Assembly (NCBI GenBank): GCA_030710605.1
Contig: CP092886.1
Location: 49,902,390 to 49,966,389, forward strand
Reading direction: 5' to 3'
DNA length: 64,000 nt
From: Cordylochernes scorpioides
Taxonomy: Eukaryota > Arthropoda > Arachnida > Pseudoscorpiones > Chernetidae
The translations under genes and the position numbers were made by a program. A model generated the notes under the pieces. The model saw nothing but the letters and a program-made list of their open reading frames with translations, had not been told where the DNA came from and made no database searches. Below are positions 1 through 64,000 of this stretch, piece by piece. The number at the start of each line of letters is the position of its first letter. Positions within the stretch are counted from its first letter, which is position 1.

Positions 1-224
1 AAACACCTAATCCCTAATGAATCTATACTTGGCAAGATAACTTTATGTTTGATTATCTGCTCCACCTAGCTGTACCCGTTCAAACGTTGCTGTCTTTGAA
101 CAAAAAGTCAGTTTTAATACCTAAATAATAATTTATTAGTGATAAAATGTATACAATACATCAAAATGAAAATTAACAATAAAATTATCACTACATAAAT
201 GTCATTTGAATATAACATATGTAA

Positions 225-753
225 AAAAATAATAGATATATTTTGATAATTTGAAACTCGTAAATTTGAATCTCTCGATAAAGTGAACATTTTTTCCCCG
301 GTCCCTTGAAAAATACTCGATAAGTTGAATAAAATTAATATTAATTGGTTCCCTCGGTAATTGGAAGTTAAAGGAATAGTATCTTTCCTTGGAATTGTAT
401 CATTATTCTTGTCTCAAATAAATTGCCGTGTCATCCTGAATTTTGTCTTTCCTAATTTTCTACATCACAAAATCATATGTTGTAGATAAATGATAAAACT
501 AACCTTGACTTGTGCGCAATTAATAGGTAGAAAATCTTACTTTTGATAAATAATCATCATCATTTAGTTAAATCTACAAATCTGCAAATAACTCTAAGGA
601 TATTCAAGATATTCAAGAAATTATTTTTCAAAAACCTTCCCGGGGATATACCTAATAATATCCCAAAATTCACGGCGATCGGATGTATGGTTTTTGAATC
701 TATAGAGTACAGACAGACAGACAGACAGACATTCAATTTTATATATATATAGA
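225..753 (-). mobile_element. Non-autonomous Helitron, 3'-truncated copy
   Basis: Read on the minus strand, the element starts with TC followed by an alternating TA stretch and a GTCTGTCTGTC tract (TC at 753-752, preceded by host A). The body matches the plus-strand Helitron at 28350-29155 over most of its length, for example in the segments mirrored around 340-500 here and 28740-28900 there. The 3' hairpin plus CTAG end seen in that copy is missing, and similarity fades near 225. No Rep/helicase is encoded. This is a rolling-circle transposon derivative that would depend on helicase from an autonomous partner. Confidence 0.7.
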
Positions 754-764
754 TATGCTGTATC

Positions 765-860
765 CCATTGGGATAGTCTTAACGATTCTTGCAAGGGGAT
801 GTGATGCATTGTGGCCTCTCTTCTTACATTTAAAGCAGTTTGCCTCTATAAATATGCATT
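765..860 (-). pseudogene. Remnant of a LINE gag zinc knuckle
   Basis: The minus strand translates to a short stretch around CFKCKKRGHNASHP, a C-x2-C-x4-H-x4 zinc knuckle in which the final Cys is Pro. Such CCHC knuckles lie in ORF1 (Gag-like, RNA-binding) proteins of jockey-type LINEs. Nothing coding can be followed beyond about 30 codons. It lies downstream of the endonuclease remnant at 990-1520 and is probably a piece of a second decayed element. Confidence 0.4.
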
Positions 861-989
861 TTCTTTTATACATCTTATGTCACAGTGTTTATATTTAACC
901 TTTGACGCATATACCTTATTTATTTCTTTGCTACCCAATTTATTAATACTGGTTTGCCCTTCTTCCTGTAGTATCTTGTAGTACAAGTA

Positions 990-1520
990 ATACTGGGAGA
1001 TGATCATTGTTCGTGCAAGACCTTTGAGTATTTGTGTAAGGCGATATCAATGATATCTGGAGATAAATTGTGAGGGGTTTCGTCGGGGTAGCTCGCCTCT
1101 AGGTCCGTGAAATAAATTACATTTTAGAGCCTTCTTCCGATTGGATTAGTGGTGGTGGAACCCCAGCCTGGGTGCTTACAGTTTAGATCTCCTAAAATGG
1201 TCGGAGTATCTGCTGAGAAAATGTTATAAATATCAGTTTTTGATCTAGATAGGTGTTTGGTGATTTGAAGCAGGAATACAGATTCATACTTGACCCATCT
1301 TTATTTTAAATAGAATTTCTTGTTATTTACAGATTTAAGGTAGTGGTCTGAACATGCGCACATCTGCTCTGCTTGTAGATAAGTATGACAGTTCCACCAC
1401 CTTGTCCGGTGAGTCTGCCATTCCGGAGGGTGTTGTAGTTGGGAATCCTCATTTTGTGGCATGGCTTAAGCCAAGTTTCAGAAACTAGCGCTATATCAAA
1501 GTCGTGGTCGTTTAATAATT
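990..1520 (-). pseudogene. Jockey-like LINE ORF2 remnant: EEP endonuclease
   Basis: Minus-strand translation, with stops and frame changes, shows the order of an EEP (apurinic-type) endonuclease: SETWLKP near 1470 (catalytic Glu), a GQGGGT turn near 1390, GDLNCKHPGWGS near 1150-1190 (catalytic Asp and Asn) and NDHLPVLLVL near 990-1010 (Asp-His). This nuclease nicks target DNA for target-primed reverse transcription. No reverse transcriptase follows, so the copy is broken after the endonuclease. It continues ORF1 at 1840-2863 and belongs to the same element. Confidence 0.75.
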
Positions 1521-1839
1521 CTGAGAATTGTTTTTTTTTCTTTCGGAGACTTCACGCCTTTCAGTGAACGATTCGAAGACTGCTTTTTTAGTTTTTTAAG
1601 GTTGATTTGCATCTCTAATAGTGTCAATAACGTTCATCACTATCTCTCATTGCGAAGTTACTGAGAGCCTTTTTGATAGCAGTCTCTAGTTTGTTGACTT
1701 TAGTGCCTGTATTAGGATTGAGACATTATTTATTTGTATTAGGGGTTTTGCTTTCGTTTTGTGTGGTTGGTTCATTTCAGGATGGTTTGGAGATTTTTGG
1801 TTAGATTTTCCTTTTTATGCATTAGGGTTGGTCTCTTAA

Positions 1840-2863
1840 TATTTTGGGTGTGTGTAGGGCACTCTATTTATATTTCTATATATTTGGGGCAACCATGCCA
1901 ACTTGCCGTTTGCTGCCCCTAACAACTTGCATATTCTGGTGGGACTTAGTTTTACTTGGTGTTTTCAGATGTGAAATGGTCCTTTCCCCCACATTTTATA
2001 CATCTGGGAATTTCCCTGACCTTTGGAAGCCCTGTAGGTCTCGAAGATAATGTTGCAACGATCAAGACCTCTGACGACTACTCTGAGGTTCTTTTCATCG
2101 TCTAAAATCTTGAAATGGAAGGTGTAGTGTCGGTCTTCCAACCACTTGGTTGTTGTGCGATAGTCTGCTATGGTGTGGGTCTGAACGTTGATGTATCGCC
2201 CTGATGTGGAGAATTCTGGTATTTGTTTTGTGCAATTGATGAGGTCATCCTAAGCCCTGATCATTCCACTACCTCGCTTATTTTTATTGGCGGTATTCTG
2301 ATCTTAGAGTTGAGGGTGGAGTTGCTGGTTCTGATATTCAAATTTTCGTTGAGTTTGTTTGATGGGTTCACATTTTTCTGGTTTTGTTCATGATTTGAAA
2401 TTTTATGTGATGTGACTTCGATTTACATTTCAATAGTTTCTGGTTCTTCAGGTTTTTCAGGCTGTTTTTATTTAATGTTGGTATAGGATTCACCTTGTGG
2501 CCCGTGTTTGGAGCACCAGGTTGCTTTTGGCATAGTTATTGGTTCTTTTGTGGCTTCCAATGAATTTTCTCTCGGGCGCTTCGAATAACTTTTTGCAGTT
2601 TTGCAATCTTCTTGAAAGTCTTAACGCACTTTGCGTAGTTTCCTTTCATTTATATATATATATAAGTCAATAGAATTTATTAGATCGGCAAAAGTGATTT
2701 CAATCGCACCATAGAATATCTTCAGTGTTCGAGAATCCTCCTCATATTTTAATATTGGACGTTCTGGGAATTTCCAAAGTGAATACGAGCGTATACCTAC
2801 CGGATATTTGGGGTCAATGAAGTTAAAGTTGGGGACTTCTAGTGTAAATGAGGTGTCATCCAT
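1840..2863 (-). pseudogene. Jockey-like LINE ORF1 (Gag-like) remnant
   Basis: The first 80 codons from the Met at 2863 are open; the reading then passes through several frames. Near 2050-2170 is a pre-C2HC segment (LDDEKNLRVVVRGL), which in jockey-type ORF1 precedes the zinc knuckles. Near 1960-2010 the reading CIKCGGKDHF gives a CCHC knuckle whose last Cys is lost. The product would coat element RNA. The order ORF1 then EEP on the minus strand shows one degenerate LINE spanning about 2863 to 990. Confidence 0.7.
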
Positions 2864-3084
2864 GATTATAGATACATTTATGTTTTAGATAATTACAAGG
2901 TACGTTGATAATTTAATAAAAAGGGAGCGTTAATTATTTAGGTAACAGGTACGTTAATTAGTTAAAAAGATACGTTAATTAGGTCTTGATTCGGGTTTTC
3001 TTCCTCTTCTTGCGGTCTCCAATTTTTCCCAGTTTCAAAAAAGAGCTCCATCTAATAATAAGTCAACTATATTTTTAGGTAGTA
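2864..3084. other. Non-coding spacer
   Basis: AT-rich. A ~16-bp GGTACGTTAATTA-type motif recurs between 2900 and 2985. No gene seen. Confidence 0.5.
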
Positions 3085-3402
3085 CCTGCTCTTGTATTGG
3101 ACTGCATTTCTTATATACCCTTCACCTGCTATTGAATAGAGTAAATTGGCATTTTGAACAAATTAGGGAAATATGCTTCTAGGAATGTAGAAATGTATAT
3201 AAAAATTAAATATAATGCATCGAGCAATGTTCTTCAGAAAAATCACGAATAATCCTGTATTCAATAGCAAGTGCAGGGCATATAAGAAATTCAGTCTGCA
3301 ATACAATAGTGAAGGGTCTGGAGATTAAATGGCCAAAGCACTGGAAGAGTTCACCACCAACGAGCCACTCCTTTCCTCTTGCCTGGTTGGCTCACTGACT
3401 CA
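3085..3402. mobile_element. Degenerate foldback MITE
   Basis: The segment 3090-3140 is an imperfect inverted repeat of 3250-3315 (both centred on TTGTATTG...TTCTTATAT...GCTATTGAAT). At 3325-3400 a segment with CACTGGAAGAGTTCACCAC resembles the internal core of the better-preserved MITEs at 4188-4486 and 60718-61200. It is therefore an old member of that foldback family. No coding capacity. Confidence 0.55.
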
Positions 3403-4187
3403 ACGCGCTGATTATCTGATAAAATTCACATGACAGTGAACGGATAATCAGAGTGCGAATGAAACGGGAACCATATATAAATACATACATATAAACATTA
3501 AGGCATATATTATAGGTAATGAGATAATTTATTGTTGTATTTAGATGATAAAAAGGCATATATTGGATTGAATAAAATATTTATTTGCCAATATTGTTGT
3601 ATGTGATGAAAAACTTGAAAAGCGCTGTGTCTACACCAATATTGAACTATACGCTCTACCTCACGTATACATCCAAAATTATTGAAACAGTGTCTAAAGT
3701 TGTGGGCAGTTATAGGTAATTGATTTGAAATTTTCTTGATTGTTTTTCCTTATTATAGAATGTTCTCCGCCTTTTCCGGTCCCAAGCCCGGATGAAAAAG
3801 GAGGAGGGGGAGCAGTAACAAGCTCACTAAAAAACCTGGGCTCAGCTGGCCCGGCTGATAGTACCCTGTAAGGGCTCCTAATCCAAGGATACAGGATGAG
3901 CAGCGTTTGTACTCCATGTTAGGAACGGCTGCTCATGGCGTCTGTTCCTCATGTCAGAGGCGGCCATTTCTTTTGGAGCTAAGTCGGCCTCCACTGAGTA
4001 GTGCTCCCAGTCTTAATGACAAAGGCAGACGCATTCTACTTCACCAAATCATGATGGTTGTTAAATCTTAAGCTTTACAAGCTTGACACCCTAATATGAT
4101 TGAATGGAGATAAGAAAGAAAAAGAATGTTCTAAAAAGGAATTATATATTCGGGAATGCGTTTTTTTTTTACGTAACAATATAAATT
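3403..4187. other. Non-coding; unidentified GC-richer block 3770-4090
   Basis: 3403-3769 is AT-rich with nothing recognisable. 3770-4090 is richer in GC and reads in pieces of all frames without a usable ORF. It resembles untranslated or decayed LINE sequence, but I could not place it in a family. Confidence 0.4.
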
Positions 4188-4486
4188 TAGAAAATGAAAG
4201 GAATAAAAAGCACGAATGTTTCTTTTACACACAATACAAACTTCTACTGCCCTTACTGCGATGAAAAAAAATATATTGGGAGGGCTTGGCTCATCAGTGG
4301 TGAACTCTCTCAGCGGTTTCGCCAATTTAATCCACCGGACCGCTTCTCAGAGCTCTAATACTGTATTGGACGATTCTGCTTATATACGCATCACTGAAGG
4401 ATGGAATCTAAGAAGCAGTAAGGGCAGTAGAAATTTGTATTGTGTGTAAAAGAAACATTCGCGCTTTTAAATCCTTTCATTTTATA
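4188..4486. mobile_element. Foldback MITE with ~70-bp terminal inverted repeats
   Basis: The left arm (4188-4260) and right arm (4415-4486) are inverted copies with only a few differences, covering AATGTTTCTTTTACACAC and CTACTGCCCTTACTGC. The core contains GGCTTGGCTCATCAGTGGTG, shared with the copies at 60.7-61.2 kb. The 77-codon ORF across it is a by-product of the repeat. It is non-autonomous; the mobilising transposase family is not evident. Confidence 0.75.
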
Positions 4487-5192
4487 TGTATAGATGGCGC
4501 GTTATTGCTTTGTGTTAATATAAATTTAATTCACTTCAATATCAAATATTACTTTGGGGCATACATGCAAACAAAAGGACATATTATAATTGTGTAAATA
4601 GTTCGGCTAATATTCTAGTATTGATGGAATATATGGAATCTAAAATCATGAAATTTGATCTAGAAAATTTATCAACAGAGAAACGACGACTATATATTTG
4701 ATCCATATATCCCCTACATAATTGAAACATACCAAATGGGCAGAACATGTTGCTTCGTCTCTAATGAAGCGAAACAGAATTCCTACACCGTCATTACGTA
4801 CAGGTGGTTTAGAAATTGTAATTTCCCTAAATTGTTCAATATTGTGATGAATCCTCTAGTCCAGTAATGTTTGATCTTGCAAAGCCTGGTTTTGAGCTTG
4901 AATAACTTAACGTTATATATACAATAGTGATTTAAACAACAAATTATGAAAACACCTAATTTAATATATTCCACACAGTTGAAATCTTTGGATATATATA
5001 TATAATACCGAGCACACACACATATATAATACAGAACATAAAAAGGCATATTAAGAATGTTATTACTTATATTCCTACAATAAGCTTAAATGGAATATCC
5101 GATCAAGCTCCATTGATTGGAGATGTTTCAGAAGCTTGATAACTTTTTTATTATCCCAAATATTTCTCTATGAAAAATATTTGATCATTATA
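4487..5192. other. AT-rich non-coding stretch
   Basis: No credible ORF, RNA gene or repeat pair recognised. Confidence 0.5.
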
Positions 5193-5465
5193 AAGTATTA
5201 AATATTAAAGGCTTATCTTGGATCAATATTGTTTGATAGAAACATCTAATATTTCGACGAGGCATTTCGCCCATTTTCTTCTGGGGTTCAAATCTTGTGA
5301 ACAAATCATCCATGTGATGCACGAGTAGCGATGTTTTTATGGATGAATTGTTTACAAGGTTTGAATCCCAGAAAAAGTTGGACGAACTGTCTCATCGAAA
5401 TATTGGATATTTCTATCGAACAATATTGATAAAAATACGCTTTTATTATTTAATGTATTCAAAAT
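5193..5465. mobile_element. Foldback element with hammerhead-like arms
   Basis: Arms at about 5193-5312 and 5342-5465 are inverted copies at roughly 80-85% identity by eye, around CAATATTG..ATAGAAA and AATATTTCGA. On the minus strand the left arm reads CAGAAGA, a GGGC/GCC stem, then GTCGAAATATT, resembling a decayed hammerhead core (CUGANGA, helix II, GAAA). No ORF. See the findings on hammerhead-derived repeats. Confidence 0.6.
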
Positions 5466-6264
5466 GGATTGCTCGATTTTCAGCATTATATAAAGTATAT
5501 CAATTATAAACATAGAGAATCTGATTCCAATGTGAGATGCTAATATATTTCTAACAGAAAAAACTAGAGCATTTTTTTAGTCTTTGTCCATAGATGATAA
5601 TTAAGATACAACTGAGGAATGAAAAAAAAAACCCAGAAATATCGTTATTTTCAAAAGGTAATAACAGTTAATCGACAATTTTGTGAATTAATATGATGAG
5701 GGGTTCGTCAGCCCCAAGCCGCTACGGTAACCGTGAAGGCCTACAGGGAACTCTGAAATGTGGCTGACTATCGGGGAAATGGCACCCTCCTCCCCATTCC
5801 ACGGAGCAGCAACATCAGAAATTGTACGAACAAGGCAGCTTGTTGGCAAGTATTGTGATCAGGGTGCACGGACCGATCTGATCTGCTCCATGGACAAGAC
5901 ACCACCACCATATATTATTAGGGTAAATATCAATATTAAGTTGGAGATTAATATGCCCACACATAAATGTATTTAAATATCTTAATAACTCAATCTGTAA
6001 AATATAACGTGGAAGACACATTCCACCAGCTCGAGTAATTAAAAGTGTTTTCTCTAAAAGACAAATGAGAGAAACTAATTGAAAAGGAGAGAGAAAGAGA
6101 GAGCATAATGACAAATGACGTTTAGCTCGGGGAAGCTAATGTGTTATTTACGAATGACCGGCCTCGAACTGGGTCAATGGCTAGTGTCACGTGACTCGAC
6201 TTCCCCGCGGTTTTTGGTTCTGGAGTTAGGCACGTTTTCATATTAATACTCAGTTTCGTTTTTC
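5466..6264. other. Unassigned; moderately GC-rich block 5695-5910
   Basis: 5695-5910 is GC-richer than its surroundings and carries short overlapping ORFs on both strands with no recognisable domain. The remainder is AT-rich and ends in a short AG-rich tract near 6085-6105. Confidence 0.4.
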
Positions 6265-6520
6265 CTAGAGATAGGTACTCTTATTTCTTCATACCCAATT
6301 TAATTTGTCCGGGAAATATCTACTCTTATCTCTTCATACCCAATTTAATTTGTTCGGGAAATACGCTCTCTATTATGCTAATACCCAATTTCATTTGTCC
6401 GGGAAATATGTACTCTTATCTCTTCATACCCAATTCAATTTGTTCGGGAAAAACGCTCTCTATTATGCTAGTACCCAATTTCATTTGTCCGGGAAATATG
6501 CAATCTTATCTCCTTTTTGC
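6265..6520 (+). repeat. 45-bp minisatellite (about 5-6 units)
   Basis: Units begin TACCCAATTTNATTTGTCCG and return every 45 bp (for example 6295, 6340, 6385, 6430, 6475), alternating between two subtypes. Because 45 is a multiple of three, one frame stays open and would encode a 15-residue repeat (QFHLSGKY... type) within 6305-6670. There is no start context, splice signal or homology to suggest translation. Degenerate units continue to about 6790. Confidence 0.85.
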
Positions 6521-7069
6521 TCAGGAAATAGGCAACATATCACCAATATCTTAATAAACAGAACCATTTGTCGAGGAAATAAGCACAACTATCTCTTTTT
6601 ACATGGTTTTAATATCCTAGAGACAGGCATGATTATCTCATATTACATAGTTTCATTATTCTGGATATAGACATCCTTGCTTCAAGGAAATCATATTTCC
6701 TCTCTATATAAGCAAACTCATCTTCAAAGCGCAGTTTCATTAGTTCTGGAGATAGTCATGCCTATCTAATCATATATAGATCATTGTGGGTCTGAAGAGA
6801 GACATGCTTGCTTGATGAACTAATTTATTTATCTTGAAATTAGGAAAACACACACACACATTCTCTTTATCTAGAGATAGGTAAGTTTCTTTTTATAAAC
6901 CCATTTGTTTGTTCTCTGACGACATGTGTGTGCACAGAATTATCTTCTATACAAATAGTCTCAACATTATGACCCTATGAAATGAGCAGAAGTGAGGTCA
7001 ATCGAGACTATTATCAGTTTTGAGGCAGAAAAAGCATTGTCGAAGTTGAAAAAGCTGCGGAAATATATA
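6521..7069. other. Degenerate tail of the minisatellite, then non-coding
   Basis: Weak 45-bp periodicity fades by 6790. A short CA run lies near 6847-6860. Otherwise nothing recognised. Confidence 0.5.
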
Positions 7070-7246
7070 CAGTTAAACCTGTCTATAGCGCCCCCTCTTG
7101 GGACTCACCAAAATAGGGTGCTATAGAGAGGGGGTGCTATAGACAGGTCACTTTTAATGTAAATCGCATCGTACTACGTATTTAAAATCGGGCGCTATAG
7201 AGAGGAAGGCGCTATTTAGAGGGGGCGCTATAGACAGGTTTAACTG
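7070..7246. mobile_element. Pogo-like MITE, 177 bp
   Basis: Perfect inverted termini CAGTTAAACCTGTCTATAGC (7070 inward, and its complement ending at 7246) are flanked by TA on both sides (7068-7069, 7247-7248). CAGT...-type termini with TA target duplication are typical of pogo/Tigger elements. The interior repeats shorter versions of the terminal motif (GGTGCTATAGAGAGG and similar). There is no transposase. Confidence 0.85.
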
Positions 7247-7898
7247 TATATAGGAATATTGCACACATAGCAATGACGAATCCCATTGAAACTTAAGAAA
7301 ACCTACCGCAATAAATGAAGTTTGTTCCCAAAAAAGTTGAATCTGAAGGTACCATCGGACATCATCTGCAGCGGAGGAAAACTTTTAAAAGCAAGTTTTG
7401 TTTCATATACCCTTGATATAAACGATAAGCATATGCAGCATTAAAGGGTGAAGTCTCAGACTGGACAAAACAAATGAGAGGACATTGTTTTTCAGGCCAA
7501 TCTCGTTTCTATCTATCTTCTCTGTATTATATATATGCATCGCTGCTGAGAGAATACCTGGCCTTTTTATCATCGCCTTCTTCTCTCGGTAAGCTTTGGG
7601 CTTTACTCTTGCACTCATATTTTTCGAATTACCACCACACTCAACAGCAACCACCAGGTGTTTCTACCCTTTTTTGAGCTAAATGGTTTGCTTTTTTTCA
7701 AATATACTTTCTACCAAGTTTCAACAGGTCAATTCCTGACCGCGCGTTACGCGTAACGACTCTTCGTTGCCCACACTTCGTATTGATCCTTAGCCTAGCT
7801 CTTCTCTAGAAACTTCGATTATCGAATACAAGTCGAGTCGATGAGGAATAAGGCCGAACGCGTGGCTTTATCAGATTTACCTTTGGCACCGGGTAATA
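7247..7898. other. Non-coding stretch
   Basis: Several ORFs of 60-80 codons overlap on both strands without recognisable domains. No structural RNA seen. Confidence 0.5.
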
Positions 7899-9267
7899 CA
7901 CTAGTGTCCACATTTAAGGTAACAGACACTAAATCTTTGATAAAAAATAATAATAACGAGAAATAATGAATATCATTATGATATGCAGATTACACCACAC
8001 GATTTCCCTAGCTAATAAAAATAATTTTATATGAAATTTTGGGTCATTCTTTAAAGCGTTCGCTTGCGTGACCTTTTTATCCAGCTATACAATTTAATTT
8101 AAACAACATTTCTTGCGTTTTATCTATCCATGGAACGCCATGAAAAGTGGTTTTGATTCTATGGAAACAATTTCAAGAAACAGGAGACATCTCCAGAAGG
8201 ACAAAATCTCCCGAGAATCACAACCTCATCAGAAGAACGTTATCTGAAGTTAACGGCCAAACGTAACAAAACAATGACAGACACACCAGCTAACAATTGA
8301 GCTCTCTTCGGCCACAGAAACCTTGATATCAAGGCAAACAGTTTACAGAAGACTCAACGAAAGAGGGATGTATGCAAGGTGGCCGAAGGTTTGTATCCCT
8401 CTCACTGCCACCCAAAAAGAAGGGCTCGTCTAAATTAGTACAGACAACATCAGCCTTGGACCCAAAACAGTGGGCTCCTGTTAGTTTTAGTTATGAGTCA
8501 AGGTTTAGTCTTAACACGGATTCTAGACGTGTACTGATCTGGAAGAGAAACCGTGACTCGAAACCATCCCTCAAACATCAGAGAAAGGGACAGTTACGGT
8601 GGCCAAGGTGTCATGGTCTGGGGTGGTATCATGTTAGACGCACGCACGCCACTACATGTGTTTGATGGCGGCACCCTGACTTCTCAGCGATACAGAGACG
8701 AGATACTGGAGCCCTATGTATGGGGTGGGGTCGGACTCTCGTTCATCTTTATGGAAGATAATGCTCGTCTTCATAGATCCCTGATGATAAACGAATATCT
8801 TGAATGTGAGGGTATTCAAAGGATGGAGTGGCCTGCCAGATCACCAGACCTATATCCTATAGAACATGTTTGGGAAGCCTTGGGGAGACGAATTGGATCT
8901 CGTTCACCCATTCCCAGGACCTCTCAAGAACTGAAAACTGCTTTGGTTGTAGAGTGGGATTTGTTGCCTAAAGAGCTCTTTAATTGCCTAATAAAACAGC
9001 ATGAAATATCGTTGTGACAGCTATCTGTTAGAGACGACCACACACTCTATTAAGTCATCAAATATTGGTCAACATCTATCTGGCCTTTGGACTAATTAAC
9101 ATAAATTTGCATAGCTCTGTAAAATATATTTCAACAATAAATTTATTTTGTCAACTTTATTTGTTATAGTTTTGTCTATCCAGCTACACATTTACGTTCA
9201 AAACAATTCTATATTTTTTGAGAAACTTAACATTAAGTGTTTATTACCTTAATTTTGGACACCAGTA
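7899..9267 (+). mobile_element. Tc1-family transposon, degenerate
   Basis: Inverted termini (left ACTAGTGTCCACATTTAAGG, right complement ACTGGTGTCCAAAATTAAGG) lie between TA dinucleotides at 7897-7898 and 9268-9269. The 1.37 kb length suits a single-gene Tc1 element. The transposase it encloses is broken, so this copy cannot move by itself. Confidence 0.85.
8130..9017 (+). pseudogene. Tc1 transposase, frameshifted
   Basis: The C-terminal half is open from 8553: VMVWGGI, EDNARLHRS with the second catalytic Asp, and WPARSPDLYPIEHVWEALGR with the Glu of the DD34E triad. Upstream, RITTSSEERYLKLTAKRN and LISRQTVYRRLNERGM (paired HTH and linker) are found in different frames, with stops near 8298 and 8430. 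At 8495-8530 the usual DESRFS motif reads YESRFSLNTDSRRV, so the first catalytic Asp is also lost. The product would have been a nuclear cut-and-paste transposase. Confidence 0.9.
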
Positions 9268-9544
9268 TATATGATATATCGTTGGCATATATCAATTTTT
9301 CAATGTTCAATAAGGTGCTAATTACATTTCGATATATAAAAGATACATCCTTTCGCCATGAGTTTATTTTATTAATAAAAGGTGTGTGTTAATAAAAATA
9401 AACATATTGCGAAGTGATTTATCTTTATATAAAATATTTATTGAGATTCCTTCATTTTAATATAAATATAGATATCTTAAAATGAATTTTTAGCTGTTAT
9501 AATTATAAAAATAGTTTCTCTATATATATTATTATATTAAAAAT

Positions 9545-9680
9545 AAAAAAGGCATATCCTGACCAGGCTCACATAAGCATTTTTAGATGGCAGAGCGCCA
9601 TCTAGTGGAGCAAAATAAACTAAACGTTTATTTAACTTGTTTCGTGATATTTGGCCAACCCAATTATATATATATATATA
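9545..9680 (+). repeat. Dispersed repeat, copy 1
   Basis: The segment from AAAAAGGCATATCCTGAC through AGATGGCAGAGCGCCATCT to TTGGCCAACCCAAT reappears inverted at 59748-59880. It contains a small palindrome (GATGGC..GCCATC) and ends in a TA run. Unknown family. Confidence 0.75.
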
Positions 9681-9812
9681 TATATATTTTAAATCATTTT
9701 CCCACATATTATTATATTTATTCTAAGATCCACATTCGCGCATCCAAATATATTAATCGAAACATTATTCTTCTACATATAGCATGTGAATATTCGTTTT
9801 AAAATACATATA

Positions 9813-10397
9813 TCTTATATATAAAATTCAATGTCTGTTGTCTGTTTCGCGATAGACTAAAAAACTACTGAACCAATTGGTACCAAATTTTGCATGTCGC
9901 CTTTTAAAAACCTAAAGAAAATTTTCGGCTACATTTTGATTAGTATTTTTGGCTATTTATTTTTTTATTTGAAAAAAAAAAAAAAATTACGCGTAGTAAC
10001 AAAAGTAACAACACCAGGCCAATTAAGCGACCAATGAGCGTTCTGAATCTTTTTTTTTTTTTCAAGTTGTTTGCGTACTTTTTTTTTTAAATATCTTTTT
10101 ATACGAGTGTTACTTTTTTTTTACAAAAGTATTGAGTATTGAGAGAGAAATTTATATTAATAAGTTACGATTAGTACACACAAGGTAATTTTAAAAAATC
10201 TTTACAAAATTAGCGTTACTATATGTAAATAATGGCTTTCGTATTTTTTATTAATTTTTTTTCATTAATTTGTGGTTTATGTGTTCCTTCTGTATTGCTA
10301 TTCTATGGCACTTCTAATATTTATTATTGATGTGCTTTCAGTATGTTGGAAATTGCACTCAGAGTAATTCTTGGGCGAAGCCGGGTCATTCGTCTAG
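9813..10397 (+). mobile_element. Non-autonomous Helitron, 585 bp
   Basis: It starts TCTTATATATAAAATTCAAT after a host A (9812) and ends with a GGGCGAAGCC hairpin region followed by CATTCGTCTAG at 10397 and a host T (10398). That is the Helitron signature: 5' TC, a short 3' hairpin, CTRR end and insertion between A and T. No ORF. It abuts the TA of the Tc3-like end that starts at 10407. Confidence 0.85.
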
Positions 10398-10406
10398 TTT
10401 AATATA

Positions 10407-10800
10407 CAGGGTGATCCAAAAGTCCCGCACTATTTTAAAAATTAATGACTCCGCGAATATTTGCGCTAGAGCAATGCGGTAAACACCATTGTGCTCAGGA
10501 TGCAATAGAATTTTTTATGGCAAATATTGAAAAATTCGAAATTGATTTTAGTTACAATTTTATTCGCCAAATTGCGCTCTACCAGAATCAGAGATTCAGC
10601 GGCCAAATTGTTTGATAAATTGAAAAATATAACTGATCGACACGTATTTTTCCTTTTTGAATACCAGGAAAGAACTCTAATAATATCAAAAAACAAATTA
10701 ATAAAACACCACTTCGCCAAAAGTAGAAGAATTTGTTGACGATTTTGTATATCTCAAAATATTCTATTTATTAAAAATGAAAATTTTAGATTTGCATTTA
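10407..10800 (+). mobile_element. Tc3-like transposon end, solo copy
   Basis: It begins CAGGGTGATCCAAAAGTCCC after TA (10405-10406) and is about 90% identical by eye over 330 bp to the terminal inverted repeats at 30241-30712 and 40731-41204. Similarity decays beyond about 10740. The 70-84 codon ORFs on both strands are shared with those termini and are features of the inverted repeat, not genes. Confidence 0.75.
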
Positions 10801-12009
10801 ATATCATATTCTATCTTTTTGTATATAGGTTTCAACTTCGTCTCATTTCTGCAGCCATGACCTGTTGAAGGGCGTTCCTAGAAAGTTTCTCCTTTTAAAA
10901 ATCAATAAAAAAGAAACGTTTTAACATTCCCGCAAATATAATTTATTCTATTTTCATATATTAAACCAGTCTTCTGAATCGCGATGTTACCTTTGGCGAA
11001 TCGTACCACCTCTCGCTAAGAAACCCTATCATTCAAACTCGCAAGTCGTGGGAATTTGAGTGGGATTTCTTCCCAGTGAACAATATAGAGACGAATATAA
11101 AATTCCAATTCCAAGCTCCTATATAATGGTCAGTAGTTATTGAATTGTGAATAGAGTCATTTAAAAATATTCCGGTTCAATATCACAAAGTCTTCAATTA
11201 CCATAGATATCGACACTCTATGGAATATGAATATTAGGTTGAAAAAAGTTCCATAAAACAACGTAAAATATTTCCAAGCGGCTTATATTTATATGGAAGT
11301 TAAACCTATTAGATTTCATGCTGACTCGTGAGTTTACTTAGTATAAACGCTGTTTGCCTAGTCAACAAACTTATTGTGCGAAATGTTTTCATATAAAATA
11401 TCTTTTCTCTAATATTCATTTAGGCCTAAAATTACTGAACACCTTGATAACTTCCTAGCTGTTTGAATAAATTATCAAATTTCCAAGTTGATACGTCATT
11501 GTACAATTACATCCAACCCCGTACAAGTTGGTGGAACTAATAGACGCTTTATTATTGCAGGGGGAATTAATAGACGTATTATTCCAATATTTTTCAACTC
11601 AGACGTAACTACCAAAGTTTTAAAAATGCATACTATTTTTACAAGTTTATATATTTCCTTGGTTTCCTTACTTTAACAAACCTATGTATATGACAAATAT
11701 AATCCTTCTATTATATAGAAATATATAATAACTGTTTAATTTTATCGAAATATCTAAAAGAATTTGGATTTTCCTGCCCGATGACCTTCTCCAATGTTTC
11801 CTAGCAGAGTTAAAGGTTTCATTTTATTTTATTATTACAGAAGCACGAAGTCTATCAGACTATTGTACTATATTAGAATAATTTATATATTTATATATAT
11901 ATCTTTAAATATTTACACGATGAATTAGTAATGATTTATAAATCTGTGTACAAATAGCTCTAAACATGCCAAAGTTTTCATAAGATTGAGTATATACACA
12001 AAGATGATT
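10801..12009. other. Non-coding, AT-rich
   Basis: No ORF with a recognisable domain, no RNA gene and no matched repeat pair identified across this 1.2 kb. Confidence 0.5.
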
Positions 12010-12235
12010 TGGCATTATGTCAAAGTAAGCAAGTACAATTTGGTTAGTCGGAGGGCAAGTCAACAAAAGATGCTCTGGTGTTTCAACATCTAGACATCAT
12101 TCACATGTTGGATCATTTATAACTCTCAAGTCAAAGAGAAAACTTTAAAAGGTTTGAAGTGTCTATCAAGAGAGGACAATTCCAGGGGTGAAACGACGAA
12201 GTCCGAATGCTGTCTATTAATTTCGTTTCATAGTT
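12010..12235 (-). pseudogene. 3' end of a LINE ORF2 (C-terminal zinc motif)
   Basis: The minus strand, read through stops, gives INDPTCEWC, then VETPEHLLLTCPPTNQ. This is the C-x2-C...H-x4-C cluster that follows the RT or RNase H in many jockey/I-type LINEs. Only about 60 codons remain, with no RT, so it is a 5'-truncated and decayed insertion. Confidence 0.7.
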
Positions 12236-13161
12236 ATGAGTCTATATTGGAAGGCATATATCAGCATTTCTGGAAAGCCAAGGTCACTTAACCAATTTCA
12301 ACAAATAGGAGAGAGAGAGATGTCAAATAAATATAAAACGACCCCAATATAGAAATCATGAGGTCCGAAATTTAACTTCGACTTAAATAAGGGGGAGGGG
12401 GGGGACACAAAATATTGATAATATTGTAGCAACGTATTTATTATTTTATGTACAGGTTATAGCAATTTTTATATTTATATTTTGCTAACCTCTGTAAACT
12501 TCTTTCAATTTTCTCTTATAGTTTAAAATTTTAATTTGTTTTAATTTAAATAAATTTCTATGTCATTCTTAGATTTGTCTTTTCTAATTTTCTAGGTGAA
12601 AGAAAGAAAAATATTAGTGAAAATCTATTCAAATATTTAATCTAAGAATCACTTAAAGGGTTAATAAATACAAAGGACGATAACGAAAATTTTGAAAAGG
12701 GTTGGGTAGTGTATAAAAAGAAACATTTCTTCTTCGTTTTTAAACATTTTGTTATACATATAAAAGGAGATGCTTAATTAGTTGAATAAAAGAAGATCCT
12801 GAAAACGTCTCTACTGACAGCTAGACTTACGTTTTAATGAGCTACAATGCTATGCTTCGAAGATTTTTTGGTTTAGAGATATCCTAGAATTTCTCGATCG
12901 ATGAAACATTACTTATCATTGATTCAACATAATCAAAGGTTTACATACAAAAATAATGAATGGAGAAAAAAATGGATAAAGCGCGGTGTAAAAGGAGGTT
13001 CTCGATTCCGATTTGAAATGATGTTTAAATTTCTTGCTTGAAATATTCCGTTGCTTTGTAATCTCCCTAAGTCCTGCCGAGATGTCAGTGCAACAACGTC
13101 ATCAGAGTTATTCGGGTGAAAATGCTTTGCGAGTCTCTTTACAAATTGTAGATTTTCTAAC
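12236..13161. other. Non-coding up to the assembly gap
   Basis: Contains a G-rich run near 12390-12405 and low-complexity AT sequence. Short ORFs here either run into the N gap or lack domains. Confidence 0.5.
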
Positions 13162-13261
13162 NNNNNNNNNNNNNNNNNNNNNNNNNNNNNNNNNNNNNNN
13201 NNNNNNNNNNNNNNNNNNNNNNNNNNNNNNNNNNNNNNNNNNNNNNNNNNNNNNNNNNNNN
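13162..13261. other. Assembly gap (100 N)
   Basis: Exactly 100 N, a conventional placeholder of unknown true size. The gypsy reverse transcriptase begins immediately after it, so the gap hides the upstream part of that element. Confidence 0.99.
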
Positions 13262-13264
13262 ACT

Positions 13265-15211
13265 CCAGAAGGAATAAGACCAACAGAATCGAAAGTTCAA
13301 GCCATGTTGGATTACAAAAAACCTGAAACAGTGCAAGATCTAAGAAGATTTTTAGGGATGCTAAATTTTTATCGTCGATTCTTGAAGAATGCAGCTGAAG
13401 ATCAAGCTATCTTGAACGATTTCATGAAGGGCTCTAAGAAAAATGACAAGCGTCCTATCCCCTGGACGGAAGAAGCTGAACAGAAATTTATAAAGTGCAA
13501 AACATAATTATCAAAAGCAGCACTATTGACATTCCCTGACCCCGAATGTCCTTTGGCTCTATTTACCAACGCTTCCGACAGAGCAATGGGTGCAGTCCTA
13601 CAACATTTCATAGATGGAGCTTGGAAGCCCAAAGCGTTCTTTTCAAAGAAATTGAGCGAAAGCCAGACCAAATATAGCACTTATGATCGCGAATTGCTAG
13701 CTATTTTTTCGGCAATCAAACATTTAAAATTTTTCTTGGAGGGTCGAGATTTTACCATTTTTACTGATCAGAAACCACTGATCTACGCCTTTCAACAAAA
13801 CCTCGAAAAAGCCTCTCCCCGTCAAGTTAGACAGTTGCAATACATCTCCCAATTCACGACTTCGATTCGGCAAGTCAGCGGCAAGGACAACCTGGTGGCC
13901 GATACGTTGTCAAGAATATCTGAAATCATCTCAATTGATTACGACATCATTGCTGAGAAACAACAAGACGATACTGAATTATCGAATCTTCGGTCACAAA
14001 ACAAGTTGCTGATTTTTAAAGAGCACTGCTTGCCTTCAGGAAAAACCCTTTGGTGCGATATCTCCACTAACAGAATAAGGCCATATATTCCAGAATTCAG
14101 GATGAACGTCTTCACATCAATTCATGGACTGTCTCATCCAGGAATTAAGACTACAGTCAGAGAAGTGACCTCGCGTTATATATGGCTTAATATCAACAAA
14201 GACATTAGGAATTGGACTAAGGGATGCATAAACTGCCAGAAGAGTAAAATAACTCGTCATACCAAAACTGAGTATGGTGAATTCGGGAAACCTGATGAGC
14301 GGTTTGGAACCGTCCACATCGACTTGATTGGACCTCTACCACCATCGGAAGGAAAAACCTATTGCCTGACCCTTATCGACCGTTCCACCAATTGGGTGGA
14401 AGTTCTGCCATTGGAAGACTTAAAAGCAGATACCATAATCAAATCCTTCTACAAGGAATGGATCAGCAGATATGGAACCCCATGCCATCTAATAACTGAT
14501 AGAGGCATGCAATTCATGTCTCAGAAACTTAAGGAATTTGCCAAAATGTGCGGAATCCAGTTGAAGCATACGACTTCATACCACCCCCAGAGCAATGGCA
14601 AAATTGAAAGGTTCCATCGAACTTTGAAAACCGCAATAAGTTCTCACAGCTACATCAGGTGGACCGAGAGGCTGCCTTCAGTACTGTTAGGATTAAGATC
14701 CTCAATCTATGGTTCTTCTGATTTTTCCATAGCACAAATGGTATTTGGCAAGACCATAAGACTTCCAGGAGAATTTTTCCAGGACTCTCAACAAACGAGA
14801 TAGAGATGATCTAATCAAAAACTTGCAAAAAGACATGTCTTCCCTCCAACCCATGAAATCAAGGATCAACCGGAATCCTAATATTTTCATTCATAAGGAC
14901 CTGCTAGAAAAGACAGAGTTAAAAAACCTCTCGAACCGGCTTATGAAGGCCCATTTAAGGTTTTGAAGAGGACTGTAAAATATTTTACAGTAATGGTTAA
15001 AGGAAAAGAAGACAATGTTTCCCTCGACCGTTTGAAACCAGCTTATCTTCTGAAGGAGTCATACCCTGAAGATGATGACCGGCGCCAGCAACCAGGGATC
15101 CAGCAGGACCTGCAACCTTCCAAGGCCCGTACCCAGAGAGTCCATTTTGAGGAACCCCAAAGGACTCGTAGTGGCAGAGTGATTCATCTTCCCCAAAGAT
15201 TTTTAACATAA
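13265..15211 (+). pseudogene. Gypsy Pol fragment: RT C-terminus, RNase H, integrase
   Basis: RT palm/thumb LRRFLGMLNFYRRF (13340-13385) leads to an in-frame TAA at 13505-13507. RNase H follows: LFTNASDRAMGAVL (first catalytic Asp replaced by Asn), YSTYDRELLAIFSAIKH, and TDQKPL. Integrase has HGLSHPG...CINCQKSK (H2C2), HIDLIGPLP, TDRGMQF and NGKIERFHR (DDE triad intact, 14315-14610). Frame breaks near 14795 and 14940 separate the tail LKRTVKYFTV...SLDRLKPAYLL. The enzyme would reverse-transcribe and integrate the element inside Gag particles. One stop and two frameshifts mark a moderately old copy. Confidence 0.92.
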
Positions 15212-15241
15212 CGTGACCTCGGTCACTGGAGGGGGAGTGAA

Positions 15242-15505
15242 TGTAGGGTTAAATAATTCCAATTGCCACACCTAGATGGTGCTGTGTTAAACTTTGTGTT
15301 TTATAAAAGTTACATTTTGTAAATGTAAATATTTAATTATTATTTTTTAAATTATTGTATATTCTATTGTAAACAATATGTTATATTTCTTTATTGTTAG
15401 AATACCATTTAACTAAAATTGTATGCCTGTATAAGTCGAGAGACTTTTTGAAATAAAAACAACTTTTAATGGCTAACCGTGTCTGTGGTAATTAATTATC
15501 CTACA
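15242..15505 (+). repeat. Gypsy 3' LTR, 264 bp
   Basis: Starts TGTAGGGTTAAATAATTCC after the polypurine tract and ends AATTAATTATCCTACA, giving TG...CA with a longer imperfect terminal inversion. A poly(A) signal AATAAA lies at about 15452. The matching 5' LTR is not in the window. Confidence 0.85.
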
Positions 15506-15542
15506 ATTCCATTAGATCCTGTGTGGATCTCATGGAATAAAT

Positions 15543-15597
15543 CCGCCCTAGGCTGACGAGGGCCATTAGCCCGAAACCATGGTCTCCAGGTGGACGC
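15543..15597 (+). ncRNA. Hammerhead ribozyme, type I, unit 1
   Basis: Seen directly: core CTGACGA at 15553-15559 (consensus CUGANGA), helix II GGGC/GCCC (15560-15563 with 15569-15572, 5-nt loop), GAAA at 15573-15576, minimal helix III ACC/GGT (15576-15578 with 15581-15583) and GTC at 15582-15584, a permitted cleavage triplet. Helix I joins GG (15551-15552) with TC (15585-15586) and, past an internal loop, CGCCC (15544-15548) with GGACG (15592-15596), one mismatch. Every invariant core base is present. The self-complementary CCATGG suggests helix III forms best between two molecules or two repeat units. Cleavage is inferred, not shown. Confidence 0.75.
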
Positions 15598-15862
15598 TTT
15601 TCAGTTTTCCAAAGCTGGTGTTGTGGCTTTGTCACCGACCCGAGGCCGCAAGTTTGCGGCGACGGTCAATAGATGGCGTATAGTTTTGACATCTATTTCG
15701 ACGGGAGAGGCGACCCTCTTCTCTTTAGATCAATATCCTCCCGACAAAATTTCCATCTATATTTTAGCCATAGATTTGGCCCAGCCACTTTGCCAGCTAA
15801 GCACCTCTTTGGCAAATTGTCAAGATTCCATTAGATCCTGTGAGGATCTCATGGAATAAAGT

Positions 15863-15917
15863 CCGCCCTAGGTTGACGAGGGCCATTAGCCCGAAACCAT
15901 GGTCTCCAGTTGGGCGC
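15863..15917 (+). ncRNA. Hammerhead ribozyme, type I, unit 2 (core-mutated)
   Basis: Same layout as unit 1, 320 bp downstream. Helix II (15880-15892), GAAA (15893-15896), the CCATGG helix III and GTC (15902-15904) are unchanged, and outer helix I is perfect here (CGCCC 15864-15868 with GGGCG 15912-15916). The core reads TTGACGA because the first base (C3, needed for the C3-G8 pair) is T. It is therefore predicted inactive, though its GTC site could still be cut by another copy's core in a dimer. Confidence 0.7.
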
Positions 15918-16083
15918 TTTTCAGTTTGCCAAAGCTGCTGTTGTGGCTTTGTCACCGACCCGAGGCCACTAGTTTGCAGCGACAGTCAATAGATGGCATC
16001 TAGTTTGACATCTATTTTGACGGGAGAGGCTACCTTTGTCTCTTTAGATCAATATCTGCCGGCAAAATTTCCATCTATATATA

Positions 16084-16530
16084 TGTTATATTAAAATAAT
16101 TTATTTGAAATGTTATATTGAAATATTTTATTTAAAAATGTTATATGTTAAAATGTTATTTTATTTAAAGTTATAATTTCATTGATATAAATACTCTGTT
16201 TTAATCGACCGCCAGAGGTCACGCCTTCTTTATAAATAATCATTGTTGTTGTTCTTCCCCGCTGGTCGGCTCAAACCATATGTAATTATGTAAATATTCT
16301 TTTGTTTTTCATATTTTTTATTCTTACGCCTTAAGCCAGGCTGTACTTGTACAAAATTGTTTTTAATATGAATTCATTTCTTAGCTCAATAAAGCAATAT
16401 CTGATCAAGACCATTTTATTATTATTCTTTCAAGAAATTTAGCCACGACTGCACCACCATTACAATAATCCTCAACATGATCAAATATCAAGCAGAAACT
16501 CAGAAAATTTTTTTTTAAATTAATATAATA
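16084..16530 (+). repeat. 5' LTR of the non-coding LTR element
   Basis: Begins TGTTATATTAA and ends TTAATATAATA, an inverted end with one mismatch. Contains AATAAA in CTCAATAAAGC (~16387) and a GACCGCCAGAGGTCACGCC segment. The base after the LTR does not give an obvious tRNA primer site. Confidence 0.88.
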
Positions 16531-18224
16531 TAAGCCGACAGGATATTTACCTGTTCGTTCAAAATTTTCAAAAGCAAAATTATTCAATATCAAAAATACA
16601 AATACTTTAAACAAAGATTTCTTCAACCTGATAGCCTAATTCATTCAAAGTCATAGCTTCAAGCCATGCTCATCTCCAGCGGCCATCTCCAGTTAACTCC
16701 AGACAACTCAGGATAACTTCAACCATCACCCGCAACAAGCAGCCTTTTCCCATGCAACACCAGTCATCTACAGCCAACTCTAGCCAGCATCATCCAACCC
16801 AAGGTACTTTGTATCTACCTTTTTACTTATTTATCTCTTAACTTCTTAATCTTCATCCAATATTTACAATAGTGTCAATCGCCTATTATAGTTATATACT
16901 CCTTTTTCAAATTGATTTTAGATACCAATTTTGCCATAGCTGTTTTTCCTTTTGAATAGAGCCACACCTTTTAATTATTTTAAAACCTTTTATTTCTTTG
17001 TATAATTAGTTCTCTCTCTCTCTTCTAGATATATTTAATTCTATATTTTATTTTAAAAACATTTGCAATTAAAGCATTTGCACCTTATCGTTTTTATATT
17101 TCTAAATGTAAAACAGTCGGCCGGGAGTACAACAACAACAACAAATTAACATATCTCTCACATTCAATTTCTTTATTTAAAAATTAGCTAAACTTTAATG
17201 TTTTTTTTTTTCATATTTTGCAATTTTTCTTTTTCAATATGTTCAAAATTCCCTATTGCTTGTCATATGACCAAAATACCCTCTATAGCTTCACATTTAT
17301 ATTTAAAATTCCCTAACTTTTGATAGGTTATTTTCTTATTTAATCTCATAAAAAATGTTTTATTTACAAAATTAGCATTTTTACCCCTTTTAAATTTATT
17401 TTTAAATGCCATAATCTTTTAATATGTTTCTCTTCTCGCCTAACAAATATGTAAATTTACCGTAGTAAACATATGTAAATTTTAACTTTTGTTTTTGTTC
17501 ACCATGATTCTTTTTTTTTCAATGCCCATTCTTTATTCTTGCCATTAATTCATTTATCTTTAACATTATAATCATTTATCTTTATGTTCATTCCTTGTTT
17601 TCACATTTACTTTTTGTACATAAACTTTTGTCTCTACTTATTGCCTTTTCTCATAAATGCCTTTTTCTTATAATCATCAAATGTTTATAGCATTTCCATA
17701 TATCTTTGCCAATTATTTTTTATATTGTTTTCTATGTTTTTCTTCTTTATTTTTCATTCACATACTTTTGCAATTATTTTGTTTTCAATGTTATCTTTTC
17801 TTTAAATTTTCCTTCCTCATTTTTGATGTTATATATGTGCATTTTTTCTTTCTCTTTCCAATCTGTTGGTTAATAACAAACCAATATGATTAGGGAATAT
17901 CACATTTTTACTCTTCACCATATTTTGTTATCATCATTCACACTTGTAATTTCCAATCTATTGGTTAACAATAAACCAATATGATTATGGATTATCACAT
18001 TTTTATTTTCACTTGCTCCCAATTGTTTTGTTATTATTCATTTTTATCATTTATATAATTTTGTACTTTCCTGTCTATTGGTTACCATATTTAAAACTAA
18101 TATGATAAGTGAATATCACCTCTCACATTATTTTCTTTCCATAAATCATTTTATCTTTTTTAACAATATTTTTTTTATCACTTTTCTCTGAATGAACCCA
18201 TGTTATTTTCTTCACAGGGGGAAA
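16531..18224 (+). other. Non-coding interior of the LTR element
   Basis: A 150-bp stretch of CAACTCCAG-type pyrimidine/CA-rich sequence (16665-16805) is followed by T-rich DNA. A sentence-like repeat near 17865-18115 (TTGGTTAACAATAAACCAATATGATTA-like, split here as TTGGTTAACAATAAACC) recurs three times. No protein domain. Confidence 0.7.
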
Positions 18225-18674
18225 TGTTATATTAAAATAATTTATTTGAAATGTTATATTGAAATATTTTATTTAAAAATGTTATATGTTAAAATGTTAT
18301 TTTATTTAAAGTTATAATTTCATTGATATAAATACTCTGTTTTAATCGACCGCCAGAGGTCACGCCTTCTTTATAAATAATCATTGTTGTTGTTCTTCCC
18401 CGCTGGTCGGCTCAAACCATATGTAATTATGTAAATATTCTTTTGTTTTTCATATTTATTATTCTTACGCCTTAAGCCAGGCTGTACTTGTACAAAATTA
18501 TGTTTTTAATATGAATTCATTTCTAAGCTCAATAAAGCAATATCTGATCAAGACCATTTTATTATTATTCTTTCAAGAAATTTAGCCACGACTGCACCAC
18601 CATTACAATAATCCTCAACATGATCAAATATCAAGCAGAAACTCAGAAAACATTTTTTAAAAATTAATATAATA
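18225..18674 (+). repeat. 3' LTR of the non-coding LTR element
   Basis: Copy of 16084-16530, differing by a handful of single-base changes and small indels in T or A runs. It ends in a TATATA run that continues into the neighbouring repeat. Confidence 0.88.
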
Positions 18675-18699
18675 TATATATATATTTTATATCTATAAT

Positions 18700-19307
18700 A
18701 CATGAAAAATAATTGGTGTTAGAGTAGGGAAGTATTGATAGTTAAAAAGAAATTAGATAAATATTTTTAAGGTATCAAAAAGATTTTGTATTTTATGTAA
18801 CAAAACTGGGCTATAACAAGTTTACGCTGTAGCTTCAGCAACTATGTGTCATAGTAATAAAACATAAGGAAGGAAAGAGAAAGAATTGAAGATATTAGGG
18901 TGAGAAAAAGAGAAAAGACAGAACCATGTTAACCTTTTATCACTTTTAAGCAAAAAGAAAGAAAATTTATTTTTTTATGTATATTTTGAAAATATTTATG
19001 AAATTTTTTTGTGTTATAATAACTTTAAGTAAAATTGCAAGTGCAAATTGGAGTCAAATTTGTTTATGTTTTGTATTAATAGAAACCATAATGGTTCAAC
19101 CAGGATGGAAAGAGATTGGTACCAGGCCAGGTATTTTCATAAGTAAACCTGGCAAAAATTTCGACCTTCCCACTTTATTATCACACCAATCTCTTTGACC
19201 AAAGATTAAACAAATTGAAAAATTAAAAGAGAGAGCAGAAGAAAGAAAAATATTTTTTTTTGCAGGTGGGGGGGATGTAGGACACTGTGTGTATATCTGT
19301 ATGTATA
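18700..19307 (+). repeat. Unidentified TG-rich repeat, copy A (left part)
   Basis: Matches the minus strand of 28020-28349 and 29156-29390: shared blocks include CAAATTGGAGTCAAATTTG, AACCATAATGGTTCAAC and GACAGAACCATGTTAACC. It ends with a G-run, GGGGGGGATGTAGGACACTG (19267-19286), that looks like a polypurine tract plus LTR start, and then TG-rich DNA. A 73-codon ORF (18977-19198) covers the most conserved part but has no recognised domain. A retroviral-type tail is possible but unproven. Confidence 0.65.
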
Positions 19308-20729
19308 CTCTATAACAAAAAAAATCGACGCACCAAGAAGCACTTGTCTGATTTATATGAAATTACGTATACAAAGAGGTTTCGACCAAACATGCAAATG
19401 ATTGAAATTTGTTGGCCGATTTATGCAAAGCAAGAGCTCCAGCGCATCTGAACTGTGAATCCAGCACGAGCATTCTAGACTCAATATTTGGCGCGGCACG
19501 AGCTGATTTTCAGAATTTCCGTTTAATATTTTAGCAGTACGCCTATTTCTACTGTATCAATGCCTCGCCGAAAGATTAGTGCTCATTACGAACATATGTC
19601 AGAGTTTGAAACTGGTCGTGCCATTGGATTGAAAGAGTCTAGTTGGTCTAATCGATTAATCGCGTGACATCTGTGTCAAAATGATGCGGCTATTAGGCGA
19701 TGTTGGCAAAAGTGGGTCCACAACGGAAGTATGCAACGTCAGGACGGCAGCAGTCGACCAAGGGCAACAAAAGAACGGGAGGACAAAGCAATTGTCAGAA
19801 TGGCTGTCGCAGCACCGGAATCCACGTTATCTACCATCCAACGTGTGACCGGCACACAAGTGTCCAAAATGACCATCAACAAGCAACTGAGAGAGCGGAA
19901 TCTAAGAGCTTGCCGACCGTTATGATGACTATCCCTCACACCCATGCACCGACAGGTCCGACTACAGTGGTGTCGGGAGCGATCAACTTGGAACTGCACT
20001 GACTGGGGACGTATATTCTTTAGTGACGAGTACCATTTCTTACTGTGTCCTGACGACCGTCGCAAACGTGTCTGGAGACGTCCTGGGCAGTGTGTGGATC
20101 CTGGCCTTACTGTCGAACACCACACAGGTCCACAAAAGGGCGTCATGGTCTGAGGTGCCATTTCATTTGATAGCAGGACCCCATTGGTAGTCATTCCTGG
20201 CACCCTGACAGCACAACAGTACGTAGATGACATTCTATGGCCTGTTTTGTTGCCGTTCCTCTCACATCACCCCGGGCTTACTTTTCAACAAGATAATGCC
20301 CGGCCACACAAGGCACGTGTTACTATGGATTGTCTTCAATCTTGCCGAACTCTTCCGTGGCCAGCAAGGTCGTCTGATCTCTCGCCCATAGAGCACATCT
20401 GGGACGTGATGGGAAGGCAATTGCAACCATCCCGGAATGTTGACTATTTAGCCCGACAGTTGAAGACAATTTGGCAAGAAATCCCGCAGCACACCATCCA
20501 GAATCTTCATCAGTTCATGACACGCCGGGTGGCAGCCTGCATCCAGGCCAGTGGAGGTCCAACGACATATTGACATTCTCAATTTATGACGATCAAACTC
20601 TGAAATGAAACAATTAATTGTTCTGAAATTTTAATCGTTTTTTCCCCTACACATGCTCTTTACATACACCAATTTTTGTCCTAATCTGACAACTCCTTCT
20701 TGGTGAGTCGATTTTTTTGTTATACAGTG
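19308..20729 (+). mobile_element. Tc1-family transposon inserted in repeat copy A
   Basis: Inverted ends share TATAACAAAAAAATCGAC and CACCAAGAAG (left 19311-19340, right 20694-20724), with TA at each side. It splits copy A: the flanking TGTATGTATA and TGTATATTTGC are contiguous in copy B. About 1.42 kb with one transposase pseudogene. Confidence 0.85.
19560..20573 (+). pseudogene. Tc1-like transposase with stops and a frameshift
   Basis: Start MPRRKISAHYEHMSEFETGR at 19560, chosen because it is the first Met before the HTH region. An in-frame TGA near 19665 interrupts the helix-turn-helix. STIQRVTGTQVSKMTINKQL follows in frame, then a frameshift near 19920. GRIFFSDEYHFLL carries catalytic Asp 1, TFQQDNARPHKA Asp 2 and WPARSSDLSPIEHIWD the Glu of DD34E. 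A TGA at 20151-20153 replaces the Trp of the usual MVWGA motif. The catalytic triad is intact but the gene needs several repairs, so it is dead. Confidence 0.9.
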
Positions 20730-20905
20730 TATATTTGCTTGTGTGTGTGAATATTACTATGTGTATGTGTGTTTTTTTTGTGTACATGTGTTTGTGTGTA
20801 TGTACTAGTTTGTGTGTGACCTTGTTTGCACTGAAGTTATAATCAAGGGTTTGACACAAGAAGAGCATTTATGTGAGAATATTCTATGTGTATATTTAAA
20901 CTATA
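20730..20905 (+). repeat. TG-rich repeat, copy A (right part)
   Basis: Continues copy A after the Tc1 insertion: TG microsatellite to about 20820, then TTATAATCAAGGGTTTGACA and AAGAGCATTTATGTGAGAAT, matching the minus strand at about 21478-21550. Confidence 0.65.
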
Positions 20906-21290
20906 GTGTATGATAAGTTTAATTTAGATTTATTGATAAGCCTTAAATAATTATAATAATATTCCGCTTATATATATATACATAGATTTTGAGTACATTT
21001 ATAAGGAAAAATTATTATGTGCTTTTTTCATGAGCACATTCGCAAATGTTATAATCTGTTAATTAATCTTACTATAGAAAAATCAAAAATGTTTCATTAG
21101 TAACGAACTATAAAAATTCACAAATTATAATCCTGAATTATGAAATGGCAATAATTTGATTATAGATTAGAACTACAAGGTAATAGGAACAAATTCAACC
21201 AAATTATCTGTGTGTGACATTTCAACAAACAGTGCCGACAGTATCAATAGACAAATGATCTATATACTTTAGTCTTCTGACCAATGACGG
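20906..21290. other. AT-rich non-coding spacer
   Basis: Nothing recognised beyond short TA runs. Confidence 0.5.
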
Positions 21291-21292
21291 TG

Positions 21293-21429
21293 ACAACACT
21301 GTTTCCCAAACACCACACTCTATAGTTTTTTCGGATCTTTGTGTTTGGGAAACAGTGTTGTTGTTGACACACATTAAATATGTTATAACACCTTGATAAA
21401 GGTTGGCGTTCAGCCAACTGAAATATTGG
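21293..21429 (+). repeat. Perfect hairpin followed by a hammerhead-like stem
   Basis: 21293-21313 and 21341-21361 are perfect 21-bp inverted copies with a 27-nt loop. Thirty bases on, 21392-21429 reads CTTGATAA, a GGTTGGC/GCCAAC stem, then TGAAATATTGG. This resembles a hammerhead core (CUGAUGA, helix II, GAAA), but two core positions differ, so activity is unlikely. Confidence 0.5.
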
Positions 21430-21478
21430 TAAAATAAATGATATTTTGATCCAATATATGCCTTTTTAATTAAATACT

Positions 21479-21664
21479 TAAATATGCTCATAGAGTATTC
21501 ATACATAAATACTATTCTTGTGTTGAACCCATGATTATGATGTCAGTGATAACAAAATCACACACACATGAGTACAAGCACACACAGACACATACATACA
21601 CACAAATACACACACATATACATTGGCACATACACACAAACACAAAGACACACACATACACATA
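21479..21664 (-). repeat. TG-rich repeat, copy B (part beyond the LINE)
   Basis: On the minus strand this continues copy B past the LINE: a TG microsatellite (CA on the plus strand, 21550-21664), then TTGTTATCACTGACATCATA and CACAAGAATAGTATTTATG, matching copy A at 20820-20890. Its last 14 bases (21651-21664) are one copy of the LINE target-site duplication. Confidence 0.7.
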
Positions 21665-22586
21665 TGAACAATTGTTAAGCCTTCTACATGTTCTTAGATT
21701 TAGCATTTTAAGTCAAGACTCATCGTTAGGTGACACAATGCGCCCGCCACAGGGGAAGGCCAAGGAGAGGGATGGAGAGGCACAGGCAGGACGAGTGAGC
21801 ACCTCGGGGAAGAAGAGGGCACCAAGGAAGCACCAAGTACAGCACCAGGCTCCAAATAAGTCTGGCAGATGGCAAATTCGCGGTGGCGGGGGTCAGACCG
21901 TGAGCGGGCAGGTTGAGAGGAGGGCTGGAAGAAGACTGGGAGGCAAGGCGGGGTCGTGGAGTGGGCAGGAGAGGTTGACATAAGGTACGACTTTCAGGCT
22001 CAGAGGCACTTGGAAATTTAAATATATATATATATATTTTTTTTTTTTGTTCAATTTTTTTTATGGTAATTCAAATGAAAATTATATTAACTAATTTTTT
22101 TTTTTCCGGGTGACCAAAGAGATAAGTAGGGAAAAGGGGGGAGGAATATATACAAAGGGAGCCAACAAAGCAACAACGGCGAAGGGGAAGGTAAAAAAAA
22201 AACAAGGAGGAAGAAGGGTAAGTAAAAAAGGAGCAAAGGAAGGGTAATTAAAAGGGCAAACAAAAGAGGCCAATTAAAAGGAAAAAAAAAAGGCAAAAGC
22301 AAAATGGCAAATTAAAAGGGCAAACAAAGGCATTTAATTAACAAGGGGAAAGAGGGGTATGTACACAAGTTGCAAAAAGAAAGAGAGAAAGCAAAGTGTA
22401 AAACAAGGAGAGAGAGGGTAAAAAGGACAAGGGAGAAAGGTATGTACAAGGGGAAAAAAAGTGGCAAATGTCCACAGTTCAAGGAGTTATGTTGGGTGTA
22501 ATGGCAACAGTTCAAAAAGTTGAGGGGATAGTGGTTGGGAAGAGGTGAGAGGTGAGTGAGGGGTGTGAGGGAGCAAAGAGGGTGTT

Positions 22587-25500
22587 TTAAGTGGAGGTGT
22601 CGGAATCTGAGCTAGATTGAGGGATGTTGGAGGGGACGAACCTATTGGATTGAGTGGCAAAATCGAGGGCGAGAGCCCAGACTTTACCAGAGGAGAAGAG
22701 CTGAGGGAAAGAAGTAGGGATGAGACCGAGGTCAGTCAGGCATTTATGGAAAAAGGTGGCGCAGAGAGAATCGAGGTTTGGGCAATAGAAGAAAATGTGG
22801 TCAATTGTTTTGGGAGCTTGAGGACAGGTGGGATCGAAAGGGGGAGGAGTCTTTTTATGAGGGAAGGCGGCAATGAATGAGTGGCCGGTGAGAAGTCCGG
22901 TGGCGATGGCTGTTCTTGGGAGGAGGAAGCTATGGGAGGAGGTGAGGGAGCTAGGGGTGAGACCGAGTTTGAGAAAGAAGCTGGGCCTGGCCGAGATGAA
23001 TTCGTCTTCCTAGTGGGGCCAGAAGTGGCGGGAGAGGAATCTGTTGTGGGTGGTTTTGGATGCAAGAGTGTATTGTGGTGGAAGAGATGGGGCTACGGTA
23101 GCGCCTTTGGCTAATGTGTCGGCTTGGCAGTTGCCAGGGTTCCCTGAGTGACCTTTGACCCAGTGGAGGGTGAGGTTACGGGAGGGGAGGAGGGAGTAGA
23201 GGAGGGTTTGGCACTGGGCAACGAGAGGGTGAGGGGAGTGGGGAAAAGAAAGGGCCGAAAGGAGGGAAAGACAGTCAGAGGAGATGGCGGCGGAGAGGGA
23301 GGGGGGAGGCTAGGAAGATCTGAAAGGGCGGTTTGAAAGCCGAAGCATTCAGCCTGGAAAACAGAGCAGTGGGAAGCCAAGGGGATGGAGAGATTGAGGG
23401 GGGGGGGGGAAACAAGAGGAGAGGGGAGAAGAAGAGATCCTGGTGATGCCGGCCCCGACACTGCTGCGTGACTTGGAGCCATTGGTGTAGTAGTCGAAGT
23501 CAGGAGCGGAGGGGGGAGTAGAGAGAAAGAGAGGTTTGGGAGGAGAGGGGAAATGAAAAGGGGGAGGGGGGATTCGGAGGTGAAGGGGAGAGGGTGGGGG
23601 GCGGAGGAAAGAGGAGAGGAGGAGGACCTTGAGGTTGAGGGGAGGGACACAGAGAATGGCAATGGCAGTGAGGGTGGGGACAGTGCGGAACCCCCAAATG
23701 GCGTCAATGCAGAATTTGCGTTGGGTGGAGCGAAGGCTTGCCTTGCTGACGCAGAGTTTAGCTGCATCACACCAGATGGGGGTGGCGTAGGTGATGGCGG
23801 GTTCGACGACCCCGAGGTAGGAGTGTCTCCTGGCAACGAAACCAAGCCCGGTGATGGCGTTGGAGCATTGGAAGACCCTACCCAGGAGGGAGGAGACCTT
23901 TTTGCAGACTCGTTAGAGGTAAGGGGTGAAGGAAAGACGGTCGTCGAAGGTGATACCAAGGATGGTAAAGGTTTCGGGACAGGAGAGGGGGGTGTTGTCA
24001 ATTAGAAGATGGGGAGGGTTGCAGAAAATGGGTAGAACCAGGGACTTATGGGGGTGAGGGAGAGTTTTTCATCAAGGCACCAAGAGTGGATGAGGTCGAG
24101 AGAGGATTGAGCGAGGGAGGGGAGTCTATTGGGAGGACCTGAGACAAGGATTTGAATATCGTCTGTGAAGGCCTGAATGTGGACGCGGGGGGTAAGGGGA
24201 GGGAGAGAAGGGTGTTGAAAAAAATGTTCCAGAGGAGGGGACCACTGATGGAGCCTTGGGCGTACCCCCTCGTGGGAGAGGTGGAGTTAGAAAACCCTGG
24301 GTAGAAGAAGTGGATGGAGCGGTTGGAGAGGAAGGAGCGGTAGAGTTGGAGGAGGGAGGGGGGCAGGAGGCGGCAACAAGTCGACCGAAAAGGGCGGGGT
24401 GCCACAGGTGGTCAAAGTCCAACTTGATGTCGAGGCTGATGAGGAGACAGCACTGGTATTTGGAGACAGACTGCTTGATGTTGTGATGGAGAAAGGAAAG
24501 AGCGTCGGCGGTGGAGCGCCTCCGGCGGAAGCCGAATTGGAGGGGGTGTAGCAGATTGTTTCCCTCGTAGTGGTGTGAGAGTCGGAAAGCCATGAGGCTT
24601 TCAAGGAGCTTGCCGAGGATGGGGAGGAGGATTATGGGGTGGCAGTTGTTGTTGAAGTCGGTGGAGGTGGAACGTTTAGGGAGAAGGAGAAGGCGGCTCG
24701 CTTTCCAAAGGGAGGGGAAGTGCCCGACGGAGAAGCAGATGTTGAAGAGACCAAGGAAAAGGTTTGGGAAGGAGTTGACAAGCCATTTGGAGAAGGGGCC
24801 GGGGAGGAAGTCTAGAGGGCGAGAGTTTGAATGCCGTGAAAGGGGGGTAGGGGGTGGAGGGGGGGTTGGAGGGATAGGGGGAAAAGTGAAAGGGGCGGAG
24901 TCTGGGGGAGGAGGGTCAAAGAAGAAGTCTAGAGTAGATTGGAGGCGGTCGTTGATGGAGCAGTGGAAGAGGGATTTTTGGAAGGGGTTTGAGGAAAGGG
25001 GGAGAGAGCGGGAGGAGCCTCGGCTGATGTATCAGTCATGGGGTCATGTGTGAAGGAGGAGCAGAGTTTCCGGAAGTGTCCCCTTTTTGCTTTGAAAAGA
25101 GTGCGGACATAATTCTTTTTGGCCTGGAGAGCCTGGCTTTGGAGGAAGGTGCGATTGGGGGGAGAACTGTTTTGAGCGGAGCAGCGAAGCTTACGTGAAA
25201 GTGATTTGAGAGATTGTAGTTGGGTGGACCAACAGGTGATGGGGGGGGAAGTTGGAGGAAGGGGGGGGCGGGGACGAAGGTGATGGGAGCAGTTGAGGAA
25301 GAGGATAGAGTAGAAAGATTGAAGTAGAGTGTCGAGAGAGTCGGGGGAGGTGAAGTGGTTAAGAGCAAGAAGAAGAGAACCAGAGTTGGTGAGGAGCCTA
25401 GCTAGTGAGTTAAAGAGAGACAAAGGAGGGTGGGATTGAAAGCAGAGGGGAGAGAAGTCTGGGAGGAGGGGATGGTGTCAGGAGAGAGGGAAAGGGAGAA

Positions 25501-26137
25501 GTAGATCTCATAGTGGTCGGAGAGGTCGGTAGGGGAGGAGGTCCAACCGGAGACAGAAGGGAGGAGGGAAGAGGAGACACTGGAGATGTCAATGGAGGAG
25601 GAGCAAGAGCCCTGGGAGCAGGTAATGGCTCCCCGGGAGTTGCAGACCTTGAGGTCGAGGGCATCAAGGAGGGTGTTGAGGTAGGTACCTTTTGTATTTT
25701 GTTTTTAGAAGCTCCAGCGGGAGGAAACGGCATTGACATCTCCAGCGAAAAGAAGGCAAGGGGGGGGGGGTAGCCGAAGAGGGAGAGAAAAGAGTCGATG
25801 ATGGGGGAGTAAGAAGTGTGGTGGGGGAAGTAGATGGAGCAGATGGTGAGATGGAAGCCAGGGATGTCAAGGATAGCGAGAATGCGGCTACTAGTGGAGA
25901 GTCGCGGGAGGAAGATAACAGGAAGGCTTTGATTGAGGACCACAATGCAGGAATTGCAGCGGTTCTGGGAGATGGGAGCGTGAAGGAGGGGGTGGGGAAG
26001 GGGGAGGGGAGGGCGTTGTCGCAGACCGGGAGTTTTTGGAGGAGAAGGATGTCAATGCGAGCGGACTGGGAGAATTGAAGGATGGAGAGGAAACTGGGGA
26101 GGGATCGGTTGCAGTTAAGTTGTAAAAAGCTTAACAT
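22587..26137 (-). pseudogene. LINE ORF2: EEP endonuclease, RT, RNase H, zinc motif
   Basis: Start at 26137, where ORF1's TAG is directly followed by ATG. Endonuclease: MLSFLQLNCNRSL, a GDVNA motif near 25735 (frameshifted) and SDHYEI near 25510. RT: LQFGFRRRRSTADALSFL near 24520, LDIKLDFDHLWH near 24420, QGSISGPLLWN near 24230, and FTDDIQIL (YxDD equivalent) near 24160. RNase H: YTNGSKS near 23480 (Asp to Asn), QAECFGFQTAL near 23340, and HWVKGHSGNPGNCQADTLAK near 23110-23160. The C-terminal DHIFFYCPNLDSLC lies near 22800. Stop TAA at 22587-22589. Length about 1180 codons, usual for the group. It would perform target-primed reverse transcription. Confidence 0.85.
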
Positions 26138-27713
26138 CTAGATGAGGTGATGAGTATTAAGGAAAGAGGTTTCCGCGGCTTTGATGACCGGGCAGGAGAG
26201 TGAGTCTGCCCGGTGTTGGTTGTTGCCGCTGCAGTGGAAGCATTTAGGGGGAAGGGTGGTGGCGGTGCAGTTATTGGTGGTGTGTGCCTCACCACAGTGG
26301 AAGCACCTTGGTGATTTGTTTCAGATGTCATTGCGGTGACAAATGTCACCGCAGTTTCGGCAGGGGTGTGTTGACCTAGTCCTATCAAATCTGATGGAGT
26401 TATATCCAATAAAGAGGCGGGTGCGGGATTGGAGACGGGAGGCGGTGTCGGTGTCGGTTTCGATGATGGCGTGGGTTGTGTTATTGCGGCCAGTAAAGGT
26501 CCTGACCAGTTTGCACTCTGCTCCTATTGATTGGTTGAGGAGGGAGGGCAGGTCGCTGGGTGGGAGGGTGTTGGGGAGATTGAACTGGGTGAAGCGGAGT
26601 TTGAATGTGGGGGTAGGTTAACATTTATGTTTGTCCCTTTGGTGGCATGTTTTATTTTGGCAAAGAGGGTGTCCATGCTTGATTTGGTGGTGGTGTGGAT
26701 GATGATTTTGTTTCTGGATCAGAAGAAGTTGGTGATTGGGGTGGTGGTTGTGACGAGGGAGGAGAAGGAGATTTTGGAGTGTAGGTTGTTGTCAATGGGG
26801 GTGCTGGCGGAGGGGTCTTGGGTGATGGGGATGTGGAAGGAGTTGTTGCGGTTGGAATGGGGTGGGGGGGGCGGCGGGGTGAGTTGGGGGTGGTGTGGAG
26901 GGGGGGGGGTGGATGGGTGGAGGGATGGGGATGGAGGAAGGTGGGGGAGGAGGGATGGATTGGGGGGAGGAGTGATACTGGGGGAGGGGTGAGGAGGGGG
27001 GTGGAGGTAACAGGGGAAGGTGCAGGTGGGCAAGAAGAAGGTTGGTTTGTGTTCTTTGTAAGTAGGTGTGTAAGGAGATTTGTGGAGTGGTTGGCCTCGA
27101 TGAGGCGTTGTTGGTACATATGTGATTGGTGTGTAAAAGTTTTGGACAAGGTTTCATTAAAGATTGGCAAAGGTAAGGTCAAGCATTTCAGCAAAGGGGG
27201 CAAGGAAGTGAAAGGCCCAGGATAGAGGGAAGAGGTGTGAAGGGTTGTTGGTAGGGTAAAGACCACAAGTGAGTGGTGGAGAGTTTAGGTTGAAGTTGTG
27301 TTGTTGTGGGTGGCGGAGTTCACATGGTGTTTGCACATGGGTGGAGGAGGAAGGGTGGAGAGGGGTGGAGGAACTCACCCCAAGTCGAATGCCGAGGTTG
27401 AGGTTCCCGCCGATGGTTGGATCCAGCAGGGAGTTGAACATGCTGGGATTGGTATCCTCGTGGCAGGAGAAGTCGGTGTCGGAAGAGGAGGAGGAGGTGG
27501 AGGAGTCTTGGGAGGGAGGTGGAGAGTCCCCTGATGTCGGGAAGGCGTCAGAAGGGGGTGTGGCCCCCGAGGGTGGTGCAGGGAAGAGGGCATAGGCCGG
27601 GACGGGCGGTGGTACCGCCGCTCGGAGGGGAAGGCGGCGGAGGGTGGAAGCTCCTCAGGCGGTGGGGAGATGTCGAGTGGCGGCGTGCGACCGCTCAGGA
27701 GGACCCGCGCCAT
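26138..27713 (-). pseudogene. LINE ORF1, Pro-rich Gag-like protein with three CCHC knuckles
   Basis: Begins MARVLLSGRTPPLDI at 27713. A long Pro/Ser/Thr-rich middle, with frame changes, leads to CRNCGDICH, CFHCGEAHTTNNC and CFHCSGNNQH...C near 26190-26350, three zinc knuckles that bind element RNA. The segment ending ETSFLNTHHLI then TAG joins ORF2 with no spacing (TAGATG). Homopolymer G or C runs near 26870-26910 are the likely sites of frame loss. Confidence 0.8.
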
Positions 27714-27963
27714 GATTGGTTGCCCGCAGAATTAAATCCGAGGCGATGGAACGGCGGCAGGCGGCCGCCCGGGGGACCGAAGAAATAAAATTAAATTATT
27801 ATGGCAACTGAATTTGGCCAGTGTATCCAAGGGACAGGGCAGGGTAGTCGTGGGTGTATCAGCAGGGGAACCCACGGGGACTGGAGTGCAGCAGGCCCCT
27901 CGCAGGGGCGGAGGCAGGAGCACTGGAAGAGTAACCGCGCGGCCGAGGACCGCGGCGACTATC

Positions 27964-28349
27964 CACACATACACATAGTAACATACACACAAAGCAAATA
28001 CACAATCAAACATACACACTGAGTCCTACATACCTCCATTTTTTCTTTTTCTCCTTCCTTTTCTTTTAGTTTTCACATCATTTAATCCATGGTCGAAGTG
28101 ATTGATTGGCAGTCAAGTAGCAAGGTAGAAACTGTCGCCAGGCTTACTTTTAAAAAGACCTAGCCTGGCACCAATCTCTTTCCATCCCAGTTGAACCATT
28201 ATGGTTACCATTAACACAAAATAAACAAATTTGACTCCAATTTGTACTAGCAATTTAAACAAAAGTTATATTAACAAAAAAAAAATCATGAAAATATATT
28301 TTAAAAAAAACATTCAAAAATTAAATTCTCTCTCTATTACTTTTTTAAA
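27964..28349 (-). repeat. TG-rich repeat, copy B (middle part)
   Basis: Minus-strand match to copy A 19000-19300, bounded by the LINE target duplication on the left and the Helitron insertion point on the right. Contains the GGATGGAAAGAGATTGG-type block at about 28160-28190 (complement). Confidence 0.7.
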
Positions 28350-29155
28350 TCTATATATATATAAATGAATGTATGTGTGTATGTGTGTGTGTGTCTGTTT
28401 GTCTGTCCTTTATGCCTGACCAAACCACTCATTGGAACGCCATGAAACTTTGGGAAATTATTTAGTATAGTACTGGGAAGGTTTCTGAAAAATAATTTCT
28501 TGAATATCTTGAATATCCTTAGAGTTATTTGCAGATTTGTAGATTTAACTCGCAAGCAGCGCCCTCATTGCGAAGATGATAAGTTTTTTTTATCTATGAG
28601 TTTATTATCTTAAAGATTATTTATCAAAAGTAAGATTTTCTACCTATTAATTGCGCACAAGTCAAAGATAGTTTTATCATTAATCTACAACATATATATT
28701 GGGAGAATAGATAAAATGATGATTTTGTAATGTAGAAAATTAGGAAAGACAAAATTCAGGATGACACGGCAATTTATTTGAGACAAGAAAAATGATACAA
28801 TTCCAAGCCAAGATACTATTCCTTTAACTTCCAATTACCGAGAGAACCAATTAATATATTGATTTTATTCAACTTATTGAGTATTTTTCAAGGGACCGGG
28901 GAAAAAATGTTCACTAGATAAAACAATGATTTTGTAATGTAGAAAATTAGGAAAGACAAAATTCAGGATGACACAGCACACAGGGACCGGGAAAAAATGT
29001 TCACTTTATCAAGATATTCAAATTTACGAGTTTCAAATTATCAAAATATACCTATTATTTTTTAAAATAAGTTTATAGAGAATTGCTTCAACAAATATTC
29101 GTTAGACAAACCTTTATTCGGGTAAAACCCGGGCGAAGCCGGGTACATCCGCTAG
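28350..29155 (+). mobile_element. Non-autonomous Helitron, 806 bp, inserted in copy B
   Basis: Starts TCTATATATATATAAATGAA after host A (28349). Ends with the CCCGGGCGAAGCCGGGT hairpin, ACATCCGCTAG at 29155 and host T (29156). It has a GTGTGTCTGTTTGTCTGTCC tract near the start. An internal partial duplication (28895-28985 resembles 28700-28770) lies ahead of the 3' end. Removing it rejoins copy B of the TG-rich repeat. Same family as 225-753. Confidence 0.9.
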
Positions 29156-29390
29156 TGTTTGATAAAAAGTTAACATGGTTCTGTCTTTTCTCTTTTCTTA
29201 TATTAATACCTTCAATTCTTCCTTTTTTACCCTGTTTTTTTTTTTGCTCATATTATGTGTAACTGCTGAAGCCACAGCGTGAACTTGTTATAGCCCATTT
29301 ACTTGTTGCAAAAATTACAAAGCCGTTTTAATGCCTCAAAATATAATAATTATCTACTTTCTTTTAACTATCTATATATATATATACTCC
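29156..29390 (-). repeat. TG-rich repeat, copy B (distal part)
   Basis: Minus-strand match to 18700-18930, including GTTATAGCCCA and CTGTGGCTTCAGCAG-like blocks. It ends in TATATATA near 29390, as copy A begins. Confidence 0.65.
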
Positions 29391-30240
29391 TCTTATACCA
29401 ATTTTCTTTCATATTTTATAGATATAACATTAATTTATTATTGTCCAGTAATAGCTTGCTATTCTGACATTATACCTTCAATTCGATATCAAATAATTCT
29501 AAAGCTTTCTTCAAAAATTATAAAACCTATTTACTGTATATATATATAATATCAAATTTATAAGCCTTTTTTTTGTAAAAAACTTGGAATAATTTTGAAA
29601 AAAATAGTACAAATGTGATATTGAACTTGATAAGGTGCATACATTTGAAAAAAAAGGGCATCTCCTTATCATGCAACTAAAAGTTGCTGATGGCTTGCGC
29701 CATCTATCGGAATAAATATCAACTATTTGTTGATTTTTAGTTATTCCAGAATTGACCAAATATCCATTCTTGATTAATCAAGAAAAGTGAACCACGTACA
29801 TGTTTCGGCTGTTAGACTTCCTAAGCATGGTGCAAGCTGTACCTCAACGACCAAAAAACTGGTCATTTAGGCATCCTGAAAAATCATGAACGGGTAGTTA
29901 AGAATTGCGTGAGAACGCGAAACTTTGTGAAAAAATAGTATTGGGAGTATAAATAAGTTCGTGCCGTTTTGCTAAAGATGGTGCTACAAGTTTATTATTT
30001 CATTGTTTCGTTTGGCAAGACGATTTTTTTAAAGCGTAATCATAAGGCTTCCTTTTTTAAGTAGCTGTCATTTCTCTGAAGTGTGTACAACCTAGTTTCT
30101 GTTTGTTCCTAAATTGTCAATTTTTGAACCAAATAATGTGTTTTTGTGGAGAATTTTACTTCATTACTTCAATATGAAGAAAAAAGCTGCTGAGAGTCAT
30201 TTTATTTCAGTGGAAGTTTATGGTGACTATGCTCTAAATA
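29391..30240. other. Non-coding; short dispersed repeat at 29645-29725
   Basis: 29645-29725 (GGGCATCTCCTTATCATGCA, then AAAGTTGCTGATG) recurs at 41250-41325 in the same orientation, flanking the large Tc3-like composite from the other side. Family unknown. The remainder is AT-rich without genes. Confidence 0.6.
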
Positions 30241-30712
30241 CAGGGTGATCCAAAAGTCCCGCACTATTTTAAAAATTAATAACTCCGCGAATATTTGCGC
30301 TAGAGCAATGCGGTAAACACCATTGTGTTCAGGATGCAATGGGATTTTTTATGGCAAATAATGAAAAATTCGAAATTGATTTTAGTTACAATTTTATTTG
30401 CCAGATGGCGCACTACCAAAATCAGAGATTCAGCGGCCAAATTGTTTGATAAATTGAAAAATATAACTGATCGACACGTATTTTTCCTTTTTGAATACCA
30501 GGAAAGAACCCTAATAACATCAAATAACAAATTAATAAAACACCACTTCGCCAAAAGTATGAAGAATTGGTTAACAAATTTTAAATACAATCAGAGATAT
30601 GTAAAATAGGTAAATGCAAATTAAAACATGTAGCAAAAAAAATGATATTTTAGATACGGTTTGTGTTTCCGAAGATAATAAATTTCTAATATTTTTAATT
30701 CAACTCTCTCTC
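30241..30712 (+). repeat. Left terminal inverted repeat, Tc3-like element
   Basis: About 97% identical by eye to the complement of 40731-41204. TA precedes it (30239-30240). It contains 94-96 codon ORFs on both strands, mirrored in the right repeat. Confidence 0.8.
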
Positions 30713-31145
30713 ATACTGTACCCAATTTTAAAAAATGTGTCCCCTCAAATAAAAATATTTTTCAAATCGACCTTTTGCGTTGAAAAACGTGGTAGTAAAA
30801 TCATTTTGTATTATTTTTTGCACAAAATTTCTAAAGTTATTGGTGTACAGAAAATATTCCTTATGCTATTTCTTCTAATGAGCGAAAAGCGAAAAACTAA
30901 ACATAAGGGGAAAATTGTGTGCACCAGTGTTATTCGAGAAGTTATAACACTCTGGTTTGCACGAAATAATATGTGAGCAAATGACAAACAAAATATTACT
31001 GTTCACAAAAAGAAAAGTCAAGATGTGAGGACAGCATTTATTATCCCCATATCCCAACACAAAGAGCTGCAAAATATTGGTAGATAATATAATACATGGC
31101 AGCTTATATAACACATGAGGTAACTGCCTTCTCTCTTGTATTAGG

Positions 31146-31457
31146 TCACAATCCTTGCTCAATGTGGCACCCTTCATTCTCAATCACCGCCTGCAGACGA
31201 TAAATGACAGAATGGACAGCATTAAATAACATATCTGTTGAAATTGATAAAACGTGCCATCTGATAGAAGCCTTTAACATGGCCAATGTGGTAGAGAAAA
31301 TGTTTAGAGAAAAGTGAGCATCATCTGTCCACAGAACATTCGACAGCCAGTTTTCATCAATATCAATTTTCCGGAAAACCCATGCAGCGAATTCTTGACG
31401 CATCTCAAAATCGCCAACTTTCAGCTCGTGAAATCTTTGAATTTTGTATGGGTACAC
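31146..31457 (-). pseudogene. Tc3-like transposase, C-terminal piece with internal deletion
   Basis: The minus strand reads YPYKIQRFHELKVGDF, then DENWLSNVLWTDDAHFSLN with the first catalytic Asp, and jumps to a C-terminal tail IYRLQAVIENEGCHIEQGL. The region with the other catalytic residues is deleted between these blocks. The N-terminus is missing because the LINE starts at about 31458. The reading is open but cannot be catalytic. Confidence 0.75.
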
Positions 31458-33015
31458 ACAATAGAGACATTAAGTGAAGCCTCTTCGGATATCACAATCA
31501 TACTCGGCGATTTTAACGCCAAACGTTCAACTTGGGGATCACCTGTCCAGGATAGCAAAGGTCAACAGGTTGAGAACATGCTAACCGACCTCGACCTTAC
31601 ACCATTAAATAAGGGAGAGAACACCTATCTATCCAAGTCGACAGGCACAGAATCCGCAATAGACATCACAGCGATACATTTCAACATCGCACCCACAACA
31701 CAATGGAAAATCCTGAGAAGTGCAATCAGTGACCACAGACCAATTTTAACAACCCTAAACTTCAAAATTGAGAATGTCCAACAGAATAAAAGAACATGGA
31801 ACTTTAGGAAAGCCGACTTGAAAAAAATTCACAGAAAAGCTTGAAGAACTGTGCAACGAAAAATTGAATTACAGAACGCTTGACAAAAACTTGGAAAACT
31901 TCTCTTCGAATATATCAAAAGCTGCAAAAGCATCGATACCTAGAAGGAGACGTTAGACCTGTGGATACCTTACTGGAAGGACCACAACATCGAGGCAATG
32001 ATTGCAGAGAGAGACAATATCAATGAACTTCTTTAAAAGAATAAAACAGAAGAAAAGAGAAAGTAAAACATTGAAATTAGTCACAAAATAGAACAAGAAA
32101 TTTGGATATGCAAACAAGAGAAGAATGGCAGAGTTCTGCGAGAAAATGGATCCAAGAAAGGACAGCCAACTCTGGAATATGATTAGAGTGTTAGAAAAGA
32201 ATCAAAACCAACACCACAATCCTCCAATACTCTAACCGATATCAATAGAACAGCGAGAACGAGAACAAACAGATGACTAACATAAGTGCTGAATATCTTT
32301 CAAGCACTTCCATACTCAAATATACTATTGAAGACAGGACTCTAAAAATAATATAAACCAGTTATTTAAACAAGCAAGAAACTTCCATCAACAATATATT
32401 TTCTCGAGAGACTTCACACTGAATGAGCTAAACTCATCAATAAAAAAATCTAAGAGGTCACCAAGAGATAATCTAATCTTCGGTCAAATTATTAAACACT
32501 TTGAAGACAAACTAATAAACAACTCCTACGAATACTGAACATTTCATGGTAAACTGGTGAACTACCAAAGAATTGGAAGATATCAATTACTGTGCCAATA
32601 CTGAAACCAAACAAAGATGCCAAGGAATCCAAGAACTATCGGCCAATTGCTCTCACCAGCATACTTTGTGAAATAACAGAACGAATTATCCACTCTAGGC
32701 TCATAGTCTGGCTCACTAACAATAATAAAATAAACTTCTACCAAACTGCCTATAGATCCCAGCACTGTACGACTGATCAACTGTTCTACTTCTGTCAATC
32801 AATAATAGATTCTTTCCAGGAAACACCGCCAAAGAAGACCACGGCTATATTCCTTGATATGACCTCAGCTTTTGATCGAGTGTGGAGGGAGAAATTACGT
32901 GAAAAGCTGCACAACATCGGAGTAAGAGGAGAAACCTTAACCTGGATTGCAGACTTCTTAAGGGGAAGAAGGTTAAAGGTTTGGGTGAATGGAAAATTTT
33001 CCAAGGAAGAAAGAA
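31458..33015 (+). pseudogene. Jockey-like LINE A, part 1: EEP endonuclease and start of RT
   Basis: ILGDFNAKRSTWGS (31500-31545), TESAIDITAI (31645) and SDHRPILTTLNF (31728) are endonuclease signatures. After a stretch broken by stops (31840-32580), the RT resumes: NYRPIALTSIL (32630), AYRSQHCTTDQ (32745) and FLDMTSAFDRVW (32855), ending in WVNGKFSKEER at 33015. The YxDD block is absent because the LTR-like segment follows. The N-terminal third of the endonuclease is also missing, so the copy is 5'-truncated. Confidence 0.85.
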
Positions 33016-33926
33016 CGTGTGATACTGCAGTCCTGGATCTTTCCAGTTGGTCTCGAGGACCGCTCCATCACCATCTCCTAAGCGGCGAAGTACGTGATCT
33101 AGTTATTCATCGTAGATCGCAAAATGCGTGGTGTCGCTGGAGACCCACTGGCGATTCTCCACCAAACTCTGCAGCGCTGGCAGAGGCGCCATATTCATTG
33201 TACATAGTGTATGTGATGATTTAAGACCATGGAATTGTTGTGAATAGTCCAGATATCTACTACCACATGTTCCACCACGTAAATGTATATAACTTCTTAT
33301 TTACTGCAAATAAAAAGCCTCAACTAACATCAATCTGTACCGCGTAAGAATCTAATAAAGTATAGCAACTGTACAGATAGAAGGAATGGAGACTAACAGG
33401 AGAAAATTAAGGTTAAAACTAATCAGGCTTAGGTGAAAATAGGAGAGAAGGCCTAGCAAACCCAGTCCAACTTTTACGAAGTCGTGGCCCTCCTGGATAA
33501 TAAAACTTCCCCCCCCCCCCTGTTTACGTCAGAAAAGAGCAGTGACCTGTTCGGACCCAGCTCAGCTATAAAAGGAGGCCCCGATCCTCAGTTAGTCAGT
33601 CCTTAGTTAGTCTTCGTTCCAGTCCCTGTCCACCGGACGCTCCGATAAAAGGTAAACCCTTTCCTGCCAGAAATCTCCTCGTCCCATTCCTACTTGACAT
33701 TCAGACGCTTCTAAGTGGAATCACTATTTGCTTATTTCACCTTTGGCCCAGCTGTGTCACCTTCCACCATGACTGCACGGTAGAGTTGACATCGAGGTTC
33801 GTCTAGCATCAGGTAACACTGGTCCCAAGATATCACATGTATATAATGCATATTATCTTTTTTTTTTAATAGTGCAGACTGTGCACTCTGTATGTATTGA
33901 CAAGATGTCAATAAAATTATTTTAAC
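33016..33926 (+). mobile_element. LTR-like segment within LINE A
   Basis: Begins TGTGATACTGCAGTCC and has a strong core promoter, CAGCTATAAAAGGAGGCC (33549-33566), followed by GTTAGTCAGTCCTTAGTTAG, a layout common in LTRs. A C-run lies at 33500-33519. No protein domain was recognised, although 33732-33870 reads openly on the minus strand. About 600 bp of LINE RT that should lie here is missing, so it is not a simple insertion. A clear end and target duplication were not found. Confidence 0.45.
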
Positions 33927-34262
33927 TGTCATTGATGAGGAATTGGAATTTTCAAAACACATAATTAGCACCTCAAATAGAGCTACCAGAAAACTAAACA
34001 TTCTGAGATGGCTATGTGGAACAAATTGGGGAGAAAAACCCAGAATTCTCAGAACAATATATATCACCTTAATAAGGCCGATAATGGAATATGCAACACC
34101 GGTCTGGGCTCCCTCAAGCTCATCACTAAAAGTAAGACTAGACAGTGTTCAAGCAAAAGCGGCCAAAATAATCACTGGTGCTGTTTCATACACCAACAAT
34201 GAGAAAATTCAGAGAGAATGTGTTCTAGACCTACTCGCTCGAAAGCAGAAGATAAAATAAAA
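33927..34262 (+). pseudogene. LINE A, part 2: RT thumb and C-terminal region
   Basis: VIDEELEFSKHI, then TRKLNILRWLCGTNWG, IRPIMEYATPVWAPSS and AKAAKIITGAV are the conserved block downstream of the RT catalytic core in jockey-type LINEs. It continues part 1 and is interrupted at about 34262 by LINE B; the RNase H of the same element appears at 39872. Confidence 0.8.
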
Positions 34263-36561
34263 ACAACTTGGATCAGCACTTCGGAAACGAGGAACCAGAG
34301 GACGAGATCTCTCTGACCACTTGTGGTTTGGTGGATCCGCCCTTTTCTGAGAATGAGGTGAAACTGACGGCTTTCAAGTTCGGGAAAAGAAAATCTTCTG
34401 GTCCCGAAGGGATCGATAACACGGTCGTGAAAGCCCTGTTAAGAATGCACCCATCACTTCTTGCCAGGTTTTTCAATAGGTGCCTGGACACTGGTACTTT
34501 TCCTGAGGCATGGAAGGTTGCCCGAGTAGTGCTTCTCGAAAAGTCTGGTAGAAAGGGTAATTCTCCTAATGATTATCGTCCGCTTTCTTTACTAGTGTGT
34601 CTAGGTATGGTCCTGGATAGCCTACTAGCTCAGCGACTGAAGCACTGGCTAGAGAGTAATGAGCTCCTTTCCTCTTTTCAACATGGTTTTAGGGAAGGGA
34701 ACTCCACAACCACGGCTCTGAACGAGGTGTTAGAGGGGGTTGAGATGGGCTTAAATAAGGGTGCTTGGGTTCTTCTCGTGGCCCTGGACATTGATGGCGC
34801 GTTCAACTCCATGAGCTGGAAAAAGCTGATGAAATTTGATGGACATGGGTTGTCCTGATAATTTGTGCAGCTTGGTTCGTGACTTCCTGAGGGATAGACG
34901 GATTAGCTTCAGTTTTGGTGGGCGGAAGTTGGAAAGAAACTGTGCTAGGGGTTGCCCCCAGGGCTCTTGCTGCGGACCTATTATGTGGAATATCCTGGTA
35001 AACACCGTTTTCCAGGAGGAGCTACCTGAGGGAGCCTGGCTGGTTCTCTATGCTGACGACCAGTTCCTCATCATTGAGGCTGCTTCGAGAGCGAAGTCTG
35101 AGAAGTGTGTTGAAGCTTCTCTCCAAATCCTCTCGAACTGGGCCCATGACTCTGGCCTTAAGTTCAATGTCTCCAAAACTAAAGCCCTCAGCTTTAAGCC
35201 TAGGGACATAAGAACTAAAAGGAAAGGGATCAAATGAGAGCACAAGCCGGCTATCCGGATGCAAGGACGGAGGGTAGCGTTGGTCAATAGGATGACCATC
35301 CTGGGGGTGGTCATTGATGACAAGATGGGTTGGCAATACCAGGCGGAGGAGATGGTGACGAGAGGCAGGGAGGCGTTGTGCAGGCCTGTCCTGGTTGGCT
35401 CTCAATAGGGGGGGGGGGGAAGAAGGAGGGTACTATTTTTAGGAACCTCTGCCTCTCCTGTGTCGAGCCAATCCTGCTATAACAGGGATCAGAAGGTGGA
35501 AAAAACTCTAGGGAGCGTGCAGAGGACAGCGGCACTCAGAATCACAGGGGGATATCGCACTACCAGCAGTGAGGCCTTTCTGGTCCTCGCTGGGCTTATT
35601 CCCCTGGGATTGAAACTAGAGGAGGAGACCATCAGACAGAAGATCTGGGAGAACAGGGAAGATGCCCTGGGACTTAAAGCGAGTGCCCTGAAATGGAAGA
35701 GGGACCCAAGGAAGCCTCCGCAGTGGTTGCCAAAGTGGAATTGGAGTCCTGGAGGGCCGACAGGGATTGACACGGAGGTTTTCACTGATGGTAGTAAGTC
35801 TGGAACCAATACTGGAGCTGGGAGTAGTGATTTTCACTAATGGAGAGCTGATCTTCCAAGAAAGCTTAACACTCAGAGTGGACGAATTGGTCTTTTCAGC
35901 CGAGCTGGTTGCGATCAGGGTAGCCCTCAGAGTGTGTGCCGAGAAGAACTTCAGCCCGGACCGCCTCTATTCAGATTGTATGTCGGCCTTCGTCGCCATC
36001 AATCTGGTGAAAGGGCCACTCGCGCATCAAATAATCCAGGAGCTGGAGATGATAACGCGGGCTCCGGAGGGTTAGGGGAAACAGCCTCATCGAAAGTAAT
36101 GAGTTCGCAGACAGGCTCGCAGAGGCAGGAGGCTTTAGAGGTAGATAACTGAGGACCCCAGTGACCAAGAAAGAAGTTTATAGGAGGATCAGGGGGCACG
36201 CCCAGGACTTATGGTTGGACAGATGGAGGAAAAGTGTGAAGGGAGAGAGGTATTCAATCGGGTAACAACACCCAAGTACCTCTGTAAGGTAATGTCCCAC
36301 AAATTCATTAGGGTAGTTCGGAACATGGGCTCTTCCCCAAGTCTCCACAGATTTAAAATTAAGAGAAACCCTGATTGCGTCTATGAAGAAAGGGATGTGG
36401 ATGCACGCCACTACGTCTTGGATTGTCCAAGGGTAGTGGGTGTGCAGGAAGAGAGAAGGAGGGCGAGGGGCGCGATCGAGAGTAAGCTGCTGAGAAACCA
36501 CAGCAAGCTTCTTGAGAAAGCCTACGACGTGGCATCTGAGCTTTTCCTCAACTGTGAGTGA
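34263..36561 (+). pseudogene. LINE B ORF2 fragment: RT, RNase H, C-terminal motif
   Basis: RT: KSSGPEGIDNTVVKAL, NDYRPLSLLVCL, FQHGFREGNSTTTALN, ALDIDGAFNSMSW, a frameshift near 34850, then GCPQGSCCGPIMWN and LYADDQFLII (intact YADD, ~35050). A run of ten or more G at 35409-35419 breaks the frame. RNase H: VFTDGSKSGTNTGAG (35778), SAELVAIRVALRV (Glu), and YSDCMSAFVAI. The tail FKIKRNPDCVYEERDVDARH...C ends in ELFLNCE at 36561. Stops and at least three frame changes make it inactive. Confidence 0.85.
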
Positions 36562-36825
36562 ACAGAGTCGACCGGGGGCTGCCTCCCCTTTCCTCTTTTG
36601 CTGTGTTTAAAGGCCACCGGTATAGAAATCATTCCAGACTGTTGTCTGGGAGGTGGTGTTTCCAGGTACAATGTCCAAGCTCTAGCTTGGATACCGTTAC
36701 TTGGCTTATGAGTTGAACAGAATAGCAGCGAAGGGCATGCTTCGGATGCCGGCTTGTGGACCGAAAGGTCTGGGTGGCCATCTGCTTCTAGGGTGTACCA
36801 ACTGTGCTTAGGTGGGATCCTCCAG
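34263..36825 (+). mobile_element. LINE B, 5'-truncated, inserted in LINE A
   Basis: It starts mid-ORF2 at about 34263, ahead of the RT, and runs through RNase H, a C-terminal zinc region and a 3' UTR to about 36825. The 5' truncation is typical of LINE insertion. The domain order RT, RNase H, H-x-C zinc motif fits the R1/LOA/I group, as for the 6.3 kb LINE at 21.7-28 kb. Confidence 0.75.
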
Positions 36826-39800
36826 TTCTTGTTTATTTTTGTTTTGGCTACTGTTTCTATTTCTTTAAAAGTAAGTTTATTTTTCTGTAGTAAGGGTTCT
36901 TTTGTGCCTTTTTTTTTGCTAGCGCATCAGCAGCTTCATTGCCTTCAATGCTAACATGTAAGGGTATCCATTGAAGGTGAATTTTTGAGGTATTGAGAGT
37001 TTTTGGAGATAACCAATTATGTTCCTGCTTACTTTGTCTCTAAGTTCCCTTGTGTGACTCGGGTGTTGTATGGCACTTCTACTATCAGTAAGAATCCATA
37101 TATCGTGATGTTTAGTGTTTCTGATGGATTTTTAAAGCTTCATAGATGGCTATAAGTTCGGATCTGAAGACTGAGCAAAAATCTGGGTTTCTTCTGTTTA
37201 TTTTCTCATTGCCATTTATGGTTTTAATGAGAGAGTCACTGTCAGTGTGTCCCAACTCGTCTCTGCTACCATCGGTATAGATAGTTATTACATTTTTAGG
37301 AATTTTATTAATCATTTCTAATGATAATTGTTTTAAGTATACTGGATTTTGGTATTGTTTGTTGGTGGGTTCATTTAAAGTGGCATTAAAAATAACATTT
37401 TGTTAGTGATTCGCATGGAGATATTTTTTCTGCTAAATAATATTTTTCCACTTTATATTTTAAAAATCAATTTCTTTTGGCCAGGTGGAGAGGGCCTTCT
37501 TTTTTGAGTCTTATATTGGATTCCCAATTAAGTATGTAATTGAAATTTCTGTGTTTGTTTTCATAACTCTTGATTTTGTTTATATATTTTGGCATATTGT
37601 AGCTTCTTCTATCCCTTAAGGGCATAATGCCTGCCTCGCAAAGTACAATATTATTAGGGCAGGTATTTCGAAGACCTGTAATAATTCTAGCTGCATTTAG
37701 TTGTATCCTTTCCAGTGATTTTAGATTTGTTTCAGATGCTGCACCATAGATTTGATATCCATATTCCAAGATAGGTCTCATTAGAGATGTGTAATTTAAT
37801 TTTAGTGTTGTTGCTTCAGCTCCCCACTCTTCCTGAAATACATTTCAAGATTTTTAGTCGGTCTCTTCCTTTTCTAACAACTCCTTCAATATGTTTACTG
37901 GAGTTAATGTCTGGATCCAGGGTGTAGCCGAGATATTTAGGATGTTTATTATATTGTAATTGTTGTTCTTTCAGAATAATATTTGGTCTTATTTTGTATA
38001 GTTTCTTATCGGTAGTAAAAAGGCAGGTTTCAAATTTTTGGGGGTTAAATTCTAATTTATGTTTATTTGCAAATTTTTCTAGGTGGAGAAGAGTCTTGTT
38101 CAAATCTCTTTCAGCTTTTTTCCAGTTAGTGTTGCTGCTCCATAGAATAATGTCATCAGCGAAAAGTCCAATATTGGTTTTATGTGAAAAATTTTCTTCT
38201 ATGCCTGCAATAAATAGGGTGAAGAGATTTGGGCTAAGGACTGATCCTTGTAGTAATCCTTGATACAATTTGAAGGTTTTAGATAGAGTGCCATTATATT
38301 TGACCCTGATGTATCTATTTTTAAGGGAATCATTTATCCAAGTGATAGCTTTTCCATCAATTTTGAAATGTTCGTATAATTTTGTAATTAACTTTTTTTC
38401 CATACCTTATCAAAAGCTTGTGTAAGGTCTAAAAAAGCAGCTATTGTGTGGTTAGTTGGTTTTCTGTTTTGTGCATCTTTTACCTTTTGTGTGAAAAATA
38501 AGAGTTGGTCTATTGTCCCATGTCCTTTCCTAAATCCATATTGTTCTTCTGGTAAGAGATTTCTTGTGTCGGGTTGGTAGGTGAGTCGTCTGAGTATAAT
38601 TTTTTTCCATTAATTTTCAGCAAATACTTGTGAGGGAGATAGGTCGGTAGTTTTTTGGGTCAACAGCAGATTTGTCAAGTTTTTAAATGGGAATTATTGT
38701 TGCATTTTACAGTCTTGAGGCAATTTTCCAGTTTTCCAGGAGTTATTGAAAATATTAAGAAGTCTTTCTTTGCCAATTTTGCCCAAGTTTGATATCATTC
38801 GGCCATGGATTCCATCTGGCCCAGGAGTCTTGTTTAGGTCAGTGTTTTCTAATGCATAAGCTAGCTCTTTCATATTGATTTTTTTCATGGAAAATATTAT
38901 GAGTGCTGGTGACATTTTTACAGTCATGAATAATCCTTCGGGCCTTTGTTTCAACCTTGATTTTACTACTTATTTGATATGAATTACCTAAAAGATTGGC
39001 AGCAATTTTGTCATTAGTTTGTGACTGGGATCTGTCAATTTGTTTTGCCAAATTCCAAAGTTTTGTATTTGGGTTTCTTGGGTTCAGGTTTTCACAAGTT
39101 TGTTTCCATTTTTCCCTTTTCACGTTTACGTAAAATCTTTTTATTTTTGCATTCACAATGTTCAGTTCAGTTCTACAATTTGTTTGGTTTTGGGTGCTCT
39201 TTTTTGTAGTTCATTTCTTTTAGTTATAAGTGTTTGAATATTTTTTGCCTGGTGTGTATAATTTGGAATCCATTTCTTAATATTACCTCTTGGTATTGAA
39301 ACTGTGGCTGCTTTAATAATGGTGTTTTCGAAAGATATCCAATTAGCCTTTTTGAAGTTCTAGAATTTTTCTTAATTGAGCTGGTTTTGGTCTTGGTGCT
39401 AATTTCTATCAAATTAGGCAAATGATCACTTACAATACTTTTTAATATTTGCTATTTGCATTTGTGGAAAATGTCAGGATAGTAAAAACTTATATCAAGG
39501 GCTTGTGCAGTATTATAGCTGTATGAATGATGGGTAGGATTCCCATCATTTAAGCACATGATGGCATTGTCGTCAAATATGTTTGAAAGTATTCTGCCTC
39601 TTGGGTTTGGCGTGGAACATCCCCATAGTTGATGTTTGGCATTAAGGTCACATACAATAAGAGTTGTCTGTAAGAAATTGAGCCATTGTTCCATCGTCAA
39701 TAAATGTATTGTTTGGAGGGTGATACATATTGTATATGTTGATGGCTTTGTTTTGATTGAGGTAGACTTTGATACCTTGGGCTTCGAGGTCTGATGTGTT

Positions 39801-39871
39801 TGGAATATTAACGGCTATATCCTCATAGTACAAATTCCTGATTAAAATGCTAGGCCACCACAGCATATACA
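36826..39871 (-). pseudogene. LINE C ORF2: EEP endonuclease, RT, RNase H
   Basis: Read from 39871 downward. Endonuclease: VCDLNAKHQLWGCSTPNPRG (39600-39655) and NTAQALDISF. RT: LNKTPGPDGIHGRM (38800), NYRPISLTSI near 38640, GLLQGSVLSPNLFTLFI (38230) and GLFADDIILW (38150). Thumb: MRPILEYGYQIYGAAS (37781). RNase H: VITIYTDGSRDELGH (37280) with FRSELIAIYEAL (37150) and TDSRSA near 37090. At least five frame breaks. The 5' end is truncated within the endonuclease at 39871, where LINE A resumes. It is AT-rich, unlike LINE B, and belongs to a different jockey/I-type lineage. Confidence 0.85.
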
Positions 39872-40640
39872 GATGGATCTTCAGACCTTACCCTGAGTTA
39901 TGGAGGGGCCGGAATTAACATAATACTGCAAGATGGAACGCACATCAAAATCAAAGAAGGAGCAGGACAGATTTCGTCAAACTTCACTTGTGAACTGACG
40001 GCTATCTGGAAAGCCCTTGATGTATGCCTTAACCAACCATCCCTGCATCAAGCAGAAGGAAATTTAATATACAGCGACTCCATATCCGCTCTAGAAGCAA
40101 TTCAGAAGGGCAATACTAAAATCACACGGAAAATACACTCGTTACTTACCCAACTGGAACCATTGGAGAATAACTGCATTCTACAATGGATCCCTGCCCA
40201 TGCTGGATCGGGGGTAATGAAATGGCATCTGAATTGGCAAAGGAAGCCAGAAAGTTGAGCCAAAGGAAAGAACAAATGCCATTATTTGACGCTGATGCTT
40301 TGGAAAAATACAATATAATTGAACAAAAATAAGAAAAAAAAATCAAAATGCGAAATAAACACTGAGAGAAAAATGACAAAAACTATAACAAGACTTAGAA
40401 CAAAACACTATAAAGGAATGGCAATACATCCAGATGGTACAATAACCTATAGGGCATGCAACAATTGTCCTGGTGTGGAACTTACACCTACCCACATATT
40501 CTCATAGCCAGCAATGGCCGCAGCCTTGCAGGAATTTGACATAGACCCAGAGCAGCAGCTTTACACACCCAAGATAGTGGACATTGCTGCTGCTGTGATA
40601 GAGATGCATAGATACATCTGAGGCTCTTTATTGGACACGA
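39872..40640 (+). pseudogene. LINE A, part 3: RNase H and C-terminus
   Basis: AYTDGSSDLTLSYGGAG (catalytic Asp, 39872), FTCELTAIWKALDVCL (Glu), YSDSISALEAIQKGN (Asp) and LQWIPAHAGS, with a one-base shift before GGNEMASELAKEA: a complete RNase H set. A tail (ITRLRTKHYKGMAIHPDG, then CNNCPGVELTPTHIFS) follows, ending near IEMHRYI at 40620. It continues LINE A after the LINE B and LINE C insertions and ends before the right Tc3-like inverted repeat. Confidence 0.8.
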
Positions 40641-40730
40641 CAACAACAACTGCATTCCAGAGTAAAATAAATTATCAGAGATAGATACATATTTTTCAAA
40701 TGAATTAAAATAAATATAATCGATACTGAG

Positions 40731-41204
40731 AGAGAGTTGAATTTAAAAAATATTAGAAATTTATTATCTTTGGAAACACAAACCGTATCTAAAATATCAT
40801 TTTTTTTTGCTACATGTTTTAATTTGCATTTACCTATTTTACATATCTCTGATTGTATTTAAAAATTGTTAACCAATTCTTCATACTTTTGGCGAAGAGG
40901 TGTTTTATTAATTTGTTATTTGATGTTATTAGGGTTCTTTCCTGGTATTCAAAAAGGAAAAATACGTGTCGATCAGTTATATTTTTCAATTTATCAAACA
41001 ATTTGGCCGCTGAATCTCTGATTTTGGTAGTGCGCCATCTGGCGAATAAAATTGTAACTAAAATCAATTTCGAATTTTTCATTATTTGCCATAAAAAATC
41101 CCATTGCATCCTGAACACAATGGTGTTTACCGCATTGCTCTAGCGCAAATATTCGCGGAGTTATTAATTTTTAAAATAGTGCGGGACTTTTGGATCACAC
41201 CCTG
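40731..41204 (-). repeat. Right terminal inverted repeat, Tc3-like element
   Basis: Complement of 30241-30712; the outer end ATCACACCCTG at 41204 is followed by TA. It has TGTGATCC instead of TGATCC, a 2-bp insertion relative to the left end. Confidence 0.8.
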
Positions 41205-41429
41205 TATATATAAAAAATTTAAATTAAAAAAATAATTAATTCTAAGAAAAATAAAGGGCATCTCCTTATCATGCAACTGAAAGTTGCTGATGATTGCCAC
41301 CGTCTATCTGAATAAATATCAAATGGCTAAAAAGAATGAGATAATTTGCATGGATATAAATTAATAAATAAACGTTTCTTTTAACCAATGGTGAATGAAT
41401 TTCTCATTCTGAATCCCTGAAAACACAAC
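41205..41429 (+). other. Repeat segment and possible 5' LTR end of the next gypsy element
   Basis: 41250-41325 matches 29645-29725. The sequence ending CCTGAAAACACA at 41429 is followed by ACTGGTGAGCCAG, which could be the LTR end and primer-binding site. The 3' LTR start at 43573 shows no match here, so the 5' LTR assignment is tentative. Confidence 0.4.
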
Positions 41430-41627
41430 TGGTGAGCCAGAATTTCAAGGACATAGCAACAAAAGCGCGCAAGCAAGAAAATTACGAAGCCTAAGTTGCC
41501 AGTCAGGCCTAGTTCGACACAGCAAGCCACGTGTAAGTTCACGTTTTATTTATATCAAAAATTTGCTTAGCTGTAAGGTTCTTGTCGCCAATTTTTGTTT
41601 TTAAAATATATATTTAAAAAAATCTAA

Positions 41628-42159
41628 ATGGCGCAATTAGACGTTTTGCAAACTGAAATATATAAAGTAAGTATTAAAATCCCGCCTTTCTGGAGAGAAA
41701 AACCCGATATATGGCTTTTTCAAGTAGAGGCACAGTTTTTTATTACAAGGATCACATCAGAAACCACAAAATTCAATTATTTGGTTGCTCAACTGGAGCC
41801 TAAATATATTGAGATCATCTGGGACATCGTTGGGAATGTGCCTGCAAGTTACAAATATTCGCTGGCCAAAAAGACTCCTCAACACTTTCCAAGAAAGTGA
41901 ATCTAAGAAAATCAAAAAGTTGATATCAGTGATAGAATTATGTAATAGTAAACCTAGCCAGTTGCTTCAAAAAATGAGATCCCTAGCTACAGACAGCATA
42001 TCTGATAGCGTGTTAAAAACTTTATGGCTAGATAAAATGCCAGACACGATCAAAAATATCCTGCTAGTGTCTGAAGAGAAGTTGGTGAGGTTAGCCGAAA
42101 TGGCTAACAAAATAGTAGATATGAATCCCAAATCAGAGATTTATGCATCAGCTAAATAA
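41628..42159 (+). pseudogene. Gypsy Gag, one frameshift
   Basis: MAQLDVLQTEIYKVSIKIPP then FWREKPDIWLFQVEAQF is the start of the Gag type found in many arthropod gypsy elements (DUF7041-like). A single frameshift near 41860-41900 moves the reading to QESESKKIKKLISVIELCN and LWLDKMPDTIKNILLVSEEK, ending at 42159. A spacer-frame segment LCYFHFKFGKKC...KPPCKW (42315-42390) is the usual Cys/His region after Gag. The product would form the particle shell. Confidence 0.8.
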
Positions 42160-42513
42160 ATTCTAATGCAGAACTTTTGAATAGGATATCTAACTTGGGG
42201 AAATACTAATGGAAAATTTAAGTATCGAAAGAGTTCCCCAAACTGATAAAAGAGGCTACAGTAGCAATAGACCCAGAAGCAGTAAAAGGTCACATAGGTA
42301 TGATCCAGGAGATAGGCTTATGTTATTTCCATTTCAAGTTTGGAAAAAAATGCCGACCAGATAAATGTAAACCTCCATGTAAATGGGTCCAGAGGTATTC
42401 GGGAAACTTCAACCAGCAGTAGAAGGGGCGATAAGCTCTGCTGCTGGACAAGATAATTGTCGCAACTCTCGTCTATTTGTTAAAGACAAAAAAAAACAAA
42501 ACAAAAAACGGGA

Positions 42514-43473
42514 ATGAGTTTTCTGGTAGATAGTGGAGCCGAAGTAAGCCTAATTCCGGCGATCACAAAACCAGAATCCAAGAGAGAATTTAAACTCTAT
42601 GCGGCAAATTGCACAGAAATTGAGTCTTTTGGGATCAAGATCTTATCGTTAGACTTAGGACTACGTAGGGAACTCGCATTCCCGTTCATTGTAGCAAAAG
42701 TCACTAAAGGGATACTGGGTGCAGACCTTTTGAAAGAATTCAATCTAATGATCGACATATCAAATACAAAATTGATAGACAAAGTGACAAATCTTTGCAT
42801 AGTAGGCAATGTCGCAAATGTGTCGTTTCATAGTGATATCAGCACCTTGAACAGAATTTCAAAATTTTCAGATTTATTCGCAAAATACCTTAACGTGACT
42901 AAACCAAATTCATTGATTTCCCAAACAAAGCATAATGTCAACCATCACATTAGCACTAAAGGACAATCAGTTTACTCCAAATCAAGACAATTGGATTCCA
43001 GAAAGTTAAAAATTGCTAGAGAGGAATTCAAGTTCATGCTTGATAACGAGATAATTAGACCATCAAAAATCTCAATCCCACCAGATAGTTTCATAGCGAA
43101 ATTGCAGAAACAAATGCAAGACCTACAACCAAGAAAAAAAAGTCACGGTTCAAAAAGTAAAATGTTTATTTACAAGGACTTAAACACATGCTTCCACGTG
43201 TTTCTCCGTGAAGATAGAGTAAAGCAAACGCTCGAACCTACATATCGAGGACCTTTCCTTGTAAAGAAAAGACAGGAAAAATATTTCCTTCTACAAATCA
43301 ACGGGAAGGAGGTGAAGATATCAATCGACAGACTGAAGCCGGCATATCTGCTGTGTAAGGAGGACCCGGAATCAACAAGAGTCAACCTGAAACCAACGTC
43401 ATCACCCAACCAGGACCCGATCCACCGGATTCCGAGAAGACCACAGCATCCCAAGGGGCAAGGTCAATCCTAA
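42514..43473 (+). CDS. Fused protease / integrase-tail protein of the deleted gypsy
   Basis: A 319-codon open frame. Residues 4-14, LVDSGAEVSLI, are the retropepsin active site; GILGADLLKEFNL at about 70-83 is the second protease motif. Residues 140-188 are the linker and opening of RT (KLKIAREEFKFMLDNEIIRP). At about residue 190 the sequence changes, without frame loss, to the integrase tail: DSFIAKLQKQMQDLQPRK, RVKQTLEPTYRGPFLVKK, KISIDRLKPAYLL. Some 800-900 residues of RT, RNase H and integrase core are therefore deleted in frame. Whether it is expressed is unknown. The true start may be upstream, fused to Gag by readthrough. Confidence 0.75.
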   Translation: MSFLVDSGAEVSLIPAITKPESKREFKLYAANCTEIESFGIKILSLDLGLRRELAFPFIVAKVTKGILGADLLKEFNLMIDISNTKLIDKVTNLCIVGNVANVSFHSDISTLNRISKFSDLFAKYLNVTKPNSLISQTKHNVNHHISTKGQSVYSKSRQLDSRKLKIAREEFKFMLDNEIIRPSKISIPPDSFIAKLQKQMQDLQPRKKSHGSKSKMFIYKDLNTCFHVFLREDRVKQTLEPTYRGPFLVKKRQEKYFLLQINGKEVKISIDRLKPAYLLCKEDPESTRVNLKPTSSPNQDPIHRIPRRPQHPKGQGQS

Positions 43474-43572
43474 GAAGAAAAAGAACCGGGAGACCAGTTA
43501 AAAAACCTGTAAGATTTCAGTTCAAGTACAGTTCCAGTACAAAACGTAACTTGGTTACTGGTGAGGGAGTTA

Positions 43573-43665
43573 TGTAGCAGCTGAAAAAATGTTGTAGAGT
43601 GTGTGTGTGAAAGAACGGATAAAGAAATATTACAATGAAAATAATCGCGTTTGTAGATACAACAT
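43573..43665 (+). repeat. Partial 3' LTR of the deleted gypsy
   Basis: TGTAGCAGCTGAAAAAATG follows the purine tract; it has a TG run and continues to TGTAGATACAACATAGG, where sequence of another element starts. Confidence 0.5.
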
Positions 43666-43904
43666 AGGACATTTGGTAGCCATATGGACATCAATCAGGA
43701 AAATAGTGAAATGCGAAAAGCTTCTAAAATATACTTTGGACCCTACACAATATCAGGAAAATTATCAGAAGTGAACTATCTAGTAACACCTAAAGATGAA
43801 CCTAACATAGACCCACACTTTGGCCATATAACAAGAAATAAGCCCTACTTCCAAATAATTCAAGTAGACCACGGGGGCGTGGTGGGGCCTAAAGGAGTGG
43901 GAAA
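43666..43904 (+). pseudogene. Integrase C-terminal tail of another gypsy element
   Basis: Reading GHLVAIWTSIRKIVKCEKLL then, after a one-base shift, YFGPYTISGKLSEVNYLVTP, HITRNKPYFQ. This is the tail after the integrase core in a second gypsy family. About 80 codons remain. It abuts a purine tract (AAAGGAGTGGGAAA) and an LTR starting at 43905. Confidence 0.7.
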
Positions 43905-43997
43905 TGTCACCGAATAATCTGTGTGGTCTAATCGGGGAATCATCATCAGTCACGGTGACTTTAAGTCAGCGTTTTATTTGTAAATAGTTTGCATATA

Positions 43998-44734
43998 CAG
44001 TGGTACCTCGACATACGAGCGCCCCAACATAGGAGTTTTTCGAGATACGAGCCGACGAGCAAGTGATTTTTTGCTTTTAGTTACGAGCGAAATTCGAGAT
44101 ACGAGTTCGGTTCGGTAGTAACACGCAGTCGCGCCATCACGATCAGTTAGCAGCGTGCTTCCGCTGTGATAAGTTGTGTTTTGTGTTCGCGTTTTGCAAG
44201 TACAAACGTGTAATTGGTTTTGAGGAGTCAGAGGAGGAAGTTATTTCTACAAGTGAGATAAAGGAGATCTTAGGAATGTGGGAGAGAGTTTCACAGTTCG
44301 TGGAAAAAAAACACCCAGAAAAAGTTGCAACAGGTCGTGCATCTGACCTTTTTAATGATCCTTGCCTAACTCATTTCCGGAACATTCTGAGAGGGAGGAA
44401 GAAACAAACCTCCTTGGACATGTTTTTTTCTAAACGGCCTACAGGTGAAAGCGAGAAAAATGTAGCGAAAAAGGCAAAGACCAGTGAGGATATCTAATTT
44501 ATTTCTTTACATTCTCTTTTTTGTTTTTGTGCAATAAATATTTGATATTTATAAATACGTTTTTATTATTTAAAAAACACGTAACAAAAATAACTGGGGT
44601 GACATTTTGGAGGTTGGAACGGATTAATGGTAGTTCAATTGTTTTGTATGGGGAAATTTGCTTCGAGATACGAGTAATTCAAGATACGAGCAAGGTTGCG
44701 GAACGAATTAAACTCGTATGTCGAGGTACCACTG
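43998..44734 (+). mobile_element. Internally deleted Tigger (pogo) transposon, 737 bp
   Basis: Perfect inverted ends CAGTGGTACCTCGACATACG (43998 inward; complement ending at 44734) with TA on both sides (43996-43997, 44735-44736). Such ends are characteristic of Tigger elements. Subterminal ATACGAG motifs recur at both ends. Full Tiggers are 2-3 kb, so most of the transposase is missing; only a C-terminal frame remains. Confidence 0.92.
44174..44497 (+). pseudogene. Tigger transposase C-terminal remnant
   Basis: Open frame of 107 codons. FVEKKHPEKVATGRASDLF and KKQTSLDMFFSKRPTGES resemble the end of pogo/Tigger transposases, which close with a TSLD-x-FF motif. The CENP-B-like HTH and the DDE core are deleted. 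The first ~20 residues (MCFVFAFCKYKRV) probably come from the 5' side of the deletion junction. Confidence 0.7.
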
Positions 44735-44834
44735 TATATTTATATCTGGCGGGTTTTTTGAGTTTTGGCAAAATTTGGGAATATTTTCCTTATTAGAATA
44801 AATTTGTTCATAATTACTCGTTCTGGTCTCACAT

Positions 44835-45439
44835 ATAATTTTGATATGAACCAATCAAATATGGACATGAAGCCAACCCACCAGGATGCTGCAACAATAT
44901 ACGAATAAAAATAGGTTGAATAAAATAGAAATAAAGATTAAAAAGGGTTAATATATAAAATTTCACGATTAAAAAAGATATATAAGGTAATATGTATACA
45001 AGTATGATTGATTATTGTTGAGCGCTTGTTCTTTGCCATGTTGTCAGCGTGACAATAAGTGGTCACTTGTGGTAAAAGTAGCTCGGTGTTGTGGAGATAA
45101 GAAGATTGGGTTTGTCAAAAGACTAGAGTTGTGATGTCATGTTTTGTATCATGCCCTTGTGAAAAAACTTCATTGTTTGTGTTGTACTAGTATGTTATTG
45201 TGGGTTGTTTGTATAGTTTGAATTGTTTATAATAAAATTGATGTGGAATTCCTTAAAATATTGAGTCTATTTAGAGGAAGAGCAAAATCTCAAACAAAAA
45301 GAAAGTGGAAAGAAATTACGCCGTCGTTGTCCAAACAGAAAACGAAAGGTCGTATTTATTTCTGGTGTGTCCGAGGGGGAGAATTTGGATTAAATTGATC
45401 TGGTAACATGGAAAATATTTTTGTTTCTATGATAGCTTT
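44835..45439. other. Non-coding spacer
   Basis: No domain, RNA gene or paired repeat recognised. Confidence 0.5.
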
Positions 45440-45562
45440 AGGTTATAAATACTATAGAATAAAGCGTTAGGAGAAAATAATTTTTAATAATCGACTACCT
45501 TAAAAATATATATATATATATTTTCTCCTAACGCTTTATTTTATAGTATTTATAATCCAAGG
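45440..45562. repeat. Inverted repeat, ~35-bp arms
   Basis: AATACTATAGAATAAAGCG with GTTAGGAGAAAATA at 45448-45482 is inverted at 45521-45558. The left arm and its continuation (TTTTTAATAATCGACTAC) recur at 61380-61432 next to a hammerhead-like stem, tying this to the same repeat family. Confidence 0.7.
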
Positions 45563-46140
45563 AGAAAGTTTCCATGTTTAAAAAAAAAAATAGCTTTAGG
45601 TTCTGGGTTAAAATTTTGGTGTCGTTGTCGCATTCTTTTTTTCTATTTCAGTCGGGTCTTAATCGGAAAATAGCTTGGAAGCTTTCTCATAAAATTTCAA
45701 GGATGAGAGAGAGCAGCCCGTAATTGTTGGTGACGAGTGAAATAACTACCAAGAAGATTTCTTGGAGTATGTATTGGCCGGATTGGGATAGAAAGTAGGT
45801 ATCGAAGTATAATAAAATGGCAACGGTTAAAGCAAAGCTAGGTAGTGATAAAAGGGTGAAAAGGAAGATAAAATGAACTAGTCTGAATTTTTAAAGATTA
45901 TATAGAACTGCTTGTAATCGGGGGTTTGTACGGGTGTTTGGATTTGGGTTGATGGATGAGTTCTGGTGTTCAGGAATATATACTCTGGAGGGTGGTGTTG
46001 TGGGAAATGGATGAGATGAAGTGGATTTATTTGGTTGTACTATGGTGAACTCTTGGATCTGTGTTAGTCTTGACTCCTAGTCAGTGCTGTGGCCTTCGCA
46101 GATATGGTCCCCTGATGTCCTGCAGCTCTCCTGCAGTCTT
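45563..46140 (-). other. Probable 3' region of LINE D, otherwise unassigned
   Basis: 45900-46170 remains open on the minus strand for a while after the LINE D endonuclease but shows no domain. 45563-45900 has nothing recognisable. Confidence 0.4.
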
Positions 46141-47080
46141 TCTATGGCCTCTCTTGGTGGCTCCTCGATAAATTAGTCCCCTGGCCATGAAACATTCTTG
46201 TCTGTTAGATCTCCTGTCATCTGCTCTAGGTTGTTCTCCTGGATCTTTTCTATGGTCGTCGTATCCCTGTGGTCCATGATTATCTCTGATGTTCCACCTT
46301 CCTCGTTTTCACACGCCAGCTCCCTACATCGTTCCAACAATCTACCCATGGCTTCCATTTCTTTATTTTTCTGGAAATTATCGTGAGGTTAATTCTTATT
46401 TTCTGTTGAAATAATTTCCATAGTTTTTTTTAAGACCAAGGATTGGATATATGCGAAGACCCTTTTTCTTATGTTTATTCCCTTCCTATATTGTTTATTA
46501 TATTTTGTTACTATTCCATCCCATGTTAAGACTATCGGCACTACTTTTACGGGTATTTTTTTTGGTTTGAGCCATTTCCTCGCCAGTAGCTGGTATTTTC
46601 TTTTCTTTGTTAGCTCCGTAGTTTGGATATTGTCTTGGGAGGTAACGCCTATCTCTATGATTGTTATGTCTTTTTTTATTTTGTCGTATACTATTATATC
46701 AGGTTTGTTGGCTCTGATATTGATATCGCTTATCATAGGCAGGTCCGTTATTATCTTGACGTATGAATTTTAAATTTTAGTCGTTATTTTGTGGAGCTTT
46801 ATCTTGTTGTTCTAAGTGAAATTATATTTCCATGCCAAGTTGAAGTGGACGCATCTCACCACTTCATTATACCTCTCGGTGTAGTCGTAAGGAAGCAATT
46901 TCCACAGTTTGTAGCAAGGTGGTCCACCGTCCTCTGTACTGTTTCACAATGAGGACATTTTAGGTTTTTATCTTTCGGGAACACATTCCTATCTTGACTG
47001 AACATATAGAAACTTTCATTTTGCCGAGTGTTATTGTTGGGACATTTTTTTAATGTCCTATTTAAGGACAATCCAACTTC
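46141..47080 (-). pseudogene. LINE D C-terminus: zinc motif and restriction-like endonuclease
   Basis: KCPHCETVQRTVDHLATNC (46900-46960) is the Cys/His motif that follows RT in R2/Dong-type LINEs. After a frame change, NKPDIIVYDKIKKDITIIEI plus GVTSQ (46630-46710) gives the PD...E-x-G arrangement of the restriction-like endonuclease. VLTWDGIVTKY and YIQSLVLKKTMEII end the conserved region near 46400. Unlike the other LINEs here, it has this nuclease instead of an EEP domain. Frames are disrupted. Confidence 0.8.
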
Positions 47081-47759
47081 GTGCCCGACCTAGCTCAGTA
47101 ATAATAACATTTATGCTTGTGTACCAACTTGGATTAAACCTAGATACATACACAAATGAAATGTATCACACACCACAGATACACACCTGTTTTGTATTTT
47201 GATTAAGGATAAAAATATTACCAGAACACTTTCAAATATTAAAACATTAAATTTTATTCAACTCGGTGAATTTACAACACTTCATTTTATAGGCAATTTT
47301 ACATGGACAAAAATTTTGTTTAAGGATTTCAAGCAAGAATGGATTTTTTTCTATTAGAAACATGTAACTACTACCTCGGCAGATTTTGCTAAACACTAAG
47401 ACTTCATGCAAAGGACAAAATATGAATTCTTCTTCCCTATAAAAAATAAGCTAAAAATATATCTCTCTGACATATTAAATATGCCCTAAATTAATGGGAA
47501 AGATGCTAACATACCGTTTCTCCTGGATACCAGCGTTCCCTCTCGGATAGGTCACTTTCGTACGCCGCCCGTTCAAAAACTCGCTGTTATCTTTCAAACA
47601 GCGACCCGAGGTAAATCGTCATCTTCCTACAGAGTAAAAAAAAGAGAATAATATTCTTAGAATATTATTAAATAATAAAATATTATTATTATTAAAAAAA
47701 AAATAATAGTAATAAAGAAAATATTCTTTTTTAAAAGAATATATAGAAATAATAATAAG
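47081..47759. other. Non-coding segment interrupting LINE D
   Basis: AT-rich, no domain. CTCTCGGATAGGTCACTTTC near 47532 stands out as GC-richer, unassigned. Confidence 0.5.
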
Positions 47760-48120
47760 GATAGTAAAATATAAAAAAAATTTTTCTCTAAATTTAAAAT
47801 AATTTCTCCTTTAAGAAATTCGAAATTAAACTTCTTCTTTTTAAAAGAAAAGTTTGAGATAATAAAAAAATTGATAAAAATAAGGATAATAAAATATAAA
47901 AATTTTCTTTAAATTTAAAGTAATTTCTTCTTTAAGAAATTCGAAATTAAACTTCTTCTTTTTAAAAGAAAAGTTTGAGATAATAAAAAAATTGATAAAA
48001 TAGGGATAATAAAATATATTTTTTTTTTATTTTAAATTTAAAGTAATTTCTTCTTTAAGAAATTCGAAATTAAACTTCTTCTCTTTAAAAGAAAGCTTGA
48101 GATAATAATAAAATTGATCT
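47760..48120 (+). repeat. AT-rich tandem repeat, about 120-bp unit, three copies
   Basis: AAGAAATTCGAAATTAAACT with CTTCTTTTTAAAAGAAAAGT recurs at about 47813, 47935 and 48057, each followed by TTGAGATAATAAAAAAATTG. Internal TTTAAA/AAGAAATTC inversions give each unit hairpin potential. Confidence 0.8.
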
Positions 48121-48289
48121 GGGTATGTATTTAATTGGTTTTATTCATTTTAGAATAAAGAATGGACTTGAAATTTCCCTAAAGGCAATATGATTTTGGA
48201 CGTTTCATTGCATATAAAAGGGTGATTGACATTAGATAACATATGCACATATGTACATAGTTTGTATATCCTCCGCTGGACCTCTCTGC

Positions 48290-48540
48290 AATGGGCTCCA
48301 GGATCCTTGGGCAGGACCCGTGTCATCTCCAGCTGGGAGTCTTCCCCGGCTTCTGGTCTTTAAAGACATATGTGTCATCCCCAGCCTTCTGGACTTTAAA
48401 GGCATAGGTGTCATCTCCAGCTGGGCATCTTCTCCGGCTCCTGGTCTTTCAAGGCACATGTGTCATCTCCACCTTTCTGGACTTTAAAGGCATAGGTGTC
48501 ATCTCCAGCTGGGTATCTTGGAGTACCCGCCCAGGGTTGC
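48290..48540 (+). repeat. Composite minisatellite of alternating long and short units
   Basis: GTGTCATCTCCAGCTGGG starts ~52-bp units (48321, 48409, 48497) and GTGTCATCCCCAGCCTTCTGG-like starts (written here as GTGTCATCNCCA) open ~36-bp units (48373, 48461). Each unit ends in CTTTAAAGGCAT or a variant. The higher-order period is about 88 bp. It is GC-rich, in contrast with the AT repeat beside it. Confidence 0.8.
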
Positions 48541-48791
48541 TTCCAGTTCTTCATTCTCCAATCCGCCTCGTTGTTGTCCTTTTGTGGAGGTAGGCCGGTA
48601 TCTTGGTAACGGTGCTACCAGTCATCTCCGATTGGGCGTCCTCCCCTGCCTCGACCTTTAGAGCACCGTCGGCCACCGTTGTGGGATCTCCATCTGGACA
48701 CCAAACATTTTCGGCAAGACACTGTGTATATATATGATGTAAATGTTTACATCATTGTTGGGTCTAAAGGTAAAGACTCTTCTAGTAAGGT

Positions 48792-49019
48792 ATATCAATT
48801 AAGAAATATCAGAAGATGAGTTTCTTTTATTGTATGAATGCTACGAGCTTTCGGGCAAAAGCCCTTCGACAGGCAAAAATATAACTATACTAAGAAAGAT
48901 ATAAATCGTTATCTTTCTTAGTATAGTTATATTTTTGCCTGTCGAAGGGCTTTTGCCCGAAAGCTCGTAGCATTCATACAATAAAAGAAACTCATCTTCT
49001 GATCTTTCTTAATTGATAT
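48792..49019. repeat. Near-perfect palindrome with hammerhead-like core
   Basis: Arms 48792-48900 and 48911-49019 are inverted copies of 109 bp with about one mismatch and a 10-nt spacer. ATTGTTGGGTCTA flanks the block on both sides (48754-48766 and 49018-49030), suggesting a target-site duplication. On the plus strand 48939-48962 reads CTGTCGA, A, GGGC/GCCC stem with TTTT loop, GAAA. Compared with a hammerhead core it has A6 changed to U and one extra A. Transcripts of either strand would fold into one long hairpin. Confidence 0.8.
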
Positions 49020-49030
49020 TGTTGGGTCTA

Positions 49031-50640
49031 TTTGGTGGAAAATCTGGCCCAACATTATTTCCCGTTTTGAGCCACTGTGGATTCTGTCATGTCCAATAGC
49101 GGTTGGTCTTCATTTTTGAAGAATGTTCTGTGTATTATTTTCTGGCCAATGATTCCTCTTAGGTTTTCAATTTGTTTTTCTTTTAGAGTCTTCATTGTGA
49201 TGTCTTTGTTTTCCAGTTTATATTTGTTTTCAATAATTAACTGAATGTGTGCGAGCATTGTATTTTCGGTTGAATTTGAAGCCTATTTTATTTAAAAGCT
49301 GAGTTGTATTGATCACTAAGAGCTTAAGATCCTTATCGCTATGGGCAAATATTTTTATGTCCTCTATGAACAATAAGTGATTTATTTTAATTTTTTCCTC
49401 TCCCACTCACATCTCCACTTGGTGACTGTCTTCTTTATTGAGCTCCCTTGTTATCGGTTCGAGGCACATGACGAAAAATATTAGTGATAGCCCATCTCCT
49501 TGCAATATTCCTCTTTCTATTTTAACTGTTTTGAGGCAACACTTCTTGCCATAGTACAACTGTGCTTGCCATTTGTCTAGGGCAATTTTTTCGAATTTGA
49601 ACTTCTTTTGGAACTCTTGATGTTTCCAATATCCTTAGCAGATATTTGTGGTCGATGCTGTCAAAAACTTTAGCTATGTCAATCCACATGGTTTATGGTT
49701 TATTTGCGTGTTCTTTGCATATAGCATTGTTAAATAAGACCTTGGCGCCTTGAGTTCGCTGCGTGTTCCTATCTGATTGATAGACAGTAATCGTTCCTTA
49801 TCTATGTATTTGTTCAGCTTTCTAGATAATATCCGCGTGATTAATTTGTACAGGTTGCTCAGGCAACTCATGGGGCGGTAGTTGTTGGAGGTGTTCTCTC
49901 CTCCTTTAGGAAACAAGAAGGTTTTCGCAGTAAACATCCAGTCTGGAATTGTTTCTGGATTCCATATAGCTTGAACAACGGCTTTATATAGATCTTTGTG
50001 TAGCGGGGTTAATTTTTTAATAAAGAAATTATAAATTATATCTATACCGCCTGCTTTCCAACTTGTAAAATTTTTTAATGTTTCCTCGAATTCTACTTTT
50101 GTTATTTCTATTTGCTCTATAGGTTTGTTTGTTTTCTCTATATTCTGGATGAGGTATTCCGGAATGTCGAGGTCTTGATTCTTTGTCCAAGTTTTGGATC
50201 AGAAATTTGTTAAATCTTCTTCATTAATGGGGCCTTCGTTTGCTTTTTGTGGCTTTAATTTTCTGTAAAATGCTCCCTATTCAGTTTAAACATATAATTT
50301 GCCTTATTAAATTCACTTATTTTTCTGATACCTCTATTCTTTTCTGTATTACTTTTATTTCTTGGTTTAGTTTTTCGTGAACTTTTTTTAAATCGGATAT
50401 TTTCCTGGGATCGCTTCTATATTTCTTGGTTACTTGTTTTACCTTGTGGTTTTCTTTGCTGTTCATTTTTTCCAGATTCTATTCGTTTTTCTATTATTCT
50501 TATCATATTTATTTCTCTTGGATTGATTTGTTTAATGGGTATTTCCAGTCACCCGCTCTTTGCGGCTTATTGGTTAACTCTTCATATGGCTTTTGCGCTG
50601 CATAAATTATTTTGCTGATTTTTCCAAGTTTAGATTTCCT
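49031..50640 (-). pseudogene. LINE D reverse transcriptase region
   Basis: Read from 50640 down: ISKIIYAAQKPYEELTN (50600), several broken frames, NNYRPMSCLSNLYKLITRIL (49880), IDIAKVFDSIDHKYLLRILE (49650, first RT Asp), and FIEDIKIFAHSDKDL (49360; the YxDD motif with Asp to Glu). LEEKQIENLRGIIGQ-type text near 49180 closes it. Order RT, then zinc motif and restriction-like nuclease at 46141-47080, matches R2/Dong-type LINEs. The active-site Glu and the many stops mark it dead. Confidence 0.75.
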
Positions 50641-50658
50641 ATTAGATTTTATTTAATA

Positions 50659-50989
50659 CTAGCCGAATGACCCGGGCAACGCCCGTGTTTTAATTTAGAC
50701 ACATGGACCTGTTGGATCATTAACGCCCGTGTTTTACCCCCGATTGAATGTTTTTATTCAAATACTATTTGTTACAATTATAAATTGGCACCTTAAATAA
50801 ATGCATATATTAGTTAATAACTATAGCCTATGTGCTTTATCTGTCTATGTACTGTTGGCTTCCGTAGGGCAAAGTGTCTCGCGCAGTGGCGGCGCCATCG
50901 TAGCGAACCAATAGGAGAGCGCCATTCCAAAAAAAAAAGCAAACGGTGACAGAGATGAAGAACGCATGACGCTCGTAACTGTATATAGA
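50659..50989 (-). mobile_element. Non-autonomous Helitron within LINE D
   Basis: On the minus strand it begins TCTATATACAGTTACGAGCG near 50989 and ends with the CGGGCGTTGCCCG hairpin and TCATTCGGCTAG at 50659, with host T next. It shares the first ~60 bases and the 3' end with the tRNA-bearing Helitron at 58187-58510, but the interiors differ. It splits the LINE D N-terminus from its RT. Confidence 0.8.
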
Positions 50990-51690
50990 ATAATTGTTAA
51001 TTTCCTCTAGAATATGCTTTTTATATCTTACGTATGGGATTTTGAACGTCGATGTCCACTGATTAACTGGTTTGTTCGAGAACTCTTCTGTCGCTTTCTC
51101 CGTTGCCCTTGTTACTCTCAGCCGCAATTTTATGTTTACTGGGTTATCGCCCTTGCTGTTTGCCTCTTCATTTGTTTCCTTTTCCTTATCTGGTTGGCTT
51201 ACAAGTTCTGATGCGTCCCTATCTTCCCTTTCGTCTGTTCTCTCACCTTCCTCTTGGCCTATTTGGTTATTGGTAATTTCACTATCGCAAGTTCTACTGT
51301 CACTGGTTTGCTCGCCGTTGTCTAGTGCATTTGAGGTACTTTCTCTTTTGTCTTCTTTCTGACTTTGGCTTACAACAGGTGCAGATCTGTTGGATGTACC
51401 TCTGTATTTATTAACGATATCTGTGTAGCTTTCGTCCTTGATAAGCTTGTAAATCTTTATTCTTAGAGTACCAAGATTTATTGCGCGTCCAAATCGGCTT
51501 TCTTGGATTCTTGGATTTTAGGCCACGAATTTCTTCCTGCCCTTCCCTTTCTATCGGCATATTTATGAGATGATTGGATGAGAAATATATTCGCACTTCT
51601 CTCCATATCTCCATCTGACTGGCTGAAGTTCTGCCTCCAAGTTAATGTAGGATTCAAGTTGATATTTTCTTGAAGGTTGTTTTCAGCCAT
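50990..51690 (-). pseudogene. LINE D N-terminal region
   Basis: MAENNLQENINLNPTLTWRQ starts at 51690. After frame changes it is Ser/Glu/Lys-rich (SDKEKETNEEANSKGDNPVN) and reaches TSTFKIPYVRYKKHILEEIN at 51010, where the Helitron enters. Low-complexity N-termini are usual before the RT of R2/Dong-type proteins. No zinc finger is clear in this piece. The link to the RT at 49-50.6 kb is by strand and order. Confidence 0.55.
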
Positions 51691-51762
51691 TCACAATCTA
51701 ATAAATAAGAAAAATGAGAATAAATTTTACAGAGAACAATTAAAGAACAAAAAAATAATAAT

Positions 51763-52947
51763 ATGCCACCGATTGTAATTAAATCGACGATCGGACCAAC
51801 CGGCGAGAAACTATGCATAATCGAAGCCTCCTTAATAACGAAGATCCTAGACAAATGTGGAATCGAGTATAAACTTGAGGAAACAGTTCAATCAAAGAAG
51901 AGAACTCGCGGCTCCCAGGATGACTCAAGATCGCCAACTAGGAACGAGCGTAACCTGAAGACGCCTAGAATGGACATCGACGAACAAAGTCCCGCCACTG
52001 GAGTTTCTCAACAAATGAACGCAGCTCACCCACCGCAAGACGATGAAGAAAATAACGACAACGATGGCCCATGGACCACAGTCACTAACGTGAAAAAACC
52101 GAGAATTCCTCCTGTTATTGCAGAAAATGTAGCAGATTGGAAGCTTCTTTGCCAAGAACTAAAAGACTTGTGCATGGAACCATTCCAAGTCACGATTTCT
52201 GGCAAAAAGCACATAATTAAATCGAAAAACATAGGCGACTTAAAAAAAATCAGGAAATATGTACAGAAAAATAATGGAGGATATTCCTACAGACTACAGG
52301 AGGAAAAACCGCTAAAAGTGGTATTGAAGGGGGTATCAACAGCCTTCAAAGAAGAAGACGTCGTAACTGAACTGGTCTCAATGTGCTTCACTGAGGTCAT
52401 TGTCAAAAGACTCCATAGACAATCGACCAAAATACCGATGAATATAGTCCTAGTAGAGCTACCGAAAAATGAACAAAATAAACGAATCTATGGAATAACC
52501 GAAATACTTTATCAAAAAATAGTCGTGGAATCATTCAGGACTACAAAACGAGTGACCCAATGCTTTAACTGCCAGGGTTTTGGGCATGGCCAGCTAAACT
52601 GCTTTTTGAAGCCCAAATGCGTCAAGTGTGCTGAAGAACACCATTCGAAGGATTGTCCAAGAAACTCGAAACAGCTCCCACCAAAGTGCGCTAACTGTGG
52701 AGAGGCGCACACAGCCAATTACCGCGGATGCCCAAATTTTCCGAAGCCACAACAACAGCAGCTAAAGCCTCCCAGACAAAACTACCCTAACACCATACCT
52801 CAAGCAAGCTCCACTAAAACAGAAGAAGCAACTGCTGAAAAACAAAAGGCAAGTTACGCTGAAACTGCAAAAAAGAAAACTACTCGTTCTGACACCAGGG
52901 AACTGTGCGAAAAGTTATTAGAAATTATCAAAACCTTCTTACAATGA
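51763..52947 (+). CDS. Jockey-type LINE ORF1 (Gag-like, 394 aa)
   Basis: The N-terminal 120 residues are charged and probably disordered. Residues ~165-260 form the pre-C2HC region (KPLKVVLKGVSTAFKEEDVV, PKNEQNKRIYGITEIL). Three zinc knuckles follow at ~266-325: CFNCQGFGHGQLNC, CVKCAEEHHSKDC and CANCGEAHTANYRGC. The Lys/Gln/Thr-rich tail ends LLEIIKTFLQ. It binds element RNA and escorts it to the nucleus in related jockey elements. The stop TGA overlaps the ORF2 ATG (ATGA at 52944-52947), so ORF2 is probably made by termination-reinitiation. The start at 51763 is the first ATG of the element. Confidence 0.93.
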   Translation: MPPIVIKSTIGPTGEKLCIIEASLITKILDKCGIEYKLEETVQSKKRTRGSQDDSRSPTRNERNLKTPRMDIDEQSPATGVSQQMNAAHPPQDDEENNDNDGPWTTVTNVKKPRIPPVIAENVADWKLLCQELKDLCMEPFQVTISGKKHIIKSKNIGDLKKIRKYVQKNNGGYSYRLQEEKPLKVVLKGVSTAFKEEDVVTELVSMCFTEVIVKRLHRQSTKIPMNIVLVELPKNEQNKRIYGITEILYQKIVVESFRTTKRVTQCFNCQGFGHGQLNCFLKPKCVKCAEEHHSKDCPRNSKQLPPKCANCGEAHTANYRGCPNFPKPQQQQLKPPRQNYPNTIPQASSTKTEEATAEKQKASYAETAKKKTTRSDTRELCEKLLEIIKTFLQ

Positions 52948-55556
52948 AAGGCAAATTACCTTTAAAAATCATTTTCTGGAATTGCAACGGAATCAAACTC
53001 AAAAAAGAAGAATTCCTACAGTTTTTAGAAGAAAACTCAATAGACATGGCACTGCTCAGTGAAACACACTTAAAACCATCTGTCGACCTCAAACTCAGAA
53101 ACTATCAGACAATAAGAGACGATAGAATCGTTGGAAGGGGCGGTGGAACGGCAATAATTCTAAAAAACTATCTTAAATATAAAAAAGTGATGATTCAAAC
53201 ATCTAACATGGAAAACACCACAATACTAATGAAACCAGATGGAAGGGCAGTAGTGCAGATATCGTCAATCTATAAGAAACCCGATCTACCACTCCTGGAG
53301 GAAGATCTGAATCTCTTGTTAGAGAATAATCAATCAGTAATCGCTGCAGGAGACTGGAACTCCAAGCACCCTCTTTGGGGCTCAAGAACCTCCAATAATA
53401 GTGGAACCGTGCTTCATAATTTTTCCGAAAAAGAAAACCTGGACATTGTCGCACTTTCTTCACCCACGCACTACAGTCCTTTGGGAAATCCAGACTTTCT
53501 AGACATCGCAATTCTTAGAAACATCCCCTGGACTTCGAGGATTAAGACCCTGGATGTCTTATCTTCAGATCACCTCCCAGTAATCCTAGAGCTGACCTGC
53601 CCGAAGGATGAATTCACGACTAGGGCTTGTCGACTCACTAACTGGGTTCACTTCCAACAAGACTTAATTTCCAGTACGCCTCCTAGAGTATCCTTGAAAA
53701 CGGAAGCCAATATTGACTCAGCAGTGACCATACTAAATGATAAAATCTACAACAGCTACTCAAAAAACACGGTTATATCATCCTCTTCATCAAAACAGAA
53801 CCCTTCGACCAAGGCCTTGATAAAAGAAAAGAATAAAGCTCGTAAGAGATGGCAAGCAACCTGGGATCCAGCCCATAGAGCCATTTATTTAAACCTACAG
53901 GGAAAAGTTAACAAAGCCCTCAAATCTGACTCCACCGAGAACTGGAATCAATTCATACACAAGATTGAATCAAGCCCAAAGGACTTCTGGAGAAAAACAA
54001 AACCTATCAGGAAAAAAACGGAAAGGATCTCAAATTTAGTAATGAACGGCAAAACCTTATTGACCGACAAAGAAATCGGAAATGAACTTGCAGAACACTT
54101 CTCCAAGGAAAAAGAAGAAGACCAACCAAACATAACTTATAATCACCAACAAGAAAAAATGCTCACAGTGACGACACCAAATGAAGTCAAGGAAGTGATT
54201 AAATACTTAACTAACCACAAAGCTCCTGGCCATGACAATATCACTCCGCAAATGGCCAAGAATCTTCCCATCAAATGGATTGTATTTCTAGCCGGAGTTT
54301 TCAACGCCGCACTGCACTTGTGTTACTACCCCAAAGTCTGGAAGCATGCTATCATAATTCCAATTCCAAAAAAATCCGCTAAATCCCCTGAAGATCTAAG
54401 ACCTATCAGCCTCCTCCCCACCATCGGCAAAATTTACGAAATAATTATTTTACGTAGACTTCAGAGGTACTTGGACAACTCTAATTTCATCATCCCGCAG
54501 CAATTCGGATTTAGAAGGGGGCATTCAACAACTCACCAACTCATTGCAGTTATGGACTACATCCAGATAAGAAGATCCCACAAGGAAGTGGTAGGTGCAG
54601 TCTTTCTAGATTTTGCGAAAGCATTTGATAAAGTTTGGCATAATGGCCTTATAAAGAAACTCACAAAACACCAGTTTCCAAGTGACATTATAAATTTTAT
54701 GCAGAATTATCTACAGGGCAGGACATTTTCAGTCAAGCAAGGAAATTTTATAACTGAACCAAAGCCAATCCAGACTGGAGTACCTCAAGGCTCTATCCTC
54801 GGACCCTACCTTTTCAATATTTACATTAATGACATCCCACTGCACTCTAAATGTAAACTTAAGCTCTTCGCAGATGACACAGCAATTTTATTTAACTCTA
54901 AATCAGTCGACCTATTGGTTACTCAGCTTCAGAACTACCTAAATGACATAATCAAATGGTGCGATGAGTGGAAACTAGACATTAACCCAACTAAGACTCA
55001 AGCAATAGTTTTTTCCCCAAGAGATAACAAAAAATTCAAGCCACAAACCAACTTGACAGTAAACTCAAGCACTATTAGTTGGGTCGACCATGCCAAGTAT
55101 CTTGGTGTCACTTTGGATTCGAAATTAAAATTTAACCTACATGTCCAAAACACCATAAGAAAGGCAAAGATAGCCAAAATAGCTCTATCAAGTCTGCTTA
55201 ATTTTAAAAGTAATTTAACAACAAAGCATAAATTCACGTTGTACAAAACCTGTATTCTACCCATCATCACGTACGCACTACCAGTCTGGGGCAAATATAT
55301 CACACCTACGGATAAAAAAAGAATAGATGCCTTCATAAGGATTTGCTTACGAACCATTATAGGAGCCCCATTCAATCTTTCAAACAAAATTCTCAAAGAA
55401 GATCTCAACCAGCCTAATATAGAAGATATTTATCAAGACTCTGCGACAAGACTATTCTCGCAATTTCAAAAATCATCAAATCCAACTATACAAGAAATTG
55501 TTCAAAATCAAGGTGACCTCAGCCACCGAATCCGACGACCTGGACCCAATGGCTAG
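52944..55556 (+). CDS. Jockey-type LINE ORF2: EEP endonuclease and reverse transcriptase (870 aa)
   Basis: Start set at the ATG overlapping the ORF1 stop; an upstream Met at 52905 is also in frame but lies inside ORF1. Endonuclease (1-220): FWNCNGI, LLSETHLKP, GDWNSKHPLWGS at ~134, and SDHLPVILEL at ~206. RT (~420-720): APGHDNITPQM, LRPISLLPTIGK, QFGFRRGHSTTHQL, FLDFAKAFDKVW at ~553, TGVPQGSILGP at ~611, and LFADDTAILF at ~641. The C-terminus keeps YALPVWGKYITP. No RNase H, as in jockey proper. It nicks chromosomal DNA and copies its RNA at the nick. No stop or frameshift. Confidence 0.95.
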   Translation: MKGKLPLKIIFWNCNGIKLKKEEFLQFLEENSIDMALLSETHLKPSVDLKLRNYQTIRDDRIVGRGGGTAIILKNYLKYKKVMIQTSNMENTTILMKPDGRAVVQISSIYKKPDLPLLEEDLNLLLENNQSVIAAGDWNSKHPLWGSRTSNNSGTVLHNFSEKENLDIVALSSPTHYSPLGNPDFLDIAILRNIPWTSRIKTLDVLSSDHLPVILELTCPKDEFTTRACRLTNWVHFQQDLISSTPPRVSLKTEANIDSAVTILNDKIYNSYSKNTVISSSSSKQNPSTKALIKEKNKARKRWQATWDPAHRAIYLNLQGKVNKALKSDSTENWNQFIHKIESSPKDFWRKTKPIRKKTERISNLVMNGKTLLTDKEIGNELAEHFSKEKEEDQPNITYNHQQEKMLTVTTPNEVKEVIKYLTNHKAPGHDNITPQMAKNLPIKWIVFLAGVFNAALHLCYYPKVWKHAIIIPIPKKSAKSPEDLRPISLLPTIGKIYEIIILRRLQRYLDNSNFIIPQQFGFRRGHSTTHQLIAVMDYIQIRRSHKEVVGAVFLDFAKAFDKVWHNGLIKKLTKHQFPSDIINFMQNYLQGRTFSVKQGNFITEPKPIQTGVPQGSILGPYLFNIYINDIPLHSKCKLKLFADDTAILFNSKSVDLLVTQLQNYLNDIIKWCDEWKLDINPTKTQAIVFSPRDNKKFKPQTNLTVNSSTISWVDHAKYLGVTLDSKLKFNLHVQNTIRKAKIAKIALSSLLNFKSNLTTKHKFTLYKTCILPIITYALPVWGKYITPTDKKRIDAFIRICLRTIIGAPFNLSNKILKEDLNQPNIEDIYQDSATRLFSQFQKSSNPTIQEIVQNQGDLSHRIRRPGPNG

Positions 55557-55706
55557 CTGACAGCCAAACACCCAACAACTGCCCTCCTGTAAGGTACGGG
55601 GGGCCACTCCAGCATTACAACTCGCCATGTGTAAATAATCTGGACAAGGTGACTCGCGAGCTGTGCTCGAATGTAACACCTGTAAATTGAGATGAAATAA
55701 TAAATA
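55557..55706 (+). promoter_or_regulatory. 3' UTR and tail of the jockey-type LINE
   Basis: GC-richer than the flanks, with a GGTACGGGGGGCCACTCC segment. It ends in AATAATAAATAAAT, serving as the 3' tail. It runs up to the target-site duplication at 55707. Confidence 0.7.
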
Positions 55707-55799
55707 AATAAATTTTACACACACAAATCCTACCAACATTAACAAAAAAATTTCGCTAAATAAAATAAGGGTTAACGATAATAAAGAATGGGACAAAAA

Positions 55800-55857
55800 A
55801 CAACCAGTATAGCATGGTTTCGGACTATGGCCTTCATCAGTACACAGGGGCGGCTTC
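55800..55857 (-). ncRNA. Hammerhead-like motif (minus strand)
   Basis: On the minus strand: CTGATGA (complement of 55834-55840, exact consensus), helix II GGC/GTC with a CATA loop (A-C at its base, one G-U), and GAAA (complement of 55818-55821), then CCATGCTATACTGG. Helix I can form between CCTGTGTA and TACTGG with an internal loop; CTA would be the cleavage triplet, but helix III is weakened by a C-C pair. The flank ATGAAATCGAAGCCGCCCCT is shared with 58929-58945. Confidence 0.6.
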
Positions 55858-56124
55858 GATTTCATAACATTCTATGAGGGAAGTTATTATTATTAAATCA
55901 TCACGAAGCGGGTAAGTGTAAACACGTTTTTTTCCCTCTCCCCCCCCAAAAAAAACCTGGAAAATTGATCAAAATTAGCGTTAAATTGATAATTTTTCAA
56001 TATAAAAAACAAAAATTGTTGAAATAGTAAAGGGCAAAGTAAACATCTGTATCAAAAAATGAGAAATGAGAAATTTTATCAATTAGTGTCTTAGAAATTT
56101 GAAAACACACGCTTTCAAAAACGT
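55858..56124. other. Non-coding up to the assembly gap
   Basis: Contains a C-run near 55938-55949 and AT-rich DNA. Nothing else recognised. Confidence 0.5.
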
Positions 56125-56224
56125 NNNNNNNNNNNNNNNNNNNNNNNNNNNNNNNNNNNNNNNNNNNNNNNNNNNNNNNNNNNNNNNNNNNNNNNNNNNN
56201 NNNNNNNNNNNNNNNNNNNNNNNN
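56125..56224. other. Assembly gap (100 N)
   Basis: Exactly 100 N; real size unknown. Confidence 0.99.
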
Positions 56225-56823
56225 GATAGTATAATAATAATAAATAGTTTCCTCTTCTGTTTCTATTACAATGAGAAAAATATTGGGAAGACCTATTATA
56301 CGCATTGAAAAATATTTTAGAATTTTGAACATATAGCTATATTTTAATTTAAAATGTTCAAACATAAGTAAAAATTAAATAATTTACTTCTACGTGTTTT
56401 AAAATAGAAATGATCGACATGTTTGAAAAAAATTTAACGAAAAATGGAATTGTTACATTAACTCTCTACAGATGGCAGCACTTGCCCACACACAAAATAT
56501 GGTTAGTTGATATTTTTGGTTCACGAAAATGTGCTCAAGGAGTTATTATTTATTTATTTAAAAAAATCTAATTTCTATTTTAAAACACTATGATTAATTA
56601 GATTTATTAATATTCTTGTGTTTCGTCCCAAGAGTCTGTTTAGTCGCACTTCTATTTAGAAAATAACTTGCTGTGTTCTATACCTTAGCCCAAAAATATC
56701 CTGGAATATATCGGGAATTTGGCATTGACCTGGCTGCTTTCACAATCGTACGATTGTCTTTTTCTATACGTCCTACGTATTCGCGCGAAAAAGATGCAGT
56801 GAACTTATGAATTATCAGAATCT
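56225..56823. other. Non-coding spacer
   Basis: AT-rich; no domain or RNA gene recognised. Confidence 0.5.
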
Positions 56824-57405
56824 TTAACATAAATGAGGATAGATGCAAATTCTGGAGTTCTTGTCTCCAACATGCTCAATAACAATTTTGAGGAATTTGG
56901 TGAGAATTATCTTGAGTTCAGGCGAGAGATGTTTGACAAGATCTGTTCTATCATCGCTGTAAAAGCTCGCGAACATGACCCGTTCCTTGCAAAACGGTGG
57001 CTTAGATAGGGGGCACAGGAAAGCTTCATCGCTCAGTTGGTCGAAAATATCGATTAGTTGATTCTCGACAACCTCGTCTTCGTCCATAGGGGTAGAAGTC
57101 TCAATGGGTGCAGGAGCGGTCTGGAGCTCATGAGTCGTCGGGGCAGGTAGTGGAAGTGGAGGGGCTACTCCACATATGCATACTTTTCAGTTTCCTTCAA
57201 TTCAGAAGATAATTGATTTTGAAATTCAATTTTGGCATAAATCTCTGCACTAGCTTGAGGCTCGAAGCTGGGCCTTTCAGGCACACATGCAGCTTTTAAA
57301 GGGCTTTCAGCCAATATTTTTTTCGACACACTTGGCATCACTTTTACATCGCCAGAGGCGGAAAACGGCGGAGCTCGAAAAAGCGTGGCTGCTCGCCTCG
57401 GTGTG
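56824..57405 (-). pseudogene. LINE ORF1 N-terminal fragment
   Basis: On the minus strand the 5' end follows an ACACACGCACACACC tract and shares about 50 bp with the LINE at 62766 (CCACGCTTT then CGAGCTCCGCCGTTTTC). Downstream, KILAESPLKAACVPERPSFE parallels VVLAESPGCAVKVPERPSIL in that element. A second frame reads MDEDEVVENQLIDIFDQLSD (87 codons from 57087) up to a stop at 56824. It has no zinc knuckle, EEP or RT, so this is a truncated relative. Confidence 0.6.
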
Positions 57406-57479
57406 TGCGTGTGTAATAGCTATTTGAGGAAAAAATGATGTCAATGGGAAAAATTGAATAGACAAAGTAAAAATAACCC

Positions 57480-58157
57480 TTATTGCATATGGCTTTAATG
57501 AGATGGGTCTTAGAAATGTTTGCCATTGCATCCACTATAGCAGCTCAGAGAACTGCAACAGTGTTGTGGGAATGAATATTGGAATCTCAACTACGCCCCA
57601 CACGTAATAGTCTAGCGGATTGACATCTGGTGAGCTGGGGGGGTCAAACGTTAGGTGTGGCATTGATGATGATCTTCTCGTCTGAATAAAAACATCATTC
57701 CCCTGGCTCCTCGGGATGTTTGAGCTTGTTCAAAAGGCGCTTGGTTCTGGTCAAGCGGTTCACCTTGGTTCTTTCGGACATGAACTGTCCTCTCCGCATC
57801 ACCAATGATTTGTAACGGAGGTTCTCATGAGTCATAAGTCGGATGGTAGCCTCATCAACGTGCAGCTCTCTGGCGAGTAACCTCATCGACTTCCCAGGGT
57901 CCTCATCGATGACAGCTTGGACATGGTTTTAAAGTATGGCGTCCTGATATTGTCAGAATATCCTTTCAGTAGTCGTTTCCTTTAGGAAAATTTCGCCACA
58001 TCACCCTTTGCAGGTCCCAATTCTCTCAAAAATTTGAAAACAAATGATCGTGCGACTTTCAAGAATGCAGCAGTTTCTGAATCGGTGTATACTGCATCCA
58101 AGGAGACAATAACTGTATGCCTCTTTATTTCTCTCGTTAGAGTAGGTTCCGCCATGT
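57480..58157 (-). pseudogene. Mariner-family transposase with internal deletion
   Basis: Minus strand from MAEPTLTREI at 58157: a helix-turn-helix part (TAAFLKVARSFVFKFLREL), HVQAVIDEDPGKSMRLLARE, RYKSLVMRRGQFMSERTK, and LLNKLKHPEEPGE leading to FYSDEK with the first catalytic Asp. The next residues, INATPNV then PPQLTRCQ and IVDAMANISKTHLIKAI, belong near the C-terminus of the mariner catalytic domain. About 100 codons including the second Asp are deleted, and frames are shifted at 57930 and 57690. Inactive. Confidence 0.85.
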
Positions 58158-58292
58158 CTACCTGCAACAGAAAAAAAAACTATTAATGTATACAGTTATC
58201 AGCGTCATAATCAAGCAACAATTTTTAATCAATTCTGTCACCGTTTGCTTTTGTGAATGGAATAAATACCCAAATATGGCCATTTCTCATAA

Positions 58293-58363
58293 CCATCGGT
58301 GGTTCAGTGGTAGAATGCTCGCCTGCCACGCGGGCGGCCCGGGTTCGATTCCCGGCCAATGCA
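58293..58363 (+). tRNA. trnG-GCC: tRNA-Gly (GCC anticodon), acceptor stem damaged
   Basis: Cloverleaf elements: A box TGGTTCAGTGG, anticodon stem CTCGC/GCGGG with loop CTGCCAC (anticodon GCC), and T arm CCGGGTTCGATTCCCGG (B box). 71 nt, usual for this tRNA. The acceptor stem has two mismatches, at 1-72 (C-C) and 5-68 (C-A), both single changes from the common metazoan tRNA-Gly. Pol III signals look intact and a T run follows at once. It may be transcribed, but charging or processing is doubtful; a tRNA pseudogene is the safer reading. It lies inside a Helitron. Confidence 0.85.
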
Positions 58364-58368
58364 TTTTT
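58364..58368 (+). terminator. Pol III T-run terminator
   Basis: TTTTT directly after the tRNA discriminator base, with more T runs at 58370-58376. This is the normal Pol III stop signal. Confidence 0.7.
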
Positions 58369-58510
58369 ATTTTTTTACAATTTTTAAAACTCATTTATAT
58401 ATTATACAAGAATGACATACACGGCGCCAATTTATAATTGTAACGAATAGTAATTGAATAAAATAATTTAATCGGGTAAAACCCGGGCGTTGCCCGGGTC
58501 ATTCGGCTAG

Positions 58511-58928
58511 TGTTACTATAACACACAGGAAAGTGTGGCACCAATATTGTGTGATCTCAAGGCGCTGTCGCATCCTGTATAACTCTATATAAATAAATCG
58601 GAAATGCGGGTGTTTTGGATTATGCCTTTGTTCCGAATACGACTCGAGAATATATACAGTAGGTGAGATTTTGTTATGTTATAGAGTAGGATATGAAAGG
58701 GCATACTGTCATAGTTTGAACCCCAGAATATGAAAGATACCTAAATATTTTATTAATTGGCATATATATTGAGATAGAGATTCGAACAATAACGCATTAA
58801 TATATTATTAAATCTTTTATTATTATGTTGTAATCTTGCCTGAAAATCGGCCCTTGCCATTTCACCAGCTTAACCACCTGTTTAGTAAATTTGACCGAAT
58901 TTATTACCCCTCTCGTAGGACGTTATGA
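58511..58928. other. Non-coding spacer
   Basis: AT-rich; no domain or repeat partner recognised. Confidence 0.5.
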
Positions 58929-58990
58929 AATCGAAGCCGCCCCTGTACTGATAAGGACCAAAGTCCGAAACCAAGGTTAGCTTTCTGTCT
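58929..58990 (+). ncRNA. Hammerhead-like motif, plus strand
   Basis: CTGATAA at 58948-58954 (consensus CUGANGA with G8 changed to A), a perfect helix II GGAC/GTCC with CAAA loop (58955-58966), GAAA (58967-58970), then CCAAGGTT, giving a three-pair helix III and GTT as the triplet. G8 is a catalytic base, so cleavage is not expected. The following TTTGCCAAAATTGGTGTTGT parallels the sequence after the hammerhead in the 15.5 kb tandem repeat, so these are one family. Confidence 0.6.
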
Positions 58991-59451
58991 GAATTTGCCA
59001 AAATTGGTGTTGTGGCTCATTCTTTATAATCACTAGGAAAGTTGTTTTACTAGGGTGATGCATAGTACCATCGTTCTGATGCACTATTAAAGGGAGAGGT
59101 GCCTCTTATGGTACATTATTAAATCTCTATTATTGTTGCAAATGATATACCAATAAAAAAGAAATGTCGATGTTTGTGCGTTTGTTTTTTGCATATAGTT
59201 ATAGAATATTCGAACACTCTGGGTGTTAAATTTTAACATGATCTAAATTTTGTTTAGTTGAAGATATAGATTAACATATAACTATTTAAATCCTATACAA
59301 ATTGTTCGAAAACACATAAATTATTTTTTAAATACATAAAATGTGATGTTGATATAATAAGAAAATACTATATTAACAAATAGCACTCTATATATCCCCT
59401 AGTTCTGATTATATTATTATATCATAAAAATAAAATTTCTAAATATAATAT
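58991..59451. other. Repeat remainder, then AT-rich non-coding
   Basis: 58991-59110 continues the hammerhead repeat (GGGAGAGGTGCCTCTTATGG parallels GGGAGAGGCTACCTTTGTCT at 16022). The remainder is AT-rich with no gene. Confidence 0.55.
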
Positions 59452-59642
59452 AAGGTTGTTCCAAAAGTTCGTGTTTTTCCTAAAACGTTTTCTTATTACT
59501 TGGCGAATAATACTATTACGGCGAATACATAATAATATACATAATACAATTACTTTATAATTATACAAAGACAATATAACGGCGAATAATATTGGTATTT
59601 CAATTTTTTGCAAGTGTTTACCAACTTTCGGGGCAACCTTGT
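59452..59642. mobile_element. Mariner-like MITE, ~190 bp
   Basis: TAAGGTTGTTCCAAAAGTTC at the left is mirrored by the complement of the right end, ACAAGGTTGCCCCGAAAGTT, with TA next to each. Such ends occur in mariner-family MITEs. The middle repeats GGCGAATAATA three times. No transposase. Confidence 0.75.
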
Positions 59643-59747
59643 ATTTATTGGGGAAGCATTCACTTTAGTAGAAGCAGGTCTTTTGATTAGCATTTTGATA
59701 AATTTAAAAATATAAATATCATTAAATATATATATGATTTATCAAGA

Positions 59748-59880
59748 AATTGGGTTGGCCAAATATCACGGAGCAAGTTAAATAAACGTTAGTTTATTTT
59801 TTCTCCTCTAGATGGCGTTCTGCCATCTAAAAAGCACATGTGCTTGTAGTCAGGATATGCTTTCTTTATTTTTAATAAAT
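59748..59880 (-). repeat. Dispersed repeat, copy 2 (inverted relative to 9545-9680)
   Basis: The complement matches 9545-9680 including TTGGCCAACCCAAT and the GATGGC..GCCATC palindrome, about 85% by eye. Confidence 0.75.
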
Positions 59881-60424
59881 ATATTTATATTAAGCTATAC
59901 TCAACACGAAAATTAAAGTCGTCACCACATACATATCAGTATGTACATAAAATATTCGATCATATTTAATTAAATTATATTTTGAAACAAAATATATATT
60001 CTATATCTCCTATAATAAGGTCATTTGAGCAAGGTATTACCATGACTTGGGATTCAACTAAAATTGTCGCATTGCGCTAACTAAAATATTCATAACGAGC
60101 CGATCGTATGTTACCCAAACCTAGACTTGACAATGATGCATCGTCCGAAAACTCTTTTAACGCGGTATAGTGGCGGCTCTTTAAAATTGAACTATATCTA
60201 TCTTCAAAAACTTCATTTTGAAATCATTCTATTGATATATTTTAGATCCAATACATCTATCATATTTTGTTAGATTATTGAGGTGGATACTTTTATGTAT
60301 TTAACATGAGCAGAAAACTTTTATTTTTCGTTTTTCTATATTTAAACGAGTTTAGAAATAACAATGAATGCGTATTGTTTAAGGATAAAATTGTAAAAAG
60401 TGTTTAAAAATTACTAAGATTTTC
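59881..60424. other. AT-rich non-coding stretch
   Basis: Nothing recognised. Confidence 0.5.
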
Positions 60425-60610
60425 TCCCAATGAGTTTATTTTCATTTTAAAATGCAAGCTCTCAAGAGCGATAATCGCTCTTCAACTTTGTAAGTTTCAG
60501 ATTTGTAAACACTTCTTGTAAGAAATAGTCGAAGTTTTAATTAAGCTCGTTGAAGAGAGATTATCACTTGAAAGCTTTCAATTTCAAATAAAAATAAACT
60601 CTATTGTGAA
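60425..60610. repeat. Foldback repeat, ~60-bp arms
   Basis: 60425-60485 and 60545-60608 are imperfect inverted copies (GCTCTCAAGAGCGATAATCG versus GCTTTCAAGTGATAATCTCT on the complement). The right arm on the plus strand reads GTTGAAGA, a short stem, then TTGAAAGC, again reminiscent of a worn hammerhead core. Confidence 0.5.
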
Positions 60611-60717
60611 AGAATTTTGTAGTTTTTAAATGCGTATTTTGTATATTATATATAATTATGTGAGAAATTGATACTGTTTTTGATGCGTATGATTCTTTTT
60701 GATATAAAACAATTTTA

Positions 60718-61200
60718 TACCGCCCATACTGCAATGACAAATTAATGAGAGGGCCTGGCTCATCAGTGGTGAACCTTTCCAGCGGTTTCGCCAGTTTAAG
60801 CTACCATACCGTTGTAATATTGCATTGAGCAGGTTTAGCTTTTATACTGATGCTGAAATTGACCTCTAGGAGAAAGTATTATGAATGAACTATGGACATT
60901 AGCTTTGAGGAAAGTATAAATACATACAATGTTTTAGGAATGTTTCTATTTATTATTTTTTTCGCATCTATATAGTTTTTAAGTATTTCTACTATCCTCA
61001 ATGCTTATGTCCATAGTTTATTTAAAATACCTTCTTCAAGAAGTCAGCTTCAGTATCCGTATAGAAGCAAAACAGCCCAATGCAATATTACAGCGGCATG
61101 GTGGATTAAACTGGCGAAACCGCTGGGAGGGTCCACCACTGATGAGCCAGGTCCTCCCATTAATTTATCATTTCAGTAAGGGCGGTAGAAAATTGTTTCA
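60718..61200. mobile_element. Foldback MITE, same family as 4188-4486
   Basis: 60718-60860 and 61045-61200 are inverted copies. Each holds the family core: GGCCTGGCTCATCAGTGGTG on the plus strand at left, and its complement (CACCACTGATGAGCCAGGTC) at right, followed outward by CCGCCC..TACTG-type ends. The spacer is AT-rich. No transposase, no clear target duplication. Confidence 0.7.
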
Positions 61201-61377
61201 TATTAAAAATATTCATACTCATCAAAAATAGTTTCAATTTCTTATACCAGATGGCGGGCTAATGCATCATATTATAATTGTGTACATGAATGTTTTCGCA
61301 CTTTATTCAAAACATTTCTTTTTTTTTTCTTAATATATAATTTCATTTAATTATTTGATATAATTATATTTTGTTTA

Positions 61378-61475
61378 CAAATACTATAGAATAAAGCGTT
61401 AGGAGAAAATAATTTTTAATAATCGACTACACGAGCTTTCGGGCAGTCACACCCTTCAACTTTGTTTCGATATGT
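61378..61475 (-). repeat. Repeat with hammerhead-like stem
   Basis: 61380-61432 matches 45450-45502. Beyond it the minus strand reads GTTGAAGGGTGTGACTGCCC then GAAAGCTCG, resembling the core in the 48.8-49.0 kb palindrome but with weaker pairing. Confidence 0.55.
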
Positions 61476-62613
61476 AAAAGAAAAACTATATATATGTAGT
61501 AATGTAGTTTGTTATTATCCTGTTTGATGAAAGTAGTGTGGCATGTTGGTTGCAGTCGTGGTGGCCACAATGATTAGAGTGGGTTCAGGCGTGATTGGGA
61601 TTACACAAAAAGACGAGACACCGGTCAAGGGAGATCTGTCTAGAGGGGTCTGTCAATCCTCGTGTCTCAAAGCGGACAAATCTGTTTGGGCAAGAAGGGG
61701 GCACACCTGGGAACCCGACTTGTTTTTCGGACCTTTTTCCTCTACTGGCGCCGACTGTCACTCACTCGAAATTTTATTTCTGCCACTTTGGCAATTACAC
61801 TAAAACTATACAACACATGGTGACATAGATATATTTGAATATATTACAACATATATTTTTTTTATGATTTAAAAAATTGTACAAAAATCCAAGTTTCTGT
61901 GTGTAGTGCTTTTTCTCACCCTCTATTTTATATTAAAAATCAACAATTATATCCGAATTATGATAGATTAAACCATTTAATCGATTTATCTTTATGTGTG
62001 TTTTTATATATGATATTTTTAATTTACCTTTGTTATAAAACAAGATCAATGGCTCGTTGAAAGAACGGGTTCTTCCCGAGTGAATGTCTGCTCTAATCAA
62101 AATTGTTTTAAACAATAGTGTATTATTATTACACTATATATGGATGTGTGTTTTGATAATATTAATTATAATATCAAAAATAAATAAACCCAAAAATGTG
62201 TCGAAGGAATAAAGTCAAACAATTGTCACGCTGCTGAAAACCACCATTTCAGAATATGGTTAGACAAGAGTCAGATCCCTATAACACAAAAAGTATATAA
62301 GTTTTATTATCAAAATAATTTATAAATACAACTAATTTTTTTTTTATTTTAAAAAGTAAATTGCTAAAATGCCAAAAAAAGGAAAACTTCTTAGAATCGA
62401 ATCCACATGAACTTATATTTTGTATGGAATTTTTTGTTATTCAATGCAACTTTTGAGCTTGAAAAACACTACACACCGGTTGGCTAATGAGCCCAAGACT
62501 GATTACGATTACGTGACAATGGACATTCAAAGCGCGAAGAAAACGGATATACTTACTTATATACATGCATATATATAGTTTATCGGGATGAAGATTTTCA
62601 TATACATAACACA
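61476..62613. other. Unassigned; GC-richer block 61540-61800
   Basis: 61540-61800 keeps two overlapping ORFs of 77-86 codons open on the plus strand (for example MLVAVVVATMIRVGSGVIGI), without a recognised domain. The remainder is AT-rich. Confidence 0.4.
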
Positions 62614-62765
62614 CAACAGACACACAAACACACACACACAACACATAGCCAACACAACACATACATACAACCCACACAACACAACACACACATATATACA
62701 ACCCATACGACACACACACAATACACACAAACACAGACACAACACAACACACACACACATACACT
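62614..62765 (+). repeat. CA microsatellite
   Basis: About 150 bp of CA with interspersed ACATA, ending ACACACACACATACACT directly before the LINE 5' end. Confidence 0.9.
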
Positions 62766-64000
62766 CGGGCGTGCGGCCACGCTTTCGCGAGCTCCGCCGT
62801 TTTCGCCTTTTGAGTGCGTGTAAAGGGCGCTTAATCTGGAAAGTGTGGTATTGGCAGAAAGCCCAGGATGTGCTGTAAAAGTGCCTGAAAGGCCCAGCAT
62901 CCTGCTACCAACAGGCGAGGAATTATCGCCAAAAGACATAAATATGAAGAAAACAATTGAAATTTCTTCTAACAATCAAAAAGATGCAAATCCGCCGGCA
63001 GGCGATATGCATGTAAATCCGGCCGCCGCGCGTGGTGACGTCACGGCGCCGAAGACTGCTGCTACGACCAGCGCAACTCCAGCTAGCCCGGCCTCGCTCA
63101 ACTGGGCCGACAGCGAGATGGCGGAGGTGGATGACAACGAGGGCTTCATCGTCGTGAAGGGCAAGAAGAGGCGCCTCGGCTCAACTTCACCTGAGCACGC
63201 TGCAAGGCAGCCCAACAAGCCTGGAAACCAGCGCAGCTTCCAGCAGCAGAAGCGGCCAACAGGGCCGAGAGCAGTGCCGCCCAAGGAAATCAAGGCGACG
63301 CGCGCCAACATCGCCGACGCCAGGGCGAGGCAGGCCACTACCAACCACGAAAATTACATCTTCGTGGAGCTGTGCCCTGACATCCCGGACTACTCCTACC
63401 TCCGGGCAATCGGCGACCTGGTCGGAGGGCCCAAAGGCATCACCCACTTTGGCAGGATGAACGGCCACTACATCGTGGGCCTCGCGAGCAAGAACCTTGC
63501 GAGCCGTTTGGTGGAGGAGGGCCTGAACATCGAGGGAACACTCCTCAAGGTCTTCCCCTTCCGCAAGAGGGCCGAAAGGATCATCGTGGCCAATCTCCCC
63601 GGCTTTGTAGAGGACGCCACCATCGTGCAGGCTCTGCGTAAATACGGAGACATCACCTCCATCGCCCCCATCATGATCAAAATGGGGGAGTTCGCCTTCA
63701 GCGACGGCCGCCGGGAGGCGTTCATCCTGCTCCACCAGGGCGTAAGGCTGGAGACCCTGCCCGCCCGACTGACCATCGAGTCCAAGGGAGACACCCTATC
63801 TGCCTTCCTCTCCTTCGGAATTAAATGTTCCAAATGCGGAAGGCAGGGCCACCGCAGAGCTAGCTGCCCATCGCTCGCCAGGCAAGGGAACAGCATCCCC
63901 AGGCAAGCAGCGTCTCCCATCGACGCAAGGCCCCCCCCTCCCTCCTCCTCAGCGACCAAGGAAGCCGGCACCTGCGCCCGCAACACCGGCGAAGACTTCA
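62766..64000 (+). mobile_element. LINE 5' part, running off the window
   Basis: The GC content rises sharply at 62766, directly after the CA array. The first ~180 bp are shared with the fragment at 56824-57405. ORF1 follows and continues past 64000. CpG is frequent, suggesting a young copy. Tx1- or R1-type LINEs that target microsatellites are possible relatives; RT is needed to decide. Confidence 0.75.
62944..64000 (+). CDS. LINE ORF1 (Gag-like, CCHC), incomplete at window end
   Basis: Open for 352 codons from the ATG at 62944 to the end. The frame is also open upstream through LAESPGCAVKVPERPS, so the true start may be earlier. Residues ~50-75 are acidic (DSEMAEVDDNEGFIVVKGKK), followed by a Lys/Gln-rich region. 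Residues ~130-285 form a folded region with RRM-like text (YIFVELCPDIPDYSYLRAIG, RIIVANLPGFVEDATIVQAL). The zinc knuckle CSKCGRQGHRRASC is at ~295-308, then a Pro/Ser tail. It is expected to bind element RNA. Confidence 0.85.
   Translation, partial: MKKTIEISSNNQKDANPPAGDMHVNPAAARGDVTAPKTAATTSATPASPASLNWADSEMAEVDDNEGFIVVKGKKRRLGSTSPEHAARQPNKPGNQRSFQQQKRPTGPRAVPPKEIKATRANIADARARQATTNHENYIFVELCPDIPDYSYLRAIGDLVGGPKGITHFGRMNGHYIVGLASKNLASRLVEEGLNIEGTLLKVFPFRKRAERIIVANLPGFVEDATIVQALRKYGDITSIAPIMIKMGEFAFSDGRREAFILLHQGVRLETLPARLTIESKGDTLSAFLSFGIKCSKCGRQGHRRASCPSLARQGNSIPRQAASPIDARPPPPSSSATKEAGTCARNTGEDF

What the first reader, a model, noticed from the sequence alone, without database searches (positions are those of the whole stretch)
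15506..16083. Tandem ~320-bp repeat with a hammerhead ribozyme in each unit
Seen directly: in unit 1 every invariant hammerhead base (CTGACGA, GAAA, GTC) is in place with a 4-bp helix II, and the outer helix I pairs despite sequence change between units (GGACG versus GGGCG opposite CGCCC). Known: such designs occur in retrozymes, satellite DNAs of newts and schistosomes, and Penelope-like elements. Helix III is only ACC/GGT in a self-complementary ACCATGGT, pointing to cleavage as a dimer of neighbouring units. No RT is linked to it here, so it may be a non-autonomous, possibly circular-RNA-forming repeat.
Basis: partly seen in the sequence, partly recalled or inferred. Interest (0 to 1): 0.8.

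Follow-up and report, generated by a model that had tools for sequence, protein, structure and literature searches.

The report
Self-cutting RNA parasite riding Penelope elements
This is one decayed copy of a very numerous small jumping repeat that carries a self-cutting RNA (a "retrozyme") in a pseudoscorpion genome, and the way sampled copies are joined into the DNA suggests that small RNA circles are copied by the enzymes of Penelope-like elements, a helper that earlier work proposed but left open.

Summary
The repeat is real: 15506-15824 and 15825-16080 are 91.5% alike. Unit 1 has every hammerhead core base; unit 2 has lost C3, and helix I is mismatched in both. Rfam finds nothing, but the core has 25,391 places in the host genome, control 0. 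Host: the pseudoscorpion Cordylochernes scorpioides. It is a new animal non-LTR retrozyme; a second family, RZ2, has 27,886 places.

Of 43 head-to-head insertions sampled, 40 had both ends typed, and all 40 join one cDNA started at site A to one started at site B, 32 nt apart. Halves of a locus share private variants and often cross the ribozyme cut point, some for several laps, as if one RNA circle was primed from both ends of a staggered break. Penelope-like elements show the same ends (14 of 16 pairs, 2 half-typed), RZ2 in 9 of 10, and a Penelope RT is known to start at two adjacent internal sites (PMC11167929). So these retrozymes probably use the Penelope machinery. Cleavage and circles remain untested.

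The parts
15506..15824 (+). Retrozyme RZ1 unit 1 (319 bp); starts directly after the LTR-like end ...TCCTACA, so its own 5' side is not in the window
15825..16080 (+). Retrozyme RZ1 unit 2, partial; ends at 3' end type A (CCATCTAT, q254-257) and runs into TATATATG
15541..15597 (+). Type I hammerhead of unit 1, all core bases present, helix I with an A.C mismatch; cleavage 15584/15585
15861..15917 (+). Type I hammerhead of unit 2, core broken (C3 to T at 15873); cleavage point would be 15904/15905
15702..15743 (+). Proposed start-site stem-loop CGGGAG...CTCCCG; reverse-transcription start site B at 15730/15731 (q225)
   Evidence: B ends observed in other copies; stem (post hoc)
15753..15768 (+). 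Start site A of unit 1 (CCATCTATATTTTAGC; ends of other copies typed A lie at q250-272)

Best explanation
RZ1 is an animal non-LTR retrozyme. A transcript of the repeat is cut by its type I hammerheads (as single motifs or as dimers through ACCAUGGU) and the 319-nt monomer is closed to a circle by a host RNA ligase (both inferred from relatives in PMC7229834). The protein of a Penelope-like element (PLE) takes up the circle, cuts AT-rich DNA with a stagger of about 12-14 nt, and both 3' ends of the cut prime reverse transcription on the same circle, one at site A (q about 257) and one at site B (q about 225; q = window position minus 15505). The two cDNAs run the same way round the circle for 25-1342 nt in the sample, often past the closed cleavage site, sometimes for several laps, and are joined head to head by end joining. 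Shown by sequence: fixed A and B ends, one of each per typed composite, target duplications, independent inner ends, shared private variants, and the same pair of ends in PLEs of this genome. Inferred: cleavage, ligation, that the circle is monomeric, and that the PLE protein is the enzyme.
For: 40 of 40 head-to-head composites with both ends typed are A+B (43 composites found, 3 with one end untyped). The halves meet at template positions more than 10 nt apart in 39 of 40. Halves of one locus share non-consensus letters 1.81, 1.32 and 1.55 per 100 against 0.41, 0.25 and 0.30 between loci of the same subfamily; A-B distance within loci is reached by 21, 11 and 10 of 2000 permutations. Subfamily labels agree in 38 of 40. 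L067: halves differ at 1 of 319 though each is 17-18 from consensus; L011: 1 of 246, 10 and 17 from consensus. Laps differ at 1 of 528 in L067 A, 2 of 166 in L067 B, 8 of 1018 in L005 A, 7 of 279 in L004 B. Read-through of q79/80: A 16 of 40, B 30 of 43; longer than 319 nt: A 10 of 40, B 6 of 43; 5 of 83 inner ends at q75-90, 4.2 expected. Target duplications of at least 12 bp in 20 of 40, control 5%; flanks 77% AT against 67% at 300 nt away. PLE-2 of the same genome: 14 of 16 fetched pairs have one tail end and one no-tail end, 2 have a tail end and an untyped end, plus L073. RZ2: 9 A+B, 1 A+A, 2 not fully typed. PMC11167929 (parts 1-2 of 4 and passages): a PLE RT starts at two adjacent internal RNA sites, the stretch between them being the PLE 'tail' (30-40 bp), and both target strands are cut and extended. 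PMC7229834 (parts 1-4 of 6) and PMC7761336 (passages) leave the mobilising RT open.
Against: No RNA data: neither cleavage nor circles were tested. 16 copies longer than 120 nt and above 88% identity counted as single, not composite; L008 and L057 of these show an inverted piece by eye, L001 is cut by the LTR, the other 13 show none that I found. Not all loci share variants: in L028 the halves differ at 11 of 187, about the sum of their own changes (8 of 219 and 11 of 285). Of 14 multi-lap comparisons, 10 differ by 3.4-22% between laps (worst L030 B, 33 of 148), which age may explain but which does not by itself show one template. Gene conversion between inverted halves could raise sharing. 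RZ1 has no sequence match to the PLE-2 pLTR+tail (score 17 against a shuffled mean of 16.9). The A/B distances differ (28 nt in PLE-2, 32 in RZ1, 47 in RZ2). PLE-2 itself shows tail/no-tail pairs, so the A+B rule may come from the protein complex and not from a monomeric RNA. One RZ2 composite is A+A (L110, halves 78% and 96% identical to the unit, so perhaps two insertions). Two composites had no duplication of 5 bp or more (L004 and L007). In PMC11167929 ribozyme mutants did not change insertion in vitro. Two tail-to-tail neighbours (L018, L039). Rfam does not recognise the ribozyme. The sample is small and, apart from L001-L008, from the first 12 Mb of one contig.
Confidence: 0.77

Rival explanations
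1. The template is a linear RNA (uncut transcript of tandem copies, or the cut monomer) and not a circle.
For: Tandem genomic copies exist (L005, L067), several multi-lap copies have diverged laps, and PMC11167929 found that unprocessed RNA is used by a PLE protein in vitro and that ribozyme mutants do not change insertion.
Against: A cut linear monomer should stop cDNA at q80: 5 of 83 inner ends lie at q75-90, 4.2 expected. A long multimer offers several A and B sites, yet A+A and B+B are 0 of 40. Laps are nearly identical in L067 and L005.
Confidence: 0.18
2. Head-to-head structures arise by self-priming of one cDNA, as proposed for Penelope elements on an antisense template (PMC3846280).
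For: PMC3846280 interprets head-to-head inverted repeats with palindromes at the junction this way (passages). One RZ1 composite, L016, meets within 10 nt.
Against: Snap-back makes a palindrome; in 39 of 40 composites the halves meet at template positions more than 10 nt apart, and in all 40 they start at two different sites.
Confidence: 0.05
3. A LINE mobilises the retrozyme and the inversions are ordinary twin priming.
For: Twin priming is known for L1 (PMC2837659, abstract start seen in the listing), and the window holds LINE-like reading frames (by eye).
Against: L1 twin priming, as I recall it, uses scattered inner sites; here both starts are fixed and paired in 40 of 40, as in PLE-2. The ends printed show no poly-A tail of the element.
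Confidence: 0.05
4. It is a DNA transposon or foldback element with two terminal inverted ends (ATAGATGG and ATAGAAGC).
For: Both ends begin with ATAG-like letters in part of the copies and are flanked by duplications.
Against: Copies do not share a centre: inner ends are scattered, halves range from 25 to 1342 nt, and laps of the unit occur inside one half.
Confidence: 0.02
5. It is plain satellite DNA with a chance or fossil hammerhead.
For: The window copy is a two-unit tandem with a broken second ribozyme, Rfam finds nothing, and the window ribozymes do not fold better than shuffles.
Against: 25,391 places, control 0; target duplications; ribozyme core 3 of 333 letters changed against 289 of 6730 outside the ribozyme and probe in 20 composites not chosen by the exact core (rows are related, so indicative only).
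Confidence: 0.03

Closest known systems
Animal non-LTR retrozymes (Cervera and de la Pena 2020, PMC7229834; parts 1-4 of 6 read)
   Same: Type I hammerhead with short palindromic helix III, non-coding unit of 319 bp, laps in tandem, target duplications longer than 4 bp, PLEs with hammerheads in the same genome.
   Different: 43 head-to-head composites against 16 single copies here, a structure that the parts of that paper which I read do not describe; GC of unit 1 is 48.6%, under the 50% of its text but over the 45% of its figure legend; no expression data here.
Penelope-like elements with the 'tail' (PMC11167929, parts 1-2 of 4; PMC3846280, passages)
   Same: Two fixed adjacent 3' ends, head-to-head copies, AT-rich targets, hammerhead in the repeat, short target duplications; PLE-2 of this genome shows it.
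   Different: RZ1 has no ORF and no sequence similarity to the PLE-2 pLTR+tail; its unit is 319 bp, whereas PLE-2 has a 799-aa frame.
Plant LTR retrozymes (PMC4918200, listing only; features as told in PMC7229834 and PMC7761336)
   Same: Hammerhead repeats that form circles and are copied in trans.
   Different: Those have type III hammerheads, LTRs, PBS/PPT and 4-bp duplications.
Amphibian satellite hammerheads (newt, axolotl; as told in PMC7229834)
   Same: Repeat of about 330 bp and a weak palindromic helix III that favours dimer cleavage.
   Different: Here helix III can form two pairs with a CAUG loop; different sequence and host.

Membership tests
Animal non-LTR retrozyme | Type I hammerhead with intact core in the family | tested here: met
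   25,391 core places with up to 3 mismatches; all three helices pair in L004, L008, L028. Window unit 2 is broken; Rfam silent.
Animal non-LTR retrozyme | Non-coding repeat unit of about 170-400 bp, tandem copies | tested here: met
   319-bp unit; 10 of 40 A halves and 6 of 43 B halves exceed one lap; no frame of 110 aa or more over the window copy.
Animal non-LTR retrozyme | Low GC (under 50% in the text, under 45% in the figure legend of PMC7229834) | tested here: inconclusive
   48.6% unit 1, 47.3% unit 2, 49.5% consensus.
Animal non-LTR retrozyme | No LTR, PBS or PPT | not tested
   None noticed by eye; no dedicated search was made. The neighbouring LTR-like stretch 15242-15505 belongs to another element.
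Animal non-LTR retrozyme | Target duplications longer than 4 bp | tested here: met
   At least 7 bp in 37 of 40 composites (control 31%), at least 12 bp in 20 of 40 (control 5%).
Animal non-LTR retrozyme | Accumulates as linear and circular RNA | not testable with these tools
   No RNA data at hand.
Animal non-LTR retrozyme | Self-cleavage in vitro | not testable with these tools
   Bench test.
Penelope-like element (as a member) | Own ORF with RT and endonuclease | tested here: not met
   No frame of 110 aa or more over the repeat; hence not filed as a PLE.
PLE-type insertion (works like) | Two adjacent fixed 3' ends, the longer one (tail) on exactly one side of head-to-head copies | tested here: met
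   RZ1 40 of 40 typed, 3 more half-typed; PLE-2 14 of 16, 2 half-typed; RZ2 9 of 10 typed, 2 more half-typed.
PLE-type insertion (works like) | AT-rich target | tested here: met
   30-nt flanks of 40 composites 77.3% AT (n=80), 67.2% at 300 nt away (n=79).

The most novel reading that the evidence does not exclude
Animal retrozymes are to Penelope-like elements what Alu is to L1. One monomeric RNA circle is loaded by a PLE protein dimer, and each 3' end of a staggered break primes at its own site (A or B) of that one circle, so that each insertion records a two-ended, rolling copy of a single circle. This would make such genomes a fossil record of circular-RNA retrotransposition and would speak for two-ended priming, not snap-back, as the way PLEs make head-to-head copies.
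Probability: 0.58. Interest if true: 0.78.

Novelty: new member of a known kind. Interest (0 to 1): 0.64.

Why it matters
Papers on animal retrozymes leave open which RT moves them, with PLEs or LINEs as candidates (PMC7229834, parts 1-4 of 6; PMC7761336 and PMC11722881, passages). Here the insertion ends carry the two-start-site 'tail' signature that the abstract of PMC11167929 calls unique to PLEs, in two retrozyme families and in autonomous PLEs of one genome. That turns a suggestion into a testable claim, and gives evidence from genomic copies that RNA templates were copied past the ribozyme cut point, sometimes in several laps, and primed from both ends of a DNA break.

Tried and rejected
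Rfam as proof of the ribozyme: no hammerhead match for RZ1; only Hammerhead_HH9 below threshold, on RZ2-type copies in L003, L007, L032 and L055. Family search PF21804 was a wrong guess of mine (it is Transposase_29) and says nothing. Sequence similarity between RZ1 and the PLE-2 pLTR+tail: none; RZ1 and RZ2 against four PLE loci: RZ1 no match at E<=1, RZ2 only short matches at E 0.12. Clustering of inner ends at the cleavage site: none. B-half inner ends at q28-55 look frequent, but part of the sample was chosen for an intact q48-79, so I do not use it. The start-site stem (CGGGAG/CTCCCG in RZ1, GGTCAGG/CCTGACC in RZ2, CTCTTC/GAAGAG in PLE-2; loops 30, 29, 31 nt; 3' strand 7-9 nt after B) was noticed first and tested afterwards; shuffles reach it in 5.3, 1.7 and 5.7%, and 13.7, 4.8 and 7.0% of positions in the same sequences do, so it is only suggestive. 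Circle folding: -116.9 kcal/mol for the c1 consensus, z about -5.4 against mononucleotide shuffles only; A is in a predicted loop in c1, c2 and c3, B in an open loop in c1 and c3 but at a 2-bp hairpin in c2. The window ribozymes do not fold better than shuffles (z -0.55 and -0.02; L028 -2.10). Helix II covariation between RZ1 and RZ2-type ribozymes (pair 2 G-C 6, C-G 3, G-U 1): the RZ2-type rows were picked by a scan that required four helix II pairs, so the 40 of 40 paired cells are no evidence. The AT repeats after 16083 are flank, not element.

Selection and dropped rows: of 68 loci first held, 12 were dropped as repeats of the same or a duplicated place (L002, L006, L029, L033, L041-L043, L047, L050, L054, L060, L068). 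L001-L008 are the best BLAST places, L009-L038 were chosen by an exact ribozyme core, L039-L068 by another exact segment, the last two sets from the start of contig C1. BLAST pieces under 18 nt were dropped. The 16 PLE-2 pairs were picked by me from minus/plus neighbours in the listing (not all such neighbours; PLE-1 pairs not examined), and their ends were fetched by position before I saw them. The RZ2 tally used 23 loci: 18 fetched, picked by me from the 100 places listed and including three minus/plus pairs, and 5 already held. One RZ2 half counted as A (L116) is only 18 nt long.

Full report
What is in the window (q = window position minus 15505). 15506-15824 and 15825-16080 are two copies, the second partial, of one unit, 91.5% identical over 258 columns. 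Unit 1 has every core base of a type I hammerhead with a cut point at 15584/15585; unit 2 has C3 changed to T. In the window copies the inner helix I (CCTAGG/TCCAGG, CCTAGG/TCCAGT) has an A.C mismatch, whereas L004, L008 and L028 have six helix I pairs next to the core. Rfam recognises no hammerhead in it or on RZ1 copies in 20 relatives. On its left the copy stops at 15505/15506, where what I read as an LTR (TGTAGG...CCTACA, 15242-15505; by eye) ends; its right end is of type A.

Host and numbers. The window lies in a 2.62-Gb genome of 24 contigs. A protein search with a retroelement of that genome returned, as its best named hits, proteins of Cordylochernes scorpioides, a pseudoscorpion, on contigs of exactly the same lengths: 223,678,689 = C1, and 180,100,396 = C24, which holds the window and a protein numbered LAZ67_X000769, so presumably chromosome X. 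The ribozyme core (32 bases, up to 3 mismatches) has 12,620 + 12,771 places; a 30-base segment downstream 35,026; a 30-base segment upstream 10,856; reversed-pattern control 0 in each. The patterns are taken from the window copy, so the counts are not strictly comparable.

How copies are built. I held 68 loci and dropped 12 repeats of the same or a duplicated place (list in Tried and rejected). In the other 56 the script found 43 head-to-head composites, a minus-strand piece followed by a plus-strand piece, and 27 single pieces, 16 of them over 120 nt and 88% identity. The outer ends of composites fall on two sites: A, ending ...CCATCTAT (q about 257), and B, ending ...TCTTTAGAT or the subfamily forms ...CTTCTAT and ...CTTCCAT (q about 225). 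Forty composites have both ends typed and all 40 are A+B; 0 are A+A, 0 are B+B; 3 have one end untyped (L003, L020, L049). Of 17 copies whose upstream sequence I read, five show an inverted piece (L008 and L057, missed by the script; L020, L058 and L066, already counted as composites) and 12 show none that I could see; L010 and L021 look like simple insertions with duplications. Two tail-to-tail neighbours were seen (L018, L039). Target duplications: at least 12 exact bases in 20 of 40 against 5% in shuffled pairings, at least 7 in 37 of 40 against 31%; the flanks are AT-rich (77.3%), which is why the control is not zero, and several of the long matches are TATATA runs.

What the template was. 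The halves meet at template positions more than 10 nt apart in 39 of 40, with overlapping letters in 24, extra letters in 13 and neither in 3, as expected of end joining of two independent cDNAs. Halves of one locus share non-consensus letters four to five times more often than halves of different loci of the same subfamily, and carry the same subfamily label in 38 of 40. In L067 the two halves differ at 1 of 319 positions though each is 17-18 from the consensus, and in L011 at 1 of 246; in L028, by contrast, they differ at 11 of 187 and share little (five loci printed). Laps within a half are nearly identical in L067 (1 of 528; 2 of 166) and L005 (8 of 1018 in a 1342-nt half), close in L004 (7 of 279), but the other ten comparisons differ by 3.4-22%, worst in L030 (33 of 148), an old copy. 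cDNAs cross the ribozyme cut point (A 16 of 40, B 30 of 43), exceed one lap in 10 of 40 and 6 of 43, and show no pile-up of inner ends there (5 of 83, 4.2 expected). One RNA circle copied from both DNA ends explains this most simply; gene conversion between halves could contribute to the sharing.

The Penelope link. The genome holds many PLE copies (150 scored of 17,918 candidates; several open frames of 798-799 aa). L073 is a head-to-head PLE-2 copy with a 799-aa frame (RVT_1, E 1.5e-7), a hammerhead-like motif in its 160-bp pLTR, one end without and one end with a 28-nt tail, and a 12-bp duplication by eye. I then fetched both ends of 16 more PLE-2 pairs by position: 14 are tail + no-tail, 2 have a tail end and an untyped end (L088, L092), none is tail + tail or no-tail + no-tail; duplication-like matches of 12-15 bp in 15 of 16, no shuffled control run for these. 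Listed PLE homologues carry the Pfam domains PF00078, PF28514 and PF26215, and P0020 also GIY-YIG, PF01541. PMC11167929 (parts 1-2 of 4 and passages) shows for a lizard PLE that its RT starts at two adjacent internal RNA sites, that the 30-40 bp between them are the PLE 'tail', and that both target strands are cut and extended; it saw no difference in start site between the strands and no need for the ribozyme in vitro. PMC3846280 (passages) describes a 31-bp tail, optional, on one of the inverted pLTRs, and duplications of 8-10 bp. RZ1 shows the same picture with a 32-nt spacing and no sequence similarity.

A second family. RZ2 (349-bp unit; L063 1941 and 2290) has a hammerhead with different helices; 27,886 places with up to 2 mismatches, control 0. 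Its ends are at q about 191 and 238 of its own unit. Of 12 composites in 23 loci, 9 are A+B, 1 is A+A (L110, whose halves are 78% and 96% identical to the unit, so perhaps two events) and 2 have an untyped end.

Print. Eight searches on retrozymes with Penelope, inverted, twin priming, tail, target site duplication, the host and pseudoscorpions listed no paper that, by title, abstract start or the passages I read, reports PLE-type ends for retrozymes or retrozymes in pseudoscorpions. The library holds only open-licence PMC papers, and the 2014 paper on PLE hammerheads was not held. PMC11722881 (passages) still lists LINEs or PLEs as candidates. PMC8490949 (passages) notes possible target duplications for schistosome satellites, some with hammerheads.

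Verdict. An ordinary, decayed copy in itself; a new member of the animal non-LTR retrozymes; and a clear set of insertion scars which says that these retrozymes probably move by the Penelope machinery, most likely on circular templates. Cleavage, circles and the enzyme remain to be shown at the bench.

Noticed in passing
16083-16532 and 18224-18676: The AT-rich DNA after the repeat is duplicated about 1.7 kb downstream at 98% identity, without the retrozyme.
   Followed up: no
13262-15505: Remains of an LTR (gypsy-like, by eye) retrotransposon: frame at 13508-14800 and an LTR-like stretch 15242-15505; a run of 100 N at 13162-13261 hides its other side. L002 (C24, 187 kb away) repeats the LTR and retrozyme arrangement.
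   Followed up: partly
L063:1941-2476; L003, L007, L021, L055: Second tandem hammerhead family RZ2 (349-bp unit), 27,886 places.
   Followed up: yes
L008:2406-2483: Two PLE-type hammerhead motifs in an almost perfect inverted repeat; Rfam scores it as miRNA precursors below threshold.
   Followed up: no
L005:343-395 and L040:394-440: Below-threshold matches to the twister-P1 ribozyme (33.7 and 29.4 bits, gathering 67.2).
   Followed up: no
L072 (reverse strand, about 2787 on): The PLE-1 family has CTCTTC...GAAGAG near its end, like PLE-2, and a hammerhead-like stretch with a changed core (by eye).
   Followed up: partly
51724-55553: Two long open frames (407 and 887 aa), by eye zinc-knuckle and endonuclease/RT of a nearly intact LINE.
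   Followed up: no
60663-61242 and 48792-49019: Stretches that match their own reverse complement at 80% and 96% identity, i.e. long palindromes.
   Followed up: no
47749-48118: Tandem repeat of a 121-bp unit, 3 copies.
   Followed up: no
58293-58363: tRNA-Gly (GCC).
   Followed up: no
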